A DNA stretch of 64,000 nt from Mucilaginibacter boryungensis (GTDB lineage Bacteria > Bacteroidota > Bacteroidia > Sphingobacteriales > Sphingobacteriaceae): assembly GCF_015221995.1 (NCBI RefSeq), contig NZ_JADFFM010000002.1:1488001-1552000 (forward strand). The letters run 5' to 3'. This document shows, piece by piece, positions 1-64,000 of the stretch (the stretch's first letter is position 1; each line of letters starts with the position of its first letter). The notes beneath the pieces are model-generated. The model worked only from the letters and a program-made list of their open reading frames with translations. It ran no database searches and was not told the origin of the DNA. The position numbers and the translations under genes were made by a program.

Positions 1-1
1 C

Positions 2-577
2 CGCGATATGATCCCGGTTTCGCCGGCTTGTCATTATATGTGCGGTGGTATTATGGTAGATCATTCGGGCAAATCATCTATAGATAGGTTATATGCCTGC
101 GGCGAATGCTCATCTACCGGGTTACATGGCGCTAATAGGTTGGCTTCCAATTCATTATTAGAAGCACTTGTTTTTGCACATCGTATTTATGAAGATGCTG
201 TTGCTGCTTTTCAAGATAACGTTATTCCCGATCATATACCTGACTGGGACGAGAAAGGTGTAAAGCTGTTAAACGAGGATATATTGGTTACCCACAATAT
301 CCGTGAAATGCAAAAGCTGATGAATGACTATGTAGGTATAGTCCGTTCAGATTTTCGTTTAGAAAGGGCTATGCGCCGTTTAGGTTTACTGTACGAAGAA
401 ACAGAATCTTTCTACAAGCAAACCAAACTATCGGTAAAACTTTGCGAGCTGCGTAATTTGATACAGGTATCCTATATCGTAGTAAAATCGGCTATGATGA
501 GGAAAGAAAGCCGGGGATTGCATTATACAACGGATTATCCACAGCATGCTGCGGAATTGCATGATACGGTGTTTTAG
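2..577 (+). CDS. nadB: L-aspartate oxidase, C-terminal part (gene cut by window start)
   Basis: The reading frame is open from base 2, so only about the last 190 residues are present. L-aspartate oxidase is the FAD enzyme that turns L-aspartate into iminoaspartate, the first step of de novo NAD synthesis. Visible are RDMIPVSPACHYMCGG, the conserved substrate/flavin-site segment, and ACGECSSTGLHGANRL followed by ASNSLLE, the C-terminal FAD-binding stretch shared with succinate dehydrogenase flavoproteins. A helical C-terminal domain follows, with REMQKLM and LERAMRRLG. The HGANRLASNS pattern and the lack of a longer helical tail favour NadB over SdhA/FrdA. The stop codon lies only a few bases from the tRNA-Gly gene on the other strand. 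Confidence 0.93.
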   Translation, partial: RDMIPVSPACHYMCGGIMVDHSGKSSIDRLYACGECSSTGLHGANRLASNSLLEALVFAHRIYEDAVAAFQDNVIPDHIPDWDEKGVKLLNEDILVTHNIREMQKLMNDYVGIVRSDFRLERAMRRLGLLYEETESFYKQTKLSVKLCELRNLIQVSYIVVKSAMMRKESRGLHYTTDYPQHAAELHDTVF

Positions 578-579
578 TG

Positions 580-652
580 AGCGAAAAACGGGGTTCGAAC
601 CCGCGACCTTCAGTTTGGGAAACTGATGCTCTACCAGCTGAGCTATTTTCGC
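580..652 (-). tRNA. tRNA-Gly (anticodon CCC)
   Basis: Read on the minus strand this 73-nt stretch folds as a tRNA. The acceptor stem is GCGAAAA/TTTTCGC, followed by the D arm AGCTCAGCTGGTAGAGC, an anticodon arm with loop TTCCCAA (anticodon CCC), and the T arm GCGGGTTCGAACCCCGT. The discriminator base is U, as expected for bacterial tRNA-Gly. The CCA end is not encoded. It reads glycine codon GGG. It sits convergently against nadB, two bases past its stop, and shows no sign of being an integration site. Confidence 0.95.
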
Positions 653-721
653 TTATGGTGTGTCAAACATATAAATTATATTCATAATTCCATAAATCAA
701 TCATTCAATAATTATTAGCAT

Positions 722-1237
722 ATGCCACTTATCCTACCCGTAAATGATAAAAACCCAACCTGGGGAGCCGATTGCTTTATCGCCGAAAACTGTACTATTG
801 TTGGCGATGTAATTATGGGCGATAATTGTTCGGTTTGGTTCAATGCGGTAATTCGTGGCGATGTTAATTATATCCATATCGGAAACAACACCAATATCCA
901 GGATGGCGCAGTGATACACGCTACTTACCTGCGGGCCGCGACTACCATTGGTAATAATGTATCTATCGGCCACAATGCCATTGTACATGGCTGCGAGCTA
1001 AAAGATCATACACTGATAGGTATGGGCGCAATAGTGATGGATCATGCCGTCGTAGAGGAATATGTAATTATCGGCGCCGGTTCGGTTGTACTGGAGAATA
1101 CAATTTGCGAGTCGGGTTATCTATATGCCGGTTCGCCAGCCAAAAAGATAAAACCGTTGACTGAGGAACAAAAAGCATTATTAGATAAGCTGCCGCAGAA
1201 CTACATTATGTATTCCGGCTGGTTTATGGATAAGTAA
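722..1237 (+). CDS. gamma-carbonic anhydrase family protein
   Basis: A 171-residue left-handed beta-helix protein built from hexapeptide repeats (about residues 15-140). The gamma-class metal ligands are all present: His66 in DGAVIHATY, and His84 and His89 in IGHNAIVHGC. The conserved Arg45 and Asp47 lie in NAVIRGD. Family members (YrdA/PaaY/CaiE-like) are trimers binding Zn or Fe at subunit interfaces. Many are assumed rather than shown to be carbonic anhydrases, so the reaction is inferred. ATG at 722 follows an AT-rich leader without a Shine-Dalgarno sequence. It stands alone between the tRNA and a convergent lipoprotein gene. Confidence 0.88.
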   Translation: MPLILPVNDKNPTWGADCFIAENCTIVGDVIMGDNCSVWFNAVIRGDVNYIHIGNNTNIQDGAVIHATYLRAATTIGNNVSIGHNAIVHGCELKDHTLIGMGAIVMDHAVVEEYVIIGAGSVVLENTICESGYLYAGSPAKKIKPLTEEQKALLDKLPQNYIMYSGWFMDK

Positions 1238-1252
1238 TATAAACCGAGTACC

Positions 1253-2905
1253 TTATGGCGTAGCCACTTCTTTAGGCACTTCTACCGTATCTTCAGCTTC
1301 CCAGTTAGGGCGTAGTGTAAATAAGGTTGGTATTAGCACTATTTGTTCGGGATATAATTTCTTTTTTACATTACCGCTATCCCAACGGCCGTTGCCGTTG
1401 GTATCGTAAGTGATCCGTACCTGGTATTTACCGGCAGGGTAATCTTTATAATTAAGGGTAGTGTTTTTGGTAATTACGTCTTTACGCATGGCTACCTTTT
1501 GTTCGTTCAGTAATTCTATCACATACGAACTTTTACCTGTTGAATCGGGCACCGTAACTTTCAGGGCAATACTTCCGTAGTTCTCAGGCTTATCAATAGA
1601 GAAGTTTTTTACCAGGCGTTTATTCTTATCGCCATAAATGTTTACAAAGGTACCCTCGTTAAAAGCTATTTGATATTTAACTAACTGCCGCCAGCGATAT
1701 TTTAAGGTAAACTTTTTTGCACTGACCGGATCCTTGGTCAATGTAAAATTTGTCCGGCTAACCGAGTCTTCCAACAGAATGATCCTGGATGGGTCAAAGC
1801 TTTCAATGGGCGAATTTACATAGATATTCAAATCGGCCCCAGGCTTTAATTTGCTATCATTATTAATATTGTAGGTTAAGTTAATGGTCCTGGTGAAAGC
1901 TTCCTTTCGGCCTTTTCTCAAATAAACAGTATCCAGCGGTTTGCCTTTATCAGTGAATGAAACCGATATGGAATCAAAATCCATGTTTCTTAAATATATC
2001 TGGGCGCTGTCTTTCGTCCTGCTAAAATCAACCAGTTTCTGGTCATCAATATTAGGTGGATAATTGATCTTCACCCCCGGATCAGTCAATGGCATATTAA
2101 AAACAAAACTCATTTTACCATCCGGGTCAAAGTTTTTTGATACAACCCTGAAACTTTCTGGCGCTTGCTTAAATAAGGTGAGCTGTATGTTTGAAGTGTC
2201 TTTGGTAATATGTAGAGGTTTTTTCAAAAAAGCGATCAGTTCATTCTCGTTATCATATATTTTATTTGGCGATGCTTCCTTTAGCGCGTAAATACGATAG
2301 TCGCCATCGTGCAAGTTCCCCAGGGTAAAGTTCCCCGACGAATCTGTAGTGGCATAAATGGCAGGTTTCTTTTTTCCAAACAACAACGAATCTTGTTTCA
2401 GAGTAAAAAGCATTACCGTGGCATCCTTTTCTTTTTGCTGGGTTTGCGTATTAGTTACTGTTCCCGAAATACTTAACGAATCGATATGCGGACCGGTAGA
2501 AAATACATAAGTAAAATTCTTCAGCACATTACCCTCGTTAACATCAACAATGGCCTTACCAAAATTTATAACGTAGGTAGTATTTTTTTGTAAAGTATCT
2601 TTAAAATTTATAAGTAGGCTTTTTCCCTTGACCTTAAATTCGAGGGCCTTGTCCAAAGCCGGACTCATGGTGATCTCCTGATATTGGCTGCTCAATTTAA
2701 AATATTCGTCAAAATCTAATTTTATTGATGTCGCTTTAAAATTGCGGGTTTCATTTAGCGGGGTGGCCAGCAATAATTTGGGCGGTGTGCGGTCGCGCGG
2801 CCCTCCCATTGGTTTTTGAATACTGGCGCAACCAAAAAACACCAAAACGGCCATTAGCAGCACCAATAATTGTAGGAAAAATCCCGATTTTAATTTTAAA
2901 GCCAT
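1253..2905 (-). CDS. Ig-like domain lipoprotein (SbsA-type Ig domain)
   Basis: A 550-residue envelope protein. The N-terminus has a hydrophobic signal with a lipobox (VLVFFGC at about residues 20-26), so it is probably a lipoprotein. PRDRTPPKLL, residues ~37-46, starts a bacterial Ig-like (Big_5/SbsA) domain running to YVFSTGPHID near residue 140. A carboxypeptidase-regulatory-like fold follows (ISGTVTN...DSSGNFTLGNLHDGDYRIYALKE, in pieces, residues ~145-210). The C-terminus (YDTNGNGRWDSG) resembles a calcium-binding turn. This architecture is common in Bacteroidota and its exact role is unknown; surface-polymer or cell-envelope work is inference. It faces the gamma carbonic anhydrase tail to tail with 15 bp between. 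Confidence 0.8.
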   Translation of the reverse strand: MALKLKSGFFLQLLVLLMAVLVFFGCASIQKPMGGPRDRTPPKLLLATPLNETRNFKATSIKLDFDEYFKLSSQYQEITMSPALDKALEFKVKGKSLLINFKDTLQKNTTYVINFGKAIVDVNEGNVLKNFTYVFSTGPHIDSLSISGTVTNTQTQQKEKDATVMLFTLKQDSLLFGKKKPAIYATTDSSGNFTLGNLHDGDYRIYALKEASPNKIYDNENELIAFLKKPLHITKDTSNIQLTLFKQAPESFRVVSKNFDPDGKMSFVFNMPLTDPGVKINYPPNIDDQKLVDFSRTKDSAQIYLRNMDFDSISVSFTDKGKPLDTVYLRKGRKEAFTRTINLTYNINNDSKLKPGADLNIYVNSPIESFDPSRIILLEDSVSRTNFTLTKDPVSAKKFTLKYRWRQLVKYQIAFNEGTFVNIYGDKNKRLVKNFSIDKPENYGSIALKVTVPDSTGKSSYVIELLNEQKVAMRKDVITKNTTLNYKDYPAGKYQVRITYDTNGNGRWDSGNVKKKLYPEQIVLIPTLFTLRPNWEAEDTVEVPKEVATP

Positions 2906-3018
2906 TTTTAAGCGATATGAGCGATTTTTATGTTTTTACGAAGCGTAATATTAAAAATTAAAAATAATTAATTTAAAACAATGTTTTATAATTAACTGAC
3001 AATCAAATCTTTATATCA

Positions 3019-4881
3019 CTACCGGGCTATATGGACCATCAAAACTGAAATATCTGATGGTGACACCCCCGAAATGCGAGATGCCTGGCCCAAAGTACGT
3101 GGTTTTATCTTTTTCAATTTTTCACGCGCCTCTTTTGATAAGGATACCAATGTTTGATAATCGAAATCGGGATTGATCTCCTTGTCTTCCATTTTTTTCA
3201 TGCGGTCTACAATCTCTAATTCCTTCTCAAAATAACTCTCGTATTTAATTTTTATTTCAGCCTGCTCAATTGTTTCTTTATCATATCCCGATAAAAGGTT
3301 TTCTAAGGAGGTATCAACCCTGCGCAAATCGGTAAAACCAATCTGCGGACGACTTAATAAATTAAATAATTTGGCTGCCTGGTTTATGGGCGATGTGCCT
3401 AATTCTTCAAGCAAACCATTAACTTCTGTTGTACCGATAGATGCTTTTTTGGTATATGCTACAATATCGTCCGAATTTTTTATTTTATTTTTTACCTTAT
3501 CCAAACGCTCATCGCTGATCAAGCCAAGGTCATGACCAATCGGGCTAAGCCGTATATCAGCATTATCCTGGCGTAATAATAAACGATGTTCAGCGCGCGA
3601 TGTAAACATCCGGTAAGGTTCTTCGGTACCTTTGGTTACCAGGTCATCAATCAAAACACCGATGTATGACTCTGATCTTTTCAGGATCAACTCATGCTTA
3701 TCATGTACTTTTTGATGCGCGTTAATACCGGCGATCATCCCCTGAGATCCCGCTTCTTCATAGCCGGTAGTACCATTTATCTGTCCGGCAAAAAATAAAT
3801 TGCTGATCAGTTTGGTCTCCAAAGTAAGGTTTAATTGGGTTGGTGGGAAGTAATCGTACTCGATGGCATATCCAGGACGGAACATTTTTGCCTGCTCGAA
3901 ACCCGGTATTTGAGTCAGCGCCCTGTATTGTACATCCTCCGGTAACGAGGTTGAGAAGCCATTTACATAGATCTCAACGGTGTTCCAACCTTCTGGCTCA
4001 ACAAATATCTGGTGCCTTTCGCGCTCGGCAAAGCGGTTTATTTTATCTTCAATGGATGGGCAATAACGCGGGCCTAAACCTTTAATCCTCCCGGTAAACA
4101 TGGGTGATTTCTCGAAGCCTTCTTTCAGGGTTTCGTGTACGGCTGTATTGGTATATGTTATCCAGCAGCAGCGTTGGTCTTTGCTTACTTCGGTATCGGT
4201 ATAGCTAAACTTACTCCCGGTACTGTCACCCCATTGTTCTTCCATTAAAGCATAGTTTAATGAACGTCCATCAACCCGTGGCGGGGTTCCGGTTTTCATC
4301 CGGCCTGCTTCAAAGCCTAAAGTAGTGAGCTGTTCGGTTAAGCCTGTCGCTGCTTTTTCACCTGTGCGGCCACCACCAAAACGCTTTTCTCCAATATGTA
4401 TCAATCCATTTAGGAAGGTGCCATTGGTTAATACTACAGCACTGCCTTCAATTTCTACACCTATAGACGTTTTCACACCTACAACCGTATTATTCTTTAC
4501 TATTAAAGATGATACCATATCTTGCCAAAAGTCGACATTTGGCGTCTGTTCAAGTGCTAAACGCCACTCTTCGGCAAAGCGCATACGGTCGGTTTGCGCC
4601 CTTGGGCTCCACATGGCAGGGCCTTTACTAAGGTTTAGCATCCTAAACTGGATAGTCGACTTATCGGTAATTATGCCTGAATAACCGCCCATAGCGTCAA
4701 TTTCCCGCACAATTTGCCCTTTAGCAACGCCACCCATAGCAGGATTACAACTCATTTGGGCAATGGTTCCCATATTCATGGTAATCAACAGCACCGATGA
4801 GCCCATATTGGCTGCAGCCGCTGCGGCTTCACAACCCGCATGGCCAGCGCCAACCACTATAACATCATATTTCTTAAACAT
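3019..4881 (-). CDS. mnmG: tRNA uridine-5-carboxymethylaminomethyl(34) synthesis enzyme MnmG (GidA)
   Basis: FAD-dependent partner of MnmE that installs the cmnm5 group on U34 of tRNAs reading NNA/NNG codons. The Rossmann motif [12 protein letters not shown] is at residues ~9-20. Other hallmarks are [44 protein letters not shown] and the C-terminal helical tail [15 protein letters not shown]. The start at 4881 gives 620 residues, the usual family length. A start at 4908 would add a peptide, MFHVEHGGK, that is only the translation of a parS-like palindrome. GGAGG at 4886-4890 also lies 4 nt before the 4881 ATG, unusual in this window and decisive for that start. It is the last gene of a four-gene minus-strand operon. 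Confidence 0.96.
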
Positions 4882-4885
4882 TTTA

Positions 4886-4890
4886 CCTCC
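4886..4890 (-). promoter_or_regulatory. Shine-Dalgarno-like GGAGG for mnmG
   Basis: Minus-strand GGAGGTAAAATG places a strong GGAGG four bases before the ATG at 4881. Most genes in this window have no such sequence, so it argues for the 4881 start over the in-frame ATG at 4908 inside the parS palindrome. Confidence 0.6.
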
Positions 4891-4891
4891 G

Positions 4892-4907
4892 TGTTCCACG
4901 TGGAACA
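4892..4907. other. parS-like centromere site 1
   Basis: TGTTCCACGTGGAACA, a perfect 16-bp palindrome, one base from the Bacillus parS consensus TGTTNCACGTGAAACA. ParB binds such sites to drive chromosome segregation. It is the first of three within 93 bp, in the leader of mnmG. Confidence 0.82.
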
Positions 4908-4926
4908 TTAAGTTATTTTATTTTCA

Positions 4927-4942
4927 CGTTCCACGTGGAACG
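4927..4942. other. parS-like centromere site 2
   Basis: CGTTCCACGTGGAACG, a perfect palindrome with the central CACGTG core. It differs from consensus at both outermost bases and at one inner base. Its centre is 35 bp from that of site 1. Confidence 0.72.
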
Positions 4943-4956
4943 CTATTATATAATCA

Positions 4957-5205
4957 TCATTTAGCCGATGTTTCACGTGGAACACGGAAAAATGATGTCA
5001 GTGCCACTATGCACCACACACCTTCTAATATTACAAATGGATAAAAGCTGATCATATATGAAGATACTCCACACATACCAGCTCCCACAAAATTAAGCGT
5101 TGCATAAATTTTGCTATCTGAAGCAATTCGCTTGGTAAGGTTTAAAAAGAAACCAATTAATAAAATGGTAACACCTACCGATGCTATGATATCTGATAAC
5201 TTCAT
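4957..5205 (-). CDS. small membrane protein, CBU_0592-like family
   Basis: An 82-residue protein with three hydrophobic segments: IIASVGVTILLIGFFLNL (~5-22), IYATLNFVGAGMCGVSSYMI (~34-53) and FVILEGVWCIVALTSFF (~57-73). The spacing and the NFVGAGM and LEGVWCIVAL motifs match the CBU_0592-type family of unknown function. Its ATG follows the stop codon of the ABC-F gene with no intervening base, so the two are surely co-translated. Its own 3' end runs into parS-like site 3. Confidence 0.72.
   Translation of the reverse strand: MKLSDIIASVGVTILLIGFFLNLTKRIASDSKIYATLNFVGAGMCGVSSYMISFYPFVILEGVWCIVALTSFFRVPRETSAK
4969..4984. other. parS-like centromere site 3
   Basis: TGTTTCACGTGGAACA; its reverse complement TGTTCCACGTGAAACA matches the consensus TGTTNCACGTGAAACA at every fixed base. 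Its centre is 42 bp from site 2. It overlaps the last codons of the small membrane protein gene, where it encodes FRVPRE. Confidence 0.85.
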
Positions 5206-7080
5206 TTATGCTTCGTTTAGTTCTGATAATTCAATCCAGCGGATGCTTTTCGCATCCATCTCGCTGCTCATATCCTTTATTTTGCGTGCCAAGTCTATTA
5301 ACTCCTGATGATCGGTGATCGCACCCGAATTCATCTGTTCTGTCAATCGGGTTATTTCAGCTTCAATTTTAGCTATTTCAGCCTCAATTGTTTCCAGCTC
5401 CTTTTGCTCTTTAAAGCTTAATTTATTCTTTTTTACAGGCGTTGGTTCTACATAAGCAGGCTTTTCGTTGCTCTGTTTGCGCGAAAGTTGCTTTTGGTCG
5501 TCCAGTTCCTGTCTGTACGATGAATAATTGCCGTTAAATATCCTAACACCACCATCGCCTTCCATAATGAATAGCTGGTCGGTTAACTTGTCCAGCAAAT
5601 ACCTGTCGTGCGATACCAGCATTAACACACCCGAGTAATTCATTAAAAACTCTTCCAGCACATTTAAGGTATCGATATCCAGATCATTAGTAGGCTCATC
5701 AAGTATCAGGAAGTTGGGGTTCTTCATCAATAAGCTCATTAACTGCAGGCGTTTTTTCTCGCCGCCGCTTAAATTGGCTATAAAACCATATTGCTTTTTA
5801 GGTGGGAATAAAAACAGCGTAAGCAAAGCCGAGGCTGAAATGACAGATTTATCAGCCATGGTGATATACTCTGCCACGTTTTTTACTACGTCTATTACCC
5901 GGTCATCATCTTTAAATGTAATACCCGCCTGATGGAAATAACCCATTACAGTGGTCTCCCCTTTTTCTACCTCGCCCTTATCGGGCTGTATGCCGCCTGT
6001 AATAATATTTAATAATGTTGATTTGCCGCTGCCGTTTTTACCGGCTAAACCAATCCGATCACCTTTTTTAAATACGTAGCTAAAATCGCCGATGATAGTT
6101 TGCCCGTTAAAGCTTTTACCCAAATGGTGCAGTTCTAATATTTTATTACCCTGACGAGCGGTTTTAACACTTAGTTCAACCTTATCTTTCGGTCCGCGGT
6201 TTTTTGTTTTTTCCTCTAACTCGTAGTAGGCATCAATACGCGCTTTGGATTTTGTGCCCCGCGCCTGTGGTTGCCTGCGCATCCACTCCAGTTCCTTTTT
6301 TAGTAGGTTGGTGTTTTTTGCAAATGCTGCTGCATCTGCCGATTCACGCTCTGCCTTTTTTTCTAGGTAATAGGCATAGTTGCCAAAGTAAGGGATGATC
6401 TTGCCGTTATCTATCTCCAATATCTCGTTGCATACATTATCCAGGAAATACCTGTCGTGCGTAACCATCAGGATGGTTTTGTTCCCTTCGGTCAGTAGTT
6501 TCTCCAGCCACTCAATAGTGTCAATATCCAGGTGATTGGTAGGTTCGTCAAGAATATAGATATCGGGGTCTTCTATCAATAACCGGGCTAAAGCCAGACG
6601 TTTCTTCTGCCCACCAGATAAAGTACTGATAGATTGATTGAGGTGATGGATGTCCAGTCGCCCCAAAATAGTTTTGATCTGGTATTCATATTCCCAGGCA
6701 TTCAGGTCGCTGATCTCGCCGGTGATACGCTCCAACTCCACCATATTTTCCGGATCATTTTCCATCAGCTCCTCGTACTCGCGTATCAGTTGCTGCTGAC
6801 GGTTGTCGGCATGGAAAATATAATCGCTGATAGTGTAGGCCTTATCAAACTGCGGGTCCTGGTCAAGGTATCCCATATTTAAATCGCGGGCTTGTACAGA
6901 TTTACCCTCGGTAGGCTTCAGCTTGCCAGAAAGAATTTTTAGCAGGGTTGATTTGCCTGCTCCGTTGATACCAACAAGCGCTACCCTGCGCCCCCGGTTA
7001 ATACCGATGGTGAGATTTTTGAATAGCCAGTTATCATGAAAAGAATGGCCTAAATTTTCTGCCGAGATATATGTACTCAC
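5206..7080 (-). CDS. ABC-F family ATPase (Uup-like)
   Basis: A 624-residue soluble twin-ATPase with no membrane segments, the ABC-F layout of ribosome-associated factors. The first nucleotide-binding domain has Walker A GINGAGKST (37-45), signature LSGGQKKRLALARL and Walker B IYILDEPTNHLDIDT. A charged linker follows (KNTNLLKKELEWMRRQPQA). The second domain has GKNGSGKST, LSGGEKKRLQLM and LILDEPTNDLDIDT. The C-terminal coiled coil (about 555-615, rich in EAEIAKIEAEI) is typical of Uup rather than EttA. Members act on stalled or branched-DNA-linked translation states; the exact role here is inference. Its start overlaps the end of the upstream gene by 4 nt. Confidence 0.88.
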   Translation of the reverse strand: MSTYISAENLGHSFHDNWLFKNLTIGINRGRRVALVGINGAGKSTLLKILSGKLKPTEGKSVQARDLNMGYLDQDPQFDKAYTISDYIFHADNRQQQLIREYEELMENDPENMVELERITGEISDLNAWEYEYQIKTILGRLDIHHLNQSISTLSGGQKKRLALARLLIEDPDIYILDEPTNHLDIDTIEWLEKLLTEGNKTILMVTHDRYFLDNVCNEILEIDNGKIIPYFGNYAYYLEKKAERESADAAAFAKNTNLLKKELEWMRRQPQARGTKSKARIDAYYELEEKTKNRGPKDKVELSVKTARQGNKILELHHLGKSFNGQTIIGDFSYVFKKGDRIGLAGKNGSGKSTLLNIITGGIQPDKGEVEKGETTVMGYFHQAGITFKDDDRVIDVVKNVAEYITMADKSVISASALLTLFLFPPKKQYGFIANLSGGEKKRLQLMSLLMKNPNFLILDEPTNDLDIDTLNVLEEFLMNYSGVLMLVSHDRYLLDKLTDQLFIMEGDGGVRIFNGNYSSYRQELDDQKQLSRKQSNEKPAYVEPTPVKKNKLSFKEQKELETIEAEIAKIEAEITRLTEQMNSGAITDHQELIDLARKIKDMSSEMDAKSIRWIELSELNEA

Positions 7081-7733
7081 TTAATTTGTTTTATTTCTTT
7101 ATACTGGTAAATAAATGTACCAGTCTCATTATCAATAGATTGCATAAACATTGCCCGGGCAACTACTGAGGCGGATATGCTATGGTATTTACTTAAACTG
7201 CCAATTAGCAAGGGATCAATAACACGCATTATGCCCGATACGATAGTTTCCATCAATCGTACTTTTTGCTTCCTGCCAAGTAGCATCGACGGCCGGTAAA
7301 TATGTAACGATGGCAGGCCAAGTTTAATAATATCGTTCTCTGTTTCGCCCTTTAACCGTAAATAAAACCCGGATGATTTGGCATTGGCCCCTACAGCTGA
7401 TACTAAATGAAACTGTTTAACGCCATTTTGTAACGCTAATTGTGCCAGTTGCACGGGATAATCATGGTCTATTTTGCGATATTCATTTTTATCAGGCGTT
7501 TGCGACATGGTAGTACCCAGGCAACTGAATATAGCATGCCCGTTAATTTGGCCGCTATAATCACTCAGCTTATCAAAATCAATAATTAACTGGGTAAGCT
7601 TTTCGTGCTTTACCGGTAATTCCCTCCGCACCACAATAACAACCTGTTCATAGTAATCTTCGTCCAACAGGATCTGCAATAAATTGCTGCCTATCAGTCC
7701 GCTTGCCCCTACTATGATCGCTTTTTTGGCCAA
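7077..7733 (-). CDS. NAD(P)-binding protein, HTATIP2/YbjT-like short-chain dehydrogenase
   Basis: A 218-residue Rossmann-fold protein. The N-terminal dinucleotide motif is IIVGASGLIGSNLL (6-19). FSCLGTTMSQ (~70) and YRPSMLLG (~146) are typical of atypical SDRs related to HTATIP2 and NmrA. The usual catalytic YxxxK is not evident, so enzyme activity is uncertain. It is the first gene of the operon leading to the ABC-F ATPase, the small membrane protein and mnmG, overlapping the ABC-F start by 4 nt. Confidence 0.75.
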   Translation of the reverse strand: MAKKAIIVGASGLIGSNLLQILLDEDYYEQVVIVVRRELPVKHEKLTQLIIDFDKLSDYSGQINGHAIFSCLGTTMSQTPDKNEYRKIDHDYPVQLAQLALQNGVKQFHLVSAVGANAKSSGFYLRLKGETENDIIKLGLPSLHIYRPSMLLGRKQKVRLMETIVSGIMRVIDPLLIGSLSKYHSISASVVARAMFMQSIDNETGTFIYQYKEIKQIK

Positions 7734-7948
7734 AGTAAATTTTTTGCAAAAATACGCATAATTAAATTGGAATGAATTATAGCAGCAGCATCACTCTGTT
7801 AAAGTAATATCATATTAGCCGCGTATACTGGTCTAACCCAAACAAATACCCACTTCATTTGTCACTAAGCTGAATTGACCAATTATATACTGTGAAAATA
7901 TCAAATCATATAATCACAGCCGTACATAGCAGCAAAACACAAAATAAA

Positions 7949-8731
7949 ATGGCAGAACAGGCAGTATCTATAAGTGGCTGGCGCAAATGGCTGGAAGGCG
8001 TGGGCGAACAAGGTGTATTTTTTTCGCGCTTTGTCAGGAATCTGTTTGCCGGCGGTTTTGAATGGTCTGAATTTGTGCGGCAGTGTTACGAAATAGGCTA
8101 CCGGTCTACGATGCTGGTTGGTATCACCTCGTTTATTATGGGGTTGGTGCTTATATTACAACTGCGCCCAACCCTTGTATCGTTTGGCGCCGAAAGCATG
8201 TTGCCGCATACTTTAGCCGTTTCGGTTATCCGCGAGATTGGCCCGGTAATAACGGCCATTATTTGCGCAGGTAAAATAGCATCAAGCATTGGGGCCGAGC
8301 TGGGCAGTATGAAAGTGACCGAACAAATTGACGCCATGGAAGTATCGGGCGCCAACCCGGTGCAGTACCTGGTGGTTACCCGCATTTTGGCCACTTGTTT
8401 TATGATTCCCTTATTAGCTATGATAGGCGATGCCATCAGCTTGTTTGGCGGTTACCTGGCACTGAACTTTACGGACAGCATCAGCCTTTACCTGTATTTT
8501 AATAAATGTATAGCCGCGCTTGATTATACCGATTACCTGCCCGCACTCATTAAAACATTCTTTTTTGGCTTTGCCATTGGTTTTGTGGGTTGCTACAAAG
8601 GGTATCATAGTAACCGGGGCACCGAGAGCGTGGGTATAGCAGCAAATTCAGCAGTAGTAACGGCATCGTTATGGATATTTTTTATTGACATGATTGTGGT
8701 GCAAATAACCACCATATTATTTTATAAATAA
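7949..8731 (+). CDS. mlaE: MlaE-family lipid ABC transporter permease
   Basis: Permease of an MCE-type phospholipid transport system moving lipids between inner and outer membranes. Membrane segments include MLVGITSFIMGLVLILQL. The family's cytoplasmic coupling loop GAELGSMKVTEQIDAME is present, followed by further helices up to VGIAANSAVVTASLWIFF. The ATG at 7949, after an A-rich leader, gives 260 residues, the usual size. A GTG at 7892 would add 19 residues that lack family character. The stop codon overlaps the next gene's ATG by one base, giving an mlaE-mlaF-mlaD operon. Confidence 0.9.
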   Translation: MAEQAVSISGWRKWLEGVGEQGVFFSRFVRNLFAGGFEWSEFVRQCYEIGYRSTMLVGITSFIMGLVLILQLRPTLVSFGAESMLPHTLAVSVIREIGPVITAIICAGKIASSIGAELGSMKVTEQIDAMEVSGANPVQYLVVTRILATCFMIPLLAMIGDAISLFGGYLALNFTDSISLYLYFNKCIAALDYTDYLPALIKTFFFGFAIGFVGCYKGYHSNRGTESVGIAANSAVVTASLWIFFIDMIVVQITTILFYK

Positions 8732-9513
8732 TGGAAATAGCTGAACATAAGGCAGTTGCTAACGAACCCGCTTCAAAAGGGAAAAAGGAAGTAGTTATTG
8801 AGATAAAGGGCCTAAAAAAGGCCTTCGGCGATAAGCAGGTGCTTAAGGGTATTGATCTGGTAGTGCACCGTGGGGAGAATGTGGTGGTGCTGGGGCGTTC
8901 AGGCCAGGGTAAATCGGTTACTATACAATGCCTGGTTGGTTTGCTTACTCCAGACGAGGGCACGCTGAACGTATTGGGCCAGGAAGTAAATAAACTGGAT
9001 GACAAGGAATTGAAAGAACTGCGTACTAAAATTGGTTTCCTTTTCCAGGGCGCGGCTTTGTATGATAGTATGACCGTGCGCGAGAATATGGAGTTTGCAT
9101 TAACCCGCGTGTTAAAAATAACCGATCAGAGCGAGCTGGACCAACGAGTGGATGATATATTAGAAAGTGTGGGTTTGCCCGACGCTGCGGAAAAAATGCC
9201 CTCGGATCTTTCGGGAGGGATGCGCAAGCGGATAGGCCTGGCGCGCACCCTGATAGTGAACCCTGAAATAATGCTTTATGACGAACCAACTACGGGCTTG
9301 GACCCCATCACCTCGCGTGAGATCAGTCAGTTGATTTTGGATATGCAGAAAAAATATAAAACAACATCGATAATTATTACACACGATATGGAATGCGCCA
9401 AAATTACGGCCGACCGTGTAGTGATAATGGACGATGGAAAATATGTTGCGGAGGGCACTTTTGAGGAGTTGCACAAATCGACAGACAAATTTGTAAAATC
9501 TTATTTTATCTAA
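8731..9513 (+). CDS. mlaF: MlaF-family ABC transporter ATP-binding protein
   Basis: A 260-residue ATPase powering the MlaE permease. Walker A is GRSGQGKSV (~54-62), with Gln where Ser/Thr/Ile is more usual and Val following the Lys-Ser. The signature is LSGGMRKRIGLARTL, Walker B is IMLYDEPTTGLDP, and the switch His lies in IIITHDM. LSGGMRKR is characteristic of MlaF/Ttg2A proteins. The first ~20 residues are a charged extension. It is co-translated with mlaE and 6 bp upstream of mlaD. Confidence 0.92.
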   Translation: MEIAEHKAVANEPASKGKKEVVIEIKGLKKAFGDKQVLKGIDLVVHRGENVVVLGRSGQGKSVTIQCLVGLLTPDEGTLNVLGQEVNKLDDKELKELRTKIGFLFQGAALYDSMTVRENMEFALTRVLKITDQSELDQRVDDILESVGLPDAAEKMPSDLSGGMRKRIGLARTLIVNPEIMLYDEPTTGLDPITSREISQLILDMQKKYKTTSIIITHDMECAKITADRVVIMDDGKYVAEGTFEELHKSTDKFVKSYFI

Positions 9514-9519
9514 ACAGAT

Positions 9520-10287
9520 ATGAAAACCACAGCCGGACAAAAAGTAAAAATAGGCGGATTTATAGTAGTAGGACTGGTAGTACTTTTACTGGGCATATTT
9601 TTAATTGGCAACCAAAAAAGCATGTTCAGTTCTACCTTTAATGTGCATGGGATGTTTAAAAATGTAAACGGTTTGCAGGTTGGCAATAACGTGCGGTTTG
9701 CGGGGATAAACATTGGTGTTGTTGATGGTATTGACATTGTTAATGATACCACGGTAAAGGTTACATTAACCATAAACGACGACGTTAAAAAGTTTATAAA
9801 AAAAGATGCCAGGATGAGCATTGGCAGTGATGGCCTGATGGGTGATAAACTGGTGGTGATAGGCCCGGGTACAAGCAATGTCGGCGTAAAAAATGGCGAT
9901 GAATTAGCCGCAGTTAACCCGCTGGATATGGATAAGGTAATAAACAAGCTTACCAAAATTGCCGATAATGCCGCCGTAATAACGGAAGGACTGGGAGGTA
10001 TAGTAAATAAAGTGAACAATGGCCAAGGCAGCTTAGGCCGGTTATTAAATAGCGATAAGATGGCGAGAAGCCTTGAAAGCACTGTAAGTCAGGCAAAAAC
10101 CACTATGGCCAATGTGCATAACACCTCTGCTACACTTAACGAAGACCTGAAGGCCGCCCAACACAACTTCCTTTTAAAAGGGTTTTTTAATAAAAAGAAG
10201 AAGGCAGAAAAAGCACGCCAGGATTCGATAAAAAAAGCACAGGAGAACCAGCAAAAGCAACAGGATAAAGGGAATAAACCGCAATAA
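9520..10287 (+). CDS. mlaD: MlaD-family (MCE domain) lipid-binding protein
   Basis: A 255-residue protein anchored by one N-terminal membrane helix (VKIGGFIVVGLVVLLLGIF, ~7-25). An MCE domain follows at residues ~37-115 (FKNVNGLQVGNNVRFAGINIG, in pieces; GDGLMGDK-like DGLMGDKLVVIG). After it come a helical region and a Lys/Gln-rich tail. MCE proteins form hexameric rings that ferry lipids across the periplasm. Position directly after mlaE and mlaF fixes the role. No separate MlaB or MlaC gene is next to it, as is usual in Bacteroidota. Confidence 0.88.
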   Translation: MKTTAGQKVKIGGFIVVGLVVLLLGIFLIGNQKSMFSSTFNVHGMFKNVNGLQVGNNVRFAGINIGVVDGIDIVNDTTVKVTLTINDDVKKFIKKDARMSIGSDGLMGDKLVVIGPGTSNVGVKNGDELAAVNPLDMDKVINKLTKIADNAAVITEGLGGIVNKVNNGQGSLGRLLNSDKMARSLESTVSQAKTTMANVHNTSATLNEDLKAAQHNFLLKGFFNKKKKAEKARQDSIKKAQENQQKQQDKGNKPQ

Positions 10288-10359
10288 TAAAGCAGGCTAT
10301 TGCGTATCGGCCCTATTTAAAAATTTTGCGCCCTCTGGGGTTAATTTATAACTTCGGGA

Positions 10360-11457
10360 ATGAAACTTTCAGAATTAACCAACTACCTGGAAAGCCTGGC
10401 CCCGCTGGCCTACCAGGAGGATTATGATAACTCAGGCCTTATTGTCGGTAATCCCGACAAGGATATCCAGCAGGCATTAATATCGCTGGATTGCACCGAG
10501 GCCGTAGTTGACGAAGCTATTGCCAACCATTGCCAGGTCATCGTATCGCACCACCCCATTGTGTTTAAAGGACTGAAAAAATTTAACGGCAAAACCTATG
10601 TGGAACGTGTGGTAGAAAAAGCCATTAAAAATAATATCGCCATTTATGCCATCCATACCAATCTCGATCATATTAAAGCGGGCGTAAATGCCCGTATCTG
10701 CGAAACACTGGGATTAACCAATTGCCATATCCTGTCACCAAAACACGGGCTGCTGAAAAAGCTGGTTACCTTTGTGCCCCATGCCCAGGCCGAACAGGTG
10801 CGCAATGCCCTGTTTAAAGCAGGTGCAGGCCATATTGGTAATTACAGCGATTGCAGCTTTAATGCCCCCGGGGAAGGAACCTTTAAGGGCAATGAGCATA
10901 CCGACCCATATGTAGGGATACCCGGCCAGCGCCATACCGAACCCGAAACCCGGATCGAAACCGTTTACCCCGCCAATTTGGAGAGTAAAATATTAATGGC
11001 GCTAATATTGGCCCACCCGTACGAAGAAGTAGCTTATGATCTTTACCCTATTACTAACCAGCACCAGGAAGTAGGTGCAGGGATGATAGGCGAAGTAGAA
11101 CATCCTATGGATGAGCGCACGTTTTTAGCGCACGTGAAACTGCAAATGGGCGCCAGTGTGATCAGGCATACGGCGTTCACCGGTAGGCAGGTTAAAAAGG
11201 TGGCTGTTTGCGGCGGCGCGGGTGGCTTTTTGTTGAAGCATGCCATAGCCGCAGGGGCCGATGTTTTTATTACGGCCGATTACAAATATCACGAGTTTTT
11301 TGATGCCGAAGGAAAGCTGGTGATAGCCGATGTGGGACACTTTGAAAGTGAACAATTTACGCAAGATTTATTGTGTGAAATAATTCAAAAAAAATTCACT
11401 AACTTTGCCGTCCGTTTAACAGAAATAAATACAAACCCCGTCAAATACTATATTTAA
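10360..11457 (+). CDS. Nif3-like dinuclear metal centre protein with PII-like insert
   Basis: A 365-residue Nif3/YqfO-family protein, which forms hexameric toroids with a two-metal site. The ligands are visible: His64 and His65 in IVSHHPIVF, Asp103 in HTNLDHIKAG, and His327 and Glu331 in DVGHFESEQF. The central ~130 residues (KLVTFVPHAQAEQVRNALF, then GAGHIGNYSDCSF) form the PII/CutA-like insert seen in the long form. The family has been proposed as GTP cyclohydrolase I type 2, but that role is poorly supported. Its stop overlaps the start of the zinc-ribbon gene by one base, a pairing common in this phylum. Confidence 0.9.
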   Translation: MKLSELTNYLESLAPLAYQEDYDNSGLIVGNPDKDIQQALISLDCTEAVVDEAIANHCQVIVSHHPIVFKGLKKFNGKTYVERVVEKAIKNNIAIYAIHTNLDHIKAGVNARICETLGLTNCHILSPKHGLLKKLVTFVPHAQAEQVRNALFKAGAGHIGNYSDCSFNAPGEGTFKGNEHTDPYVGIPGQRHTEPETRIETVYPANLESKILMALILAHPYEEVAYDLYPITNQHQEVGAGMIGEVEHPMDERTFLAHVKLQMGASVIRHTAFTGRQVKKVAVCGGAGGFLLKHAIAAGADVFITADYKYHEFFDAEGKLVIADVGHFESEQFTQDLLCEIIQKKFTNFAVRLTEINTNPVKYYI

Positions 11458-12200
11458 TGGAACAAACCGTAGAACAAAAGCTTAAAGCTTTATACGAACT
11501 ACAAACCATCCACTCACAAATCGACAAAATTCGCCAGATTCGTGGCGAACTTCCAATGGAAGTTGCCGACCTTGAAGATGATGTAGCAGGATTGGAAACC
11601 CGTATTCAGAAAATTAAATTTGAGCTGGATGACCTGGAAGATGAGATCGTGACACGTAAAAACGTGATCAAAGAAGCTCAGGCCAACATTAAAAAGTACG
11701 AAGCCCAACTTAACGAGGTTAAAAACAACCGCGAGTACGAAGCTATCTCTAAAGAAATAGAGATACAGGGCTTAGATATACAGGTGAGCGAGAAAAAGAT
11801 CCGTGAGTTTGGTTTTGAGATCACTACCAAAAACCAGGTTTACGAAAAAGCATTAGCTGATTTGGAAGACCGCAAAAAAGACCTTGAGATTAAAAAAGAC
11901 GAGTTAGGCACTATTACTTCTGAAACCCAAAAAGAAGAAGAAGAATTGCTTTCACAGGTTGAAAAAGCCAAAGCAAATATTGAAGACCGTTTATTATTTG
12001 CTTACGACCGTTTGCGTACCAACGCTAAAAACGGCTTAGCTGTAGTAACCATCCGTCGCGATTCATGCTCGGGCTGCTTTAACCAAATCCCGCCACAACG
12101 CCAGTCGGATATCCGTCAACGCAAAAAAATCATCGTTTGCGAACACTGCGGCCGTATCCTGGTTGATGAGCAAATGGCTATGGAGGTTGAGGAAGCGTAG
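11457..12200 (+). CDS. coiled-coil protein with C4 zinc ribbon
   Basis: A 247-residue protein. Residues ~5-185 form a long antiparallel-type coiled coil rich in Glu/Lys. The C-terminus is a zinc ribbon with Cys204-x2-Cys207 and Cys228-x2-Cys231 (SCSGCFNQIPP and CEHCGRIL). The QIPPQ...IRQRKKIIVCEHCGRIL pattern belongs to a conserved bacterial family of unknown function; nucleic-acid binding is inferred from the ribbon. It is translationally coupled to the Nif3 gene. A strong terminator follows. Confidence 0.85.
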   Translation: MEQTVEQKLKALYELQTIHSQIDKIRQIRGELPMEVADLEDDVAGLETRIQKIKFELDDLEDEIVTRKNVIKEAQANIKKYEAQLNEVKNNREYEAISKEIEIQGLDIQVSEKKIREFGFEITTKNQVYEKALADLEDRKKDLEIKKDELGTITSETQKEEEELLSQVEKAKANIEDRLLFAYDRLRTNAKNGLAVVTIRRDSCSGCFNQIPPQRQSDIRQRKKIIVCEHCGRILVDEQMAMEVEEA

Positions 12201-12241
12201 TTGCAGAGATTGGTTGATCAGAGATTAGGTTCTCTGATTCG

Positions 12242-12289
12242 ATATAAAATAGAAAAAGGCGCTGTAAGGCGCCTTTTTCTATTTTATAT
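12242..12289 (+). terminator. rho-independent terminator after the zinc-ribbon gene
   Basis: A perfect 21-bp stem, left arm 12242-12262 and right arm 12269-12289, with loop TGTAAG. The GC core is GGCGC/GCGCC, flanked by A-run and T-run arms (AAAAAGGCGC and GCGCCTTTTT). Its symmetric A/T flanks would work in both directions, also ending transcripts of the convergent radical SAM gene. Confidence 0.88.
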
Positions 12290-12293
12290 GCCT

Positions 12294-12403
12294 TGTCATT
12301 TCGAACGAACAGGATAGGCGGTGCAATGGGCGTGAGGAGAAACCTTATACGGGCCACCTGCTCATCGTATAAGATTTCTCCTCGTACCTCGTTCGAAATG
12401 ACA
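12294..12403. repeat. palindromic TGTCATTTCGAACGA element, copy 1
   Basis: A 110-bp inverted element. It begins TGTCATTTCGAACGA, has GAGGAGAAA and CTTATACG, then their mirror CGTATAAGATTTCTCCTC, and ends TCGTTCGAAATGACA. The middle 20-30 bp vary between copies. It lies between convergent genes. Other copies are at 18089-18197, 19344-19427 and 52602-52685. Confidence 0.85.
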
Positions 12404-12415
12404 TATAGTTATCCC

Positions 12416-13486
12416 TCAAAACAAACTCGTCTGCCTCCCATTTTTAGGCACGAACAGGGTATGGTCTAAATGCGGCATCTCCCGACCCTGCAAAAAGCGG
12501 TTACAGGCCATATGGAACAACTGATGGATAGATTGTGCTACTTGGCCGTCGCCGCTCATCCTGCGGCCAAAATTGCTGTCGTTCAAGCTACCTTCGTGGC
12601 ATGCCCTTATCATATTCAATACCTTTTCTGCCCTGTCGGGGAAAGCCTTATGTACCCAATCGCTGAAAATTTCGGCGATGCTGCCGTTAAGGCGCACAAT
12701 GGTAAATCCCGCGCCTTTTGCGCCCCTATCGGCTGCAGCTTTAATAATAGCCGGTATCTCGTTACTGTTTAAACCCGGAATGATGGGGGCCACCATTACC
12801 CGTACCGGGACATTGTTTTCCGAAAGTTTTTGGATCACATTTAACCTGCCTGTAGCGGTAACCGTACGAGGCTCCAGTTTTTGGCGAAGTTGTTCGTTAA
12901 GGGAATTAAGCGATACATTAACGCTCACCAGGTTTAATGCGGCCAATTGGGTAATAATATCCAGGTCGCGCAGTATCAGGTTGTTTTTGGTGATAAAGGC
13001 CACGGGGTTACGGTATCTCAAAAACACCTCCAGCATGCGGCGGGTAATTTCAAGCTTGCGCTCAATGGGCTGATAGCAATCGGTATTTCCGGATAAAAGG
13101 ATAGTTACCGGCTGATAATTCTTCTTATTAAAGTATTCTTCAAGCAGTTGGGGGGCATTGCGCTTTACAATGATCTTTCGTTCAAAATCTAAGCCAGCGT
13201 TAAAGCCATAGTATTCATGACTGTTGCGGGCATAGCAATAGATACAGCCATGCTCGCACCCCTGGTAGGGATTAATGGAATGCATATTGCCCAGGTCGGG
13301 GCTTTTGCTTTCGCTGACGATCTTTTTTGGGGTTTCCTCGAATATTTGGGTACAGCTGTTTTCCATGAAAGGCTCATCGATCCCCTCAACATGATCCTGT
13401 ACATACTTATTTTTTAAAAACTTATTGTGGGTATTAACCTGCGCCCCCCGACCCTTAAAAAACTCGGGATTATCCTCATGTGCCAT
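12416..13486 (-). CDS. PA0069-family radical SAM protein
   Basis: A 356-residue radical SAM enzyme. The cluster motif CxxxCxxC is GCEHGCIYCYARN with Cys77, Cys81 and Cys84. It is preceded by NPYQGC, diagnostic of the PA0069 / SplB-like family. Downstream are LLSGNTDCYQPIE and a TIM-barrel pattern (VSVNVSLNSLN, PVRVMVAPIIPGLN). The substrate is unknown. ATG at 13486 is chosen; an in-frame GTG two codons upstream (13492) is also possible. It is convergent with the zinc-ribbon gene and separated from it by a terminator and a palindromic repeat. Confidence 0.87.
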   Translation of the reverse strand: MAHEDNPEFFKGRGAQVNTHNKFLKNKYVQDHVEGIDEPFMENSCTQIFEETPKKIVSESKSPDLGNMHSINPYQGCEHGCIYCYARNSHEYYGFNAGLDFERKIIVKRNAPQLLEEYFNKKNYQPVTILLSGNTDCYQPIERKLEITRRMLEVFLRYRNPVAFITKNNLILRDLDIITQLAALNLVSVNVSLNSLNEQLRQKLEPRTVTATGRLNVIQKLSENNVPVRVMVAPIIPGLNSNEIPAIIKAAADRGAKGAGFTIVRLNGSIAEIFSDWVHKAFPDRAEKVLNMIRACHEGSLNDSNFGRRMSGDGQVAQSIHQLFHMACNRFLQGREMPHLDHTLFVPKNGRQTSLF

Positions 13487-13516
13487 AAGCACAAATTTGC
13501 TAATAATTTTAGCAAG

Positions 13517-14152
13517 CTACAAACTTATCAGTTTATTTTTTATGGCATATAATACCAGGCCAACCCGGCTTTTTATTTGTAGTTTTTCAAAAAGCTGATC
13601 GCGGTAACCATCAACCGTACGGGCGCTGATGCACATTTCATCCGCAATTTCCTTATAGGTTAATTCGGTAGCGGCCAATTTCAAAAACTCCAGTTCGCGG
13701 CTGTTTAGCTTAATCAGTTCGGGCTGCTGGTTAAAGCTGTTGATGATATGCCGGGTTACAAATTCAGGATAATAAACCTCGCCCTGCGATACCTTTTGCA
13801 ATGCTTGTTCAAACTCGTGCGGCTCGGCATCTTTAAGCAGGTAACCTTTCACGCCCATCTTTACCATTTCCAGCACTTTTTCGGCATCGCCAAACATGGA
13901 TAAGATAATAATATCGATATTGGGATAATTGGTACGCAGCCAATGTGCGGTTTGCATGCCATCCATTACCGGCATATTAATATCCAGTAAAATAATTCGG
14001 GGCATTACTTTTGGGGTAAGTTTACGTGTTAGTTCTTCGCCGTCGCCGGCCTCAAATAAAATTTCATATCCCTTGAATTCGCTTATCAGCGATGCTATAC
14101 CGCTACGAAAAAGGCGGTGATCATCACACAGTGCTATTTGAATGGGTTCCAT
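13517..14152 (-). CDS. LuxR-family (NarL-type) response regulator
   Basis: A 211-residue two-component regulator. The receiver domain spans residues ~4-120, with acidic pocket CDD (9-11), phospho-acceptor Asp57 in LLDINMP and Lys in LLKDAEP. The C-terminal LuxR helix-turn-helix (~147-205) reads LNSRELEFLKLAATE then YKEIADEMCISARTVDGYR. Its gene overlaps the end of the sensor kinase gene by 29 nt, so the two are a cognate pair. Targets are not evident from context. Confidence 0.92.
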   Translation of the reverse strand: MEPIQIALCDDHRLFRSGIASLISEFKGYEILFEAGDGEELTRKLTPKVMPRIILLDINMPVMDGMQTAHWLRTNYPNIDIIILSMFGDAEKVLEMVKMGVKGYLLKDAEPHEFEQALQKVSQGEVYYPEFVTRHIINSFNQQPELIKLNSRELEFLKLAATELTYKEIADEMCISARTVDGYRDQLFEKLQIKSRVGLVLYAIKNKLISL

Positions 14153-14972
14153 CGATGTTTAATTGTTTAAAAGGATCAAGTGTTATATTAATTATGCAGC
14201 CTTGACCGGGCGAACTTTCCAGCGTTGCCCGGGCCCCGATAAGTGCGGCCCTGCTTTCCATATTTTTTAAGCCCGATCCATTTTTATCGCCGCTCATATC
14301 GGGCGAAAAGCCAATACCATCGTCGGCAATGCGCAATGCAAAAAGGTGGGCAGAAAAGTTTAACTGGATAACCAGGTTTATAGCATGCGAATATTTTAAC
14401 GCATTGTTTAATGCTTCCTGAAAAATACGGAATAATACCAGTTCACGTTGTTCGCCTAAACTGAAGGCATCGCCGGTAACTTCCATGGTTATTTTTATCA
14501 GGCCGCTTTTGTTTACCCGCTCTATCTCAATTAGCATAGCCCGCACCAGGCCAAACTGTTTTATCTGTTGGAAACTGAGGCTTTTTGAAAGGTCGCGCAA
14601 ATCGGATATGGCCTGGGCCAGCAGGTCGCGGCTTTCGTCAATCTTACGCTGCTTTTTTTCTTCGGTTAACATAGTGGTGGTACCTAAATTTAGTTTCACA
14701 AATGAAAGTACCTGGCCAATGTTATCGTGCAGTTCCTGGCTTATATAGTTCAGGGTTTGTTCCTGAACTTCTATTTGGGTAGTTAATATTTCCTGGCTAA
14801 ATGCCGACTTTAATTGTTCCTGCTCGGTTATATGTATGGTGCGCTTTTTTTGATAAAAAAATAAAAAGCTGATGATAAATATCCCCAGCAATAGCAGCAT
14901 AATTGTGCCAGCTACGATGATGAGGATATAGTCCTGGTCCGCCTGTAACATATAAATGAAATTGCTATGCAA
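14124..14972 (-). CDS. HPK7-type sensor histidine kinase
   Basis: A 282-residue kinase with one N-terminal membrane helix (ILIIVAGTIMLLLLGIFII, ~16-34) and almost no extracellular sensor. A short coiled region leads to the HisKA_3 H-box ISQELHDNIGQVLSFVKLNL, with phospho-His82. The ATPase domain has the N-box ALNNALKYSH, DDGIGFSP and GSGLKNMESRAALIGA. Such kinases pair with NarL-type regulators, here the overlapping downstream gene. With no sensor domain, the preceding membrane protein may be the signal input (inference). The start could also be the ATG at 14951; both lie inside the upstream gene. Confidence 0.9.
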   Translation of the reverse strand: MHSNFIYMLQADQDYILIIVAGTIMLLLLGIFIISFLFFYQKKRTIHITEQEQLKSAFSQEILTTQIEVQEQTLNYISQELHDNIGQVLSFVKLNLGTTTMLTEEKKQRKIDESRDLLAQAISDLRDLSKSLSFQQIKQFGLVRAMLIEIERVNKSGLIKITMEVTGDAFSLGEQRELVLFRIFQEALNNALKYSHAINLVIQLNFSAHLFALRIADDGIGFSPDMSGDKNGSGLKNMESRAALIGARATLESSPGQGCIINITLDPFKQLNIDGTHSNSTV

Positions 14973-15586
14973 GAATATAAAATTATATTGGCTAGCCCGC
15001 TTACTAAATGAAATATGGTACTAAAAAATATATGACGTACATAGGCCAAATTAAAAGAGGCAAAAAACAGGAATTCGGCCAGGCAGAAAAATAACAAGCC
15101 GGTATTTACCCAAAAATCCGGCTGTTTAATAAGGGTTGTATCTTTATCAAACTGCTGCATGGTTTTATAAAAAAAACGACATACCATTAATATCAACAAA
15201 GCGTATTGCAAAACAATGGCTATTGAACATAGCTTTAAAAAACCTTGAATAAAAAAGATATCTATAAATGTAAATAAAGTAAACAACAAGGAAATGAATG
15301 TGTACATCCGCCTGTCCTTTTTATCACGGTAAGAGGAGATAACAAAAAAACTGTAAAATAAAAACTCAAGGGTCACTTCAAAATTTACTATCCAGAGATT
15401 TGAGTGATTGATATAAAACCACTTATGCATAAAAAAAGACCGGGTAATGCTGGTAAACTCATACCATACAATAAATACCATGTAGGGTAAAAAAAGCTTG
15501 AAGCGGGGAACCCAAAATTTGCGATAGCAAAAAATACAAGTCAGCAGTGTAACCGTCTCTACAAATAAGTAAGTGTACCTGTACAT
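14912..15586 (-). CDS. multi-pass membrane protein upstream of a two-component system
   Basis: A 224-residue protein, very rich in Phe, Tyr and Leu, with about seven predicted membrane helices. These include LFLPYMVFIVWYEFTS, VTLEFLFYSFFVISSY, TFISLLFTLFTFIDIFF, IVLQYALLILMVCRFFY, TGLLFFCLAEFLFFASF and LANIILYSCIAISFICY. I do not recognise a named family. The gene overlaps the downstream kinase gene by 61 nt (40 if the kinase starts at 14951). A sensor or signal-coupling role for the poorly equipped kinase is inference from that coupling. Confidence 0.75.
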   Translation of the reverse strand: MYRYTYLFVETVTLLTCIFCYRKFWVPRFKLFLPYMVFIVWYEFTSITRSFFMHKWFYINHSNLWIVNFEVTLEFLFYSFFVISSYRDKKDRRMYTFISLLFTLFTFIDIFFIQGFLKLCSIAIVLQYALLILMVCRFFYKTMQQFDKDTTLIKQPDFWVNTGLLFFCLAEFLFFASFNLAYVRHIFFSTIFHLVSGLANIILYSCIAISFICYRRTRTISSSS

Positions 15587-15640
15587 AAAAATAAAATGCC
15601 GGTTATTTTAGATAACCGGCTATTAAAAATAAGTGAAGCT

Positions 15641-16132
15641 TTAAATAGAGCATCCACAATCAGTATCTGGTGGGCATAGTGCGCCATGGTTTACACCCTG
15701 GCCCTCGCCATCGGGAATGCCATCGCCCTTGCCGTCAGCGCCCTGTGTAAGTTGCTCATCGTCTTTTAGCAGGTCTTTATCTTTTTGGCCATTAATGTTT
15801 TTTGTTGGCACCAATATAACGGTTTGCTGGTTATGGTAATGGCCGGGTATCTCATGGTCGGGGTGCAGCACACCTGTTTTGTGGACCGCGAAGTATACTC
15901 TTAAACCGAATTCGTTGTTGTTTCCGGCGTGGCAGCCATGGTCGGCAAACATTTTGTCGATAGCCGCTTTGGTAAACCAAACGCTTTTGGCATCTTTTGT
16001 GGGGTCAAGGTCTACGATGTTGCCATTTTCGTCCTTCTTTTTCATAATCTGATAGTAATTATCAGACAACTTTTTTAATTGGCTTTTTTTAACGCCGCCA
16101 TTGCCGCGTGATGTGGGGTTTAGTGTAGACAT
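15641..16132 (-). CDS. hypothetical protein with Cys-rich C-terminal tail
   Basis: A 163-residue soluble protein of unknown function, starting MSTLNPTSRGNGG. An upstream in-frame ATG at 16228 would add 32 residues that read as untranslated leader. The N-terminal half is Lys/Asp-rich. The middle has a His cluster (HPDHEIPGHYHNQQTVIL). A Gly/Asp-rich linker (GADGKGDGIPDGEGQG) leads to the tail NHGALCPPDTDCGCSI with three cysteines. No signal peptide or membrane segment is visible. The His and Cys clusters suggest metal binding, but that is a guess. It is divergent from the metallophosphoesterase gene. Confidence 0.65.
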   Translation of the reverse strand: MSTLNPTSRGNGGVKKSQLKKLSDNYYQIMKKKDENGNIVDLDPTKDAKSVWFTKAAIDKMFADHGCHAGNNNEFGLRVYFAVHKTGVLHPDHEIPGHYHNQQTVILVPTKNINGQKDKDLLKDDEQLTQGADGKGDGIPDGEGQGVNHGALCPPDTDCGCSI

Positions 16133-16320
16133 TGCTTTATAATTAAGGGTTAATAAAGCTATAAAAATAACATTATGTTTCAAATTTTTATACCCCGTTT
16201 TTTCACGGTACAGAAAGGGGTAAAACACCCGGTGTTACAACAATGCCATTGCCGACTTTTGTTCTTGGGAAAACTGTCGGTTAAAAAACACAAATAAGCC
16301 TAACGCTCTGTTAACCAATT

Positions 16321-17409
16321 ATGCGCCTGTTACAACGACTGCTAAAAGAGCCGATCATCAGGCTAACTGATAAATATTCGTCGCGCCCAGATCCTAAAAG
16401 GATAAATGAGGCGCTGAGTAATTTATATAACAATATTTTAGAAAACCCGGGTAAACGCGGTTTAGTGATTCCATTTGACGCGCGGCATCAAAAATTTATT
16501 ATCCTATCCGACCAGCATAAGGGCGCGCGCGATGGGGCCGACGACTTTGCCCTGGCCGAAAAGAACTACCTGGCAGCGCTTGATCACTATAACAAAAACA
16601 ACTTCCACTATATTAACCTGGGTGATAGCGAAGAACTGTGGGAAAACATGTTTTTAACCGTAAAAAAGCACAATAAAGCCACATTTGAATGCGAAAAGCA
16701 GTTTTTAGCCCGGAATGCCTTCACAAAAATATTCGGCAATCACGACTTGTATTGGGATAATGACCCGCTGGCACCCATTAGTTTAATGCAGGTGTATGGT
16801 CAAAATATTAAGATATATGAAGGACTAATACTGGAAACCCAAATAAAAGACAAACCCTTTTCTATTTATCTAACGCACGGGCACCAAGGCGATATGCAAA
16901 GCGATGGCAATTGGTTTAGCAAATGGTTTGTATCCACTATATGGGGGCCACTGCAGGCTTATTTACGCATTAACCCCAATACGCCCGCCAACAACGACCA
17001 GCTGAAAACGGTACATAACCGACTAATGTATGAATGGATTGAAAAACGAGAAAACCTGCTGTTGATAACAGGACATACACACCAGCCGGTATTCAGATCG
17101 CTAACCCACCTGGAAACGCTGTATGCCGCATTGGATAAGGCAAAAGCCGCAAATGATGCGGTCCTGATCGATAAATTACAGCACCAGATAACCGGGCGGC
17201 ATTTAAAAGGAGACCAGGTGCTGGAATTTAAAGACCACAGCTACAAGCCTTGCTACTTTAATAGCGGCTGCTGTTGTTTTGATGATGGCGATATCACAGG
17301 TATTGAAATAGAGAATGGTTGCATTCGCTTGATCAAGTGGAAATATGCCGCCCATAAAACACCCGAACGTATAGTATTGGAGGAATGCGGGTTGGAGGAG
17401 TTGGTGTAA
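16321..17409 (+). CDS. metallophosphoesterase
   Basis: A 362-residue calcineurin-like phosphoesterase. The dimetal motifs appear in order: LSDQHKG (Asp64, His66), LGDSEELW, GNHDLYW, LTHGHQGD and TGHTHQPVF. Between the last two is a helical stretch containing NTPANNDQLKTVHNRLMYEW (residues ~220-239). No signal peptide is present, so it is probably cytoplasmic. The substrate cannot be told from sequence. It is monocistronic, with the divergent Cys-tail protein upstream and def downstream. Confidence 0.82.
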   Translation: MRLLQRLLKEPIIRLTDKYSSRPDPKRINEALSNLYNNILENPGKRGLVIPFDARHQKFIILSDQHKGARDGADDFALAEKNYLAALDHYNKNNFHYINLGDSEELWENMFLTVKKHNKATFECEKQFLARNAFTKIFGNHDLYWDNDPLAPISLMQVYGQNIKIYEGLILETQIKDKPFSIYLTHGHQGDMQSDGNWFSKWFVSTIWGPLQAYLRINPNTPANNDQLKTVHNRLMYEWIEKRENLLLITGHTHQPVFRSLTHLETLYAALDKAKAANDAVLIDKLQHQITGRHLKGDQVLEFKDHSYKPCYFNSGCCCFDDGDITGIEIENGCIRLIKWKYAAHKTPERIVLEECGLEELV

Positions 17410-17464
17410 TTAGTCTCGGACTATAGGGTTGACCGCTTATGCCTATACTACAATTGGCTTGCTG

Positions 17465-17495
17465 TTTGTTCCGAATATAAAAACCTGTATTTTTG
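17465..17495 (+). promoter_or_regulatory. candidate Bacteroidota promoter for def
   Basis: TTTG at 17465-17468, a 19-bp spacer, then TATTTTTG at 17488-17495, which matches the -33 TTTG / -7 TAnnTTTG consensus exactly. Transcription would start near the ATG at 17500, so the mRNA may be leaderless or nearly so. Confidence 0.55.
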
Positions 17496-17499
17496 CACT

Positions 17500-18072
17500 A
17501 TGAAATTACCTATCATAGCATACGGAGACCCGATATTACGCAAAAAGGCTACTAACATATCTCCTGAAGAAAACCCGCATATTAAACAATTTGCCGAGGA
17601 TATGTTTGAGACCATGTATGCTGCCCGTGGTGTTGGACTGGCTGCCCCGCAGGTTGGGCATTCAACCCGTTTGTTTGTGATAGATTGCTCGCCTTTTGCA
17701 GATGAAGAACCAACGCTAAAGGATATGAAAAAGGTATTTATTAATGCCTGTATTGAAGAGGAAACCGGCGAAGAATGGGCCTTTAACGAAGGTTGCCTGA
17801 GTATTCCGGATATCAGGGAAGACGTTTATCGTAAGCCGGTTATACGCATATCTTATTACGATGAGAATTGGAAACATCACGAAGAAACCTTTAAAGGATT
17901 AGCCGCGCGCGTTATCCAGCACGAATATGACCACATAGAAGGTAAACTGTTTACCGATAAGCTTAGTCCGTTACGCAGGCGTTTGATAGAAAAAAAACTA
18001 ACCGAAATTTCGCGCGGGATTGTAGATGTGGATTATAAAATGAAATTTCCGGCTGCTAAGAAAGGCCGGTAG
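17500..18072 (+). CDS. def: peptide deformylase
   Basis: A 190-residue metalloenzyme that removes the formyl group from nascent N-termini. The three family motifs are intact: GVGLAAPQ (44-51), EGCLS (Cys99) and QHEYDH (His141, Glu142, His145). Length and the charged C-terminal tail (RRRLIEKKLTEI) are usual for type 1 enzymes. It is followed by a palindromic repeat (copy 2) that separates it from a convergent gene. Confidence 0.96.
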   Translation: MKLPIIAYGDPILRKKATNISPEENPHIKQFAEDMFETMYAARGVGLAAPQVGHSTRLFVIDCSPFADEEPTLKDMKKVFINACIEEETGEEWAFNEGCLSIPDIREDVYRKPVIRISYYDENWKHHEETFKGLAARVIQHEYDHIEGKLFTDKLSPLRRRLIEKKLTEISRGIVDVDYKMKFPAAKKGR

Positions 18073-18088
18073 AAAGTCTAACCCAATA

Positions 18089-18197
18089 TGTCATTTCGAA
18101 CGAGGGACGAGGAGAAATCTTATACGTACTATCTCATTATGTATAAGATTTCTCCTCACGCCTCTGCTCAGCCCACTCCTGTTCGTTCGAAATGACA
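18089..18197. repeat. palindromic TGTCATTTCGAACGA element, copy 2
   Basis: A 109-bp copy of the element described at 12294, with GAGGAGAAATCTTATACG on the left, TATAAGATTTCTCCTC on the right, and outer ends TGTCATTTCGAACGA / TCGTTCGAAATGACA. It lies between convergent def and the 213-residue protein gene. Confidence 0.85.
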
Positions 18198-18215
18198 AGT
18201 TTGTTTAAAGAAGAT

Positions 18216-18260
18216 CAAAACTGAAATCTAAAGTACTAAAACTTAGAACTCAAGACTCAA
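18216..18260. repeat. degenerate ACT-ending short-period repeat
   Basis: A run of short units ending in ACT (CAAAACT, AAGTACT, TAGAACT, CAAGACT), about 7 nt apart but with one shift of register. It looks like a decayed member of the AAGTnnn heptad family seen at 27079 and 39463. It contains the stop codon of the next minus-strand gene. Confidence 0.4.
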
Positions 18261-18895
18261 TTCCCTCCGCTGCTTCGGCTTTTATCGCCATCGGCAATTT
18301 GCTTAATAAGCGTACCCCAGGCTATTGGGTTAAGCAATGGGTTTGGCATCAGCGAATGCTGGTTCAGGATATTCAGGTGTTCGCCCTGTGCATAAGCCGA
18401 TTGAATCTCGTGCGCATCGCGTGGTAAGGTTTTCATCATCTCGGCCAACGATCCCTTACTTAAATTTTTGCGCGCTATCTCCAGATCGTCGTCAGCCAGT
18501 TTCATGGAGATAAAGTCCTTTTTAAATTCATCTGTTGTGGCCCATGGGAATACCCGTACTGATGGCAGATTAGTAGTTTGTGGCTTTAAGGCTACTTTTA
18601 AAGTATAACTCTTGTTTAAATGCTCGGGTATGATGATGGTTTGGGGGGCATAACCCACGCAGCTAAAAAGCAAGGTATCACGTTCATGGGCAACAAAAGA
18701 GAAATAGCCCATATAGTTAGCAATATTTACTTGTTTACTACTATTTTGATTAGTGATGGTAACGTAGGGGACTACGACATCAAGCGAATCGGCATTATGA
18801 ACCACGCCCGAAAACTGCACCAATGCCCCCTCCTTCTGCTGGGCAAACGCCGCGACAGATGAGAAGAAAAACAACGATGCTAATAAATACTTCAT
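18257..18895 (-). CDS. secreted protein with carboxypeptidase-like regulatory domain
   Basis: A 213-residue protein with a clear signal peptide, MKYLLASLFFFSSVAAFAQQ, at the 18895 start (a longer start at 18946 would bury it). Residues ~25-105 form a carboxypeptidase-D regulatory-like beta-sandwich (FSGVVHNADSLDVVVPYVTI, then FVAHERDTLLFSCVGY). This domain is often found as the N-terminal part of outer-membrane receptors but here stands alone. The second half is helical with no recognisable motif. Function is unknown; a periplasmic or surface location is likely. Confidence 0.72.
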   Translation of the reverse strand: MKYLLASLFFFSSVAAFAQQKEGALVQFSGVVHNADSLDVVVPYVTITNQNSSKQVNIANYMGYFSFVAHERDTLLFSCVGYAPQTIIIPEHLNKSYTLKVALKPQTTNLPSVRVFPWATTDEFKKDFISMKLADDDLEIARKNLSKGSLAEMMKTLPRDAHEIQSAYAQGEHLNILNQHSLMPNPLLNPIAWGTLIKQIADGDKSRSSGGN

Positions 18896-18996
18896 GCTTA
18901 CGTTAATACGCCCTATTGTTTCAATTGGTTTACTATAACTCCTCACAAATATAATTTATTGCAACAAAGCCAATGCCAATTTAACAATTCTTAACA

Positions 18997-19275
18997 CTAT
19001 CTCAGGTTCTCGGGAAGAACGGCGTTAGGGTCGTCAATATCGGTTAGGTTAAGCGCTTCTACAGCGGTTACTTCGGGCACGGCTTTTAAAATGGCTTGTT
19101 CTATGCCCGCTTTCAGCGTCATGATACTCATAGGGCACGATCCACATGAGCCCAGCAATTTCAACCTTACCACATTTTGGGGAGTGATCTCTTCCACCGA
19201 CACATTCCCACCGTCAGCCTCTAAATAGGGACGGATGGAATCCAATGCTAACTCCACTTGTGCTAATAAACTCAT
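18997..19275 (-). CDS. NifU-family Fe-S scaffold protein
   Basis: A 92-residue protein consisting only of the NifU C-terminal domain. It has the IRPYLEADGGNVSVEEI opening and the cluster-binding CxxC at Cys44/Cys47 (GSCGSCPMS), and acts as a carrier or scaffold for iron-sulphur clusters. The gene lies downstream of mrp on the same strand, a standard Fe-S assembly pairing. A palindromic repeat (copy 3) occupies the gap between them. Confidence 0.92.
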   Translation of the reverse strand: MSLLAQVELALDSIRPYLEADGGNVSVEEITPQNVVRLKLLGSCGSCPMSIMTLKAGIEQAILKAVPEVTAVEALNLTDIDDPNAVLPENLR

Positions 19276-19343
19276 TTCTATTAAATTAATATATAAAGGT
19301 ATTAATAAAAATTAAATATAGTTAGATACCTGTATAACCTTCA

Positions 19344-19427
19344 TGTCATTTCGAACGAGGGACGAGGAGAAATCTTATACGCAGTATTTATCCCACGTTT
19401 AGATTTCTCCCGCTGGTTTAAATGACA
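19344..19427. repeat. palindromic TGTCATTTCGAACGA element, copy 3
   Basis: An 84-bp copy. The left half is well kept (TGTCATTTCGAACGAGG, GAGGAGAAATCTTATACG). The right half is shorter and degraded (AGATTTCTCCCGCTGG, AAATGACA). It lies between two genes in the same direction, mrp and nifU, so it is transcribed within the pair. Confidence 0.8.
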
Positions 19428-19438
19428 CGTTTGAAAAA

Positions 19439-20512
19439 CTATTGTGCTTTCCCATTGGCCTTTGCATTGGCAATAGCCACTTGCTGCGCCACCCGTTCGG
19501 CAATAGTTATAAACGCGTTGGTTGTCACACTATCTTCCAATACCAGCGGCTTGCCGGCATCACCGCTTTCGCTAATGGCTTTTACCAGGGGCAACTCACC
19601 CAAAAATGGGGCGTCTATTTGCGCGGCCAGGTTTTTGCCGCCGTCCTGCCCAAAAATGTAGTATTTGTTTTCGGGTAGTTCGGCCGGGGTAAAATAGGCC
19701 ATGTTTTCTATTACACCCAAAATTGGAACATTAATAGCGTCCATCATAAACATACCTACGCCTTTCTTTGCATCGGCCAAAGCCACATTTTGCGGGGTGG
19801 TTACAATTACCGCGCCTGTTACCGGGAAACTTTGCGTTACGGTGATGTGGATATCGCCCGTGCCCGGCGGCAAATCGACAACAAGGTAATCCAGCTCGCC
19901 CCAATCGGCATCGTTAAATAACTGCTTTACCGCGGTTGATACCATTGGCCCGCGCCAGGGTACAGGTTGGTTGGGGTCGGTAAAAAAGCCAATGGATAAC
20001 AGCTTGATACCGTATTTCTCAATCGGCTCTATCCGCGTTTTGCCCTCCACTTGTGTGGCATTGGGGCGCGCGCCTTCCAGCCCAAACATAATCGGGATAG
20101 ATGGCCCATAAATATCAGCATCAATTAAGCCCACTTTGGCGCCGCTTTTAGCTAAACCCAAAGCCAGGTTAACGGCTACGGTTGATTTACCCACGCCGCC
20201 TTTACCCGATGCTACCGCAATGATATTTTTCACGCCGGGCACTCCGGTGTTTTTTTGCGTGGTAACGCGCGATGTCATATTAACCGTCACCTGGATATCC
20301 TTGCTGATAAAATGGCTGATGGCATTGCGGCAGGCGTTCTCTATCATGGCTTTTAGCGGACAGGCTGGTGTGGTCAGAATCACCGAAAAGCTTAACTTAT
20401 CGCCATCGATCACAATATCCTGTATCATGTTCAGGGTAACCAGATCTTTCTTCAGGTCGGGTTCTTCAACATTGCCTAAAGCGGCTAAAACTTGTTCTTT
20501 TGTAAATGTCAT
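19439..20512 (-). CDS. Mrp/NBP35-family Fe-S carrier ATPase (lacks CxxC)
   Basis: A 357-residue ApbC/Mrp-type P-loop ATPase, a carrier of Fe-S clusters. Residues ~1-85 form the MIP18/FeS_assembly_P (DUF59) domain (ACPLKAMIENAC). The deviant Walker A is ASGKGGVGKSTVAVNLA (~101-117). LIDADIYGPSIPIMFG and LVVDLPPGTGDIH are typical. Where many Mrp proteins have CPxC, this one reads NMAYFTPAELPENKYY, with no cysteine pair. ATG at 20512 is chosen; an ATG at 20575 would add 21 unrelated residues. It is directly upstream of the NifU-family gene. Confidence 0.92.
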   Translation of the reverse strand: MTFTKEQVLAALGNVEEPDLKKDLVTLNMIQDIVIDGDKLSFSVILTTPACPLKAMIENACRNAISHFISKDIQVTVNMTSRVTTQKNTGVPGVKNIIAVASGKGGVGKSTVAVNLALGLAKSGAKVGLIDADIYGPSIPIMFGLEGARPNATQVEGKTRIEPIEKYGIKLLSIGFFTDPNQPVPWRGPMVSTAVKQLFNDADWGELDYLVVDLPPGTGDIHITVTQSFPVTGAVIVTTPQNVALADAKKGVGMFMMDAINVPILGVIENMAYFTPAELPENKYYIFGQDGGKNLAAQIDAPFLGELPLVKAISESGDAGKPLVLEDSVTTNAFITIAERVAQQVAIANAKANGKAQ

Positions 20513-21063
20513 TTGTGTTACAAATTTACTAAACCCTAAGCAAGTACTGTCATATGAATGATAAAATGTAGGCAATTGGCATACGCTACATGCTTACAGC
20601 CACTGCTTATCCCTGCTTAAATATGGAGAAAAACCCAATAGCCATATGAGCAATGATAAATAGGCTATGATATGAAGGGTGCGTTGGTATATTCCGATCA
20701 TTTAACCCCAAATCCTATTTTATTTAATTGATAAACAGTCGCTTATAATAAATGCATTACAAATGATTTTGAAGTTAATGCAATAGTGTTTACTTTCATA
20801 TCTCCTCCCCATGAATAATTTCATTCGAAATTAGTGCATGAACTATGCGTTGATATTACATTAACGAAACTTGGTAAAGCAGATTAAATAATGATGCCGT
20901 ATGATGCTATTACAGGCGTAATTATTTAAGATAGCGTACCCAGGAATAAAGGCCTTTAACCAAAAGTTTTAACAGACCTGTTGTCATTCCGTATGATCTG
21001 TTTCCGGAAGATAACATAGTTCAATAGCCTATAAAGCGGGATCTATATAATTAACCTTTAACT
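20513..21063. other. 551-bp intergenic region, no gene seen
   Basis: An AT-rich stretch between divergent mrp and the secreted pseudo-peptidase gene. I see no open frame of note, no repeat family and no strong hairpin. It presumably holds two divergent promoters. Confidence 0.5.
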
Positions 21064-21597
21064 ATGAAAATTATGAAAACAAAAATCATCAAACTCGTAT
21101 TTCTGTTCATGCTAATATCATCCTTTTCTTTTGCTCAATTAAGTTGGCCAAGCTCGGCCTGGGGTGAGGATCAGCACGTTAGCCTATTCTCATCTATTAA
21201 ACAAATAAATTGGTTTTATGGTAATGCAATGGTCAGTACCGAAGACGTAATGGCCGAAAGCTGGCCGGCACTGAACGCGGCTCAATTAGGCTACAATTTT
21301 ACAAGTACCCAGGATTTCGAAAACTATGTATATAACGCATCCGGATTAACGGCTATAGAATTATATTATATTAGACAGGCTACAGTTACTATAGGTTCAA
21401 ATAATGTACAAGATGCAATTAATGCAAACCATCCCGTCTTAGCCTCTCATTATAGTAGCACAAATGGATATAGTTACGTTGTCATTATTGGCTATGATTC
21501 TGCCGGGTATACGTATTCAGACCCGGTGAATGGAGGGCTTGCCTATGATACATTTAGCAACTTTACTGACGAACTGGAAATAACCGGTGTGATATAA
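21064..21597 (+). CDS. secreted C39/papain-like fold protein without catalytic residues
   Basis: A 177-residue exported protein, with signal peptide MKTKIIKLVFLFMLISSFSFA then QLSW (the second Met at 21073 may be the true start). The layout suggests a C39-like or AvrRpt2-type cysteine peptidase. SIKQINWFYGNAMV (44-57) matches the position of the usual QxxNWCWAA motif. HPVLASHY...YVVIIGYDSAGYTYSDP matches the His motif region followed by GYD and DP. But residue 51 is Phe instead of Cys, the protein has no cysteine at all, and residues 136-138 are Tyr-Ser-Tyr where the His is expected. It is likely an inactive binding protein. Its own terminator follows. Confidence 0.6.
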   Translation: MKIMKTKIIKLVFLFMLISSFSFAQLSWPSSAWGEDQHVSLFSSIKQINWFYGNAMVSTEDVMAESWPALNAAQLGYNFTSTQDFENYVYNASGLTAIELYYIRQATVTIGSNNVQDAINANHPVLASHYSSTNGYSYVVIIGYDSAGYTYSDPVNGGLAYDTFSNFTDELEITGVI

Positions 21598-21635
21598 ACA
21601 TTCTTTAAAAAGGATACTGTTTTTATAGGGTATAA

Positions 21636-21670
21636 AATAAAGGCTTCTCATAATTTGAGAAGCCTTTATT
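21636..21670 (+). terminator. rho-independent terminator
   Basis: A 15-bp perfect stem, AATAAAGGCTTCTCA / TGAGAAGCCTTTATT, loop TAATT. It ends the pseudo-peptidase transcript. Confidence 0.8.
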
Positions 21671-21831
21671 GTGCAAAGGGCTTATAGCTATTTTAGCAAC
21701 GTTTCTATATCCCGAACATTACCCGGCAAATTATTGATCCTGGCCTGCGTATAAAGTAAAGGAGGAAACATTTTATATATCCTAACGTTTGTATCGGTAC
21801 ATATTTCATTAGTTTTGACAAAATTTACCTG

Positions 21832-24027
21832 ATGCACCGCCTCAACCCTAAATACATACGCATTGCCCTTATTACCATAGCCACCTTAGTGATGCTTTTG
21901 ATCATCGGTGGTTTTATAGCCTATTCCAAGCGCGAAGCAATTCTTCAAAACGCTATCAGCAAAGCCAAGGTTAAAGCAAAAAAGGATTATAATTTAGATA
22001 TAAAAATGGCAAGCCCTCATTTTACGGGGCTGGCAACAGTAGCATTTTCATCTATCACTATTGTGCCGCAAAACCGGGATAGCCTGCTTACCATTAACCA
22101 TCTTGAGGTAAGCATAAAGATAATCCCATTAATATTCGGCAAAATGAAATTGGCCGAAGTGAATATGGAAACCGGCCACCTTAACCTAACCAGTATTAAG
22201 GGGGTTAAAAATTTTGATTTTATTTTTCACAAAAAAAAGGACTCGACGGCCGTCCGCAAAAAGGTTGACCTTTCAGACATAGCCGATAACCTGATCAACG
22301 AGGTTTTATATAAAATACCGGATGACCTGCAAATGAAAAGCTTTTTAATAAGCTATACCGATGATTCATCGCGGGTAATGCTTAATAGCACGGCAAGTAT
22401 TAAAAGCGGTAAGCTAATGTCGACCATTAAGGTGAACAATAGCGATACTACCTGGCATTTTGCCGGTACCATGCACCCCAGCGATAAGAATATCGATATT
22501 AGCCTGTATGCCGATAAAGGTAAAATAGTTGTCCCTTATGTACAAAAACGCTTTCATGCCACAGTTAGTTTTGATACCGTAACTACAAGATTGAACAAGG
22601 TAGATAACAGCGGCGGCGAAACGCGTATTTATAGCACCCTATCGGCCCGCAATTTAGTTATTAACCAAAAAGCGCTGGCGGTAAATGATATTGTGATACC
22701 CCAGGGCGCCATTGATGCTAACATTTTTATAGGATCGAATTATGTATCACTGGATAGTTCATCGGTGATACGCCTTAAAAAACTGACCGCAACCCCGTAT
22801 GTTAAATACACGCTTAACCCGGTAAAAATATATGAAGTTAAAGTAAATACCGGCTGGATAAATGCGCAGGACATGTTCGACTCTTTTCCGGGTGGTACGT
22901 TTGAAACACTGCAAGGCATACAAGTCGCAGGTAAACTGAATTATAAATTAAAGCTTTACCTGGACAGCAGTAATCCAAAAGATGTACAGTTTGATTCGCG
23001 CCTGGACAAGGATGGGTTTAAGATCATTAAATACGGCCGCACAAACTTCAGCAAGCTGAACGGCACATTTATAGATACGCCCTATGTAAAAGGTAAAGCC
23101 ATGCCGCCGCGTATTATCGGGCCCGCTAATCCTAATTACACCCCATTAGAGCAAATATCGCCAGATCTGCGAAATGCGGTAATGACAGCCGAAGACCCAA
23201 CGTTTTACACCAATAATGGTTTTGTGGAAGAATCTATCCGCAAATCTATAGCCACCGATTACATAGAGCATAAGTTTAAAAGAGGCGGCAGTACCATATC
23301 CATGCAGCTGGTAAAAAACGCCTTCCTTAGCCAAAAGAAGACGCTAACGCGTAAGGTTGAGGAGATGCTGATTGTGTGGCTGCTGGTTAATAACCATATT
23401 ACTACCAAAAGCCGCATGCTCGAGGTTTATTTTAACATGATAGAGTGGGGCAATAACATTTATGGCATTGGCGAGGCTGCGCGCTATTATTTCGGTAAAT
23501 CCCCGTCGGAACTTACCCTGGGCGAAAGTATTTACCTGGCCAGTATTGTGCCCAAGCCACGCTCGGGCCTGTACGCCTTTTTACCTGATGGTACCCTTAA
23601 TCCGCGGTTAAGCTACTATTTTAATATTATTGGCAACCTGATGGAAGGTCATGGGTTAACAGCACACCGCGATAGCAGCGTGTATGGTTTATATACCGTG
23701 CGATTAAGAGAAAGCCTGCGCAGGCAAATTCACCCATCAGATACATCAAACTTTACCCGGTTAATGAAGGGAGGGGATGATGATGATAACGAGGCCGCTA
23801 CTACGGCGGTAATTCCATCACCACCACCGGCGCCCGAGCCGGAAAAGAAACCGAACTTTTTCCAACGTTTATTTGGTGGCGGTAAAAAGAAAGACACTAC
23901 TCAAAATAACGAGCCTAAACTTGATACCGCCGGCAAAACCAAAAAACAAATTCGTCAGGAATTGCGTGAACAGAAAAAACTGGAAAAACAGCGTCAAAAA
24001 GAATTAAAAGACAGGGGGTTATTATAA
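21832..24027 (+). CDS. transglycosylase (GT51) fused to AsmA-like domain
   Basis: A 731-residue envelope enzyme. An N-terminal membrane helix (IALITIATLVMLLIIGGFI, ~11-29) is followed by ~350 residues resembling the AsmA/DUF748 lipid-transport fold (LEVSIKIIPLIFGKMKLAEV). The glycosyltransferase-51 domain spans ~425-600, with catalytic Glu454 in TAEDPTFY and the lipid II site RGGSTISMQL (484-493). GEAARYYFGKSPSELTLGES and SIVPKPRSG follow. Known GT51 enzymes polymerise glycan strands of peptidoglycan. There is no transpeptidase domain. The last ~85 residues are proline- then Lys/Gln-rich and probably disordered. Confidence 0.8.
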   Translation: MHRLNPKYIRIALITIATLVMLLIIGGFIAYSKREAILQNAISKAKVKAKKDYNLDIKMASPHFTGLATVAFSSITIVPQNRDSLLTINHLEVSIKIIPLIFGKMKLAEVNMETGHLNLTSIKGVKNFDFIFHKKKDSTAVRKKVDLSDIADNLINEVLYKIPDDLQMKSFLISYTDDSSRVMLNSTASIKSGKLMSTIKVNNSDTTWHFAGTMHPSDKNIDISLYADKGKIVVPYVQKRFHATVSFDTVTTRLNKVDNSGGETRIYSTLSARNLVINQKALAVNDIVIPQGAIDANIFIGSNYVSLDSSSVIRLKKLTATPYVKYTLNPVKIYEVKVNTGWINAQDMFDSFPGGTFETLQGIQVAGKLNYKLKLYLDSSNPKDVQFDSRLDKDGFKIIKYGRTNFSKLNGTFIDTPYVKGKAMPPRIIGPANPNYTPLEQISPDLRNAVMTAEDPTFYTNNGFVEESIRKSIATDYIEHKFKRGGSTISMQLVKNAFLSQKKTLTRKVEEMLIVWLLVNNHITTKSRMLEVYFNMIEWGNNIYGIGEAARYYFGKSPSELTLGESIYLASIVPKPRSGLYAFLPDGTLNPRLSYYFNIIGNLMEGHGLTAHRDSSVYGLYTVRLRESLRRQIHPSDTSNFTRLMKGGDDDDNEAATTAVIPSPPPAPEPEKKPNFFQRLFGGGKKKDTTQNNEPKLDTAGKTKKQIRQELREQKKLEKQRQKELKDRGLL

Positions 24028-24100
24028 CCCGGGAGACCCAGAGGCTCAATTTCAGATACAAAAAACTATATTGGCGCCCCAAAGCATTTATATTTAGCCA

Positions 24101-24748
24101 ATGGATACTCCTAAAAGTTTGCCGGTATTAGACAGCATCGAACTGCGTGTGCTGGGGTCGTTAATGGAAAAGGCCCGTACCACCCCCGAATATTATCCTA
24201 TGTCGTTAAACGGCTTAACGGCCGCGTGTAACCAGAAAACATCGCGTAAGCCAGTAGTGCAATATGACGAAGGAACTGTTGCCATAGCTTTAGATTCATT
24301 AAAAAAGCGTGGGCTGATATCTACAGCTACCGGAGGCTCAAGCAGGGCTGTAAAGTATAAACACAATTTCGCCATTGTATACCCTGTGTTGCCGCAGGAG
24401 GTTTGTATTATCTGCCTGCTGATACTGCGCGGTCCACAAACTCCCGGCGAGATCAATACTAATTCAGGCCGGATGTACGAGTTTGAATCGATTGATGAAG
24501 TGCAGCAAATATTAGAAAAGCTGGCAGCCGATGAACCGCCGTACTTAATGCAGCTACCACGCCGCCCGGGGCAAAAAGAAGTGCGCTATGCCCATTTGCT
24601 GGCCGGCGTGCCCGAGATTGGGGACGATGAACCGGATGCGCCTGTTGCCCACTCTGCCAGCGGATTGGAAGCTCGGGTAACTAAACTGGAGCAGGACTAC
24701 GCTGAATTAAAAGAAGCTTTTGACAAGCTGATGAAAGAATTAATGTAG
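24101..24748 (+). CDS. YceH-family protein (DUF480)
   Basis: A 215-residue protein of tandem winged-helix domains. It opens with the family signature RVLGSLMEKARTTPEYYPMS (18-37), then LNGLTAACNQKTSR and LILRGPQTPGEIN (second wing, ~108-120). The C-terminus is a short coiled coil (LEARVTKLEQDYAELKEAF). The family is conserved but its function is unknown; DNA binding is inferred from the fold. It is upstream of gluQ with a 52-bp gap. Confidence 0.9.
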   Translation: MDTPKSLPVLDSIELRVLGSLMEKARTTPEYYPMSLNGLTAACNQKTSRKPVVQYDEGTVAIALDSLKKRGLISTATGGSSRAVKYKHNFAIVYPVLPQEVCIICLLILRGPQTPGEINTNSGRMYEFESIDEVQQILEKLAADEPPYLMQLPRRPGQKEVRYAHLLAGVPEIGDDEPDAPVAHSASGLEARVTKLEQDYAELKEAFDKLMKELM

Positions 24749-24800
24749 ATTTAATACCCTTCTTTGGAGAGGGGGGTATCATCAATGTAAAAATCCGACG

Positions 24801-25709
24801 ATGTCTATCCCGGCACAAACATCCAGCAAAACACGCATAGCCCCTACACCCAGTGGCTATTTGCATTTGGGGAATGTACTGTCGTTTGCTATAACAGTGG
24901 CACTTGCCAAAAAATACGGCGCTAAAATACTGCTGCGCTTAGATGACCTTGACCGCGACAGGGTAAGCCGGTTATATGTTCAGGATATTTTTGATACCCT
25001 TAATTTTTTAGAAATACCTTATGATGAAGGTCCGCGCGATTTTACGGACTACAAAAATAACTGGTCGCAAATTCACCGTATGGAAATGTATCAGGCGGCA
25101 TTACAGCAACTGAAAGATAATAAATCCGTATTCGCCTGTACCTGTTCGCGTGCGCAAATTAGGAATAGTAATGTTAGTGATGCTTACCCCGGCACCTGCC
25201 TGCACAAAAACATAACGCTGGATACCGAAAATGCAAGCTGGCGGTTGAAGACAGATGCGACCGAATTGCTGAATATTAAAACCCTCCCCAATGAAGTGGT
25301 AAAAACTACTTTACCCGCAACTATGCAAAATTTTGTAGCGCGCAAAAAAGATGGTTACCCCGCCTATCAGTTAACTTCGGTTGCAGATGATGTTTTTTAC
25401 GGGGTCGATTTGATAGTACGCGGGCAAGACTTGTGGGATTCTACCCTTGCACAAAATTATCTGGCCCCGCATATTGGCGCCGCGTCTTTCCGTGATGTTA
25501 TCTTTTATCATCACCCATTGCTGATGGCATCCGGGAACGAAAAACTATCCAAATCGGCCGGGGCAACATCCATACATTATTTACGGGGAGAAGGCAAAAA
25601 GCCCCAGGATATTTATACCGGGATCTCAAAAATGCTTGGATTTGATGAGGCGGTTAAAAATTGGCAGGAATTAGCCGCCCTGCTTAATATATTTGCACCT
25701 GCCAAATGA
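24801..25709 (+). CDS. gluQ: glutamyl-Q tRNA(Asp) synthetase / GluRS-like protein
   Basis: A 302-residue truncated class I glutamyl-tRNA synthetase lacking the anticodon-binding domain. The HIGH-like motif is PTPSGYLHLGNV (~14-25) and the KMSKS-like motif is EKLSKSAG (~247). The zinc site follows the GluQ-RS pattern Cys113-x-Cys115...Tyr129-x3-Cys133. GluQ-RS attaches glutamate to queuosine in tRNA-Asp rather than to tRNA-Glu. The Zn pattern and length support that over a full GluRS. The stop overlaps the next start by 4 nt. Confidence 0.82.
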   Translation: MSIPAQTSSKTRIAPTPSGYLHLGNVLSFAITVALAKKYGAKILLRLDDLDRDRVSRLYVQDIFDTLNFLEIPYDEGPRDFTDYKNNWSQIHRMEMYQAALQQLKDNKSVFACTCSRAQIRNSNVSDAYPGTCLHKNITLDTENASWRLKTDATELLNIKTLPNEVVKTTLPATMQNFVARKKDGYPAYQLTSVADDVFYGVDLIVRGQDLWDSTLAQNYLAPHIGAASFRDVIFYHHPLLMASGNEKLSKSAGATSIHYLRGEGKKPQDIYTGISKMLGFDEAVKNWQELAALLNIFAPAK

Positions 25710-26158
25710 ACAATCTAAAACAACAACTCCACCAGCTTTGTAGCGAATTTGTGCAGCAGCGCATGGCCAACGCGCAACAGGCCATTCAATCGGCCGAGCA
25801 AAGTGCGGCCGAGGACACCAAAAGCAGCGCTGGCGACAAATATGAAACCGGCCGGGAGATGCTGCAGCAGGAAAAGGACAGGGGCATGGCCCAGCTAACC
25901 GAGGCGAACAAATTACTGGTAGCGCTCAATCGTATCAGTACCGCAGGCAAATCAACCAGGGTGGAAGAGGGCAGCGTAGTGAAAACAAATAACGGCAACT
26001 TTTACATCGCGGTAAGTGCGGGGGTTTTAAACTTAGCAGGCGAAAGCTATTTCGCTATTTCAGCCGCATCGCCCATTGGTTATAAAATGATGGGGTGTAA
26101 GGTTGATGATTGGTTTGAACAGAACGGAAAGAAGTATAGGGTGCTTGAAGTGATATAG
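25706..26158 (+). CDS. GreA/GreB-like factor (coiled coil plus Gre C-terminal-like domain)
   Basis: A 150-residue protein. The N-terminal half is an antiparallel coiled coil (FVQQRMANAQQAIQSAEQSA, then DTKSSAGDKYETGREMLQQE). The C-terminal half resembles the FKBP-like Gre domain (SYFAISAASPIGYKMMGCKV then KKYRVLEVI). In databases relatives are often mislabelled 3-oxoacyl-ACP synthase, which the sequence does not support. The GDKYETGREM motif is very conserved in Bacteroidota. A role at the RNA polymerase channel is inferred from the fold. It is translationally coupled to gluQ (4-nt overlap). Confidence 0.7.
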   Translation: MNNLKQQLHQLCSEFVQQRMANAQQAIQSAEQSAAEDTKSSAGDKYETGREMLQQEKDRGMAQLTEANKLLVALNRISTAGKSTRVEEGSVVKTNNGNFYIAVSAGVLNLAGESYFAISAASPIGYKMMGCKVDDWFEQNGKKYRVLEVI

Positions 26159-26178
26159 GTAATTAAGCAGGCAGGCTG

Positions 26179-26853
26179 TTACCTGTGGTATGGCGCATTG
26201 TTGCTTTTATCTTCTGTTAAGTGGGTAATAGAAATATTGAATTCTTTGTTTACCAGATCTAAGGCCTCAAAAAAATCTTTAGCTTGCCAATAGTCTTTAG
26301 CCAGAGACGGGGCGTAAGTATAGGTATAAAAGCGAAATTTGTTTTTTGTTGCTACTTCAATATTACATGACAGGCCGTCGGTAAAGGTGATATTTTTATT
26401 GTTTATTGAAAAAAAATCCGGAAGGGTAAGTATCTGATGACTAAGTAATGTTTTGGAAAACACATTCCATCCGGATGCTGGCACCATGTTCCTATGCGTG
26501 TAGCTTGTCACCGAATCGCGTAAGCTTTGATATTTCCAGTCGGCATGAACATAATAATATTCAGCATCCCACCTATTCTTCCGGCATTTTAAAATGACCA
26601 GCTTTCTAACGTCTGTTAACGAATAATCATACCAGATACGAATTTGAATACCATCATAACCATGTTGCAGATCTTGCAATTTTAGGGCATGGTCCTTTTG
26701 CAGGTCGAGATCATACATCAGAATAAATTTGCCATTTGAATCTTTCGGTATATCAATTACTGTTTTGTTGAACCGGCGAGTGTTACACGCAGCAGATACC
26801 GTCAATAACATTATTGCTGCTATTATTAGTCTTAAACTATATAGATTGGTCAT
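26179..26853 (-). CDS. hypothetical lipoprotein
   Basis: A 224-residue protein whose N-terminus has a signal peptide and lipobox (MLLTVSAAC, Cys at residue 23). The mature part is rich in aromatic residues and beta-prone (IRIWYDYSLTDVRKLVILKC, WKYQSLRDSVTSYTHRN). No family recognised. It is convergent with the Gre-like gene and divergent from the metH leader. Confidence 0.65.
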   Translation of the reverse strand: MTNLYSLRLIIAAIMLLTVSAACNTRRFNKTVIDIPKDSNGKFILMYDLDLQKDHALKLQDLQHGYDGIQIRIWYDYSLTDVRKLVILKCRKNRWDAEYYYVHADWKYQSLRDSVTSYTHRNMVPASGWNVFSKTLLSHQILTLPDFFSINNKNITFTDGLSCNIEVATKNKFRFYTYTYAPSLAKDYWQAKDFFEALDLVNKEFNISITHLTEDKSNNAPYHR

Positions 26854-26886
26854 GCGTATGTACTATAACATAAAGCTAACAAACCT

Positions 26887-26918
26887 ATTTGCAATTTACA
26901 GCCCTATTGTGCAACTTT
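26887..26918 (+). promoter_or_regulatory. candidate promoter of the metH leader
   Basis: TTTG at 26887-26890, a 20-bp spacer, then CAACTTTG at 26911-26918 (7 of 8 bases of TAnnTTTG). This places the transcription start just before the riboswitch at 26923. Confidence 0.45.
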
Positions 26919-26922
26919 GCAC

Positions 26923-27032
26923 TGCTTATAGAGAAAGACGGAGGGATTAGACCCTGCGATGTCTTAGCAACCTGTACTTACAAGGTGCTACATTCTACTT
27001 ACCGGCAAACAAAAGCCGATAAGACAGATAAG
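26923..27032 (+). ncRNA. SAM-I (S-box) riboswitch upstream of metH
   Basis: The 5' end GCTTATAGAGAAAGACGGAG, then GGATTAGACCCTGCGATGTC and TTAGCAACCTG, matches the S-box core (kink-turn and SAM-binding segment). AAGGTGCTACATTCTAC forms the P3/P4 side. The P1 helix is GCTTAT (26923-26928) with ATAAGC (27027-27032). It senses S-adenosylmethionine and turns off methionine synthesis genes. Placement 140 bp before metH fits. No obvious terminator stem follows P1. The region between is a heptad repeat, so the expression platform is unclear. Confidence 0.9.
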
Positions 27033-27078
27033 CGAAGGTCAAAATCAACACCCGACTTTTCGATATAAGCCGCTTTTT

Positions 27079-27165
27079 AAGTCTGAAGTTCTGAGTTTAA
27101 AGTCGTAAGTCAATACTGCTTTCCGATTTTAATACTTAAGGCTTTGTACTTAAGACTTACGACTC
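27079..27165. repeat. inverted heptad (AAGTnnn) repeat array
   Basis: Five consecutive 7-nt units on the left (27079-27113: AAGTCTG, AAGTTCT, GAGTTTA, AAGTCGT, AAGTCAA). Five on the right run in the opposite orientation (27131-27165: AATACTT, AAGGCTT, TGTACTT, AAGACTT, ACGACTC), with 17 bp between. It lies between the SAM riboswitch and metH, ending 7 bp before the start codon. Confidence 0.85.
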
Positions 27166-27172
27166 TCAAAGA

Positions 27173-30100
27173 ATGGATATTAGAAAAGAATTAGAAAAAC
27201 GCATCCTGGTTATTGACGGGGCAATGGGTACCATGATACAACGGTATAACCTTACGGAAGATGATTTCCGCGGGGAACGCTTTCGTGACCACCCTTCAGA
27301 CCTGAAAGGCAATAACGACCTGCTGAACCTTACACGCCCGGATATAATTAAGGCTATTCACGCCGAATACCTGGATGCCGGTGCGGATATTATTGAAACC
27401 AACACCTTCAGCACACAGGTGATATCGCTGGCCGATTATCAAATGGAAGACCTGGCTTATGAAATGAGCTACGAGGGTGCACGCATTGCGCGTGAAGTGG
27501 TGGATGAATACAATAAAAAAACGCCTGAAAAGCCACGTTTTGTGGCTGGTGCCGTTGGTCCAACCAACCGCACCGCATCATTATCACCAGATGTGAACGA
27601 TCCGGGTTACCGTGCTGTGAATTTTGATATCCTGGCCGATGCTTACTATACCCAGATACGGGGATTGGTTGACGGTGGCGCGGACCTGCTTTTAATAGAA
27701 ACCATATTTGATACCCTGAACGCTAAAGCCGCCCTGTTTGCCGCTAAGCGCTATGAGGACGAATTACGCCAGAAAAACCCCGGCTATAAAGGCATCCCGC
27801 TGATGATATCGGGCACTATTACCGATGCCTCGGGAAGGACTTTATCAGGGCAAACCGTTGAGGCTTTCTGGGATTCCGTGCAGCATGCTAACTTGCTTTC
27901 GGTTGGGTTAAATTGTGCTTTAGGCGCTAAAGAAATGCGTCCGCACTTAGAGGAATTGGCAACCAAAGCCAATGTATATGTATCGGCTTACCCCAATGCG
28001 GGTTTGCCAAACGAGTTTGGGCAATACGATGAAGTGCCGCACGAGACTGCCCACCTGGTAGAAGATTTTATGGCCAGCAATATGGTAAATATTGTAGGCG
28101 GTTGTTGTGGCACCACCCCCGACCATATCCGGTGCATTGCCGAAAAAGCAGCGAAGCACCAGCCGCGCAAACGCCCGGAGATTGAACCCTATATGCGCCT
28201 GAGCGGGTTGGAAGCAGTAACCATTACCCCTGAAGCCAACTTTGTAAATGTGGGCGAACGCACCAATATTACCGGCTCACCAAAATTTAGCAAACTGATC
28301 TTAGCTGAAGATTTTGAAGGCGCGTTAACCGTTGCCCGCCAGCAGGTAGAAGGCGGCGCGCAGGTGATTGATGTGAACATGGACGAGGGAATGATCGACT
28401 CGGAAGCGACGATGGTGAAGTTCCTGAACCTGCTGGCCTCCGAACCGGATATTGCCAAGCTGCCTATCATGGTCGATTCATCGAAATGGTCGGTTATTGA
28501 GGCGGGTTTGAAATGCTTACAGGGGAAAGGTATCGTAAATTCGATCTCGTTGAAAGAGGGCGAAGAAAAATTTAAAGAATATGCCCGTAAAATATTAAGC
28601 TATGGCGCGGCTACCGTGGTAATGGCCTTTGATGAACAGGGACAAGCGGATTCGTACGAGCGACGCATTGAAATATGCAAACGCAGTTATGATATACTGG
28701 TAAATGAAGTAGGCTTCCCGCCGCAGGATATCATCTTTGACCCGAATATCCTGACCGTAGCTACCGGCCTGGAAGAACATAACAATTACGCGGTAGATTT
28801 TATAAAAGCTACCAAATGGATAAAAGAGAACCTGCCGTATGCTAAAGTAAGCGGCGGGGTAAGTAATATCTCGTTCTCTTTCCGCGGTAATAACAAGGTG
28901 CGCGAGGCCATGCACTCGGCATTTTTATACCATGCTATCAAAGCGGGTATGGATATGGGTATTGTAAATGCCGGCATGCTCGAGGTATACGAGGAAATTC
29001 CGAAAGACCTGTTGGAACTTGTAGAAGACGTACTATTGAACCGCCGTGCAGATGCCACCGAGCGACTGGTTACCTTTGCCGATACCATAAAGGGCGGCGG
29101 CGGCAAAGAGATCGTCCGTGATGAGGAATGGCGTAAAGGCACCGTGCAGGAACGCTTATCGCACGCGCTGGTAAAAGGGATTATTGAATACTTAGATGAC
29201 GACGTAGAAGAGGCGCGTTTGGCCTACAGCAAACCGCTGGAAGTGATTGAAGGCCCGCTGATGGACGGGATGAACATAGTAGGCGACCTGTTTGGCGCCG
29301 GTAAAATGTTTTTGCCGCAGGTAGTAAAATCGGCCCGGGTAATGAAAAAAGCCGTGGCGTATTTACTGCCGTTTATTGAACAGGAAAAGCAACGGGTAAT
29401 TGATGCCGGTGAAGATAGCAGCGGCAGCCGGGCTAACGCGGGTAAAGTATTAATGGCTACCGTTAAAGGCGATGTGCACGATATTGGTAAAAACATTGTG
29501 GGCGTAGTACTGGCCTGTAATAATTTCGAGGTGATAGACCTTGGGGTGATGGTGCCTGCACAAAAAATAATAGAAGAGGCAAAAAAACATCAGGTAGATA
29601 TTATTGGGTTAAGTGGCCTGATCACCCCATCATTAGATGAAATGGTGCATTTTGCTAAGGAAATGGAACGTGAAGGGTTTACCATACCATTAATTATTGG
29701 CGGGGCTACCACCTCGCGCATCCATGCTGCGGTAAAAGTGGCTCCGCATTATTCGGGCGGCGCTATACATGTGCTGGATGCTTCGCGCAGTGTAACTGTT
29801 TGCAGCAGTTTAATGAACCGCGATAGCCGCGATGCGTATATCCAGGGCATAAAAGATGAATATGCAAAAGCCCGGGAAGCACATTTAAACAAAAAATCGG
29901 ACAAGCGTTTTGCAAGTATTGAAGAAGCCCGTGCCAGCAAGTTTCAAATAAGCCTGGATGGCGATGTGGCGCCGAAGCCAACTTTTACCGGAACCAAAGT
30001 TGTAGAGGCCTTCCCATTGGAAGACCTGGTACCTTACATCGATTGGACACCGTTTTTCCACACCTGGGAATTAAGGGGCAGCTACCCGAAGATATTTGAC

Positions 30101-30883
30101 GATAAATACGTAGGCACCGAAGCTAAAAAACTGTTTGATGATGCCCAGGTATTGCTGAATAAAATTGTGCAGGAGAAATTGCTGCAAGCTAACGGCGTAA
30201 TCGGTTTTTGGCCGGCAAACAGCATAGGCGATGATATTGAATTATATACCGATGATAGCCGCAGCCAGGTGTTAACCACTATTTTCACCCTGCGCCAGCA
30301 AGGTGAAAAGGTTAAAGGCGAACCCTACTATGCCCTGGCCGATTTTGTAGCGCCAAAGGAAAGCGGCGTTCCTGATTATTTTGGCGGATTTGCGGTAACG
30401 GCAGGTTTGGGTTGTGATGAATTAGTGGCCGAGTTTGAACGCGACCATGATGATTATAACAGTATTATGGCCAAAGCATTAGCCGACCGTTTAGCCGAAG
30501 CCTTTGCCGAAAAAATGCACGAACTGGTACGTAAAGAATACTGGGGTTACAGCAAAGACGAGCAACTGGATGCCAACGGGCTGATCAAGGAAGAATACCA
30601 GGGTATCCGCCCTGCACCGGGCTATCCTGCCTGTCCTGATCATACCGAAAAGATCACTTTATTTGACATATTGAAGGCAGAAGATGCCGTCAAAATGCAC
30701 TTAACCGAAAGCCTTGCCATGATGCCCGCGGCATCGGTAAGTGGGTTCTATTTTGCACACCCCCAGGCAAGATATTTTGGCTTAGGTAAAATAGGGAAAG
30801 ACCAGGTAGAAGATTATGCCATCCGGAAAAGCATGCCGCTTGAGGATGTGGAACGCTGGCTGGGGCCGAATTTGAATTATTAA
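27173..30883 (+). CDS. metH: cobalamin-dependent methionine synthase
   Basis: A full-length 1236-residue four-module enzyme that methylates homocysteine from methyltetrahydrofolate through B12. The homocysteine domain (1-330) has the zinc ligands Cys247 (NCALG) and Cys310/Cys311 ([11 protein letters not shown]). The pterin domain (~345-610) has [11 protein letters not shown] and [10 protein letters not shown]. The B12 cap and Rossmann part (~650-890) carries [12 protein letters not shown] (~766), with the cobalt-ligating His. The activation domain (~915-1236) has [12 protein letters not shown]. Control is by the SAM riboswitch upstream. metF follows 90 bp later. Confidence 0.98.
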
Positions 30884-30972
30884 GCCCTGCCCCTGAAGGG
30901 GAGAAAAAGGGCTGCTATTAATATATTTGTAAACAACTAAACCAAATTCCCCCTTTAGGGGGTTAGGGGGCA
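30884..30972. repeat. GC-rich palindromic intergenic repeat between metH and metF
   Basis: Short palindromes CCCCTGAAGGGG (from ~30890) and CCCCCTTTAGGGGG (from ~30949), followed by TTAGGGGGC, flank an AT-rich middle. This type (CCCCTTTAGGGGGTTAGGGGG) is a common Bacteroidota intergenic repeat. It fills the whole gap and ends one base before the metF ATG. Confidence 0.65.
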
Positions 30973-30973
30973 A

Positions 30974-31930
30974 ATGAAAATAACCGAACACTTAGCAAAC
31001 GCCAAAGGCAAAACGCTTTTTTCTTTTGAATTGATACCGCCGTTAAAAGGCCAGAGCATACAGGGCATTTATGACGCTATTGACCCGCTGATGGAGTTTA
31101 AGCCGCCATTTATTGATGTAACATCGTTGCGCGAGGATTATATTTATAAAGAGCATGAAAACGGCTTGCTGGAAAAGCTGAGCTACCGCAAACGCCCGGG
31201 TACTATTGCTATTTGCGCGGCTATTATGAATAAGTACCACGTAGATACCGTGCCCCATTTATTGTGCGGTGGTTTCACTAAGGATGAAACAGAAAATGGC
31301 TTGTTCGACCTGCAATTTTTAGGTATAGATAACGTGCTTGTACTACGCGGCGACGCCCGCCGTGGGGATACTTCATTCATCCCGACACCTAATGGCCATA
31401 ATTATGCTACCGACCTGCTGCAACAGGTAGTAAATATGAACAACGGTATTTACCTGCACGAGCATGCCGAGGACAACCTGAAAACTAATTTCTGCATAGG
31501 TATTGCGGGATATCCCGAAAAGCACTTTGAGGCCCCCAACATGAAAACGGATTTCAAATACCTGAAAATGAAAGTTGATATGGGTGCGGAGTTTATTGTT
31601 ACCCAAATGTTTTTCGATAATCAGAAATACTACGATTTTGTAAATAACTGCCGCGCTAACGGCATTAACGTGCCTATTATACCGGGACTGAAACCGCTGG
31701 CGAATACTAAGCAATTAATAGGGCTGGCCAAAACCTTCCATATTGATATGCCTGAAGATCTGTGTGACGCGGTGCATGCCTGCAAATCGGAAAAAGAAGT
31801 TAAAGACCTGGGTATAGAGTGGACCATTAACCAATGCCGCGAACTGATAAAATTTGGCGCACCTGTCCTGCATTTCTACACGATGAGTAACGCCGGGCCA
31901 ACTAAACGGATAGCCGAAGCGATATTTTAA
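30974..31930 (+). CDS. metF: methylenetetrahydrofolate reductase
   Basis: A 318-residue FAD enzyme reducing methylene-THF to methyl-THF, the methyl donor for MetH. Seen are the catalytic Glu in FSFELIPP (~17-24), DVTSLREDY, HLLCGGFTKDETE, VLVLRGDARRGD, CIGIAGYPEKH and GAEFIVTQMFFDNQKYYDF. GIEWTINQCRELI and VLHFYTMS close the barrel. It lies in one unit with metH under the SAM riboswitch. Confidence 0.96.
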   Translation: MKITEHLANAKGKTLFSFELIPPLKGQSIQGIYDAIDPLMEFKPPFIDVTSLREDYIYKEHENGLLEKLSYRKRPGTIAICAAIMNKYHVDTVPHLLCGGFTKDETENGLFDLQFLGIDNVLVLRGDARRGDTSFIPTPNGHNYATDLLQQVVNMNNGIYLHEHAEDNLKTNFCIGIAGYPEKHFEAPNMKTDFKYLKMKVDMGAEFIVTQMFFDNQKYYDFVNNCRANGINVPIIPGLKPLANTKQLIGLAKTFHIDMPEDLCDAVHACKSEKEVKDLGIEWTINQCRELIKFGAPVLHFYTMSNAGPTKRIAEAIF

Positions 31931-32107
31931 CTGTGTTGAAGGGGGTAAAAACGATTACCCAATCATGGCTTTAAGGGTCGCCAACAATCGCTTAATAGCG
32001 GGTTTTATTACACGGTAAATACTGGGATAGACCTAACTTAGGGTTATCTCAAAACATTTCACCGGTTTTTTGTTTCTTCTTGTAGAAGAAATTTTTTACT
32101 GTTTTAA

Positions 32108-33151
32108 ATGTCCGTTTTTACCCATAAGCAGCGTAATAATATTACCCTGATCAGCATTATTGTGCTGGGCTGCTTATTGTTTTATGCGCTTACAGATCTG
32201 TTCAGCTCCATACTGGGCGCTATTGTTTTATACACCATTTTTCGCCCGCTTTATCTGTATCTGGTGGAAGGGCGTGGCTGGAATAGATCCCTTGTGGCGG
32301 TTATACTTATCCTGATCTCTGTCATCGTAGTAGTTATCCCTTTCCTTACGTTAAGCTTTATGATGATCAATAAAATATCATCGTTAAACCGCAATACTTT
32401 CCCAATAGAGGAATGGTTAGGCAAGCTGGACCATTTTGCCGGATCGAATTTTAAACAACCCCATTTTGTCGACAGTATCATGTTAAAGGTAGGCGGCCTG
32501 GCAACCGACTTGTTCCCATCTATAATAGGCAGCGCGGTCAGTATCGTTATCACCCTGCTGGTCATGTACTTTTTATTATATTTTATGTTTGTGCAAATGC
32601 GCGGGTTTGAGGCAGGCCTGCTGCGCTACGCCCCCTTTCGCGAGCAGCATGCAATGAAGTTTGCAGTTGCGTTGCGTAATGCTACCTATTCAAACGTATT
32701 GGGACAGGGTATTATCTCCATAGTGCAGGGCATATTGCTGGCCAATGGTTTTTGGATAGCCGGTATCCCCGACCCTGTGTTTTGGGGTGTAATAGGTGCC
32801 TTTATTTCGTTTTTGCCGGTGGTTGGGGCGCCAACGCTATGTATCCCGGCTGCTATTATTATCATCATAAACGGACATACACTTAAGGGTGTATTGCTGC
32901 TTGCTTACGGAGTATTATTTATTGGCAACGTAGATAATGTGTTGCGGATGATCATTAATAAGCGTTTGGCCAATACGCATCCCATTATTTCTATCATTGG
33001 GGTATTTATTGGTATCCCGTTGTTTGGTATATTAGGGCTGGTTTTTGGGCCCGTATTATTATCGTACTTTTTGCTGCTGGTAGAAATTTATGAAACAAAC
33101 ACCCTGGCTGCCGAACGGCTGGAGCGGATAAAAACCGGGCCGGATAGTTAA
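32108..33151 (+). CDS. AI-2E family transporter (PerM-like permease)
   Basis: A 347-residue membrane protein with paired N-terminal helices (ITLISIIVLGCLLFYALTDL, LFSSILGAIVLYTIF). A long periplasmic or cytosolic loop (~100-140) follows, then helices ending in the conserved C-terminal half (GIPDPVFWGVIGAFISFLP, VVGAPTLCIPAAI, GVFIGIPLFGILGLVFGPVL). The family exports or exchanges small solutes and includes TqsA. Autoinducer-2 transport here is not shown. It is monocistronic, with an AT-rich leader. Confidence 0.87.
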   Translation: MSVFTHKQRNNITLISIIVLGCLLFYALTDLFSSILGAIVLYTIFRPLYLYLVEGRGWNRSLVAVILILISVIVVVIPFLTLSFMMINKISSLNRNTFPIEEWLGKLDHFAGSNFKQPHFVDSIMLKVGGLATDLFPSIIGSAVSIVITLLVMYFLLYFMFVQMRGFEAGLLRYAPFREQHAMKFAVALRNATYSNVLGQGIISIVQGILLANGFWIAGIPDPVFWGVIGAFISFLPVVGAPTLCIPAAIIIIINGHTLKGVLLLAYGVLFIGNVDNVLRMIINKRLANTHPIISIIGVFIGIPLFGILGLVFGPVLLSYFLLLVEIYETNTLAAERLERIKTGPDS

Positions 33152-33293
33152 AATGGAAAATGCTATATTGTATTTAGCCTTTAAATAATTACCATACTTT
33201 GACAGGGGCCTTTACGTTTAAGAAACAGATAAAAGCCATATTTGAAAAAAACCAATAATAAAAACAATTGTTCAACTTAAAAATTATAATACT

Positions 33294-33560
33294 ATGAATG
33301 ATAACTCAAAGGTAGTTGTTGCTTTGCTTGCCGGATTAGCAGCAGGAGCAGCGTTAGGTATATTATTTGCCCCTGATAAAGGAACTGAAACCCGTGATAA
33401 GCTTAGCGAATCGTTAAAAAACCTGGGCGATTCTATTAAAGAAACAGCCGCTGCTGAAATTGACAACCTGGTTGGCCTTAAAGACAAAGTTGTAGAAAGT
33501 ATTAAGAACAAAGTGAAGGGCGCGGAAGAAGAATATCAGGACGATCTGGAACACGCCTGA
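33294..33560 (+). CDS. YtxH domain-containing protein
   Basis: An 88-residue protein with an N-terminal Gly/Ala-rich membrane helix ([20 protein letters not shown], 6-25) followed by [14 protein letters not shown]. That is the hallmark of YtxH-like general stress proteins. The rest is amphipathic helix rich in Lys/Glu. It starts a three-gene set resembling enterobacterial yqjD-yqjE-yqjK: tail-helix protein, holin-like protein, small basic protein. Confidence 0.85.
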
Positions 33561-33626
33561 ATATAAAATATTAATCCCGTTCGGAGAGGTACAACCTGGG
33601 CGGGATAAATTATTAACTACATCCGC

Positions 33627-33971
33627 ATGGAAGAAAAAGACAAAAATGAACAGCCGCCTATAGCCGACCAGGTAAAAGAATACCTGGAAACCTACGTTAA
33701 ACTGGCGCGCCTAAAGGCTATAGAACGGGGCACATCTATATTTGCCAGCATTGCTACCGACCTGTTTATTATACTGGGCCTTGCCATGACCAGTTTGTTT
33801 GCCAGTATTACATTGGCATTATTCCTGGGGAGTGTGCTTCATTCCTACTGGCAGGGCTTTGGGTGTGTAGCATTCATATACATTGTCGTTATTATATTGG
33901 TCGTGTTGTTCCGCAAAAGCCTGCATCGCCCCATTGTGGATGCATTGATAAAAAAACTATTTAAATATTAA
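33627..33971 (+). CDS. holin-like (YqjE/DUF1469-type) membrane protein
   Basis: A 114-residue protein. An amphipathic N-terminal helix (VKEYLETYVKLARLKAIERG) is followed by two membrane hairpin helices (LFIILGLAMTSLFASITLAL, FGCVAFIYIVVIILVVLF) and a basic end. It belongs to the group labelled phage holin family or YqjE-like. There is no phage context, so the name reflects fold only. It lies between the YtxH gene and a short coupled gene 6 bp downstream. Confidence 0.75.
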   Translation: MEEKDKNEQPPIADQVKEYLETYVKLARLKAIERGTSIFASIATDLFIILGLAMTSLFASITLALFLGSVLHSYWQGFGCVAFIYIVVIILVVLFRKSLHRPIVDALIKKLFKY

Positions 33972-33977
33972 CGCGAT

Positions 33978-34406
33978 ATGGATATGCGAATCAGAAATAT
34001 TGATGACCTGCGCAGCGAGATATCGCGGCTTAAAGAGGCCGAGCAACAACAAAAAGCCGCTATTGGCGCACGGTTTAACGGTCCCGGGGCTATATTTTCA
34101 ACCGTTATGTCGCTGTTCCCCAAAACGGCGGCAACCGAGGCCTTTAAAGGGCAGGATATGCTGGGCCTTATTTCGCGGGTAGCCTTGCCTTTTGCTTTAA
34201 ACAAAACGCTGTTCCGCAATTCTAATCTTTTGATAAAAGCCATAGTGGGTATAGCCTCGCAAAAGGCATCTCATTTTATCAGCGAAGATTCGGTTGGCGG
34301 ATTGTTTGATAAAGCCAAATCGCTGCTCAGCAAAATTGGTATAGGCAAAAAGGAAAAAAGCCCCAAGGCAAAAGACCTGCAGGGCTTTGGCATCCCGCCA
34401 ATGTAA
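33978..34406 (+). CDS. hypothetical protein, third gene of the YtxH operon
   Basis: A 142-residue protein. The N-terminal coiled coil (IDDLRSEISRLKEAEQQQKA) leads to a moderately hydrophobic middle (LGLISRVALPFALNKTLF) and a Lys-rich tail. It starts 6 bp after the holin-like gene and so is co-translated with it. By position it is the counterpart of YqjK. No motif allows a function. Confidence 0.65.
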   Translation: MDMRIRNIDDLRSEISRLKEAEQQQKAAIGARFNGPGAIFSTVMSLFPKTAATEAFKGQDMLGLISRVALPFALNKTLFRNSNLLIKAIVGIASQKASHFISEDSVGGLFDKAKSLLSKIGIGKKEKSPKAKDLQGFGIPPM

Positions 34407-34448
34407 TTAGTTTGACGCAGGTATGTATAAACCCGGGCAAAGCACCAA

Positions 34449-37256
34449 TTAGTGCGCTTCTAACCAGTTTAAACCCGTGCCTATCTCTACCATAATCGGT
34501 ACTTCGGTTTTAATGGCATTTTTCATGTGATGCTCTATTATTGGCTTTATTTTGTCCACTTCGTTGTGCGGCACATCAAAAACCAACTCGTCATGCACCT
34601 GCATGGTCATGCGGGCGGCCATGTTTTGGGCTTTCAGTTCGCGGTGAATGTTGATCATGGCTATCTTTATCATATCAGCCGCCGAGCCTTGTATAGGCGC
34701 GTTAATGGCATTTCGTTCGGCAAAGCCGCGCACAGTTTGGTTGGCCGAGTTAATATCGCGCAGGTAACGGCGGCGGCCCATCAGCGTACATACATAGCCA
34801 TTCTCGCGGGCAAAGTTCATGGTATCGGCCATGTAATTTTTAATGCCGGGAAACTGGATAAAGTATTGTTCAATTATTTCGGCGGCTTCTTTACGCGGGA
34901 TACCCAGGCTTTGCGATAAACCAAAAGCAGACTGCCCATATATAATACCAAAGTTTACCGCTTTAGCATTGCGGCGCATAGTGCCATCTACCTGGTCAAG
35001 CGCTACGCCGTATACATTGGCAGCCGTTGCAGTGTGGATGTCCAGGTTTTGGGTAAAGGCGGCACGCATGTTCTCGTCCTTGCTTATCTCGGCAATAATG
35101 CGCAGTTCTATTTGCGAATAATCCGCCGATACCAGGATATGGTTCTCATCCCGCGGGATAAAAGCCTTGCGCACTTCCCGGCCGCGTTCGGTACGGATAG
35201 GGATGTTTTGAAGGTTGGGGTTATTAGAGCTTAGCCGCCCGGTTGCCGCCACCGCCTGGTTGTAGGAAGTATGCACCCGCCCGGTTTTTTTATTGATCAT
35301 TAGCGGCAACGCATCTACATAAGTAGATTTTAGCTTTTGCAGCTGGCGGAAATCCAGAATATCACGTACAATATCGCTTTTGTTGGCAAGGGCCAGCAGC
35401 ACATCCTCGCCGGTTTGATATTGGCCGGTTTTGGTTTTTTTGGCTTTAGGGTCAAGCATTAATTTCTCAAACAACACCTCGCCCAATTGTTTTGGTGATG
35501 CGATATTGAAACGCACGCCGGCTTTGTCGTAAACTGTTTTTTCAAGTTTAATAATGTCCCCTTCTAATTCTTTCGAGAAGTCCCTCAGCGCACCCTCATC
35601 AATGCGCACGCCCTCATATTCCATATCGGCCAGCACATATATTAAAGGGTGCTCAATCTCGTGGATCAATTTTTCGGCTTCCGCTTCTTTTATTTTGCTT
35701 TCAAACACGGTTTTCAGTTGCAGGGTAATGTCCGCATCTTCGGCAGCATATTCTTTTATCTTTTCGGGGTCTACATCGCGCATACTTCCCTGGTTTTTAC
35801 CCTTGGGGCCAATCAGTTCGGTAATGGAAACAGGCTTATACCCCAGGTAGTTTTCGGCCAGGATATCCATATTATGGCGGGTATCAGGGTCTATAACATA
35901 ATGGGCCATCATGGTATCAAACAGCTTGCCTTTCACCTCAACATTGTACCATTTCAGTATCATAATGTCGTACTTGATGTTTTGTCCCGTTTTGGCGATA
36001 TCGGGGTTTTCAAGTACAGCCTTAAATTCGTTAACTACGCTTTGGCAATCTTCCTTCACAGCTGAAACCGGGACATACCAGCCCTGACCGGGCTTTATCG
36101 CGAACGAAAGGCCCACCAGCTCGCAATTGTTAGCATCGGTGCCGGTAGTTTCGGTATCAAAACAAATATGTGTTTGCTGACTTAGTAAGGCTACCAGTTC
36201 GGCGCGTTTTTCGGGCGTATCGGCCAAATGGTATTCATGTTCAACATTAGTGATGTTTTTGGCGGCATGGGTTGGGCTTTCGGCAATATCGGTTATTTCT
36301 ACCTGCATGGTAGTGCGCCCTTCGGCAACCGGCGCGCCAAACATATCAATCTGTGTACCGGCTGCACGGGTTTCAATAATGCTGAAGTCATCTCCAAACA
36401 CACGGCGACCCAAGGTGCGGAACTCCAGTTCGGCAAATAGGGGTTCTAACAACTCCTTGCTTGGGGCGCACATTTCAAGTCCGGCTTCGTCCAGTTCAAC
36501 CGGGACGTTCAGGTTAATGGTCGCCAGTTTTTTCGACAGGAGCCCCTGTTCGGCAAATTGTTCTACATTCTCACGTTGTTTGCCTTTTAATTCATGGCTG
36601 TTGGCAATAATGTTCTCCATCGAGCCATATTGCTTTATCAATGCTTTCGCGGTTTTTTCACCAATGCCGGGGATGCCGGGGATGTTATCTACCGCATCGC
36701 CCCAAAGGCCCAGTATATCTATTACCTGTTCTACTTTCTCAACCTCCCATTTGGCCAGCACTTCCTTAACCCCTAATATTTCCATATCATTACCCATACG
36801 GGCCGGTTTATATATGAAAATATTATCGGATACCAACTGGGCAAAATCCTTATCAGGCGTCATACAGTAAACCTGGTAGCCTTTCTGCTCGGCTTTTTTG
36901 GCCAGGGTGCCGATGATATCGTCGGCTTCATAACCGTCGGATGTAATCAGTGGGATATTAAAACCCAGTACCACTTTAAATATATAAGGCAGGGCTTTGC
37001 TCAGGTCTTCGGGCATAGCCTCGCGGTGGGCCTTGTAAGCCTCAAAATCGGTATGGCGTTCGGTTGGCGCGTCAGTGTCAAAAACAACAGCCATATGGGT
37101 TGGTTTCTCCTTCTTCAACACATCCAGCAATGTATTGGTAAAACCCATAACGGCCGATGTATTTAACCCGCCCGATGTAAAACGCGGAGTTTTACTTAAA
37201 GCAAAATGTGCCCGGTATATAAGGGCCATACCATCCAGCAAAAACAATTTTTTCAT
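34449..37256 (-). CDS. polA: DNA polymerase I
   Basis: A complete 935-residue enzyme for gap filling and primer removal. The 5' nuclease is at ~1-290 (FLLDGMALIYRAHFAL, SDGYEADDIIGTLA, GIPGIGEKTA). The proofreading 3'-5' exonuclease is at ~345-530 with acidic residues intact (CFDTETTGTD, NIKYDIMILK, YAAEDADIT). The polymerase is at ~560-935 with motif A DYSQIELRI, motif B KAVNFGIIYGQSAFGLS and motif C QVHDELVFDVP. All three activities appear retained. It is convergent with the 142-residue protein gene. Confidence 0.98.
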   Translation of the reverse strand: MKKLFLLDGMALIYRAHFALSKTPRFTSGGLNTSAVMGFTNTLLDVLKKEKPTHMAVVFDTDAPTERHTDFEAYKAHREAMPEDLSKALPYIFKVVLGFNIPLITSDGYEADDIIGTLAKKAEQKGYQVYCMTPDKDFAQLVSDNIFIYKPARMGNDMEILGVKEVLAKWEVEKVEQVIDILGLWGDAVDNIPGIPGIGEKTAKALIKQYGSMENIIANSHELKGKQRENVEQFAEQGLLSKKLATINLNVPVELDEAGLEMCAPSKELLEPLFAELEFRTLGRRVFGDDFSIIETRAAGTQIDMFGAPVAEGRTTMQVEITDIAESPTHAAKNITNVEHEYHLADTPEKRAELVALLSQQTHICFDTETTGTDANNCELVGLSFAIKPGQGWYVPVSAVKEDCQSVVNEFKAVLENPDIAKTGQNIKYDIMILKWYNVEVKGKLFDTMMAHYVIDPDTRHNMDILAENYLGYKPVSITELIGPKGKNQGSMRDVDPEKIKEYAAEDADITLQLKTVFESKIKEAEAEKLIHEIEHPLIYVLADMEYEGVRIDEGALRDFSKELEGDIIKLEKTVYDKAGVRFNIASPKQLGEVLFEKLMLDPKAKKTKTGQYQTGEDVLLALANKSDIVRDILDFRQLQKLKSTYVDALPLMINKKTGRVHTSYNQAVAATGRLSSNNPNLQNIPIRTERGREVRKAFIPRDENHILVSADYSQIELRIIAEISKDENMRAAFTQNLDIHTATAANVYGVALDQVDGTMRRNAKAVNFGIIYGQSAFGLSQSLGIPRKEAAEIIEQYFIQFPGIKNYMADTMNFARENGYVCTLMGRRRYLRDINSANQTVRGFAERNAINAPIQGSAADMIKIAMINIHRELKAQNMAARMTMQVHDELVFDVPHNEVDKIKPIIEHHMKNAIKTEVPIMVEIGTGLNWLEAH

Positions 37257-37315
37257 AACCCGGTATTTGATGTTTTTTCAATAATGAAGCAAAGCTAATA
37301 CACGGCGATGGAGAA

Positions 37316-37346
37316 GAGCCGGTCGCCAGGGGTTCTCCCCCGGCTC
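37316..37346. repeat. short GC-rich inverted repeat upstream of polA
   Basis: GAGCCGG (37316-37322) and CCGGCTC (37340-37346) can form a 7-bp stem. The loop holds GGGG and CCCC. It lies in the divergent polA / hypothetical gene region. It is GC-rich in an AT-rich gap, so it may be a repeat remnant or a structured leader. Confidence 0.4.
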
Positions 37347-37483
37347 GTGATCCTGCCATCCGTTTTATTAAGCCCGCGAGCCATTACTGCAATTATAAAG
37401 CAAAGATTTGTTAAAAATATAAGTTTATCAATGTACTATTTGCTTAGTTGAAGATTTATACTAATCTTCATGGAATTAATTTT

Positions 37484-38344
37484 ATGAAGACTGCGAAACT
37501 ATTGATCCTGATTGTGCTTTTGGCAGGTGTTGTTAAAGCACAACGCCCTGTAACTAAACCAAAGCAAACCCCTGCAAAATCTGCTACAACCACCGTTGAG
37601 GCACCGCCCACCGGCCTGCCTACCGATGAGCTTTTTGAACACTACGTATTAAAACATGCGGACGGCCCCGCGCCTGAAGGTTATGGTATGAGCCCGAATA
37701 TGCTGATCCCGGTAGGCGCATATGTGGAGGACCTGGCCAATCAAACCAAAATTACCGCCCAGCTGAACCGGTTTCTGAAAACCTATTTATGGGCCGATGG
37801 GTCGCCTTTGATATATGCGGGCCGTACAAGCAAAATGATAAACGGTGTTAACGTGGATATTTTTTTACTAACCAAAACAGGCGGTAAGGATACGGTTACA
37901 CTATACACAGACCTATATAAAATGGCACCGGTTTATCCACCAAAAGGCTTTAAGTTTTTAACCAAAGAACAGCTTGCCACCGAGTTTGCGCCTGTACTGG
38001 CACAGCTAAAAGCTTACTATGCCATGCCTGATAGGTATGCCAACCCGGCCGCGGTATCCGCCAGCTTTCAGTTGCTTAGCTTCATGCAATCGTACGTAGG
38101 GCTCGATTACCTGATGGATAAAGATTATATTGGCCAGCTGCTTAACGATGTTGGTGTTGATTTTGACCTGAAAGCCTTTTTAGTACGGTCTTTCATTTTT
38201 CACCGGTTGGAATATGAAGTAACCGGACAACCCAATGCCAAAATTAAAGCCTATAACGCTATGGTTGATGATTACCAGGTGGCCATTAAAGCCCATGATA
38301 TTATGCTGAAGGGCACCCTGGCTTCTTATATGGTGAAAAAGTAA
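37484..38344 (+). CDS. secreted hypothetical protein
   Basis: A 286-residue exported protein. The signal peptide MKTAKLLILIVLLAGVVKAQ at the 37484 ATG is preferred over an upstream TTG at 37448. A Pro/Thr-rich linker (~21-45) precedes a helical domain (DELFEHYVLKHADGP, MDKDYIGQLLNDVGVDFDLK). No family recognised. It stands between divergent polA and a convergent small secreted protein. Confidence 0.65.
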   Translation: MKTAKLLILIVLLAGVVKAQRPVTKPKQTPAKSATTTVEAPPTGLPTDELFEHYVLKHADGPAPEGYGMSPNMLIPVGAYVEDLANQTKITAQLNRFLKTYLWADGSPLIYAGRTSKMINGVNVDIFLLTKTGGKDTVTLYTDLYKMAPVYPPKGFKFLTKEQLATEFAPVLAQLKAYYAMPDRYANPAAVSASFQLLSFMQSYVGLDYLMDKDYIGQLLNDVGVDFDLKAFLVRSFIFHRLEYEVTGQPNAKIKAYNAMVDDYQVAIKAHDIMLKGTLASYMVKK

Positions 38345-38376
38345 TACGTCCGTTATCTGTTTAGAGTAGGCGTGTT

Positions 38377-38904
38377 TTACTGTTCGGGTGTAAATTGTGG
38401 TGGTGTTTGTTTGGGCAGGGATATTTTACCCTTTACTTCAGGATATAGTTTGTAAAGCGCTTCATCGCTCATACTGCCAGAGTTTACAAAATACCAGTTG
38501 GCGCCATTATCGGTACTGACAGCCAATAGGGTTGATTGCGCGGTATAAACCCCTTTTGGTGTCATGTTATTTGCGGGTACAGCCATAGCAACCGTTTCAG
38601 GAACGGCGCAAAACCGTTTGTTGCCTGCTTGCAAAACTGGTCCGGGGTTACCTGCCGTCGCGCTCCTGATGGTCATACCGCTTTTTTTAAGCTGCGCAAA
38701 CATGTTGGTCACAACTTTTAGCATCGCATCGGGACCGCCGGCTTTTTTTACGGTTTCGGGGTCGGTATGGGCTATCACTGTTTTAAAATCGCCTTTCACA
38801 GTGGCCGTAGCCATTTGCTGGGCAAGCGCTTTAATTTTAGCCTGCTGGGCAAACAGGTTGGTGCCGGCAAGTAATAGCAATAAAATAACAAGTGTCCGTT
38901 TCAT
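38377..38904 (-). CDS. secreted hypothetical protein
   Basis: A 175-residue protein with signal peptide MKRTLVILLLLLAGTNLFAQQ. The mature part has helical KALAQQMATATVKGDFKTVI and DAMLKVVTNMFAQLKKSGM, then a beta-rich half (RFCAVPETVAMAVP, YFVNSGSMSDEALYKLYP). It resembles small NTF2/DUF4019-like secreted proteins, but that is only a fold guess. It ends a minus-strand run and lies 11 bp after tag. Confidence 0.6.
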   Translation of the reverse strand: MKRTLVILLLLLAGTNLFAQQAKIKALAQQMATATVKGDFKTVIAHTDPETVKKAGGPDAMLKVVTNMFAQLKKSGMTIRSATAGNPGPVLQAGNKRFCAVPETVAMAVPANNMTPKGVYTAQSTLLAVSTDNGANWYFVNSGSMSDEALYKLYPEVKGKISLPKQTPPQFTPEQ

Positions 38905-38915
38905 GGGTGTAATAT

Positions 38916-39497
38916 CTATCTAAAATCGCAATCTTCCAAATGGTCGTTCACCATGCCGGTGGCCTGCATGTGGGCATAGCAAATAGTGGTGCCAAAAAAT
39001 TTGAACCCGCGTTTTTTCATATCCTTACTTATCGCGTCGGAGATATCGGTGCTGGCCGGTATGCCGCCCGGCTTAGGTTTGTTATCAATTGGTTTACCAT
39101 CAGGCATAAAGGTATACAGGTATTTATCAAACGACCCAAACTCTTTCTGCACGGTAATAAACAACCGGGCATTATTAATAGCCGCCAATATTTTTAACCG
39201 GTTGCGGATAATGCCTTCATCCTGCATCAGGCGTTCTACATCCTGCTCATCAAAAGCGGCCACCTTTTTCACATCAAAATTGGCAAAGGCTTTACGGTAG
39301 CCATCGCGCCGGCGCAGAATGGTGATCCAGCTCAGCCCCGCTTGTGCCGATTCCAGCACCAGGAATTCGAACAGGGTTTTATCATCATGCACGGGCTTGC
39401 CCCATTCTTCGTCGTGGTACTTCATGTACAATGGGTCTGTACCACACCAGGCGCAGCGTTTTAAGTCTGAAGTCTGAAGTCTTGAGTCTGAAGTCAT
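38916..39497 (-). CDS. tag: DNA-3-methyladenine glycosylase I
   Basis: A 193-residue HhH-family glycosylase that removes 3-methyladenine from alkylated DNA. It has the N-terminal zinc site and signature (RCAWCGTDPLYMKYHDEEWG), then LVLESAQAGLSWITILRRR, FKFFGTTICYAHMQA and TGMVNDHLEDC with the C-terminal zinc ligands. The first ~12 residues (MTSDSRLQTSDL) are encoded by the AAGTCTG heptad repeat, and no other ATG/GTG/TTG is available before the conserved core. The repeat therefore supplies the start codon. Confidence 0.93.
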   Translation of the reverse strand: MTSDSRLQTSDLKRCAWCGTDPLYMKYHDEEWGKPVHDDKTLFEFLVLESAQAGLSWITILRRRDGYRKAFANFDVKKVAAFDEQDVERLMQDEGIIRNRLKILAAINNARLFITVQKEFGSFDKYLYTFMPDGKPIDNKPKPGGIPASTDISDAISKDMKKRGFKFFGTTICYAHMQATGMVNDHLEDCDFR

Positions 39498-39524
39498 ATA
39501 ATAGGTAATTAAGTCTAAAGTCTA
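39463..39524. repeat. heptad (AAGTCTG) array, left of the four-helix gene
   Basis: Five contiguous heptads at 39463-39497 (AAGTCTG, AAGTCTG, AAGTCTT, GAGTCTG, AAGTCAT) and two at 39511-39524 (AAGTCTA twice). The first block holds the tag start codon; the last unit holds the four-helix gene's stop codon. Confidence 0.85.
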
Positions 39525-39884
39525 TTTAAATTTATCGGGATTGTTAATCATATAAATTAACAAATAAGACACTTCTTCACTTTTCTTGTTTAAGTCTTCA
39601 AAGATTTCTTTAGAAATATATTTACATGCCAAAGATGCATCTAACCATGCCTGTGTTTCGCCGTTTTCCATATCGGCATCAGTTAATTTACTTATAAAGT
39701 GATTGGGATATCTCCGCTTTTTATACCCCTCTGCAATGCATGCAAAAACCGACCGTGACGATCTCCTGATTTGGTCAATTAAGCTATACGTTTCTTCTTT
39801 CGGAAACTTTTTAGTCAATTCAAAAATTTCCATGGATAAATTAAACGCCTTTTTGTAAGCAATTAATTCTCTAAAAGTTCCCAT
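39522..39884 (-). CDS. four-helix bundle protein (S23 / 23S rRNA intervening-sequence protein family, Avd-like fold)
   Basis: A 120-residue all-helical protein with the family pattern LIAYKKAFNLSMEIFELTKKFP (in pieces), SLIDQIRRSSRSVFACIAEGY and the C-terminal helix pair (ETQAWLDASLACKYIS, SYLLIYMI). The family includes proteins encoded in 23S rRNA intervening sequences and the Avd accessory protein of diversity-generating retroelements, but most copies, like this one, stand alone with no known role. Basic surface residues suggest nucleic-acid binding. It is bracketed by heptad arrays of opposite orientation, ending at its stop and starting 12 bp before its ATG. Confidence 0.88.
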   Translation of the reverse strand: MGTFRELIAYKKAFNLSMEIFELTKKFPKEETYSLIDQIRRSSRSVFACIAEGYKKRRYPNHFISKLTDADMENGETQAWLDASLACKYISKEIFEDLNKKSEEVSYLLIYMINNPDKFK

Positions 39885-39896
39885 TTTAATTGATTT

Positions 39897-39931
39897 TGGA
39901 CTTCAGACTAATGACTTGAAACTTAAGACTT
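39897..39931. repeat. heptad (nnnACTT) array, right of the four-helix gene
   Basis: Five contiguous heptads in inverse orientation to the left array: TGGACTT, CAGACTA, ATGACTT, GAAACTT, AAGACTT. Its end overlaps the stop codon of the VOC gene by two bases. Confidence 0.85.
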
Positions 39932-40307
39932 ATTCATGTTCAGCGAATGTCAAAACATATCCATTATTATCTTTTATAGAAAACTCCGTTGCCCCATAAA
40001 AAGTAGTTTCAAGCCCTTTTAGTACAGTTACTTTACTTTGTATCTCATTAAAGAACGCTTTGATGTTTTTCAGGTTAATATAAAGCAATAACGAGCCGCC
40101 ATTTTTTCGCGATATTTCGGGCAGGTCATCGGCCAGGCTTTCAAAGGTTTGGAACATCATGGTTACGCTGCCGTTATTCATCATCACCCACACCAAATCA
40201 TCGCCCTCCTCGGGTACCGACATGGTTTTTGTAAAGCCCAGTAGCTGGTAGAAAGCAATAGTGGCTTTCATATCGTTTGTAAAAATGTTGGGTGATATTG
40301 TTTCCAT
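39930..40307 (-). CDS. VOC-family (glyoxalase/bleomycin-resistance fold) protein
   Basis: A 125-residue protein of paired beta-alpha-beta-beta-beta units: NIFTNDMKATIAFYQLLGF (7-25), VWVMMNNGSVTMMFQT, then LLLYINLKNIKAFF and EFSIKDNNGYVLTFAEHE with a metal-site Glu near the end. Members include dioxygenases, glyoxalases and antibiotic-binding proteins; substrate unknown. The stop codon lies in a heptad repeat. Confidence 0.82.
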   Translation of the reverse strand: METISPNIFTNDMKATIAFYQLLGFTKTMSVPEEGDDLVWVMMNNGSVTMMFQTFESLADDLPEISRKNGGSLLLYINLKNIKAFFNEIQSKVTVLKGLETTFYGATEFSIKDNNGYVLTFAEHE

Positions 40308-40473
40308 AAAGTATAATTGTTGAAGGATGAATTATTGATTTAGAATTGCTAATATTTTTCGCAATTTAGTTATTAATAAGAAATTCCAATAATTTTTAAC
40401 GAAAATTGTAACAGGCTATGATCTCGAAGTCCGGATATCCGGTTTCGGATTCAAAGCCTTTAATAAAATACTT

Positions 40474-40815
40474 ATGGGAGAACTAATAGATAACTTCGAG
40501 AGCTACCGCACCCGCATGAACGACCGTATAATGGAAACGGCCAATACCAATATTAAACGCTTCTTTGCGCTGGATACTACTACTTATGCGGATGGCGCGC
40601 TGGATGTGAAGACCAAAGAGATGCTGGGCCTGGTAGCATCCATGGTGCTGCGTTGCGACGATTGTATTAAATATCACCTGGGTAAGTGCCACGAGGCCGG
40701 CGTTAATCACGATGAAATGAACGAGGTGTTTATGATAGCGAACCTGGTAGGCGGATCGATTGTGATACCGCACTATCGCCGGGCGGTGGAGTATTGGGAT
40801 GAGTTGAATTCCTAA
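40474..40815 (+). CDS. carboxymuconolactone decarboxylase family protein (AhpD-like)
   Basis: A 113-residue all-helical protein. It carries the AhpD-type redox motif CDDC (VLRCDDCIKYHLGKC) and the downstream HEAG-like stretch (HLGKCHEAGVNHDEMNEV) that forms the proton relay. These favour a peroxidase-reductase role over lactone decarboxylation. It lies 14 bp upstream of an NmrA-like gene, likely in one transcript. Confidence 0.85.
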   Translation: MGELIDNFESYRTRMNDRIMETANTNIKRFFALDTTTYADGALDVKTKEMLGLVASMVLRCDDCIKYHLGKCHEAGVNHDEMNEVFMIANLVGGSIVIPHYRRAVEYWDELNS

Positions 40816-40829
40816 TTTGTGGATGCGAG

Positions 40830-41621
40830 ATGAAAATTCCTGGTAATATTTTAATAACCGGCGGCACCGGCACCCTTGGCCGGGAAATAATTAAACAATT
40901 AAGTTATCCCGGGCAGCAAATAACGGTTATCACTACCCAGGAAGATCCAGGCTTGCCTAAAGAAGTAAACATAGTTAAGGGCGACCTGTCCCATAGCCAA
41001 AGTATACAGGATGCCGTGACTAATGCAGATATAGTTATACACTGCGCCAGCAACCCTCTTAATGCACAGATAGTTGATATAGATGGCACATGGAACTTGT
41101 TAGCATCTATCAATAAAGAGAAGCTTAAACATTTTATTTATATCTCCATAGCCGGGATAGACAAAAGTGATTTCCCTTATTATAAGGTGAAGTATAATGT
41201 TGAGCAATTAGTTGCGGAGGCCAATGTTCCTTTCACCATTTTACGGGCCACACAATTTTACGAGTTTGTATTAAACCGGATGATAAAACCGTATGATACG
41301 GGCAAAAGCCTTACAATCCCGGCGGGACTTAAATTTCAGGCTATTGATATAAGCGAAGTGGCCGGCAAAATAGCCGGCTTAATGGAAAGCACCCCTAAAA
41401 ACGAAACAATCACTATTGGCGGTCCCGCGGTACAAACTATAGAAGAAATGGCACAAGCATACCTGGACGTGCAAAACCGAAAGGACGAATTAAAAACGGA
41501 ACAGCTATCGGGAGCGCGTTTTGATATGCTTAGATCGGGCATAAACGTGTGTCCGGAAAACGCCTTTGGCACAAAGACCTGGCAGCAATTTTTAAATAAA
41601 CACGCTAATGATCTCCTTTAA
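40830..41621 (+). CDS. NmrA-like NAD(P)-binding protein
   Basis: A 263-residue atypical short-chain dehydrogenase. Its dinucleotide motif is ILITGGTGTLGREI (6-19). VKGDLSHSQSIQDAV, HFIYISIAGID and FTILRATQFYEFVL match the NmrA/YcfI (SDR_a5) subgroup. Active-site residues are not obvious. The gene overlaps the next by 14 nt, tying it to the VOC protein. Confidence 0.83.
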   Translation: MKIPGNILITGGTGTLGREIIKQLSYPGQQITVITTQEDPGLPKEVNIVKGDLSHSQSIQDAVTNADIVIHCASNPLNAQIVDIDGTWNLLASINKEKLKHFIYISIAGIDKSDFPYYKVKYNVEQLVAEANVPFTILRATQFYEFVLNRMIKPYDTGKSLTIPAGLKFQAIDISEVAGKIAGLMESTPKNETITIGGPAVQTIEEMAQAYLDVQNRKDELKTEQLSGARFDMLRSGINVCPENAFGTKTWQQFLNKHANDLL

Positions 41622-41967
41622 ACAAATCGACCATATTCACATTTGTGTGCCGCAGGAGCGGCTGGAGGAAGCACGCAGTTTTTATGCCGATGTTATTGGC
41701 TTAATGGAAAAGCCCCGCCCCGACGTTTTTGGGCGACCGGGACATTGGTTTGATATAGGTGGGATCGAATTGCACATTGGTGTAGAAACGCCATTGCCAC
41801 GCACCATCCGTCATAGCGCTTTTGAGGTAACTGATGTAAAAGCGGCCAAAGCTTACCTGGAAAGTAAAGGGGTAGAAATTATATGGGAACCTGTCATCCC
41901 CGGCAGGGAGCGGTTTGCTTTTATTGATCCGTTTGGGAACCGCATGGAGTTGTTGCAGTTTGTTTAA
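41608..41967 (+). CDS. VOC-family glyoxalase-like protein
   Basis: A 119-residue protein. The first half has IDHIHICVPQERLEEARSF (7-25), with His as likely metal ligand, and GHWFDIGGIELHIGVE. The second half has RHSAFEVTDVKAAKAYL and FIDPFGNRMELLQ with Glu ligand. It is a single-chain VOC subunit that probably dimerises. It overlaps the NmrA-like gene by 14 nt; substrate unknown. Confidence 0.85.
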   Translation: MISFKQIDHIHICVPQERLEEARSFYADVIGLMEKPRPDVFGRPGHWFDIGGIELHIGVETPLPRTIRHSAFEVTDVKAAKAYLESKGVEIIWEPVIPGRERFAFIDPFGNRMELLQFV

Positions 41968-42038
41968 ATTAAGTTTTTTTTGATTACGATATTCAATATC
42001 TTGGTGCAATAAATTTTATCACAATTAAAACCACCAAA

Positions 42039-43292
42039 TTGAAAAACTATTTTAAACTGCCTTGCTTAGCAGTTTTTGCTATCCCATTTACTTTAAAAGC
42101 ACAAACAAACTTTAAGCCCGGTTATATAATTAACCTTAAAGGCGATACCCTAAAAGGCTTTGTTGACTACCGCGAGTGGGAAAGAAATCCCGCATCTGTT
42201 AACTTTAGAACAACCGTTAATAGTGCTACAGAAAAATATACTGTTGAAAACTCCCAGGGGTTTGCGTTAACAGGATACGAATATTATGAGCGTTTCACTG
42301 TACGGATAAGTCAGCAAACAGTTGATGTAACCCGGGCCTCCACCGAGGCTATGGATAGTGCTTCAGTTGTAAATACCGTGTTTTTGAAATTGCTTACCCG
42401 GGGTGATAAGATAAGCCTTTACAGTTACAGCGATGAGATAAAGACCCGGTTTTATATAAAAGAAAAGAGTGGCGTCCCGCAGGAACTGGTGTACAAGTTG
42501 TTTTTTAACGAGAGCGGAAGTTTACAAACCGTGAACAGGTACCGGGTTCAGTTGCAATATCTTGTTCAAAAAAACAATATTGATGATGCTGGGCTCTCTC
42601 AACAAATCCTGAAAGCCGAATATAACGAACACGACCTGTTAAGCATCGCAAAAAAAATAAACGGCGATAAGGGTCATTCTTTTACGCCTAAAAGCAATGG
42701 GGGAAAGCAATTTTTTGTTGGCACAGGGGTTAACTACAGCACATTTAAATTTACGGGAAGCAGCGCCCTATTCCCCGGCATGACCGAAAATAGCATACTG
42801 CCGCAAATAAGCGCGGGGTTGGATTTGTTTTTTAATAACAATACACGTGTGGTTTATTTTAGGGCCGAAGTATCATTGTCGGGTAATTCATTTAGTTATC
42901 CGCCAACGCCTATAGCTACTGGCTCATCAACGCCCGCAACGGCCACTTTAAAAATCAATCAATATACCTTTAGCGTAACCCCACAGTTTATATATAACTT
43001 TTACTCACAGGATAACTTTAAAATATTTATTGGTGGCGGCGCCCGCTTTAACATATCAAAATATAATAACTCCAATTTTGTTATAACATACGGCACCTCA
43101 AGTTCAAGTACCCAAAATTACCCCGAGTTTCGGTCGATGGGGGTATCTATACCACTTAAAGCAGGGGTAACCATAAATAATAAACTGGAATTTAATGCTG
43201 GTTATACTTTTCCGTTATCAATTGTTAAGGCTCCGTATCTCAGCAGTTTAGCAATATGTGGCTTGGGGGTTAACTTTTTGTTTGGCAAATAA
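42039..43292 (+). CDS. outer-membrane beta-barrel-like secreted protein
   Basis: A 417-residue exported protein, with a TTG start and a signal peptide (KLPCLAVFAIPFTLKAQ). The N-terminal part, YIINLKGDTLKGFVDYREWE (~30-49), is a motif frequent in Bacteroidota secreted proteins. Residues ~220-417 alternate in the pattern of a small barrel (FFVGTGVNYSTFKF, ISAGLDLFF, FRAEVSLSG, FSVTPQFIYNFY, FKIFIGGGARFNIS, AGVTINNKLEFNAGYTF). A PorT/OmpX-like barrel is inferred. TTG is the only available start near the signal. Confidence 0.68.
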   Translation: MKNYFKLPCLAVFAIPFTLKAQTNFKPGYIINLKGDTLKGFVDYREWERNPASVNFRTTVNSATEKYTVENSQGFALTGYEYYERFTVRISQQTVDVTRASTEAMDSASVVNTVFLKLLTRGDKISLYSYSDEIKTRFYIKEKSGVPQELVYKLFFNESGSLQTVNRYRVQLQYLVQKNNIDDAGLSQQILKAEYNEHDLLSIAKKINGDKGHSFTPKSNGGKQFFVGTGVNYSTFKFTGSSALFPGMTENSILPQISAGLDLFFNNNTRVVYFRAEVSLSGNSFSYPPTPIATGSSTPATATLKINQYTFSVTPQFIYNFYSQDNFKIFIGGGARFNISKYNNSNFVITYGTSSSSTQNYPEFRSMGVSIPLKAGVTINNKLEFNAGYTFPLSIVKAPYLSSLAICGLGVNFLFGK

Positions 43293-43315
43293 TATCTTTA
43301 TATATTACTGTTAAT

Positions 43316-43846
43316 ATGGAACCCGTCATCATCCCCATCAGCAAGCGTAAAATAACCCTGCTATTTTTTGGCTCGGTATTGTTTGTGGTTTTTGGCATTT
43401 ACTTTTTAATGGAGCCGGGAAAGTTTGTTAGTCCTATAATGCAAAACAAGCCTTTCATTTTTATTGTAGGGGCTGCAGCTGTAGTATTCTTTGGCATATG
43501 CGCCGTATTTGCCTTCACTAAGTTTTTTGATAAACGGCCCGGGCTTATTATTGATGAGAATGGCATCACCGATAATTCATCGGGGGTAAGCGGGGGACTG
43601 ATCGGCTGGGAAGAAATAACGGGCATCAGCACCGCCCAGGTACATAACCAGCGCTTTATATTATTAATGGTTAACGACCCCGAAAAACGAATTGAGGCCG
43701 AGCCGGGCAGCTTTAAAAAACGGATGATGAAGATTAACTATCGCATGTATAATACGCCGGTATGTATAAGTGCCAACGGCCTTCAATGCAATTTTGATGA
43801 ATTGTATAGGCTGATTAGCGATGGGTATAAGCAACATCGTTTTTGA
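43316..43846 (+). CDS. STM3941-family membrane protein
   Basis: A 176-residue protein with two membrane helices (TLLFFGSVLFVVFGIYFLM, ~14-32; FIFIVGAAAVVFFGICAVFA, ~47-66). A PH-like soluble domain follows, opening with PGLIIDENGITDNS and WEEITGIS and ending PVCISANGLQCNFDELY. This is the layout of the STM3941 family, function unknown. The stop codon sits at the edge of an octamer repeat. Confidence 0.8.
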   Translation: MEPVIIPISKRKITLLFFGSVLFVVFGIYFLMEPGKFVSPIMQNKPFIFIVGAAAVVFFGICAVFAFTKFFDKRPGLIIDENGITDNSSGVSGGLIGWEEITGISTAQVHNQRFILLMVNDPEKRIEAEPGSFKKRMMKINYRMYNTPVCISANGLQCNFDELYRLISDGYKQHRF

Positions 43847-43944
43847 TGTGCAAATATGAAAATGTGCAAATATGCAGATGAGGGTTTGTAATTTATTGTA
43901 TGATTCCTAATTCGCACATCTGCATATACGCATATCTGCACATT
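43845..43944. repeat. 8-nt-period inverted array between convergent genes
   Basis: The left arm reads in octamers GATGTGCA, AATATGAA, AATGTGCA, AATATGCA. The right arm (43913-43944) reads CGCACATC, TGCATATA, CGCATATC, TGCACATT, the inverse of the same unit (consensus RATRTGCA). It fills the gap between the STM3941-like gene and the alkyltransferase-like gene. Confidence 0.75.
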
Positions 43945-43948
43945 AAAA

Positions 43949-44281
43949 TCACAGCGCCAACTCAATTGACGGGTCCCAGTAAAGCTCTTTAAAGTTTACT
44001 ACTTTATCATCCGCTACTTTTACCCCTTCGCCAGCCAGTAATTCCTCCATGGTATTGCCGCCAAAATGGAATTTACCGGTAAGCAGCCCCTGGCGGTTTA
44101 CTACCCTGTGGGCGGGTACCTGCGGGTGTACTTTGCCAGCATCGTTCATAGCATAACCTACCATGCGGGACGACCCTTTGGTGCCCAGGTAAGCCGCAAT
44201 TGCACCATATGATGTTACCCGCCCTTTGGGGATAAGGCGGACTACCTGGTATACCTGGTCATAAAAATCTGCGCGGTCCAT
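43949..44281 (-). CDS. alkyltransferase-like protein (MGMT family, no active-site Cys)
   Basis: A 110-residue protein with only the DNA-binding domain of O6-methylguanine methyltransferases. The helix-turn-helix and nucleotide-flipping residues are kept (RVTSYGAIAAYL with Tyr25; SSRMVGYAM with Arg39). The catalytic PCHR is PAHR (residues 56-59), so it cannot accept an alkyl group. Such ATL proteins bind alkylated guanine and hand it to nucleotide excision repair. It lies 6 bp after trmB on the same strand. Confidence 0.88.
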   Translation of the reverse strand: MDRADFYDQVYQVVRLIPKGRVTSYGAIAAYLGTKGSSRMVGYAMNDAGKVHPQVPAHRVVNRQGLLTGKFHFGGNTMEELLAGEGVKVADDKVVNFKELYWDPSIELAL

Positions 44282-44287
44282 GGCTTG

Positions 44288-44959
44288 TTATTCAAATGAG
44301 AATTTAAGATAGTTAATGTTTTTGTTATCCTGCAAATACTTTTTCTCGTAATAGGTTTTTATGGACAATACCTCATCGGCATATGGCGAGTGGTACAGGT
44401 CTTCCGTGCGGATGTGTAGCTTAAGTTTCAATTCATCAATCTTTTCGGCGGTATATGCGTGCAGGCCGTCGTTGTCGGTTTTCAGGTTTACAAAACCACC
44501 CGGTTTAAGCAGCACTTTGTACATAGCTAAAAAACGCGGTGATGTAAGGCGTTTTTTTTCTCGACTTAGCTGCGGCTGAGGATCGGGAAAGGTGATCCAG
44601 ATTTCGTCAACTTCACCCGGTGCAAAATAATCCAGCAGGTTTTCAATCTGGATACGCAGGAACCCGACATTGTTTATGCCATCTTCCAGCGCGGTTTTTG
44701 CGCCCCGCCAAATACGGTTGCCTTTATAATCGACACCAATAAAGTTTTTGCCTGGGAACAAGCGCGCCAGATTAACAGTGTATTCGCCTTTGCCGCAGGC
44801 CAGTTCTAACACCACCGGGTTATTGTTTTTAAAAAACTCGTTGGCCCAGTTTCCTTTAAAAGGTTTGCCGGCATCCATCTGCACTACATTTTTAAAAGTG
44901 TCCACTTCGGCAAAGCGCCTTAACTTGTCTTTTCCCACGCGTAAAAAATTTAGCTGCAA
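44288..44959 (-). CDS. trmB: tRNA (guanine-N7)-methyltransferase
   Basis: A 223-residue SAM methyltransferase that makes m7G46 in tRNA. The SAM motif is VLELACGKGEYTVNLA, followed by FIGVDYKGNRIWRGA. The catalytic signature is WITFPDPQPQLSREKKRL (D and P before the target site). LKTDNDGLHAYTAE matches the family C-terminal part. The ATL gene follows 6 bp downstream. Confidence 0.94.
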   Translation of the reverse strand: MQLNFLRVGKDKLRRFAEVDTFKNVVQMDAGKPFKGNWANEFFKNNNPVVLELACGKGEYTVNLARLFPGKNFIGVDYKGNRIWRGAKTALEDGINNVGFLRIQIENLLDYFAPGEVDEIWITFPDPQPQLSREKKRLTSPRFLAMYKVLLKPGGFVNLKTDNDGLHAYTAEKIDELKLKLHIRTEDLYHSPYADEVLSIKTYYEKKYLQDNKNINYLKFSFE

Positions 44960-45155
44960 AGGTAAGGTTTATGTTAAAACAGGAAAAAGGTTAGGGATAA
45001 TTTTGAATAGCGGGAATTTTAGACGTTTTTGAACACTTATTAATGTTACTGACATTGGTAGGGGCAGTAGCATTTCCCTGTTGCAGAGCAAGCCTACATA
45101 CCGTGCTAAAGCAACGCCTCTAATAAAAGCAATAGCCCATGAAAAGGCAGGTTAC

Positions 45156-45474
45156 ACCAAACGTTCCGATGGAACGTAATAAATCTCGGTTCGCATTGCT
45201 ACCAACCAATCGTTCCCATGGAACGGTTCATATTTTTATCCGTGGGGATGTTTGGCGAACGAAATCAATGCTTGTTCACCTTGTAGCCAACCAACCCCTC
45301 CTATGAAACGGTTATTATTTTCATCCCGTAGGAATGATTGGTGGAACGTAATAAATGCTGGCTCACATTGCTGCCAACCAATCGTTCCGATGGAATGTTC
45401 ATATTTTCATCCCGTAGGGATGTTTAGTGGGTAGAAATAAGGAGAATTTATTACGTTCCATCGGAACGTTTGGT
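45156..45474. repeat. 319-bp element with perfect 29-bp inverted ends
   Basis: The left end (45156-45184, beginning ACCAAACGTTCCGATGGAAC) and right end (45446-45474, ending GTTCCATCGGAACGTTTGGT) are exact reverse complements over 29 bp. Inside are about three diverged units. Each contains a palindrome CGTTCCGATGGAACG-type and a second palindrome CATCCCGTAGGGATG-type (clear at ~45393 and ~45409). It has no coding capacity, so it resembles a MITE or compound extragenic palindrome. Confidence 0.8.
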
Positions 45475-45514
45475 AATTGACCAATATGCCTTTTAGTGGG
45501 CTATACCTCACAAG

Positions 45515-45665
45515 TGTTCGGAAGAAATCCAAATTCCCCTCTTGAGAGGGGGCGGGAGGGAATTGTGGTGGCAGGAGAGTGTCATTTATGTTTAGAAGGA
45601 CATACCCCTGCACCCCTCTCAAGAGGGGAATCGCGCAACCCCACGCCTTTCTAATCTTCCGAACA
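45515..45665. repeat. 151-bp inverted element with CCCCTCTTGAGAGGGG core
   Basis: The outer ends TGTTCGGAAGA (45515-45525) and TCTTCCGAACA (45655-45665) are inverted. Inner 18-bp arms TTCCCCTCTTGAGAGGGG (45534-45551) and CCCCTCTCAAGAGGGGAA (45613-45630) are also inverted. It sits 40 bp from the preceding element. Confidence 0.75.
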
Positions 45666-45695
45666 TCTGTTGGCTATACCTTAATAATGTTTGCC

Positions 45696-46349
45696 TCAAA
45701 CTTCAACCGACGCGCCAATCTCCGACATATGGTTATGAAACACCACTCCCAGCTTTTCAAAGTGCCTGTTGTAGTTTTCGTACCGTTGTTTTAAAAAGAA
45801 TGGTTTTGCAAAGCCATCGTGAACAGGGAGTACCTGTTTAGGGCGTATTTTATCAGCAAAGGAGGCTACAATAAGTTCGGTAGTGAACGGTGCCATAACA
45901 GGCAATATCAATAACTCAATACCGGCATAGGCCAACAGTTTATCGTCGAAGGAATCTACCGGGTGAAGCACTTGGCCATCAATAACCATAGCTACCATCT
46001 CTGGCAGCGGGTTATCCAAAATGCCTTCATGTTTAACGGGGATCAATTCCAACGTAAAGGGGCCGATGGTATTGGGTATGGGCTCACTTTTTACGGCAAT
46101 CTTTTGCAACTCATCGCTTACTTGCTTAACGGTATAAACTTTAGCCCCGCTGAGTTCAATAATTTTGACCAGGTTCTCTTTATCCAGGTGATCGGCATGG
46201 ATATGGGTGATGATAACAGCATCAACATCGTTAAATTCATCGGCTTCAATAAATCCTTCGGCAAAAGAGAATGTACCGGGATCTACCAATAATTTAAACC
46301 CGTTCTTTTCAAACACAAGGCACGAGTGCAGGTATTTTGTAATTTTCAT
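45696..46349 (-). CDS. metallo-beta-lactamase fold hydrolase
   Basis: A 217-residue hydrolase with the dimetal motif HxHxDH in ITHIHADHLDK (~49-59). Further ligand regions are PVKHEGILD, HPVDSFDD and VLPVHDGFAKP. It is related to the UPF0173/UlaG-like L-ascorbate-6-phosphate lactonase group. No signal peptide is visible. It is divergent from a LysR-type regulator gene 182 bp away, which may control it (inference). Confidence 0.83.
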   Translation of the reverse strand: MKITKYLHSCLVFEKNGFKLLVDPGTFSFAEGFIEADEFNDVDAVIITHIHADHLDKENLVKIIELSGAKVYTVKQVSDELQKIAVKSEPIPNTIGPFTLELIPVKHEGILDNPLPEMVAMVIDGQVLHPVDSFDDKLLAYAGIELLILPVMAPFTTELIVASFADKIRPKQVLPVHDGFAKPFFLKQRYENYNRHFEKLGVVFHNHMSEIGASVEV

Positions 46350-46506
46350 AGCGTTGTTTTTATAAATAACCCATATAATGTTTTTTGTGTTCCATTTTAG
46401 TTATTTATATCAAAATATTATTCGTTTTATTTCAAAAAGCAACCTTTTTATATAGCCCTGCGTATTAAAGTGTAGTTGCATTATAACTTTATCTTATAAT
46501 GCGTGT

Positions 46507-46514
46507 TATATTTG
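46507..46514 (+). promoter_or_regulatory. candidate -7 box of the LysR-type regulator gene
   Basis: TATATTTG matches TAnnTTTG exactly, 17 bp before the ATG at 46532. No well-spaced -33 TTG was found. Confidence 0.4.
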
Positions 46515-46531
46515 TAACAGCTAACTAAAGT

Positions 46532-47425
46532 ATGATATCCTTCGCCCACCGTGTTTTTATGGAAGTTGCCGCTAATATGAGTTTCTCAAAAGCGGCGCAG
46601 GTATTATTTGTTACACAACCGGCTATCAGCAAGCATATAAAGGGGCTGGAAGACCAATATAAGGTAGCCTTTTTTGAACGCAAAGGGAATAGCATCCTGC
46701 TAACCGAACCAGGTAAAAAGCTGAACGAGTATCTTTTACAGGCTACAGAGATTGAACGCAAAATAGAATACGATCTTTCGATACTTAGTAACCTTAGTAA
46801 CGCGGCCGGCCATTTGCGTTTGGGGGCCAGCACTACCATTGCATTATACATTTTACCATCCATTTTATCGGGTTTCCAAAAAGAATATACTAATGTAGAC
46901 GTGCAGCTGGTGAACCGTAATTCGGAATACATACTGAATGCTTTACTTAACCACGAGGTTGATATTGGTATTATAGAGGTAGATAATAAACTGACTACGG
47001 TTAGCTATAAGCCTTTTATGAGCGATGAAGTGATCCCTGTATGTTCGGCTAAAAGTCCGCTGGCAGGTAAATCGCTTACCTTAAAACAATTGGTTAAAAC
47101 GCCGGTGGCCTTGCGCGAGCGTGGATCGGGCACATTGAATGCCTTGTTGAAAGCGTTATCGGTGCACCATGTTAAACCCGCCGACCTTTCGGTAAAAATA
47201 CGGCTTGGTGGTACCGAAGCATTAAAAAACTTCCTGCTGGCCGATCAATGCCTGGGCTTTATGCCGCGGCCATCCATAGTGCGCCAGCTGGCCGAAGGCG
47301 ATTTGGTTGAAGTCCCCGTTGAAGGATTAAAGATCACCCGCGATTTCTTTTTTATCCGCCGCAAAGGCACTGAAGATTATGGCCTGACCAGTAATTTTAT
47401 CAGTCATGCGCTGAAGTATGTGTAG
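46532..47425 (+). CDS. LysR-family transcriptional regulator
   Basis: A 297-residue LTTR. The winged helix-turn-helix is at ~1-60 (MSFSKAAQVLFVTQPAISKHIKGLE, in pieces; FFERKGNSILLTEPG). A dimerisation helix and two-lobed ligand-binding domain follow (LRLGASTTIALYILPSIL, VDIGIIEVDNKL, LGFMPRPSIVRQLAEGDL). The ligand is unknown; the CysB/CysR-like length and LGAS motif do not settle it. It is divergent from the MBL-fold gene. Confidence 0.92.
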   Translation: MISFAHRVFMEVAANMSFSKAAQVLFVTQPAISKHIKGLEDQYKVAFFERKGNSILLTEPGKKLNEYLLQATEIERKIEYDLSILSNLSNAAGHLRLGASTTIALYILPSILSGFQKEYTNVDVQLVNRNSEYILNALLNHEVDIGIIEVDNKLTTVSYKPFMSDEVIPVCSAKSPLAGKSLTLKQLVKTPVALRERGSGTLNALLKALSVHHVKPADLSVKIRLGGTEALKNFLLADQCLGFMPRPSIVRQLAEGDLVEVPVEGLKITRDFFFIRRKGTEDYGLTSNFISHALKYV

Positions 47426-47975
47426 ATCTGAAATTATAGCCGCAAAAGGAACGCGGGTTAGGATTTGTTTGACAGCAAACGTTTTATTCTTGAGTGGACA
47501 TTACAAAGTTACCCATCCCTCAAATGCTTAATGGTGGCATAAGCGTGTCATTGATTTTAGTTTTTGGCAACCAGCTGATAAGCAGGTGTTTAAACCTAAA
47601 AATCGCTAAAAATGCGAAAGTCTGTCTAAAAGTGAGAAACTCCGGGTAAAAAACCAGGATAAGGTCTAAAACCGGCAAAGTTTACAAGGGGTGTTTTAAT
47701 CCGATTAACGCCCCCGAAATGGACGCAAAACTTTGTAAAACCGGTAAGATAGTGGTGTCGCGATACTGTCAGCGTTTTTATCAATAGTTTTTTGTAAACA
47801 AATACTAAATCTGCAAAATCAGTAACATCCCTTTTCCCTGAAAAAATTTCAATATCAGTACACCAAACCGGCTAAATTTTTACCATTAGCTAAACTATAT
47901 TTTAAAAACCATAATAATTCCTGAGGGTTTCTCTTTTAGCAATCTTTGCTTAAATTGAGCCAATAAAACCTGTGA
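47426..47975. other. 550-bp intergenic region upstream of glgA
   Basis: AT-rich with several A/T runs. No open frame, tRNA, strong hairpin or recognised repeat was seen. It presumably contains the glgAC promoter; an imperfect -7-like AATCTTTG lies at ~47941-47948. Confidence 0.5.
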
Positions 47976-49400
47976 ATGAAAATTTATCACCTCGCTGCCG
48001 AATGTTATCCTATTGCTAAAGTTGGCGGCCTTGCCGATGTTGTTGGGGCCTTGCCAAAATATCAGGTTAAAGCCGGTTTGCAGGCCGCTGTAGCGTTGCC
48101 TTTTTACAATCGTAAATTTGTAAAGGAAAACAAGTTTGATGTAGTTTTTAAAGCCTCGACCATGTTTGGGGGTAACCGTATGGAATTTGAGGTTTGGAAA
48201 GAAACTACCGATAAACTGGGTTTTGAACTATACCTTATTCATATTCCCGGCCTGCTCGACCGCAAAGAAATTTACAGTTATCCCGATGAGAACGAGCAGT
48301 TTATGGCCTATCAGCTGGCGTTTTTAGATTGGATCAACTGGTCGCAGCAATCGCCGGATATTATTCATTGCCACGATCATCATGCCGGCCTGGTTCCCTT
48401 TCTGTTGCAGCATTCGGCTATATATAGCCGTTTAAGTAATACACCTACGGTATTCACCATCCACAACGGGCAGTACCATGGGGCCTTTAGCTGGACCAAA
48501 ATAAAGTACCTGCCCGAGATAGATATGCTGCATGCCGGTTTGCTGGATTGGGCCGGAGGGATTAATCCACTGGCTTCAGCTGTGCGTTGCTGCTCGGCTT
48601 ATACCACCGTTTCACCCAGTTATATGGACGAACTCAGCTGGCAATCTAACGGCTTAGAACCGTTATTCCAGATGGAGCGCCATCGTGGTGTGGGGATTGT
48701 AAACGGCATAGATACGCAGGTTTGGGATCCGGCAACCGACCCGATGATAGCCGGGAACTTTACCATTAAAACCCTGGTTAAAGGCAAACAGAAAAATAAA
48801 GAAGCGCTGTGTAAACGTTTTGAACTTGACCATAAATTGCCGCTTATATCCTTTATAGGACGTTTGGTTGATGACAAGGGTGCCGACCTGTTAGCCGAGG
48901 CTATTAACCGGGCTATCAATGAACATCCCGGCAAGGTGAATTTCCTGGTGCTGGGTACCGGAGACCCGGCCATTGAACAATCTTTAATAGACTTAGCGCC
49001 GCATCAGCCTAATCAGTACCGTAGCTTTATTGGTTATAATGAGGAGCTTTCGCATCTTATTTACGCGGGTTCCGATTTTCTGCTAATGCCATCGCGGGTG
49101 GAACCATGCGGGTTAAACCAATTGTATGCACTGCGTTATGGCACCATACCTATGGTGCACCGTACGGGGGGATTGCGCGATACTGTAATTGATTTCGGCG
49201 ATGAAGGCGGTTATGGCATTTGCTTCGATCAAACCAGTATCGACGACATTTGTTATTCAGTTAGCCGCGCGGTTGCCCTTTACCAGGATAGCGGCCACCT
49301 TAATTTATTGCGCACCCATGTAATGGAGCTGGATTTTTCATGGGACCGCTCGGCAAAACAGTATATCGACCTTTATGAACGCTTAATAAACAACATATGA
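47976..49400 (+). CDS. glgA: glycogen synthase (ADP-glucose type)
   Basis: A 474-residue GT5 glucosyltransferase that extends glycogen from ADP-glucose. The N-terminal substrate loop is KVGGLADVVGALP (15-27). PDIIHCHDHHAGLVPF, VFTIHNGQYHG and VNGIDTQVWDPATDP are family hallmarks. In the C-terminal lobe are ISFIGRLVDDKGADLL and the catalytic Glu region PSRVEPCGLNQLYALRYG. Its stop overlaps the glgC start by 4 nt, so synthase and its substrate-making enzyme are co-translated. Confidence 0.95.
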   Translation: MKIYHLAAECYPIAKVGGLADVVGALPKYQVKAGLQAAVALPFYNRKFVKENKFDVVFKASTMFGGNRMEFEVWKETTDKLGFELYLIHIPGLLDRKEIYSYPDENEQFMAYQLAFLDWINWSQQSPDIIHCHDHHAGLVPFLLQHSAIYSRLSNTPTVFTIHNGQYHGAFSWTKIKYLPEIDMLHAGLLDWAGGINPLASAVRCCSAYTTVSPSYMDELSWQSNGLEPLFQMERHRGVGIVNGIDTQVWDPATDPMIAGNFTIKTLVKGKQKNKEALCKRFELDHKLPLISFIGRLVDDKGADLLAEAINRAINEHPGKVNFLVLGTGDPAIEQSLIDLAPHQPNQYRSFIGYNEELSHLIYAGSDFLLMPSRVEPCGLNQLYALRYGTIPMVHRTGGLRDTVIDFGDEGGYGICFDQTSIDDICYSVSRAVALYQDSGHLNLLRTHVMELDFSWDRSAKQYIDLYERLINNI

Positions 49401-50659
49401 CAGATAAAGTAATCAGCATTGTACTTGGCGGTGGCCAGGGATCGCGCCTTTTCCCTTTAACGGCAACCCGGTCAAAACCCGCGGTTCCAATTGCAGGTAA
49501 GTATCGCCTGGTCGATATCCCTATTTCCAACTGCTTACATTCTAACATATCGCGCATATTTGTATTAACGCAGTTCAACTCGGCGTCGCTTAATAAACAC
49601 ATTAAAAACACCTACCATTTCAGCAGTTTCAGTACTGCTTTTGTTGATATTCTGGCAGCCGAACAAACCCCTACCAGCGGCGGTTGGTTCCAGGGTACGG
49701 CCGATGCCGTTAGGCAAAGCCTACACCACCTGTCTGTGCACGAATTTGAGTATGTACTGATCCTATCGGGCGACCAGCTATACCAAATGGATTTTGACGA
49801 AATGATCAATAAGCATATTGCTGCCGGTGCCGATATTTCTATTGCCAGTATCCCAGTTCATGTAAATGATGTACCAGGCTTTGGCATCTTAAAAACAGAC
49901 ACCGATGGACGGATCACATCATTTGTTGAAAAACCTAAAAGCGGTTTCGATGCACTGGTATCAGAAGTAAGCGATGAAATGAAGGCCGAGGGACGTATTT
50001 ACCTGGCTTCCATGGGCATTTATATCTTTAACCGCAAAGTGTTGTATAATTTGCTGCAGTCTAACGATCATACCGATTTTGGTAAAGAGATCATCCCGCA
50101 ATCTATTAAAACCCATAAGGTGGTTAGCTATCAATACGAGGGATATTGGACAGATATTGGTACCATTCCATCTTTTTTTGATGCCAACCTGGGTTTAACA
50201 GATGAGATACCGGCCTTTAATTTATTTGGCAACCGGCCAATTTATACGCGCGCGCGCATGCTGCCGCCGTCAAAAATATCGGGCACGCATTTAGAAAGGG
50301 CCATTATATCCGAGGGCTGTATTATTAACGCCAGCCATATCACCCACTCTCTGGTGGGGATACGTACCCGCATTGGCTTTGACACCACGATAGAAAGCTG
50401 TTATATTATGGGTAGCGATAATTATCAGACACTTGAACAAATTGCCACCTCGAAAGCTAATAACGAACCGATTATGGGTATTGGCGACCGCTGCCAGATA
50501 AAAAATGCCATTATCGATAAAAACTGCCATATAGGTAACGATGTAATTATTAATTGCGGCGAGCCGCTACCCAACGGCGATTTCCCAACCCATACTGTTC
50601 AGGATGGGATTGTAGTTGTTAAAAAACGTGCGGTAATACCCAACGGAACTGTCATATAA
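49397..50659 (+). CDS. glgC: glucose-1-phosphate adenylyltransferase
   Basis: A 420-residue pyrophosphorylase making ADP-glucose from ATP and glucose-1-phosphate. The nucleotidyltransferase motif is VLGGGQGSRLFPLTATRSKP (9-28). ILSGDQLYQMDFDE and FVEKPKSGFDAL (substrate Lys) follow, then GIYIFNRKVL and YWTDIGTIPSFFDANL. The C-terminal third is a left-handed beta-helix with the regulatory IGDRCQIKNAIIDKNCHIG. It forms an operon with glgA and ends in a terminator. Confidence 0.96.
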   Translation: MTDKVISIVLGGGQGSRLFPLTATRSKPAVPIAGKYRLVDIPISNCLHSNISRIFVLTQFNSASLNKHIKNTYHFSSFSTAFVDILAAEQTPTSGGWFQGTADAVRQSLHHLSVHEFEYVLILSGDQLYQMDFDEMINKHIAAGADISIASIPVHVNDVPGFGILKTDTDGRITSFVEKPKSGFDALVSEVSDEMKAEGRIYLASMGIYIFNRKVLYNLLQSNDHTDFGKEIIPQSIKTHKVVSYQYEGYWTDIGTIPSFFDANLGLTDEIPAFNLFGNRPIYTRARMLPPSKISGTHLERAIISEGCIINASHITHSLVGIRTRIGFDTTIESCYIMGSDNYQTLEQIATSKANNEPIMGIGDRCQIKNAIIDKNCHIGNDVIINCGEPLPNGDFPTHTVQDGIVVVKKRAVIPNGTVI

Positions 50660-50686
50660 CTGGGTATCTGATAATATCTCTACTTT

Positions 50687-50716
50687 CAGGCTTACGGATT
50701 ACAATCCGTAAGCCTG
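50687..50716 (+). terminator. rho-independent terminator between glgC and the M16 peptidase gene
   Basis: A 12-bp stem CAGGCTTACGGA / TCCGTAAGCCTG with loop TTACAA, followed by ATTATTTTA. It lies between convergent genes. Confidence 0.72.
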
Positions 50717-50742
50717 ATTATTTTAAAGCCCTTCACTAGCAA

Positions 50743-51975
50743 CTATTCATTGGGTTCAAATAACAAAGCTGATAAATTATTTACGTTAAATATCTCGTTG
50801 CTGATATCCAATAATTCTGTGGCGGTTACCGCGTTTATCTTGGCAAAAATTTCTTCCAGCGAATCAACCCGGTTAAAATCCATCAGGCTTTTGGCCATAG
50901 ATAATATCAGGCTCATACGGTTCTCTTCAGCCAGGGCAATTTGCCCGATAAACTTTTGTTTAGCCTGGTGCAACTGCAATACCCCCAACTTATTATCACG
51001 AAGCTTTTTTAATTCTTTATGGGTAAGGCGAAGGGCCTTGTCGGCTTTCTCTGCATCGGTACCAAAATAAATATTAAAAATACCGGTATCGGTGAATGAA
51101 GTATAATTGGATTCGATGGTATAAGCTATCCCATGCTTTTCCCGTATCTCTAAATTTAACCGGCTGCTCATGCCCATGCCCCCCAATAAATTGTTTAACA
51201 AAAGCAAGCCGTATTTATGCGGACTGTTTGACGGATAGGCCCTGCTGCCAATAATACAATGTGTTTGCGAAATAGGCTTTTTCACAACTATTGTTTCGGC
51301 TTTTACGGGTACGGGTTTTACGCGCTGCTTTTGGCTGTCATTTAGTTTAACCCCTTCAAAATACTTGTTGAATAGTTTGATCAGGTTATTAAAATCATAA
51401 TCTCCAAAAACGCCAAATACCATTTGCGCGGTGTTGTAATTACTGCTGATGAAGTTATCAATATCGGCCTTATTTAGCTTGTTTACCGATTCGGGCGTAC
51501 CTAAAATATTATTACCAATAGGGTGCCCTTTGTATAATATACCTTCAAAATCATCCTGTATCGCCTCCTCGGGCTGGTCTAAGTACGATGCTATTTCATC
51601 TAAAATTACACCGCGCTCCTTCTGCAATTCAACTTCGGGGAACGTGGAATGGAATATCAGATCTTCAAACAGGTCCATAGCGCGGCCCAGGTGTTGCTTT
51701 AACAGCGAAGCGTGCAGGCAAGTATATTCTTTGGTAGTATAGGCATTCAAATCTGCCCCAACCAGTTCCAGGTGGTTTAATATTTGGTTAGTGCTGCGGC
51801 GTTCGGTCTCTTTAAACAGTAAATGCTCAATAAAATGCGCCAGTCCGTCTTTGCCCTCAGTTTCATCGCGGGCGCCGGCATTAACCATAAAACAACAATG
51901 CGTTATAGTTGATGGGTAATGTTTAAACAAAAGCCTGATGCCATTAGGCAGGGTATGTACCTGGTAGTCTATCAT
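50743..51975 (-). CDS. M16-family zinc peptidase
   Basis: A 410-residue peptidase with the inverted zinc motif HFIEH (His47, Glu50, His51) and the third ligand Glu127 in GVILDEIASY, 76 residues on. The active half is followed by an inactive-type second M16 domain (MVFGVFGDYDFNNL, LLNNLLGGMGMSSRLNLEIR). It has no signal peptide, so it is probably cytoplasmic like the YmxG/PqqL short forms. It is divergent from hpt across 73 bp. Confidence 0.92.
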   Translation of the reverse strand: MIDYQVHTLPNGIRLLFKHYPSTITHCCFMVNAGARDETEGKDGLAHFIEHLLFKETERRSTNQILNHLELVGADLNAYTTKEYTCLHASLLKQHLGRAMDLFEDLIFHSTFPEVELQKERGVILDEIASYLDQPEEAIQDDFEGILYKGHPIGNNILGTPESVNKLNKADIDNFISSNYNTAQMVFGVFGDYDFNNLIKLFNKYFEGVKLNDSQKQRVKPVPVKAETIVVKKPISQTHCIIGSRAYPSNSPHKYGLLLLNNLLGGMGMSSRLNLEIREKHGIAYTIESNYTSFTDTGIFNIYFGTDAEKADKALRLTHKELKKLRDNKLGVLQLHQAKQKFIGQIALAEENRMSLILSMAKSLMDFNRVDSLEEIFAKINAVTATELLDISNEIFNVNNLSALLFEPNE

Positions 51976-52048
51976 GTGGCTGTAAATATAATAGTTATCC
52001 GTATGATAATATTTTTTGGGTTATGGGATAAATTTTTAAATTAGTCGG

Positions 52049-52585
52049 ATGAAAACGACGGTAGCCGATCTGGAATTTGAGAAACTGATAGACCAGAGTA
52101 CAATTCAACAGCGTATAGCAGAGATAGCTGCGCACCTGAACACGGATTATGCTGAGCGTAGTCCAATTTTTATTGGCGTGTTGAATGGCAGCTTTCTTTT
52201 CATTGCCGATCTGATCAAACACATTAACGTTCCCTGCGAGGTTACCTTCACCAAACTGGCATCATACTATGGCGGTACGGCCACCAGCGGCAAAATACGC
52301 GAGGATATTGATTTGGTTGTAGATATTAAAGACCGCGACATTATAATTGTAGAAGACATTATTGATAGCGGAAACACCCTGAAATATCTTGTCGAGAAGC
52401 TATATCAGCGTAAACCAGCTTCTATTCGTGTATGTTCATTATTACTAAAGCCCGAGGCTATTGAGGTTTCTATAGAAGAATTAACCTATGTGGGCTTCCA
52501 CATTAAAAATGAATTTGTGGTAGGCTATGGGCTCGACTACAAGGAACAAGGCCGTAACCTGCTGGATATTTACAGGAAGGTGTAA
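52049..52585 (+). CDS. hpt: hypoxanthine phosphoribosyltransferase
   Basis: A 178-residue purine salvage enzyme. The PRPP-binding loop is IIIVEDIIDSGNT (98-110) with Glu102/Asp103. FIGVLNGSFLFIADL carries the pyrophosphate loop, and LASYYGGTATSGKI is the flexible loop. YGLDYKEQGRNL near the C-terminus matches the Hpt subgroup. It is followed by palindromic repeat copy 4. Confidence 0.94.
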   Translation: MKTTVADLEFEKLIDQSTIQQRIAEIAAHLNTDYAERSPIFIGVLNGSFLFIADLIKHINVPCEVTFTKLASYYGGTATSGKIREDIDLVVDIKDRDIIIVEDIIDSGNTLKYLVEKLYQRKPASIRVCSLLLKPEAIEVSIEELTYVGFHIKNEFVVGYGLDYKEQGRNLLDIYRKV

Positions 52586-52601
52586 ACCTTCAATAGCCAC
52601 G

Positions 52602-52685
52602 TGTCATTTCGAACGAGGTACAAGGAGAAATCTTCTGCGATTTGTTACTTCACGTATAAAATTTCTCCCGCTGGTCGAAATGACA
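52602..52685. repeat. palindromic TGTCATTTCGAACGA element, copy 4
   Basis: An 84-bp copy, with the left end TGTCATTTCGAACGAGG, AAGGAGAAATCTTCTGCG, the right CGTATAAAATTTCTCCCGC and GTCGAAATGACA. It lies between co-directional hpt and the slipin gene. Confidence 0.8.
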
Positions 52686-52878
52686 GTTTGATTATCTCCC
52701 CCCAACTGTGCTGGTACTGTGCTGATTTGTAAGAAATATTTGCACCATATTGTGCAATGTATCTACATTTACTCAACAATCGCGTACCGGTGAACCTTTC
52801 CCCGACGTCTAAAAATCCTCCCGGAACTTAACAGGCAGGCGATTAAAAACTAATCACACAAATAATCAAACACACATC

Positions 52879-53652
52879 ATGACAACAGGATTAATTATTG
52901 CATTTATTGCATTGGTTTTATTGGTAATGGGGGTAAAAATTGCCCAGGAATATCAGCGCGCTATCGTTTTCCGTTTGGGGCGCTATCATGCTACAAAAGG
53001 GCCCGGGTTGTATTTCATCATTCCCTTTATCGACACCCAAATGAAAGTGGACATCCGTACCCGTACCGTTGACCTGGAACAACAGGAAACCATTACCAAA
53101 GATAGTGTTACTATAAAAGTTAACGCAGTGCTTTGGTTTAAGGTGATAAACCCCGAGGATGCTATTATTAAAGTGGCTAACTACAACCAGGCGGTGTATC
53201 AATTTTCGGTTACCGCGTTAAGGAATATTATTGGTCAGCATTTGCTGGACGAGGTTTTGCGCGAACGTGAGCAGATCAACGCCACCCTGCAAAAAATTGT
53301 CGATTCGGCCACCGAACCCTGGGGTATAAAAATTGAAATGGTGGAAATGAAGGACGTGGAAATACCTGAAAGCATGCAGCGTGCCATGGCCCGCGAAGCC
53401 GAAGCCATCCGCGAGAAACGTGCCCGTATTATTAAAGCCGAAGCAGAGCTGGACGCCTCAATAAAATTAACCCAGGGCGCTAAACAAATGGAAGGTAGCC
53501 CCATAGCCTTAGAGTTGCGCCGTATGCAGATGCTTTCGGAAATTGGTATCGATAATAACACTACTACGGTAATGCTTATCCCATCCGATTTTACAACTGC
53601 CGCTAAAAGCTTCACCGAAATGGTGAATTTGCAAAAGGGCAAAACTGAATAA
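52879..53652 (+). CDS. slipin / stomatin-like SPFH protein
   Basis: A 257-residue membrane-associated protein. An N-terminal hydrophobic hairpin (LIIAFIALVLLVMGVKIA) is followed by the SPFH domain (~20-195: EYQRAIVFRLGRYHATKGPG, in pieces; DIRTRTVDLEQQETITKD). A coiled coil follows (AREAEAIREKRARIIKAEAE). Slipins organise membrane microdomains and often accompany NfeD proteases, but no nfeD gene is next to it. It is monocistronic. Confidence 0.92.
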   Translation: MTTGLIIAFIALVLLVMGVKIAQEYQRAIVFRLGRYHATKGPGLYFIIPFIDTQMKVDIRTRTVDLEQQETITKDSVTIKVNAVLWFKVINPEDAIIKVANYNQAVYQFSVTALRNIIGQHLLDEVLREREQINATLQKIVDSATEPWGIKIEMVEMKDVEIPESMQRAMAREAEAIREKRARIIKAEAELDASIKLTQGAKQMEGSPIALELRRMQMLSEIGIDNNTTTVMLIPSDFTTAAKSFTEMVNLQKGKTE

Positions 53653-53668
53653 AAGTACCTCAGCCGGG

Positions 53669-54682
53669 TTATTTATAATCCGGCTGGTTGTTTTTAAGCC
53701 AGCCATCAAGATCGCTCATTTGCTGGACGTTGGTTTTGGCCCATTTGGCGCTTTCGGGAGTGCTTAGACTAATCAACCGCGCGAATGCAGGCATATTTGG
53801 TGTTTGAGATAGTTTGTAAAAATCATCGGCTAATGCGTGCCAAAACTGGTATTTTTCCTGTGGTGTTGTACCTAAAGCTATAAAGATGGCGCTAAGCTGC
53901 GCTGAAAGCAGGTCGCCTGCGCTGGCGTACCTACGCCTGGAAAACGGCGCAATGGCTTTAGCAATGACCTGGTTTGGGGCATTCACACCTGCTTCAATAG
54001 CATGCGGTCGCACCTCACCTGGCTCGGGCTTTAACACACCGCCCTGCAGAATATGCTGCAGGTTACCATACGCCTCGGCACTACGTGCAGTGTTGGGTTC
54101 TAAAACTAAGAATTCGCATAAACCTAACAAGGCAGGCACCCGTTTATTTTGATGAAAGCATACCAACGCATAAAGGCGCATGCTGCTCGCCTGTTTCGGA
54201 TCAATATTAATAGCTCCTATTGCCGCTTGTTCGGCTTCAGCATATTGGCGGTTGCGGAAATACGCCAGCCCTAAATTGTAGCGCAGGGGTTGATAAGCCG
54301 GGTTGGCTTTGATACCCGCCTGATAGCTTGCTATTGCCTTTTGTGGCTGATGCTGCTGATCGTAAATACTTCCGGCCAGATCGTACGCCCCGGTGATGAG
54401 GTTAGTTGATGCCGAAGTTGATTTAAATACTTTCTCTAAATACGGGATGCCATCCAACCCCTTACCCATGGCGTTAAGCGAGAAGGCCAATTGATAATTA
54501 CCTGGGTCGTAATCAGGGTCGATAGCCAAGGCGGCTTTGTATTTTGCTATCGCGCCGGCATAATCTTTCTGGTTGTGTAACTCAATCCCCTCACGCACAA
54601 GCAATTTCGGATCACCGGTTTGGGCGAAGCAATAGTTAACGCATATTAAAAAAACGAAAAGTATTTTAGAGATAAGTTTCAT
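53669..54682 (-). CDS. secreted tetratricopeptide-repeat protein
   Basis: A 337-residue exported protein with signal peptide MKLISKILFVFLICVNYCFAQ. TPR units appear from residue ~30 (REGIELHNQKDYAGAIAKYK, AALAIDPDYDPGNYQLAFSL, IASYQAGIKANPAYQPLRY, NLGLAYFRNRQYAEAEQAAI). The C-terminal ~120 residues have no clear motif. It is probably a periplasmic scaffold; partner unknown. Confidence 0.83.
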   Translation of the reverse strand: MKLISKILFVFLICVNYCFAQTGDPKLLVREGIELHNQKDYAGAIAKYKAALAIDPDYDPGNYQLAFSLNAMGKGLDGIPYLEKVFKSTSASTNLITGAYDLAGSIYDQQHQPQKAIASYQAGIKANPAYQPLRYNLGLAYFRNRQYAEAEQAAIGAINIDPKQASSMRLYALVCFHQNKRVPALLGLCEFLVLEPNTARSAEAYGNLQHILQGGVLKPEPGEVRPHAIEAGVNAPNQVIAKAIAPFSRRRYASAGDLLSAQLSAIFIALGTTPQEKYQFWHALADDFYKLSQTPNMPAFARLISLSTPESAKWAKTNVQQMSDLDGWLKNNQPDYK

Positions 54683-54825
54683 GGATAATAAACGCTTAAT
54701 GTGGCTTAGTGTTACATTTTAAAACTTCACTAAGGTAAATCTTAATCAGGATTCATACATCATAAACTCGATTTGTGGTCTAAACTAAGCGCAATTGCAC
54801 CTAACTTTGTATAATGACCTATGAT

Positions 54826-55557
54826 TTAAGCAAATTGAGCAATAGCGTTGCCGGTTATAGTTTCCAAAGTTTTTATGTATTTATAGCGCATCTTTTTTAA
54901 ATACCCGCTAAACGTATTACCACCAGCTTTAAACAACTTGCTATGTGCAAACCAAACTACGCAGGCAGTAGCATAAAAGAAATACTTGTAAGCTTTTTTG
55001 CGCCAGACGCGCGAGAAAGCATTTTTATTACAATATACATTGGCCAAACGCTCGGTTTGGAAGGTAATGTGATGGGCTTCGTCAATCAATATATCAGTGC
55101 ATATTTCTTTTAACAGGGTGCAGTTGGTGGCGTCTTTAAGCGCCTGGTAAAATATTTGTGCAGTACTTTCCACCACCAGTACAGTGAGCGTCAGCATTTC
55201 CATATTTGAATTTAAATGCCGTATGAACCTGAACATGTTATCGCCCAAATTATTTTTTATACGCGGCTTGCCGATAGCATCTAAGTAACGCCCCAGGTTA
55301 TTGCCATGTTTCTGTTCCTCTTTAATAAACAGTTTTGTAGCTTCCAGGTAATCCGGATCATTAGTTCTGATAGCATGGCGTGCCGCCATATTTGTTAGTT
55401 GAACACCTTCCGATGTTTCACCCAATTGCCATATTTGTAAGGAGTATAATATGGTTGTTAATTCAGCTTGGGTTAACTGTGGTTTAGTTTCCCAGTTTAT
55501 ACGTTGCTGCCGGGCATTTGCCTTGAAATAGCCGATCCAGTAAGTGCTTGTTTTCAT
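54826..55557 (-). CDS. ferritin-like diiron-fold protein
   Basis: A 243-residue helical protein with carboxylate-bridged diiron ligands in the right order: Glu50 (GETSEGV), Glu81-x2-His84 (KEEQKHG), Glu130 (VVESTAQ) and Glu160-x2-His163 (DEAHH). It belongs with ferritin-like domain proteins rather than ferritin proper (longer, no nucleation-site pattern). An oxygenase or oxidase role is possible but unshown. Upstream, a palindrome at 55575-55591 overlaps its -7 box and matches that of the winged-helix operon 51 bp upstream. Confidence 0.75.
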   Translation of the reverse strand: MKTSTYWIGYFKANARQQRINWETKPQLTQAELTTILYSLQIWQLGETSEGVQLTNMAARHAIRTNDPDYLEATKLFIKEEQKHGNNLGRYLDAIGKPRIKNNLGDNMFRFIRHLNSNMEMLTLTVLVVESTAQIFYQALKDATNCTLLKEICTDILIDEAHHITFQTERLANVYCNKNAFSRVWRKKAYKYFFYATACVVWFAHSKLFKAGGNTFSGYLKKMRYKYIKTLETITGNAIAQFA

Positions 55558-55574
55558 ATTTTGGTTTTTAAAGT

Positions 55575-55593
55575 ACTTTGAATTTCAAAGTTA
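55575..55593 (-). promoter_or_regulatory. operator-like palindrome plus -7 box before the ferritin-like gene
   Basis: ACTTTGAATTTCAAAGT (55575-55591) is a perfect 17-bp palindrome. On the minus strand TAACTTTG (55586-55593) is an exact TAnnTTTG -7 box, so a protein bound here would block polymerase. A close copy sits at 56561-56577. Confidence 0.65.
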
Positions 55594-55608
55594 ATATGTA
55601 AAAAAAAT

Positions 55609-55914
55609 TTAGCCTACTTTTTGATGTTTAATTAATTGCTCCAATGCATCCAGGTGTGCTTTAAAAGCTTGCTTGCCTTTTGTGGTTGCCTCATAATTAG
55701 TATTGGGTTTACGCCCTAAAAACGATTTGTTTACCAAAATATATTCCTCCTTCTCCAAACCCTTCAGGTGCGATGCCAGGTTACCGTCGGTTACGCCCAG
55801 CAGTTCTTTAAGCGCGTTAAAATCATACCGCTCGTTCACCACCAGTATACTCATAATTTGTAACCTTATACGGTTCTCAAAAGCCTTATCAAGTTTATCA
55901 AAAGGGATGCTCAC
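55609..55914 (-). CDS. winged-helix transcriptional regulator
   Basis: A 101-residue DNA-binding protein with a helix-turn-helix (FNALKELLGVTDGNLASHLK) and wing (EEYILVNKSFLGRKPNTNYE). It is of the small MarR/ArsR-like winged-helix type (HTH_27) common in Bacteroidota. The start chosen is GTG at 55914, which overlaps the stop of the upstream membrane protein as GTGA. A longer frame start would run deep into that gene. It has no metal-binding cysteines. Likely target sites are the two ACTTTGA...TCAAAGT palindromes (inference). Confidence 0.83.
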   Translation of the reverse strand: MSIPFDKLDKAFENRIRLQIMSILVVNERYDFNALKELLGVTDGNLASHLKGLEKEEYILVNKSFLGRKPNTNYEATTKGKQAFKAHLDALEQLIKHQKVG

Positions 55915-56552
55915 TTGTCGTATTTTAAATACATAATGCTGCCATAAATAATGTGTAACACACCAAAGCCAATAGCCCAAAACAGCAAGCCATAGCCGGG
56001 ATAAAGTGCAGCTATCAAACCTAATATAATTTCGTTAATACCAAGATATTGTACGCCTTTAAAAGTGTAATTACCCGCACCAACTAATGCCAGTCCGTAA
56101 AAAATAAGCGATGCCGGCGCAACAATACCGAAATAACCACGCAAAGCAAATAAAAACATTAATGCACCACCCGTTAATAATGGTACAAGCATATTAAACA
56201 CCAGCGCCTTACTGCTGGCCCCCCAAAATGGTTGCCCCGTGCGCCTGGCTTTGCGCAAACTTAAAATAAAGCCTGTAGCTATTGATGATAGTAATACCAC
56301 AATCGCTACAAAAAACAACTCGGCAAGGGTTACAATGTAATCGTTTATACTGCCCTCGTAAAAAAAACCGCGCACCGGCCGCTTTATATCAATGGGGTTT
56401 ATATAAATAATACGATAAGCAATTGCTGCCCCAATTAAAGCGTAAACACCGGCTAATATGCCCGATAAGCCGCTAAGGGACAGGAATTTGGATGACCGCT
56501 CCATTAAACTCCGAATAGAGGCAAGGTCTTGCTGTACTTGATTTTCTTTCAC
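55911..56552 (-). CDS. six-helix membrane protein paired with winged-helix regulator
   Basis: A 213-residue integral membrane protein with helices LSGILAGVYALIGAAIAY, IVTLAELFFVAIVVLLSSIA, ALVFNMLVPLLTGGALMFL, YFGIVAPASLIFYGLALVG, EIILGLIAALYPGYGLLFW and FGVLHIIYGSIMYL. No named family recognised. It is translationally coupled to the winged-helix gene (GTGA overlap), a pairing seen often in this phylum. It may anchor, sense for or be controlled by the regulator. Confidence 0.7.
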   Translation of the reverse strand: MKENQVQQDLASIRSLMERSSKFLSLSGLSGILAGVYALIGAAIAYRIIYINPIDIKRPVRGFFYEGSINDYIVTLAELFFVAIVVLLSSIATGFILSLRKARRTGQPFWGASSKALVFNMLVPLLTGGALMFLFALRGYFGIVAPASLIFYGLALVGAGNYTFKGVQYLGINEIILGLIAALYPGYGLLFWAIGFGVLHIIYGSIMYLKYDK

Positions 56553-56560
56553 GCAAAAGT

Positions 56561-56577
56561 ACTTTGATGTTCAAAGT
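56561..56577 (-). promoter_or_regulatory. operator-like palindrome before the membrane-protein/regulator operon
   Basis: ACTTTGATGTTCAAAGT: arms ACTTTGA / TCAAAGT with a 3-bp centre, 8 bp before the ATG at 56552. On the minus strand TTACTTTG (56572-56579) is a 7-of-8 match to the -7 box. It is nearly identical to the site at 55575-55591. Confidence 0.65.
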
Positions 56578-56701
56578 AATAGATAAGAAATTGCATTTCA
56601 AAATATTTTACGAAAATTATTGCTGTTATAAGAGGGACTATAAGTACTAAAACAACCGTGTGCCTGTTGTGTTATAAGGGTAAACAACGGAACAAAATAT
56701 C

Positions 56702-56953
56702 ATGGAAACTACTCAAAATACAGCGCCAACAAGCGGTAGCAACGGGCATTATGAATTTACCATCAACTATGCAGGCAGGGAATTAGATTGCATTGTTGAT
56801 AAGGATGACGATATCTTAAACGTAAAGATGGAAAATATAGAAGCCAAGCTACAGGTGGAGCCAGATGGCACCGTACACCAGATAGGCGGCAACACACTTC
56901 CCGAATCCAATATTGAATTTATTAAAAAGGAAGTGCTTGGACACGAGGTATAG
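56702..56953 (+). CDS. small hypothetical protein
   Basis: An 83-residue acidic soluble protein with a beta-rich pattern (HYEFTINYAGRELDCIVDKD, DILNVKMENIEAKLQVEPDG, TVHQIGGNTLP). No signal peptide, motif or known family. The gene has its own ATG with a short AT-rich leader and is divergent from the membrane-protein operon. Confidence 0.6.
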   Translation: METTQNTAPTSGSNGHYEFTINYAGRELDCIVDKDDDILNVKMENIEAKLQVEPDGTVHQIGGNTLPESNIEFIKKEVLGHEV

Positions 56954-56978
56954 TTGTAGCCCACTTAAATCTATCTGC

Positions 56979-57014
56979 CCTATTCCCTCTCCTTTGGAGA
57001 GGACAGGGTGAGAC
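56979..57014. repeat. CCCTCTCCTTTGGAGAGG-type intergenic palindrome
   Basis: CCCTCTCCTTTGGAGAGGAC followed by AGGGTGAGA, a common Bacteroidota intergenic repeat type, between convergent genes. It may double as a terminator. A decayed relative (CTTTGGAGAGGGGGGTAT) lies near 24762-24780. Confidence 0.5.
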
Positions 57015-57015
57015 C

Positions 57016-57741
57016 CTATCCTAACACCTCCTCCAATACCTCGTGCGAGCGGATATTGCCAAAACCTTCTATGTGCTGGGCGAAGTATTCCAGCATTTTA
57101 CTTAGCAGGTAGCGGCGCTCATCATTCTTCAACACAAGCTGATCCATATTTTCAAAACCATATTTTAATAACTGGTAAAAGTTTTGTGTATGCGGCGGCG
57201 ACAGATACTGCCAATTTTCAGGCTTATACTTTGTAAAAACGCCGTTTCTCATATCAAAGTAGTCGGCATCGGCGGCTTTGTTTTGATCGGGATAAAAACC
57301 GAGGTATCGGCTTAGTCTCAATAAAAATACCAGGTGAAAATTAGCCGGGTTATTTGTTTGCTGGTCCAGCAATTCAACCGAATGGAATAAAAACTGGAAC
57401 AGATTTTCGTCAGGCGCCTGTTGCTTTACAGATTTATACAAAACCTCGTTCAAAAACATAATCAGACTGCTTTTAATTACATCATAAGGGATACTTTGTA
57501 AAACGGGCAGATTTTTTAGTTCCGCAATGCGCTGCACGGTCCCTGCGTTTTTATGATAAACCACCATATCCAGCAAATGCAGGGGCTGCAGCATATTGCG
57601 GTGTATTTTAGCCTTTGGTTTTTTGGCCCCGTTGACGATATAAGATTGCAGCCCAAACTTTTCGGTATATACCTGCACAACTACACTGCTTTCGCCGTAA
57701 TCGGTTACCTTAAAAACAATGCCGCGGGTTTTATGCAGCAT
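57016..57741 (-). CDS. recO: DNA repair protein RecO
   Basis: A 241-residue recombination mediator that helps load RecA with RecR. The N-terminal OB fold (KTRGIVFKVTDYGESSVVVQ, in pieces) holds FGLQSYIVNGAKKPKAK. The helical C-terminal domain has LSRYLGFYPD. The cysteine zinc finger of some RecO proteins is absent, as in many Bacteroidota. Its start overlaps the end of dgkA by 11 nt. Confidence 0.9.
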   Translation of the reverse strand: MLHKTRGIVFKVTDYGESSVVVQVYTEKFGLQSYIVNGAKKPKAKIHRNMLQPLHLLDMVVYHKNAGTVQRIAELKNLPVLQSIPYDVIKSSLIMFLNEVLYKSVKQQAPDENLFQFLFHSVELLDQQTNNPANFHLVFLLRLSRYLGFYPDQNKAADADYFDMRNGVFTKYKPENWQYLSPPHTQNFYQLLKYGFENMDQLVLKNDERRYLLSKMLEYFAQHIEGFGNIRSHEVLEEVLG

Positions 57742-58096
57742 GGATAAGCGTTAAAATTTTAGGTAAAAAAATAATGGTCCCGGTAACCAGCGCAAAAATG
57801 GCGGTAACCAAAACTGCCCCGGCCGCAATATCCTTCACGTGTCCGGCTTTGGTATTAAACTCGGGCGATACCAGGTCAGTTAATACCTCTATTGAAGTGT
57901 TAAACAGTTCGGCCGCTAATACCAGGGCCATGCAGAATATGATCCAGATCCACTCAATAGCCGACACTTTTAGGGCGTAACCCAGCAAAGCTGCCGTAAG
58001 AGATGCTACCAGGTGCACGCGGAAATTCAGTTGTGTAGCTGTAGCATACCAAATACCCTTAAATGCATAGCCAAAGCCACGGATCAGTTTTTTCAT
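57731..58096 (-). CDS. dgkA: diacylglycerol/undecaprenol kinase family protein
   Basis: A 121-residue trimeric membrane kinase. The start at 58096 gives MKKLIRGFGYAFKGIWYA, the standard family opening; a start at 58174 would add 26 unrelated residues. The catalytic segment AELFNTSIEVLTDLVSPEFN, then GHVKDIAAGAVLV, carries the conserved Glu and Asn. Three membrane helices. In this phylum substrates may be undecaprenol or lipid-A-cycle diacylglycerol; not resolved here. It overlaps recO by 11 nt. Confidence 0.88.
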   Translation of the reverse strand: MKKLIRGFGYAFKGIWYATATQLNFRVHLVASLTAALLGYALKVSAIEWIWIIFCMALVLAAELFNTSIEVLTDLVSPEFNTKAGHVKDIAAGAVLVTAIFALVTGTIIFLPKILTLIHAA

Positions 58097-58244
58097 TGCG
58101 TTAAAGATACGGACATTGTAATAAATGTTAAGGATAAAACAAATGGTAGCATAGGTGGGTAAAAATTTTCTCAACCAAGCTTATAAAATTGAAATGGACG
58201 AAATATTTTACCAAATTTGTAGTACCTTGACTTTTATTACTACA

Positions 58245-58252
58245 TACCTTTG
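58245..58252 (+). promoter_or_regulatory. candidate -7 box before the NtrC-type regulator gene
   Basis: TACCTTTG, an exact match to TAnnTTTG, 17 bp before the ATG at 58270. No -33 element with standard spacing was found. Confidence 0.4.
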
Positions 58253-58269
58253 AAGTCTACTATACTGCT

Positions 58270-59682
58270 ATGAAAAGAATACTCATTGTTGATGATGAAG
58301 TAAATGTTGGGCTATTGCTATCCAAATTTTTAACACGCAACAATTTTGATGTAACCACGGCCAACAACGGGGCAAGCGCCATGGAGCATCTAAAAAATGG
58401 TGAGTTTGACCTGGTGCTTTGCGATTTCAGGTTGGAGGATACCGATGGGCGGCAGATGCTGATCAACATCAAAAGCAGTTATCCAAAAACGGGAGTAATT
58501 ATTATAACGGGCTATTCGGATATTAAAATGGCCGTTGAACTCATTAAAATGGGCGCGTATGATTATATCACCAAACCCCTGTACCCCGACGAAATTCTGA
58601 ACACCATTACCAAAGCCATTGAAACCCGCCATGCCCTGTTAGAGGAAGAGCCGGTGGCGGCAGCTACGCCAAAGCCCGGCAAAAAACAAGTGCTTTCGGC
58701 CGAGTTTGTGGTGGGCACCAGTAAGGCTTCAAAAGAATTATTACGGCAGATTGAATTGGTTGCTCCAACTAATTACAGCGTAATTATTATGGGTGAAAGT
58801 GGTACCGGGAAAGAATCGGTGGCTAAAAGTATCCACCTGAACAGCCCGCGTCACGATAAGCCTTTTATAGCCATGGATTGCGGCTCGTTAACCAAGGAAC
58901 TGGCCCAAAGCGAATTTTTTGGTCACGAAAAAGGCTCATTCACCGGGGCACTTTATACCAAGATCGGTCACTTTGAAATGGCTAACGGCGGGACTTTGTT
59001 TTTAGACGAAGTAGGTAATTTATCTTATGATATACAAGCCGCACTATTACGTACGGTACAAGAACGCAAAGTAAAACGGATAGGTAGTACGAAAGAGATT
59101 GATCTGGATGTGCGCATTATTGTTGCCACTAACGAAAACTTACAGGAGGGCATTCAGAAAGGCCGTTTCCGCGAAGACCTGTTTCATCGGTTTAACGAGT
59201 TTGGTATTTATTTACCGGCCCTTCGTGAACGTGGAAGCGATATCATGTTATTGTCGAACCATTTTTTAAAGATGGCCAACGATGAATTAGGGCGTAACGT
59301 CACTTCCTTTTCGCCCGAGGTTGAAGAATGCTTTTTAACCTATCGCTGGCCTGGAAATATCCGCGAATTAAAAAACGTGGTACGCCGGGCCGCTTTATTA
59401 ACCGAAGGCGATGTTGTGCAAATGAAAGCCCTGCCACTGGAAATATCCATTAATGCCAAATATAGCTCGCCAGAACCAGCTACAAATCATTATAACGAAC
59501 CGGCGCAATTAGCTAAAGAACCCAAGCACGATTTAAAAAACGCAGCCCTGGAAGCAGAATACGATACTATTTTAAAGGTACTGCGCGAGGTGAACTTTAA
59601 TAAAACAAAAGCTGCCGAGATATTACAAATAGACCGTAAGACGTTATACAATAAAATGAAAGCCATTAACTTGGGCAAGTAG
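58270..59682 (+). CDS. sigma-54-dependent response regulator (NtrC family)
   Basis: A 470-residue activator. The receiver domain is at ~1-120 with Asp52 (LVLCDFRLED) and Lys in DYITKPL. The AAA+ domain is at ~150-390 with Walker A GESGTGKES, the sigma-54 contact loop KGSFTGAL (Ser where GAFTGA has Ala) and Walker B GTLFLDEVGN. GRFREDLFHRFN and YRWPGNIRELKNVVRR follow. The C-terminal Fis-type HTH is NFNKTKAAEILQIDRKTLY. No full histidine kinase is adjacent. A bare DHp-like protein starts 4 bp after its stop. Confidence 0.93.
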   Translation: MKRILIVDDEVNVGLLLSKFLTRNNFDVTTANNGASAMEHLKNGEFDLVLCDFRLEDTDGRQMLINIKSSYPKTGVIIITGYSDIKMAVELIKMGAYDYITKPLYPDEILNTITKAIETRHALLEEEPVAAATPKPGKKQVLSAEFVVGTSKASKELLRQIELVAPTNYSVIIMGESGTGKESVAKSIHLNSPRHDKPFIAMDCGSLTKELAQSEFFGHEKGSFTGALYTKIGHFEMANGGTLFLDEVGNLSYDIQAALLRTVQERKVKRIGSTKEIDLDVRIIVATNENLQEGIQKGRFREDLFHRFNEFGIYLPALRERGSDIMLLSNHFLKMANDELGRNVTSFSPEVEECFLTYRWPGNIRELKNVVRRAALLTEGDVVQMKALPLEISINAKYSSPEPATNHYNEPAQLAKEPKHDLKNAALEAEYDTILKVLREVNFNKTKAAEILQIDRKTLYNKMKAINLGK

Positions 59683-59686
59683 CATT

Positions 59687-59896
59687 ATGGAGCCGGAAAA
59701 AAATGAAACGGTAAATATCGAAGTTATTCGCCAGCTAAGGCACGATATCCGCAACGAGCTTTCGGGTATGATATTATGTATTGAACAACTACGCTACGAA
59801 TTAGCCAACGCCCCCGAAGACCAGCAGTACTACATGAAATCCATTAGTGAGGGGTGTATACACATTGATAAGTTTTTAGACGATATAGGGTCGTAG
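59687..59896 (+). CDS. stand-alone histidine-kinase DHp (H-box) domain protein
   Basis: A 69-residue protein, not matched to any named family I know. It looks like an isolated HisKA dimerisation/phosphotransfer domain. Helix 1 is VIRQLRHDIRNELSGMILCI with H-box His19, Asp20 and, at +4, Asn23 (the position of the phosphatase-critical Thr/Asn in HisKA kinases). Helix 2 is QQYYMKSISEGCIHIDKFLD. There is no ATP-binding domain. It starts 4 bp after the NtrC-type regulator and is surely co-translated, so phosphotransfer to or phosphatase action on that regulator is a reasonable inference. Confidence 0.68.
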   Translation: MEPEKNETVNIEVIRQLRHDIRNELSGMILCIEQLRYELANAPEDQQYYMKSISEGCIHIDKFLDDIGS

Positions 59897-59949
59897 ATAA
59901 CTTAATAACATGTACCAGCGGCTATTGCTAATAAAGTACAGACCCAATT

Positions 59950-60870
59950 TTATTTCATTATTCCATACAAATAATCGGCCGTAAACTGCGCGGCTTCCAG
60001 CCACCGGCTTTGTGCTTTTGAGCCTTCAAAAAACGGATTGAAATGTTTTTGCAATTCGTGAGAATACCCTTTGTATACTTTAAGTGTATTAGGAATGTGT
60101 AGCGCATCGGCTTTGTTATGAATGTCGAGACTGCCATACAGCGACGAGTTTTTGTGGGTGATAGGTACTAAACCATCCTCGCTGCCATGTACGCTGATAA
60201 TCGGTGTTTTGGCGTTGCTTAACCATCCCAGATCATAAATACTACCCCAATAATTTATTACGGCGTATATAGGCCGATGGGGCACCCCGCTGCTTTTAAT
60301 TTCATCATCAGCAATATTAGCCAAACGGCCAAAGTCCTCATTTTTACTATAAGCGGCATTAAGGGCTATAAAGCCCCCGGCGGAATTACCCCCAAGAATA
60401 ATTTTATCAGGATCAATATGGTACTTCGCTGCATTTGTGCGAAAATATGCTACCGCAAGCTTTGCATCCTGCGTAGCATAAAATGAGCCCTTTAGCAAAT
60501 CATCAAAATGAAACAATGGGTTTGCCTTACTTAAACGATAATTGATAGAAGCACACACATAACCACGCCGGGCAAAGGTTTGGCTCCAAAGCTTTACGCC
60601 CTTAGCTGTTTTGGAGCCAAATTTAAAGCCACCTCCATGCATCCAAATGATTAACGGGCGGGAACTTGCATCATCGCCCTTGGGTTGATACAGATCGAAC
60701 AGGTATGATTTTTTTTGATCCTTGGATGCCTGGGAGTTGTAACTGAGATCCTTCTCAAGGAGAATATCGTTAAAAACAATATCCTTATATCTTTTGCCCG
60801 GCTGGCTTTGCGCTATAACATTTTGCATTACCAGCAAAGCAGAAAAAATTAGTATTTGCCGTTTTATCAT
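59950..60870 (-). CDS. secreted alpha/beta-hydrolase (esterase/lipase family)
   Basis: A 306-residue exported enzyme with signal peptide MIKRQILIFSALLVMQNVIA. The hormone-sensitive-lipase type oxyanion motif HGGG is at 78-81. The nucleophile is Ser163 in GGNSAGG, the acid Asp232 in VHGSEDGLVP, and the base His271 in KGYSHELQ. The triad is complete. The substrate is likely a small acyl or carbohydrate ester; unknown. Confidence 0.86.
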   Translation of the reverse strand: MIKRQILIFSALLVMQNVIAQSQPGKRYKDIVFNDILLEKDLSYNSQASKDQKKSYLFDLYQPKGDDASSRPLIIWMHGGGFKFGSKTAKGVKLWSQTFARRGYVCASINYRLSKANPLFHFDDLLKGSFYATQDAKLAVAYFRTNAAKYHIDPDKIILGGNSAGGFIALNAAYSKNEDFGRLANIADDEIKSSGVPHRPIYAVINYWGSIYDLGWLSNAKTPIISVHGSEDGLVPITHKNSSLYGSLDIHNKADALHIPNTLKVYKGYSHELQKHFNPFFEGSKAQSRWLEAAQFTADYLYGIMK

Positions 60871-60958
60871 ACCTGATATACGTTACAAATAGTTGGACGG
60901 GTTGTTTGCGCGGGCTTTTATTAATAATGGATCAGCTCTATGAAGTTAAGCCAAACAG

Positions 60959-60996
60959 AAAAAGCCACTTCCTTTGAAAAGGAAGCGGCTTTTTTA
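60959..60996 (-). terminator. rho-independent terminator after rplS
   Basis: A stem AAAAAGCC-AC-TTCCTTT / AAAGGAA-GC-GGCTTTTT with one A-C mismatch and a two-base GA loop (larger if the A-T pairs open). A-run and T-run on either side let it act in both directions, between rplS and the esterase gene. Confidence 0.72.
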
Positions 60997-61027
60997 TATT
61001 TAATACAGCCCTGAACGGGCGTATAAA

Positions 61028-61375
61028 TTAAACCCTTTTTGATTTGATACGGGCTGCCTTACCTGTCAATTCGCGCAGGTAGAACAATTTAGCACGGCGT
61101 ACTTTACCAACGTTGTTTACATCAATTTTATCGATGTTTGGAGAGTTGATAGGGAAAATACGCTCAACACCTATACCGTTTGATACTTTACGTACAGTAA
61201 AAGTTTCATTATTGCCAGTACTGTTGCGTTGTATAACTACGCCCTGGTAAACCTGGATACGTTCCTTGTTACCTTCCCTGATTTTGTAGTGTACGCTAAT
61301 GGTATCACCAGCTTTAAACGCAGGAACTTTATTATTTACTACCGATTGTTCTTCAACAAATTTTACTAAATCCAT
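61028..61375 (-). CDS. rplS: 50S ribosomal protein L19
   Basis: A 115-residue L19 with the family pattern [20 protein letters not shown] then VQVYQGVVI-like [34 protein letters not shown] and [17 protein letters not shown]. It binds at the 30S/50S interface near L3 and L14. It is monocistronic here, away from the usual rpsP-rimM-trmD cluster. Confidence 0.97.
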
Positions 61376-61596
61376 GATTTTTAGCTCTTAAAAGCGATTT
61401 TTAGCCCGTAAAAATCGGACTGCAATATTAGCAATATTTTTTTAAAATAAAAAACCGATCTTAAAATTTTCCACAATTAATATTTCTCTCCACAAAACGA
61501 GTGTGCCTGATGCATAATTATCATTTCAGGATTATATATTATGGCGCCTGAACAAGGCTTTTGGATATGGACACGCATGGTTTAAAGGTGATAATT

Positions 61597-62922
61597 TTAT
61601 AAACCCCGCAAATGCGGTTTGCGCCACATAATTAACCGCCACACCAATTCGCCACTCAGTAAAGCGGCAAGGGCAAACAAAGCAGGCTTCAAAGCTTCGG
61701 ACATGCTGGATAGCACGCCGCTTAACGCAATGCCGTAAACCGTTATGGGCAATACTAAAAATATGCACAACCAACGGGTACTTAAAGGTATCCTGAACGG
61801 GCGCTCGCGATGCGGCTCTTTTAGCCGCAATTTTATTAGTGATATATATTCCAGGAACAACCCCGCGCCATAAACCGTAACATCAATGATCAGCAGGTCG
61901 CCAAAGCTCCAGAAGCACATCAGGCTAATAACTACCGAGCAAACTATGATAGATACATAAGGTGTATTAAACCGCGGATGCAGAGAATGCAACCGGGTTG
62001 GTAAAAATTGATCGTCGGCCATTACTTTAGGTAACCGCGATACCGAAAGTAAATTTGCCGCGTATAAGCCAAGCGTACTGGCCAGTCCGGCTATGGCAAT
62101 GATAGATCCCAGCCAACGCCCGTTAATAAGCGTGCCTAAAGCGGGTAACCCCTCGTTAGCAAAAACGGTATAATCAATGCCGGATAACAACGCAGTTATA
62201 ATTACACCGCAGTAAATAACCATTACTAAAATGAAGGCTAAAAAAATCGATACAAAATAGGCGCGTTCGGGTTTTTCAACTTCTTCGGCATAAGTGGTTA
62301 CATTATCCCAGCCAAAACAATTCCACATTACCGTGTAAATGCCCAGCCCTAATGACGGGTAAGCAATCCCTTTTAATGATGGTGCAGGTAATAAAAAACC
62401 ACCGGTATGATGCTGTGCAAATACTGCAAAAAGTATAATAAATGGCAGCAATACAACTACACTTAATGCCAGCGCCACCCGCCCAACGGGCACAATGCCC
62501 CAAATATTCAATGCCGCGGATGACCAAACAATAACCAGGCAAACGGGTATTTTGTAAGTTTCTATCCCCGGAAAAAAGAATGCAGCGTATTGGATAAACA
62601 ATACCGGATAGATGGCAAGGTCGGCAAAGGTATATAACCAGGTCCACCAACCTTCGTAAAATCCCCAGCGTTTACCCAATGCATGCTTAACCCATTGATA
62701 ATAGCCGCCGGTTACGGGCATCATCCCATTTAGTTCAAGTACGGTGAATATAGCAGGGATATCCCATAATATTGGGGTTACTAATAACAATAACAGGGCG
62801 CCATGTTGATGTACATAGCCTAATAAAGGCTCGAGCCCGTAAGGGCCGCCTGATACGGTAAAGAAGATAACCGCGATGAGTTGCAGCGGGCGGATTTTAC
62901 GATGTTTTTTTTCAGCAGGCAT
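61597..62922 (-). CDS. APC-superfamily amino-acid permease
   Basis: A 441-residue membrane transporter with 12 helices. The TM1 unwound segment is FFTVSGGPYGLEPLL, followed by DIPAIFTVLELNGMMPVTGG. TM6 is MWNCFGWDNVTTYAEEVEKPERAY, read in pieces, where family members bind substrate. It resembles LAT-type permeases of amino acids or polyamines. Substrate cannot be set. It is monocistronic. Confidence 0.88.
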   Translation of the reverse strand: MPAEKKHRKIRPLQLIAVIFFTVSGGPYGLEPLLGYVHQHGALLLLLVTPILWDIPAIFTVLELNGMMPVTGGYYQWVKHALGKRWGFYEGWWTWLYTFADLAIYPVLFIQYAAFFFPGIETYKIPVCLVIVWSSAALNIWGIVPVGRVALALSVVVLLPFIILFAVFAQHHTGGFLLPAPSLKGIAYPSLGLGIYTVMWNCFGWDNVTTYAEEVEKPERAYFVSIFLAFILVMVIYCGVIITALLSGIDYTVFANEGLPALGTLINGRWLGSIIAIAGLASTLGLYAANLLSVSRLPKVMADDQFLPTRLHSLHPRFNTPYVSIIVCSVVISLMCFWSFGDLLIIDVTVYGAGLFLEYISLIKLRLKEPHRERPFRIPLSTRWLCIFLVLPITVYGIALSGVLSSMSEALKPALFALAALLSGELVWRLIMWRKPHLRGL

Positions 62923-63127
62923 TTAGGGCTTGAAAATATAATTTATTTTAAAGATTCGGGCACTGATAAATCATCATGTTGAATAATATAGTCTGCCTTG
63001 CCTTCACCATAACAAATATATTGTCCCATGCGTATAAACAAACTAATTAGGTGTTATTGGCTAACATTACAAACAATTGTAACCGGCAGTAAATAAATAG
63101 CATTAATTGAATATAATTTACCTATTA

Positions 63128-63159
63128 TTGAAATTAAATAAACACTATTGATTTATTTG
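63128..63159 (+). promoter_or_regulatory. candidate promoter of the RRM protein gene
   Basis: TTG at 63128-63130, a 21-bp spacer, then TTTATTTG (63152-63159), 7 of 8 bases of TAnnTTTG. The resulting leader of about 48 nt would include the hairpin at 63177-63195. Confidence 0.35.
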
Positions 63160-63176
63160 TGTTACTGAAAATGATG

Positions 63177-63195
63177 TTAGGCACAAAATGCCTAA
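63177..63195 (+). promoter_or_regulatory. hairpin in the leader of the RRM protein gene
   Basis: TTAGGCA-CAAAA-TGCCTAA forms a 7-bp stem with a 5-nt A-rich loop, 18 bp before the start codon. It is placed to affect translation or to be a binding site for the encoded RNA-binding protein. Confidence 0.45.
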
Positions 63196-63213
63196 TGATT
63201 AAATTAAAACTTG

Positions 63214-63597
63214 ATGAAAATTTTTGTTGGAAGTCTTCCCTACAAGGTAGAGGAAGCTGATTTACAGGAACTATTTGAAGCTTACGGCGAAGTTGGTTCT
63301 GTTAAGATTATTACTGACCGCGAAACCGGCAGAAGTAAAGGTTTCGGATTTATTGAAATGACTGATGACGAGTCTGCACAAAAAGCAATTGACGGCCTTA
63401 ACGGCACCGAAATTGGTGGCAGAACAATTGCAGTTAGCCAGGCAGAAGAAAGGAAACCAGGCGCAGGCGGTGATCGTCGCGGTGGTGGTGGCGGCTTCGG
63501 CGGCGGCAGAAGCGGCGGCTATGGCGGCGGTGGAAACCGTGGCGGTGGCGGCGGCTACCAAAAAGACAGCAACCGCGGTGGCGGTCGTTGGAACTAA
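63214..63597 (+). CDS. glycine-rich RRM RNA-binding protein
   Basis: A 127-residue protein with one RNA recognition motif (1-80): RNP2 is KIFVGSL (2-8) and RNP1 is SKGFGFIEM (41-49), both with the aromatic residues that stack on RNA. The tail (~83-127) is Gly/Arg/Tyr-rich (GGGGGFGGGRSGGYGGG). This is the form of bacterial cold- or stress-induced RNA-binding proteins. ATG at 63214 is used; a TTG lies one codon upstream. A terminator follows. Confidence 0.93.
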   Translation: MKIFVGSLPYKVEEADLQELFEAYGEVGSVKIITDRETGRSKGFGFIEMTDDESAQKAIDGLNGTEIGGRTIAVSQAEERKPGAGGDRRGGGGGFGGGRSGGYGGGGNRGGGGGYQKDSNRGGGRWN

Positions 63598-64000
63598 ATC
63601 AACAGTCATTTATTAAATTTTGTAAATAGTACTTCCAATAAGGATACTTACATACCAGGCCCGTTTAAATTTAGGTTTAAACGGGTTTTTTGTTCCCTTT
63701 CAACCTGTTTTGATCCCATGTAAAGCAGTTCCTCTGATAATGTACGATCTCATCATCCCCTGCCAACTGATTTGCCGTTTATTTGAAGTTGGGGTTACAG
63801 CAAATTAAAAAAGTAATTTTAGACGGCAAATAACCGTAGGATTACTCCAATATTTACGCAGGCCTAACGCTGCCAATTAGGTAAATATTGACCTATTCCT
63901 GTTGGGCGACGGTTTTAACACGCTGCTATTTTTCAAAGAACTTACTACAATATACCGAATTTCAAAGGGAATAAAAAGCGATTTTTTCGAATAATCTGGA
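63598..64000. other. 403-bp 3' flank of the RRM gene, no further gene seen
   Basis: It contains the RRM gene terminator at 63660-63691. The rest is AT-rich without a credible open frame, tRNA or repeat up to the window end. Confidence 0.5.
63660..63691 (+). terminator. rho-independent terminator after the RRM gene
   Basis: A 10-bp stem CCCGTTTAAA / TTTAAACGGG, loop TTTAGG, followed by TTTTTT. Confidence 0.85.

Follow-up and report, generated by a model that had tools for sequence, protein, structure and literature searches.

The closest described counterparts of the gene reported here are relatives of histidine kinases that hand phosphoryl groups on without being kinases themselves. For example, Spo0B of B. 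subtilis is a dimeric phosphotransferase based on a DHp domain, a kinase relative without kinase activity that retains an ATPase-like C-terminal domain. ChpT and PhyT are former kinases with a degenerate ATPase domain that take phosphate from a receiver and pass it on to a regulator (PMC9981736, PMC5898713). PhyT, a membrane-bound kinase relative with a degenerate ATPase domain and an HRxxN motif, is encoded at the phyR locus beside its regulator and was first called a phosphatase, histidine phosphotransfer being shown later (PMC5898713). All three proteins have retained a degenerate ATPase domain, and DHps on their own are known chiefly from fragments made in the laboratory; the isolated DHps of NtrB and EnvZ, engineered pieces that carry a proline five residues after the histidine (H+5), are sufficient for phosphatase activity (PMC3510030).

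The gene described here lies in Mucilaginibacter boryungensis, within a window (the whole stretch of DNA analysed) of 64,000 nucleotides. On the forward strand, an open reading frame with its ATG at 59687 and a stop codon ending at 59896 encodes a protein of 69 residues (MEPEKNETVNIEVIRQLRHDIRNELSGMILCIEQLRYELANAPEDQQYYMKSISEGCIHIDKFLDDIGS), which its translation, its match to HisKA, its conservation, and its predicted fold identify as a bare DHp (HisKA) protein, bearing H19, D20, and N23 and lacking an ATPase domain. It follows, after a gap of 4 nucleotides, an ntrC gene on the same strand (58270-59682, +, the stop codon ending at 59682) whose 470-residue product, the presumed partner, is a sigma-54-dependent response regulator of the NtrC type with a receiver (Response_reg, 2.6e-27), an AAA+ domain carrying GSFTGA (Sigma54_activat, 2.9e-64), and a Fis-type helix-turn-helix (HTH_8, 2.1e-10). 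These coordinates and the translation agree with the first-pass annotation, which had placed a 69-residue reading frame 4 bp 3' of an NtrC-type regulator. By alignment and structure prediction, the first helix, with the H-box LRHDIRNELSG, spans roughly residues 12-38 (59720-59800, +), and the second helix of the hairpin covers residues 44-66 (59816-59884, +) and ends in KFLDDIG. Within LRHDIRNELS (residues 17-26), residue roles established elsewhere (PMC3510030, PMC3582566) assign His19 as the phospho-acceptor, D20 as the acidic neighbor, and N23 as the phosphatase-type asparagine. When set against the general H-box, H-[E/D]-x-x-[N/T]-P, the histidine, the acidic residue, and the asparagine are invariant or nearly so among the sequences read, and the proline is replaced by Gln or Glu: E24 of the M. 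boryungensis protein is Gln in nearly all relatives, and most HisKA domains have Pro there.

HisKA (PF00512) is the sole meaningful Pfam match of the 69-residue protein, covering residues 12-67 with an E value of 9.1e-6 and a score of 26.1 bits, which is 0.8 bit below the cut-off of 26.9; all 32 aligned relatives match HisKA (best E 1.9e-6). Among frames shorter than 100 codons in the whole M. boryungensis genome, it alone matches HisKA. No HATPase_c match was found by Pfam in the protein, which sets it apart from histidine kinases. AlphaFold2 modeled the monomer as a helical hairpin (helices 5-38 and 44-66, mean pLDDT 89.2, pTM 0.70, block pLDDT 85-98 across the second helix). The first-pass reading of a HisKA-type hairpin lacking an ATPase domain is thus borne out by the H-box, the Pfam match, the monomer model, and the missing HATPase_c match. 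Most of the top Foldseek rows for this model were kinase DHps (7ltq, CpxA, EnvZ, and ERS1), all with E values above 0.1, and VIA-align returned many helical bundles at Z 7-9 in which DHps were mixed with unrelated helical hairpins; the predicted fold is therefore consistent with a DHp without discriminating it from other hairpins. When the bare-DHp profile was run against PDB sequences, no useful match emerged. The structural neighbors include the DHp co-complex of RetS and GacS (7n0e), and the DHp being a dimerization domain, the protein might pair with an intact kinase through the latter's DHp, forming a heterodimer that blocks the kinase in the manner of RetS and GacS. We consider such dimer exchange quite improbable, as it would leave unexplained both the invariance of H19 and N23 and the fact that the gene is coupled to ntrC and not to any kinase.

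With the described systems the protein shares some features and lacks others. As in Spo0B, its H-box reads HDxxN followed by a residue other than proline (HDWMNKL in Spo0B), and the conserved phospho-acceptor histidine of the Spo0B/ChpT type is present as H19 in all 43 sequences; however, the degenerate ATPase-like domain of that type is absent, the DHp alone making up the 69 residues, and Spo0B differs in retaining an ATPase-like C-terminal domain. The SPOB_a profile matched 7 of the 32 members, all weakly (best E 0.008). ChpT and PhyT are far larger, with the degenerate ATPase domain kept. Because the domain that defines this type is absent, the protein falls outside it, although by analogy it may work in the same way, and PhyT, encoded at phyR as the bare DHp is beside ntrC, is a close precedent in logic. 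HPt proteins (PF01627) are also small and have the histidine phosphotransfer role that is proposed here, but they are single-chain four-helix bundles, whereas the bare DHp is a HisKA hairpin of two helices only, with no PF01627 match at the locus. The isolated NtrB and EnvZ DHps represent the same domain, in NtrB with the same class of partner, but they are engineered and carry the H+5 proline, whereas the bare DHp is a natural gene without it. Finally, the kinases linked to ntrC in related genera (each genus designated here by a g number), placed after it (g28 and g46) or near it (g31), have a homologous DHp but are full proteins of 498-927 residues with sensor or receiver, PAS, and ATPase domains.

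The gene is conserved throughout the host genus (g1). In a survey of 60 relatives, the reading frame was found in 35 of 37 g1 genomes (M. boryungensis and 36 others), the two genomes without it being 58% and 83% complete, and an order-wide profile search recovered it in 60 g1 genomes, each frame being of 65-83 codons, with no g1 genome among the no-match genomes listed, a listing that leaves out 152 more. In all 43 loci inspected (35 measured loci, five more g1 genomes, and three genomes of the sister genus g26, giving 40 loci in g1 and three in g26), the gene lies directly 3' of ntrC, and in the 35 measured loci it is on the same strand with a gap of -11 to +7 nucleotides. His19 and Asn23 are invariant in the 43 sequences and residue 20 is Asp or Glu, so that the loss of His19 in orthologues, which the first-pass annotation had considered, is not seen, and the conserved pairing with ntrC that it had proposed to survey is found at every locus inspected. 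L25, L30, and E38 are also invariant in an alignment of 32 sequences, in which the relatives share just 24-46% identity with the M. boryungensis protein. In close pairs, dN/dS (Nei-Gojobori) was 0.09, 0.16, 0.21, 0.21, and 0.31; values of up to 0.8 occur in distant pairs, which are near saturation. At the level of sequence, the bare DHp is a real gene under purifying selection. A chance reading frame is ruled out by the 60 g1 genomes, the invariant residues, and the low dN/dS. A non-functional remnant of a decayed kinase would accord with descent by loss of the remaining kinase parts, but the 60 g1 genomes, the dN/dS of 0.09-0.31 in close pairs, and the invariant active-site residues refute it as far as sequence allows, and we find it scarcely credible. 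A search of plasmids gave no match, and a single-sequence contig scan returned one weak match (36% across 42 residues), which lies in a Clostridiales MAG (L096:4001-4105).

Orthologues of this ntrC occur in 17 of the 25 genera sampled in the family, at 54-83% identity, and the slot behind the gene differs by genus, the bare DHp occupying it in g1 and g26. In g28 and g46, a full membrane kinase (927 and 664 residues, respectively) follows ntrC directly; that of g28 combines a MASE3 sensor with PAS domains and has the DHp HEVRNPLTNVNLALEQLKLEI...FYFDIIQRNCKRINVLI. In g41, g36, g35, g30, g31, and some g37 and g43 genomes, the membrane kinase that follows ntrC has another type of DHp, most of these DHps reading HDLQEPLR; those of the genomes that were examined also encode, beyond this kinase, a REC-PAS-DHp protein that may or may not include an ATPase domain. 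In g25, g48, and some g43 genomes, a REC-PAS-DHp protein without an ATPase domain comes after ntrC, and in many genomes of g37 and g44 the slot contains no kinase. The bare-DHp profile matched the g28 kinases at E 2e-19 to 5e-18, the g46 kinase at 3e-13, and, in the same set, the g25 and g48 proteins at 6e-11 and 9e-10; REC-PAS-DHp proteins with an ATPase domain (REC-PAS-DHp-CA) were matched at 1e-14 to 1e-7. Where a second full kinase is present next to ntrC, the DHp has usually lost its phospho-acceptor, the histidine being replaced by N in g41, D in g36, and E in g37, and in g25 and g48, which have no second kinase adjoining ntrC, it is E and D, respectively. The rule is not absolute, as g31 has both kinases and yet its ntrC-linked DHp keeps the histidine. 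Most of the histidine-less REC-PAS-DHp proteins of g41 (L097, L099-L105, and L110), g36 (L038), and g37 (L108 and L109) have an intact-looking ATPase domain; they are apparent pseudokinases and possibly act as phosphatases only. The REC-PAS-DHp proteins of g25, g48, and g43 (L045, L054, L057, and L052), which lack both the ATPase domain and the histidine, mark another path, distinct from the first, by which a kinase was reduced at this position; the g48 protein has, in addition, a receiver of degenerate appearance.

In a tree of 70 NtrC sequences, made by a quick method and with some long branches elsewhere, the bare-DHp loci form one clade (SH-aLRT 94) that requires one change, and the kinase-bearing lineages fall outside. 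Because these loci form a single clade, a single reduction of the partner kinase to its DHp is indicated, most simply in an ancestor common to g1 and g26 that had a full partner kinase. A search of 395 genomes of the phylum with the bare-DHp profile found no bare frame outside g1; the best outside matches, which lie beyond the family, were full kinases of about 480-520 codons, and all four of the outside kinases read contain HEVRNPLTN, one of them being encoded directly after an ntrC. The MASE3 (7TM) kinase had no match in 13 g1 genomes at E 1e-5, and a rerun with positive controls found just one stop-riddled stretch, in one genome. The REC-PAS-DHp-CA protein had no match in seven g1 genomes at E 1e-30, a strict cut-off that could miss a distant relative, and neither this protein nor the former 7TM kinase turned up in six or more g1 genomes or in three g26 genomes, in searches whose positive controls matched. 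Relocation of the partner kinase elsewhere in the genome was considered and rejected, no former kinase having been found in the g1 and g26 genomes searched while the controls were positive. Recent truncation in close relatives, raised at the outset as a counter-case, is ruled out by the presence of the gene in 60 g1 genomes, the invariant residues, and the low dN/dS; what the other genera point to is an old truncation of a full kinase. The earlier idea of a new small signaling component stands in that the gene encodes a bare DHp; however, the full kinases with this DHp that occupy the slot in other genera of the family mark it as a cut-down kinase and not as a component of separate origin.

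No kinase accompanies the pair in M. boryungensis: a whole-genome profile search with 59 HATPase_c matches found none within about 45 kb of the bare DHp, in keeping with the initial description of a regulator without a neighboring kinase. The closest match, about 45 kb away at C2:1502175 (window 14175), belongs to the nearest histidine-kinase ATPase domain (14175-14441, -), in a frame of 298 codons adjoined by a receiver protein of 213 codons (13799-14137, -), and the two look like a separate two-component pair. This bears on the idea of a split kinase, in which the ATPase domain of another histidine kinase phosphorylates the bare DHp in trans and the phosphoryl group then reaches NtrC. The isolated EnvZ DHp is trans-phosphorylated by the EnvZ ATPase domain, which speaks for such an arrangement; DHp-ATPase pairing is normally specific, which speaks against it, as does the lack of a lone ATPase partner nearby. 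Even with the histidine and the acidic residue at H+1, which autophosphorylation needs (PMC3510030), both being kept, we judge a split kinase improbable.

Our best explanation as a whole, which we put forward tentatively, is that the bare DHp is a minimal histidine phosphotransferase for NtrC, exchanging phosphoryl groups between H19 and the receiver. By descent it is the former partner kinase of NtrC minus its sensor and ATPase parts, kept directly behind ntrC and probably co-transcribed with it. As a homodimer, it would form a four-helix bundle and, as descent and gene coupling lead us to infer, dock on the NtrC receiver, and phosphoryl groups would pass between His19 and the receiver aspartate in the manner of Spo0B, ChpT, and PhyT. 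The donor could be another receiver, e.g. in one of some ten hybrid kinases that the genome encodes, or alternatively an ATPase domain supplied in trans by a different kinase; reverse transfer, or N23, could also drain NtrC~P. Outside very long HTCS-type frames, M. boryungensis has about ten hybrid-kinase frames but one HPt match, so that receivers in need of a shuttle may be available, which is suggestive only.

The main rival to the phosphotransferase reading, and one that we regard as rather unlikely, is a dedicated NtrC phosphatase, in which the dimer docks on NtrC~P, N23 positions the hydrolytic water, and phosphorylation is left to another kinase or acetyl phosphate. N23 is invariant in 43 of 43 sequences, CrdS, among others, requires the asparagine at H+4 for its phosphatase activity (PMC3510030), and in sister genera this DHp has remained associated with ntrC despite losing its histidine or its ATPase domain, as would fit a role other than that of a kinase. 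On the other hand, the H+5 position, a proline in ancestral-type kinases, is occupied by Gln in almost every bare DHp and by Glu in that of M. boryungensis, and replacing the proline abolished phosphatase activity in VicK while leaving the autokinase nearly intact (P222A; PMC3582566) and weakened the phosphatase in CrdS (P376A; PMC3510030). A phosphatase would, moreover, have no need of the histidine or of the acidic residue at H+1, yet both are kept throughout, whereas sister lineages lose the histidine. Because the histidine is never lost in bare DHps and usually lost where a second kinase remains, phosphate is suggested still to pass through H19, and the residue pattern favors phosphotransfer over a pure phosphatase. 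Counting against phosphotransfer, the isolated NtrB and EnvZ DHps act as phosphatases unaided (PMC3510030), N23, the residue used by HisKA phosphatases, appears just as invariant as H19, the kept histidine could serve a phosphatase activity that it enhances though it is not required, and Spo0B, ChpT, and PhyT, if taken as models, all retain an ATPase-like domain.

It is likely, in our estimation, that a partner kinase was reduced once to a phospho-acceptor hairpin of 69 residues, a genus-old, ATPase-free phosphotransferase or phosphatase module for NtrC that constitutes an undescribed family. The HisKA/DHp domain is already known; the open-access literature that was searched yielded no description of a natural DHp gene that is conserved, ATPase-free, and coupled to NtrC, and the earlier remark that no named family was known for such a protein seems to hold within that literature. 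Evolution appears to have made and retained the kind of bare DHp otherwise produced in the laboratory. Living relatives span the stages of a full kinase, a histidine-less kinase, a histidine-less protein without an ATPase domain, and a bare DHp with its histidine, a natural series that may tell which parts of a kinase a regulator really needs. The system is also very small, and relay and phosphatase roles are separable in it by H19 and N23 mutants.

The gene 3' of the bare DHp in M. boryungensis encodes an esterase on the opposite strand, an arrangement that is unusual among the relatives. In most g1 loci (e.g. L021 and L012), ntrC and the bare DHp are followed on the same strand by a gene for an AI-2E-family transporter (PF01594, 6e-38), and such a transporter gene also lies 3' of ntrC in g37 and g44.
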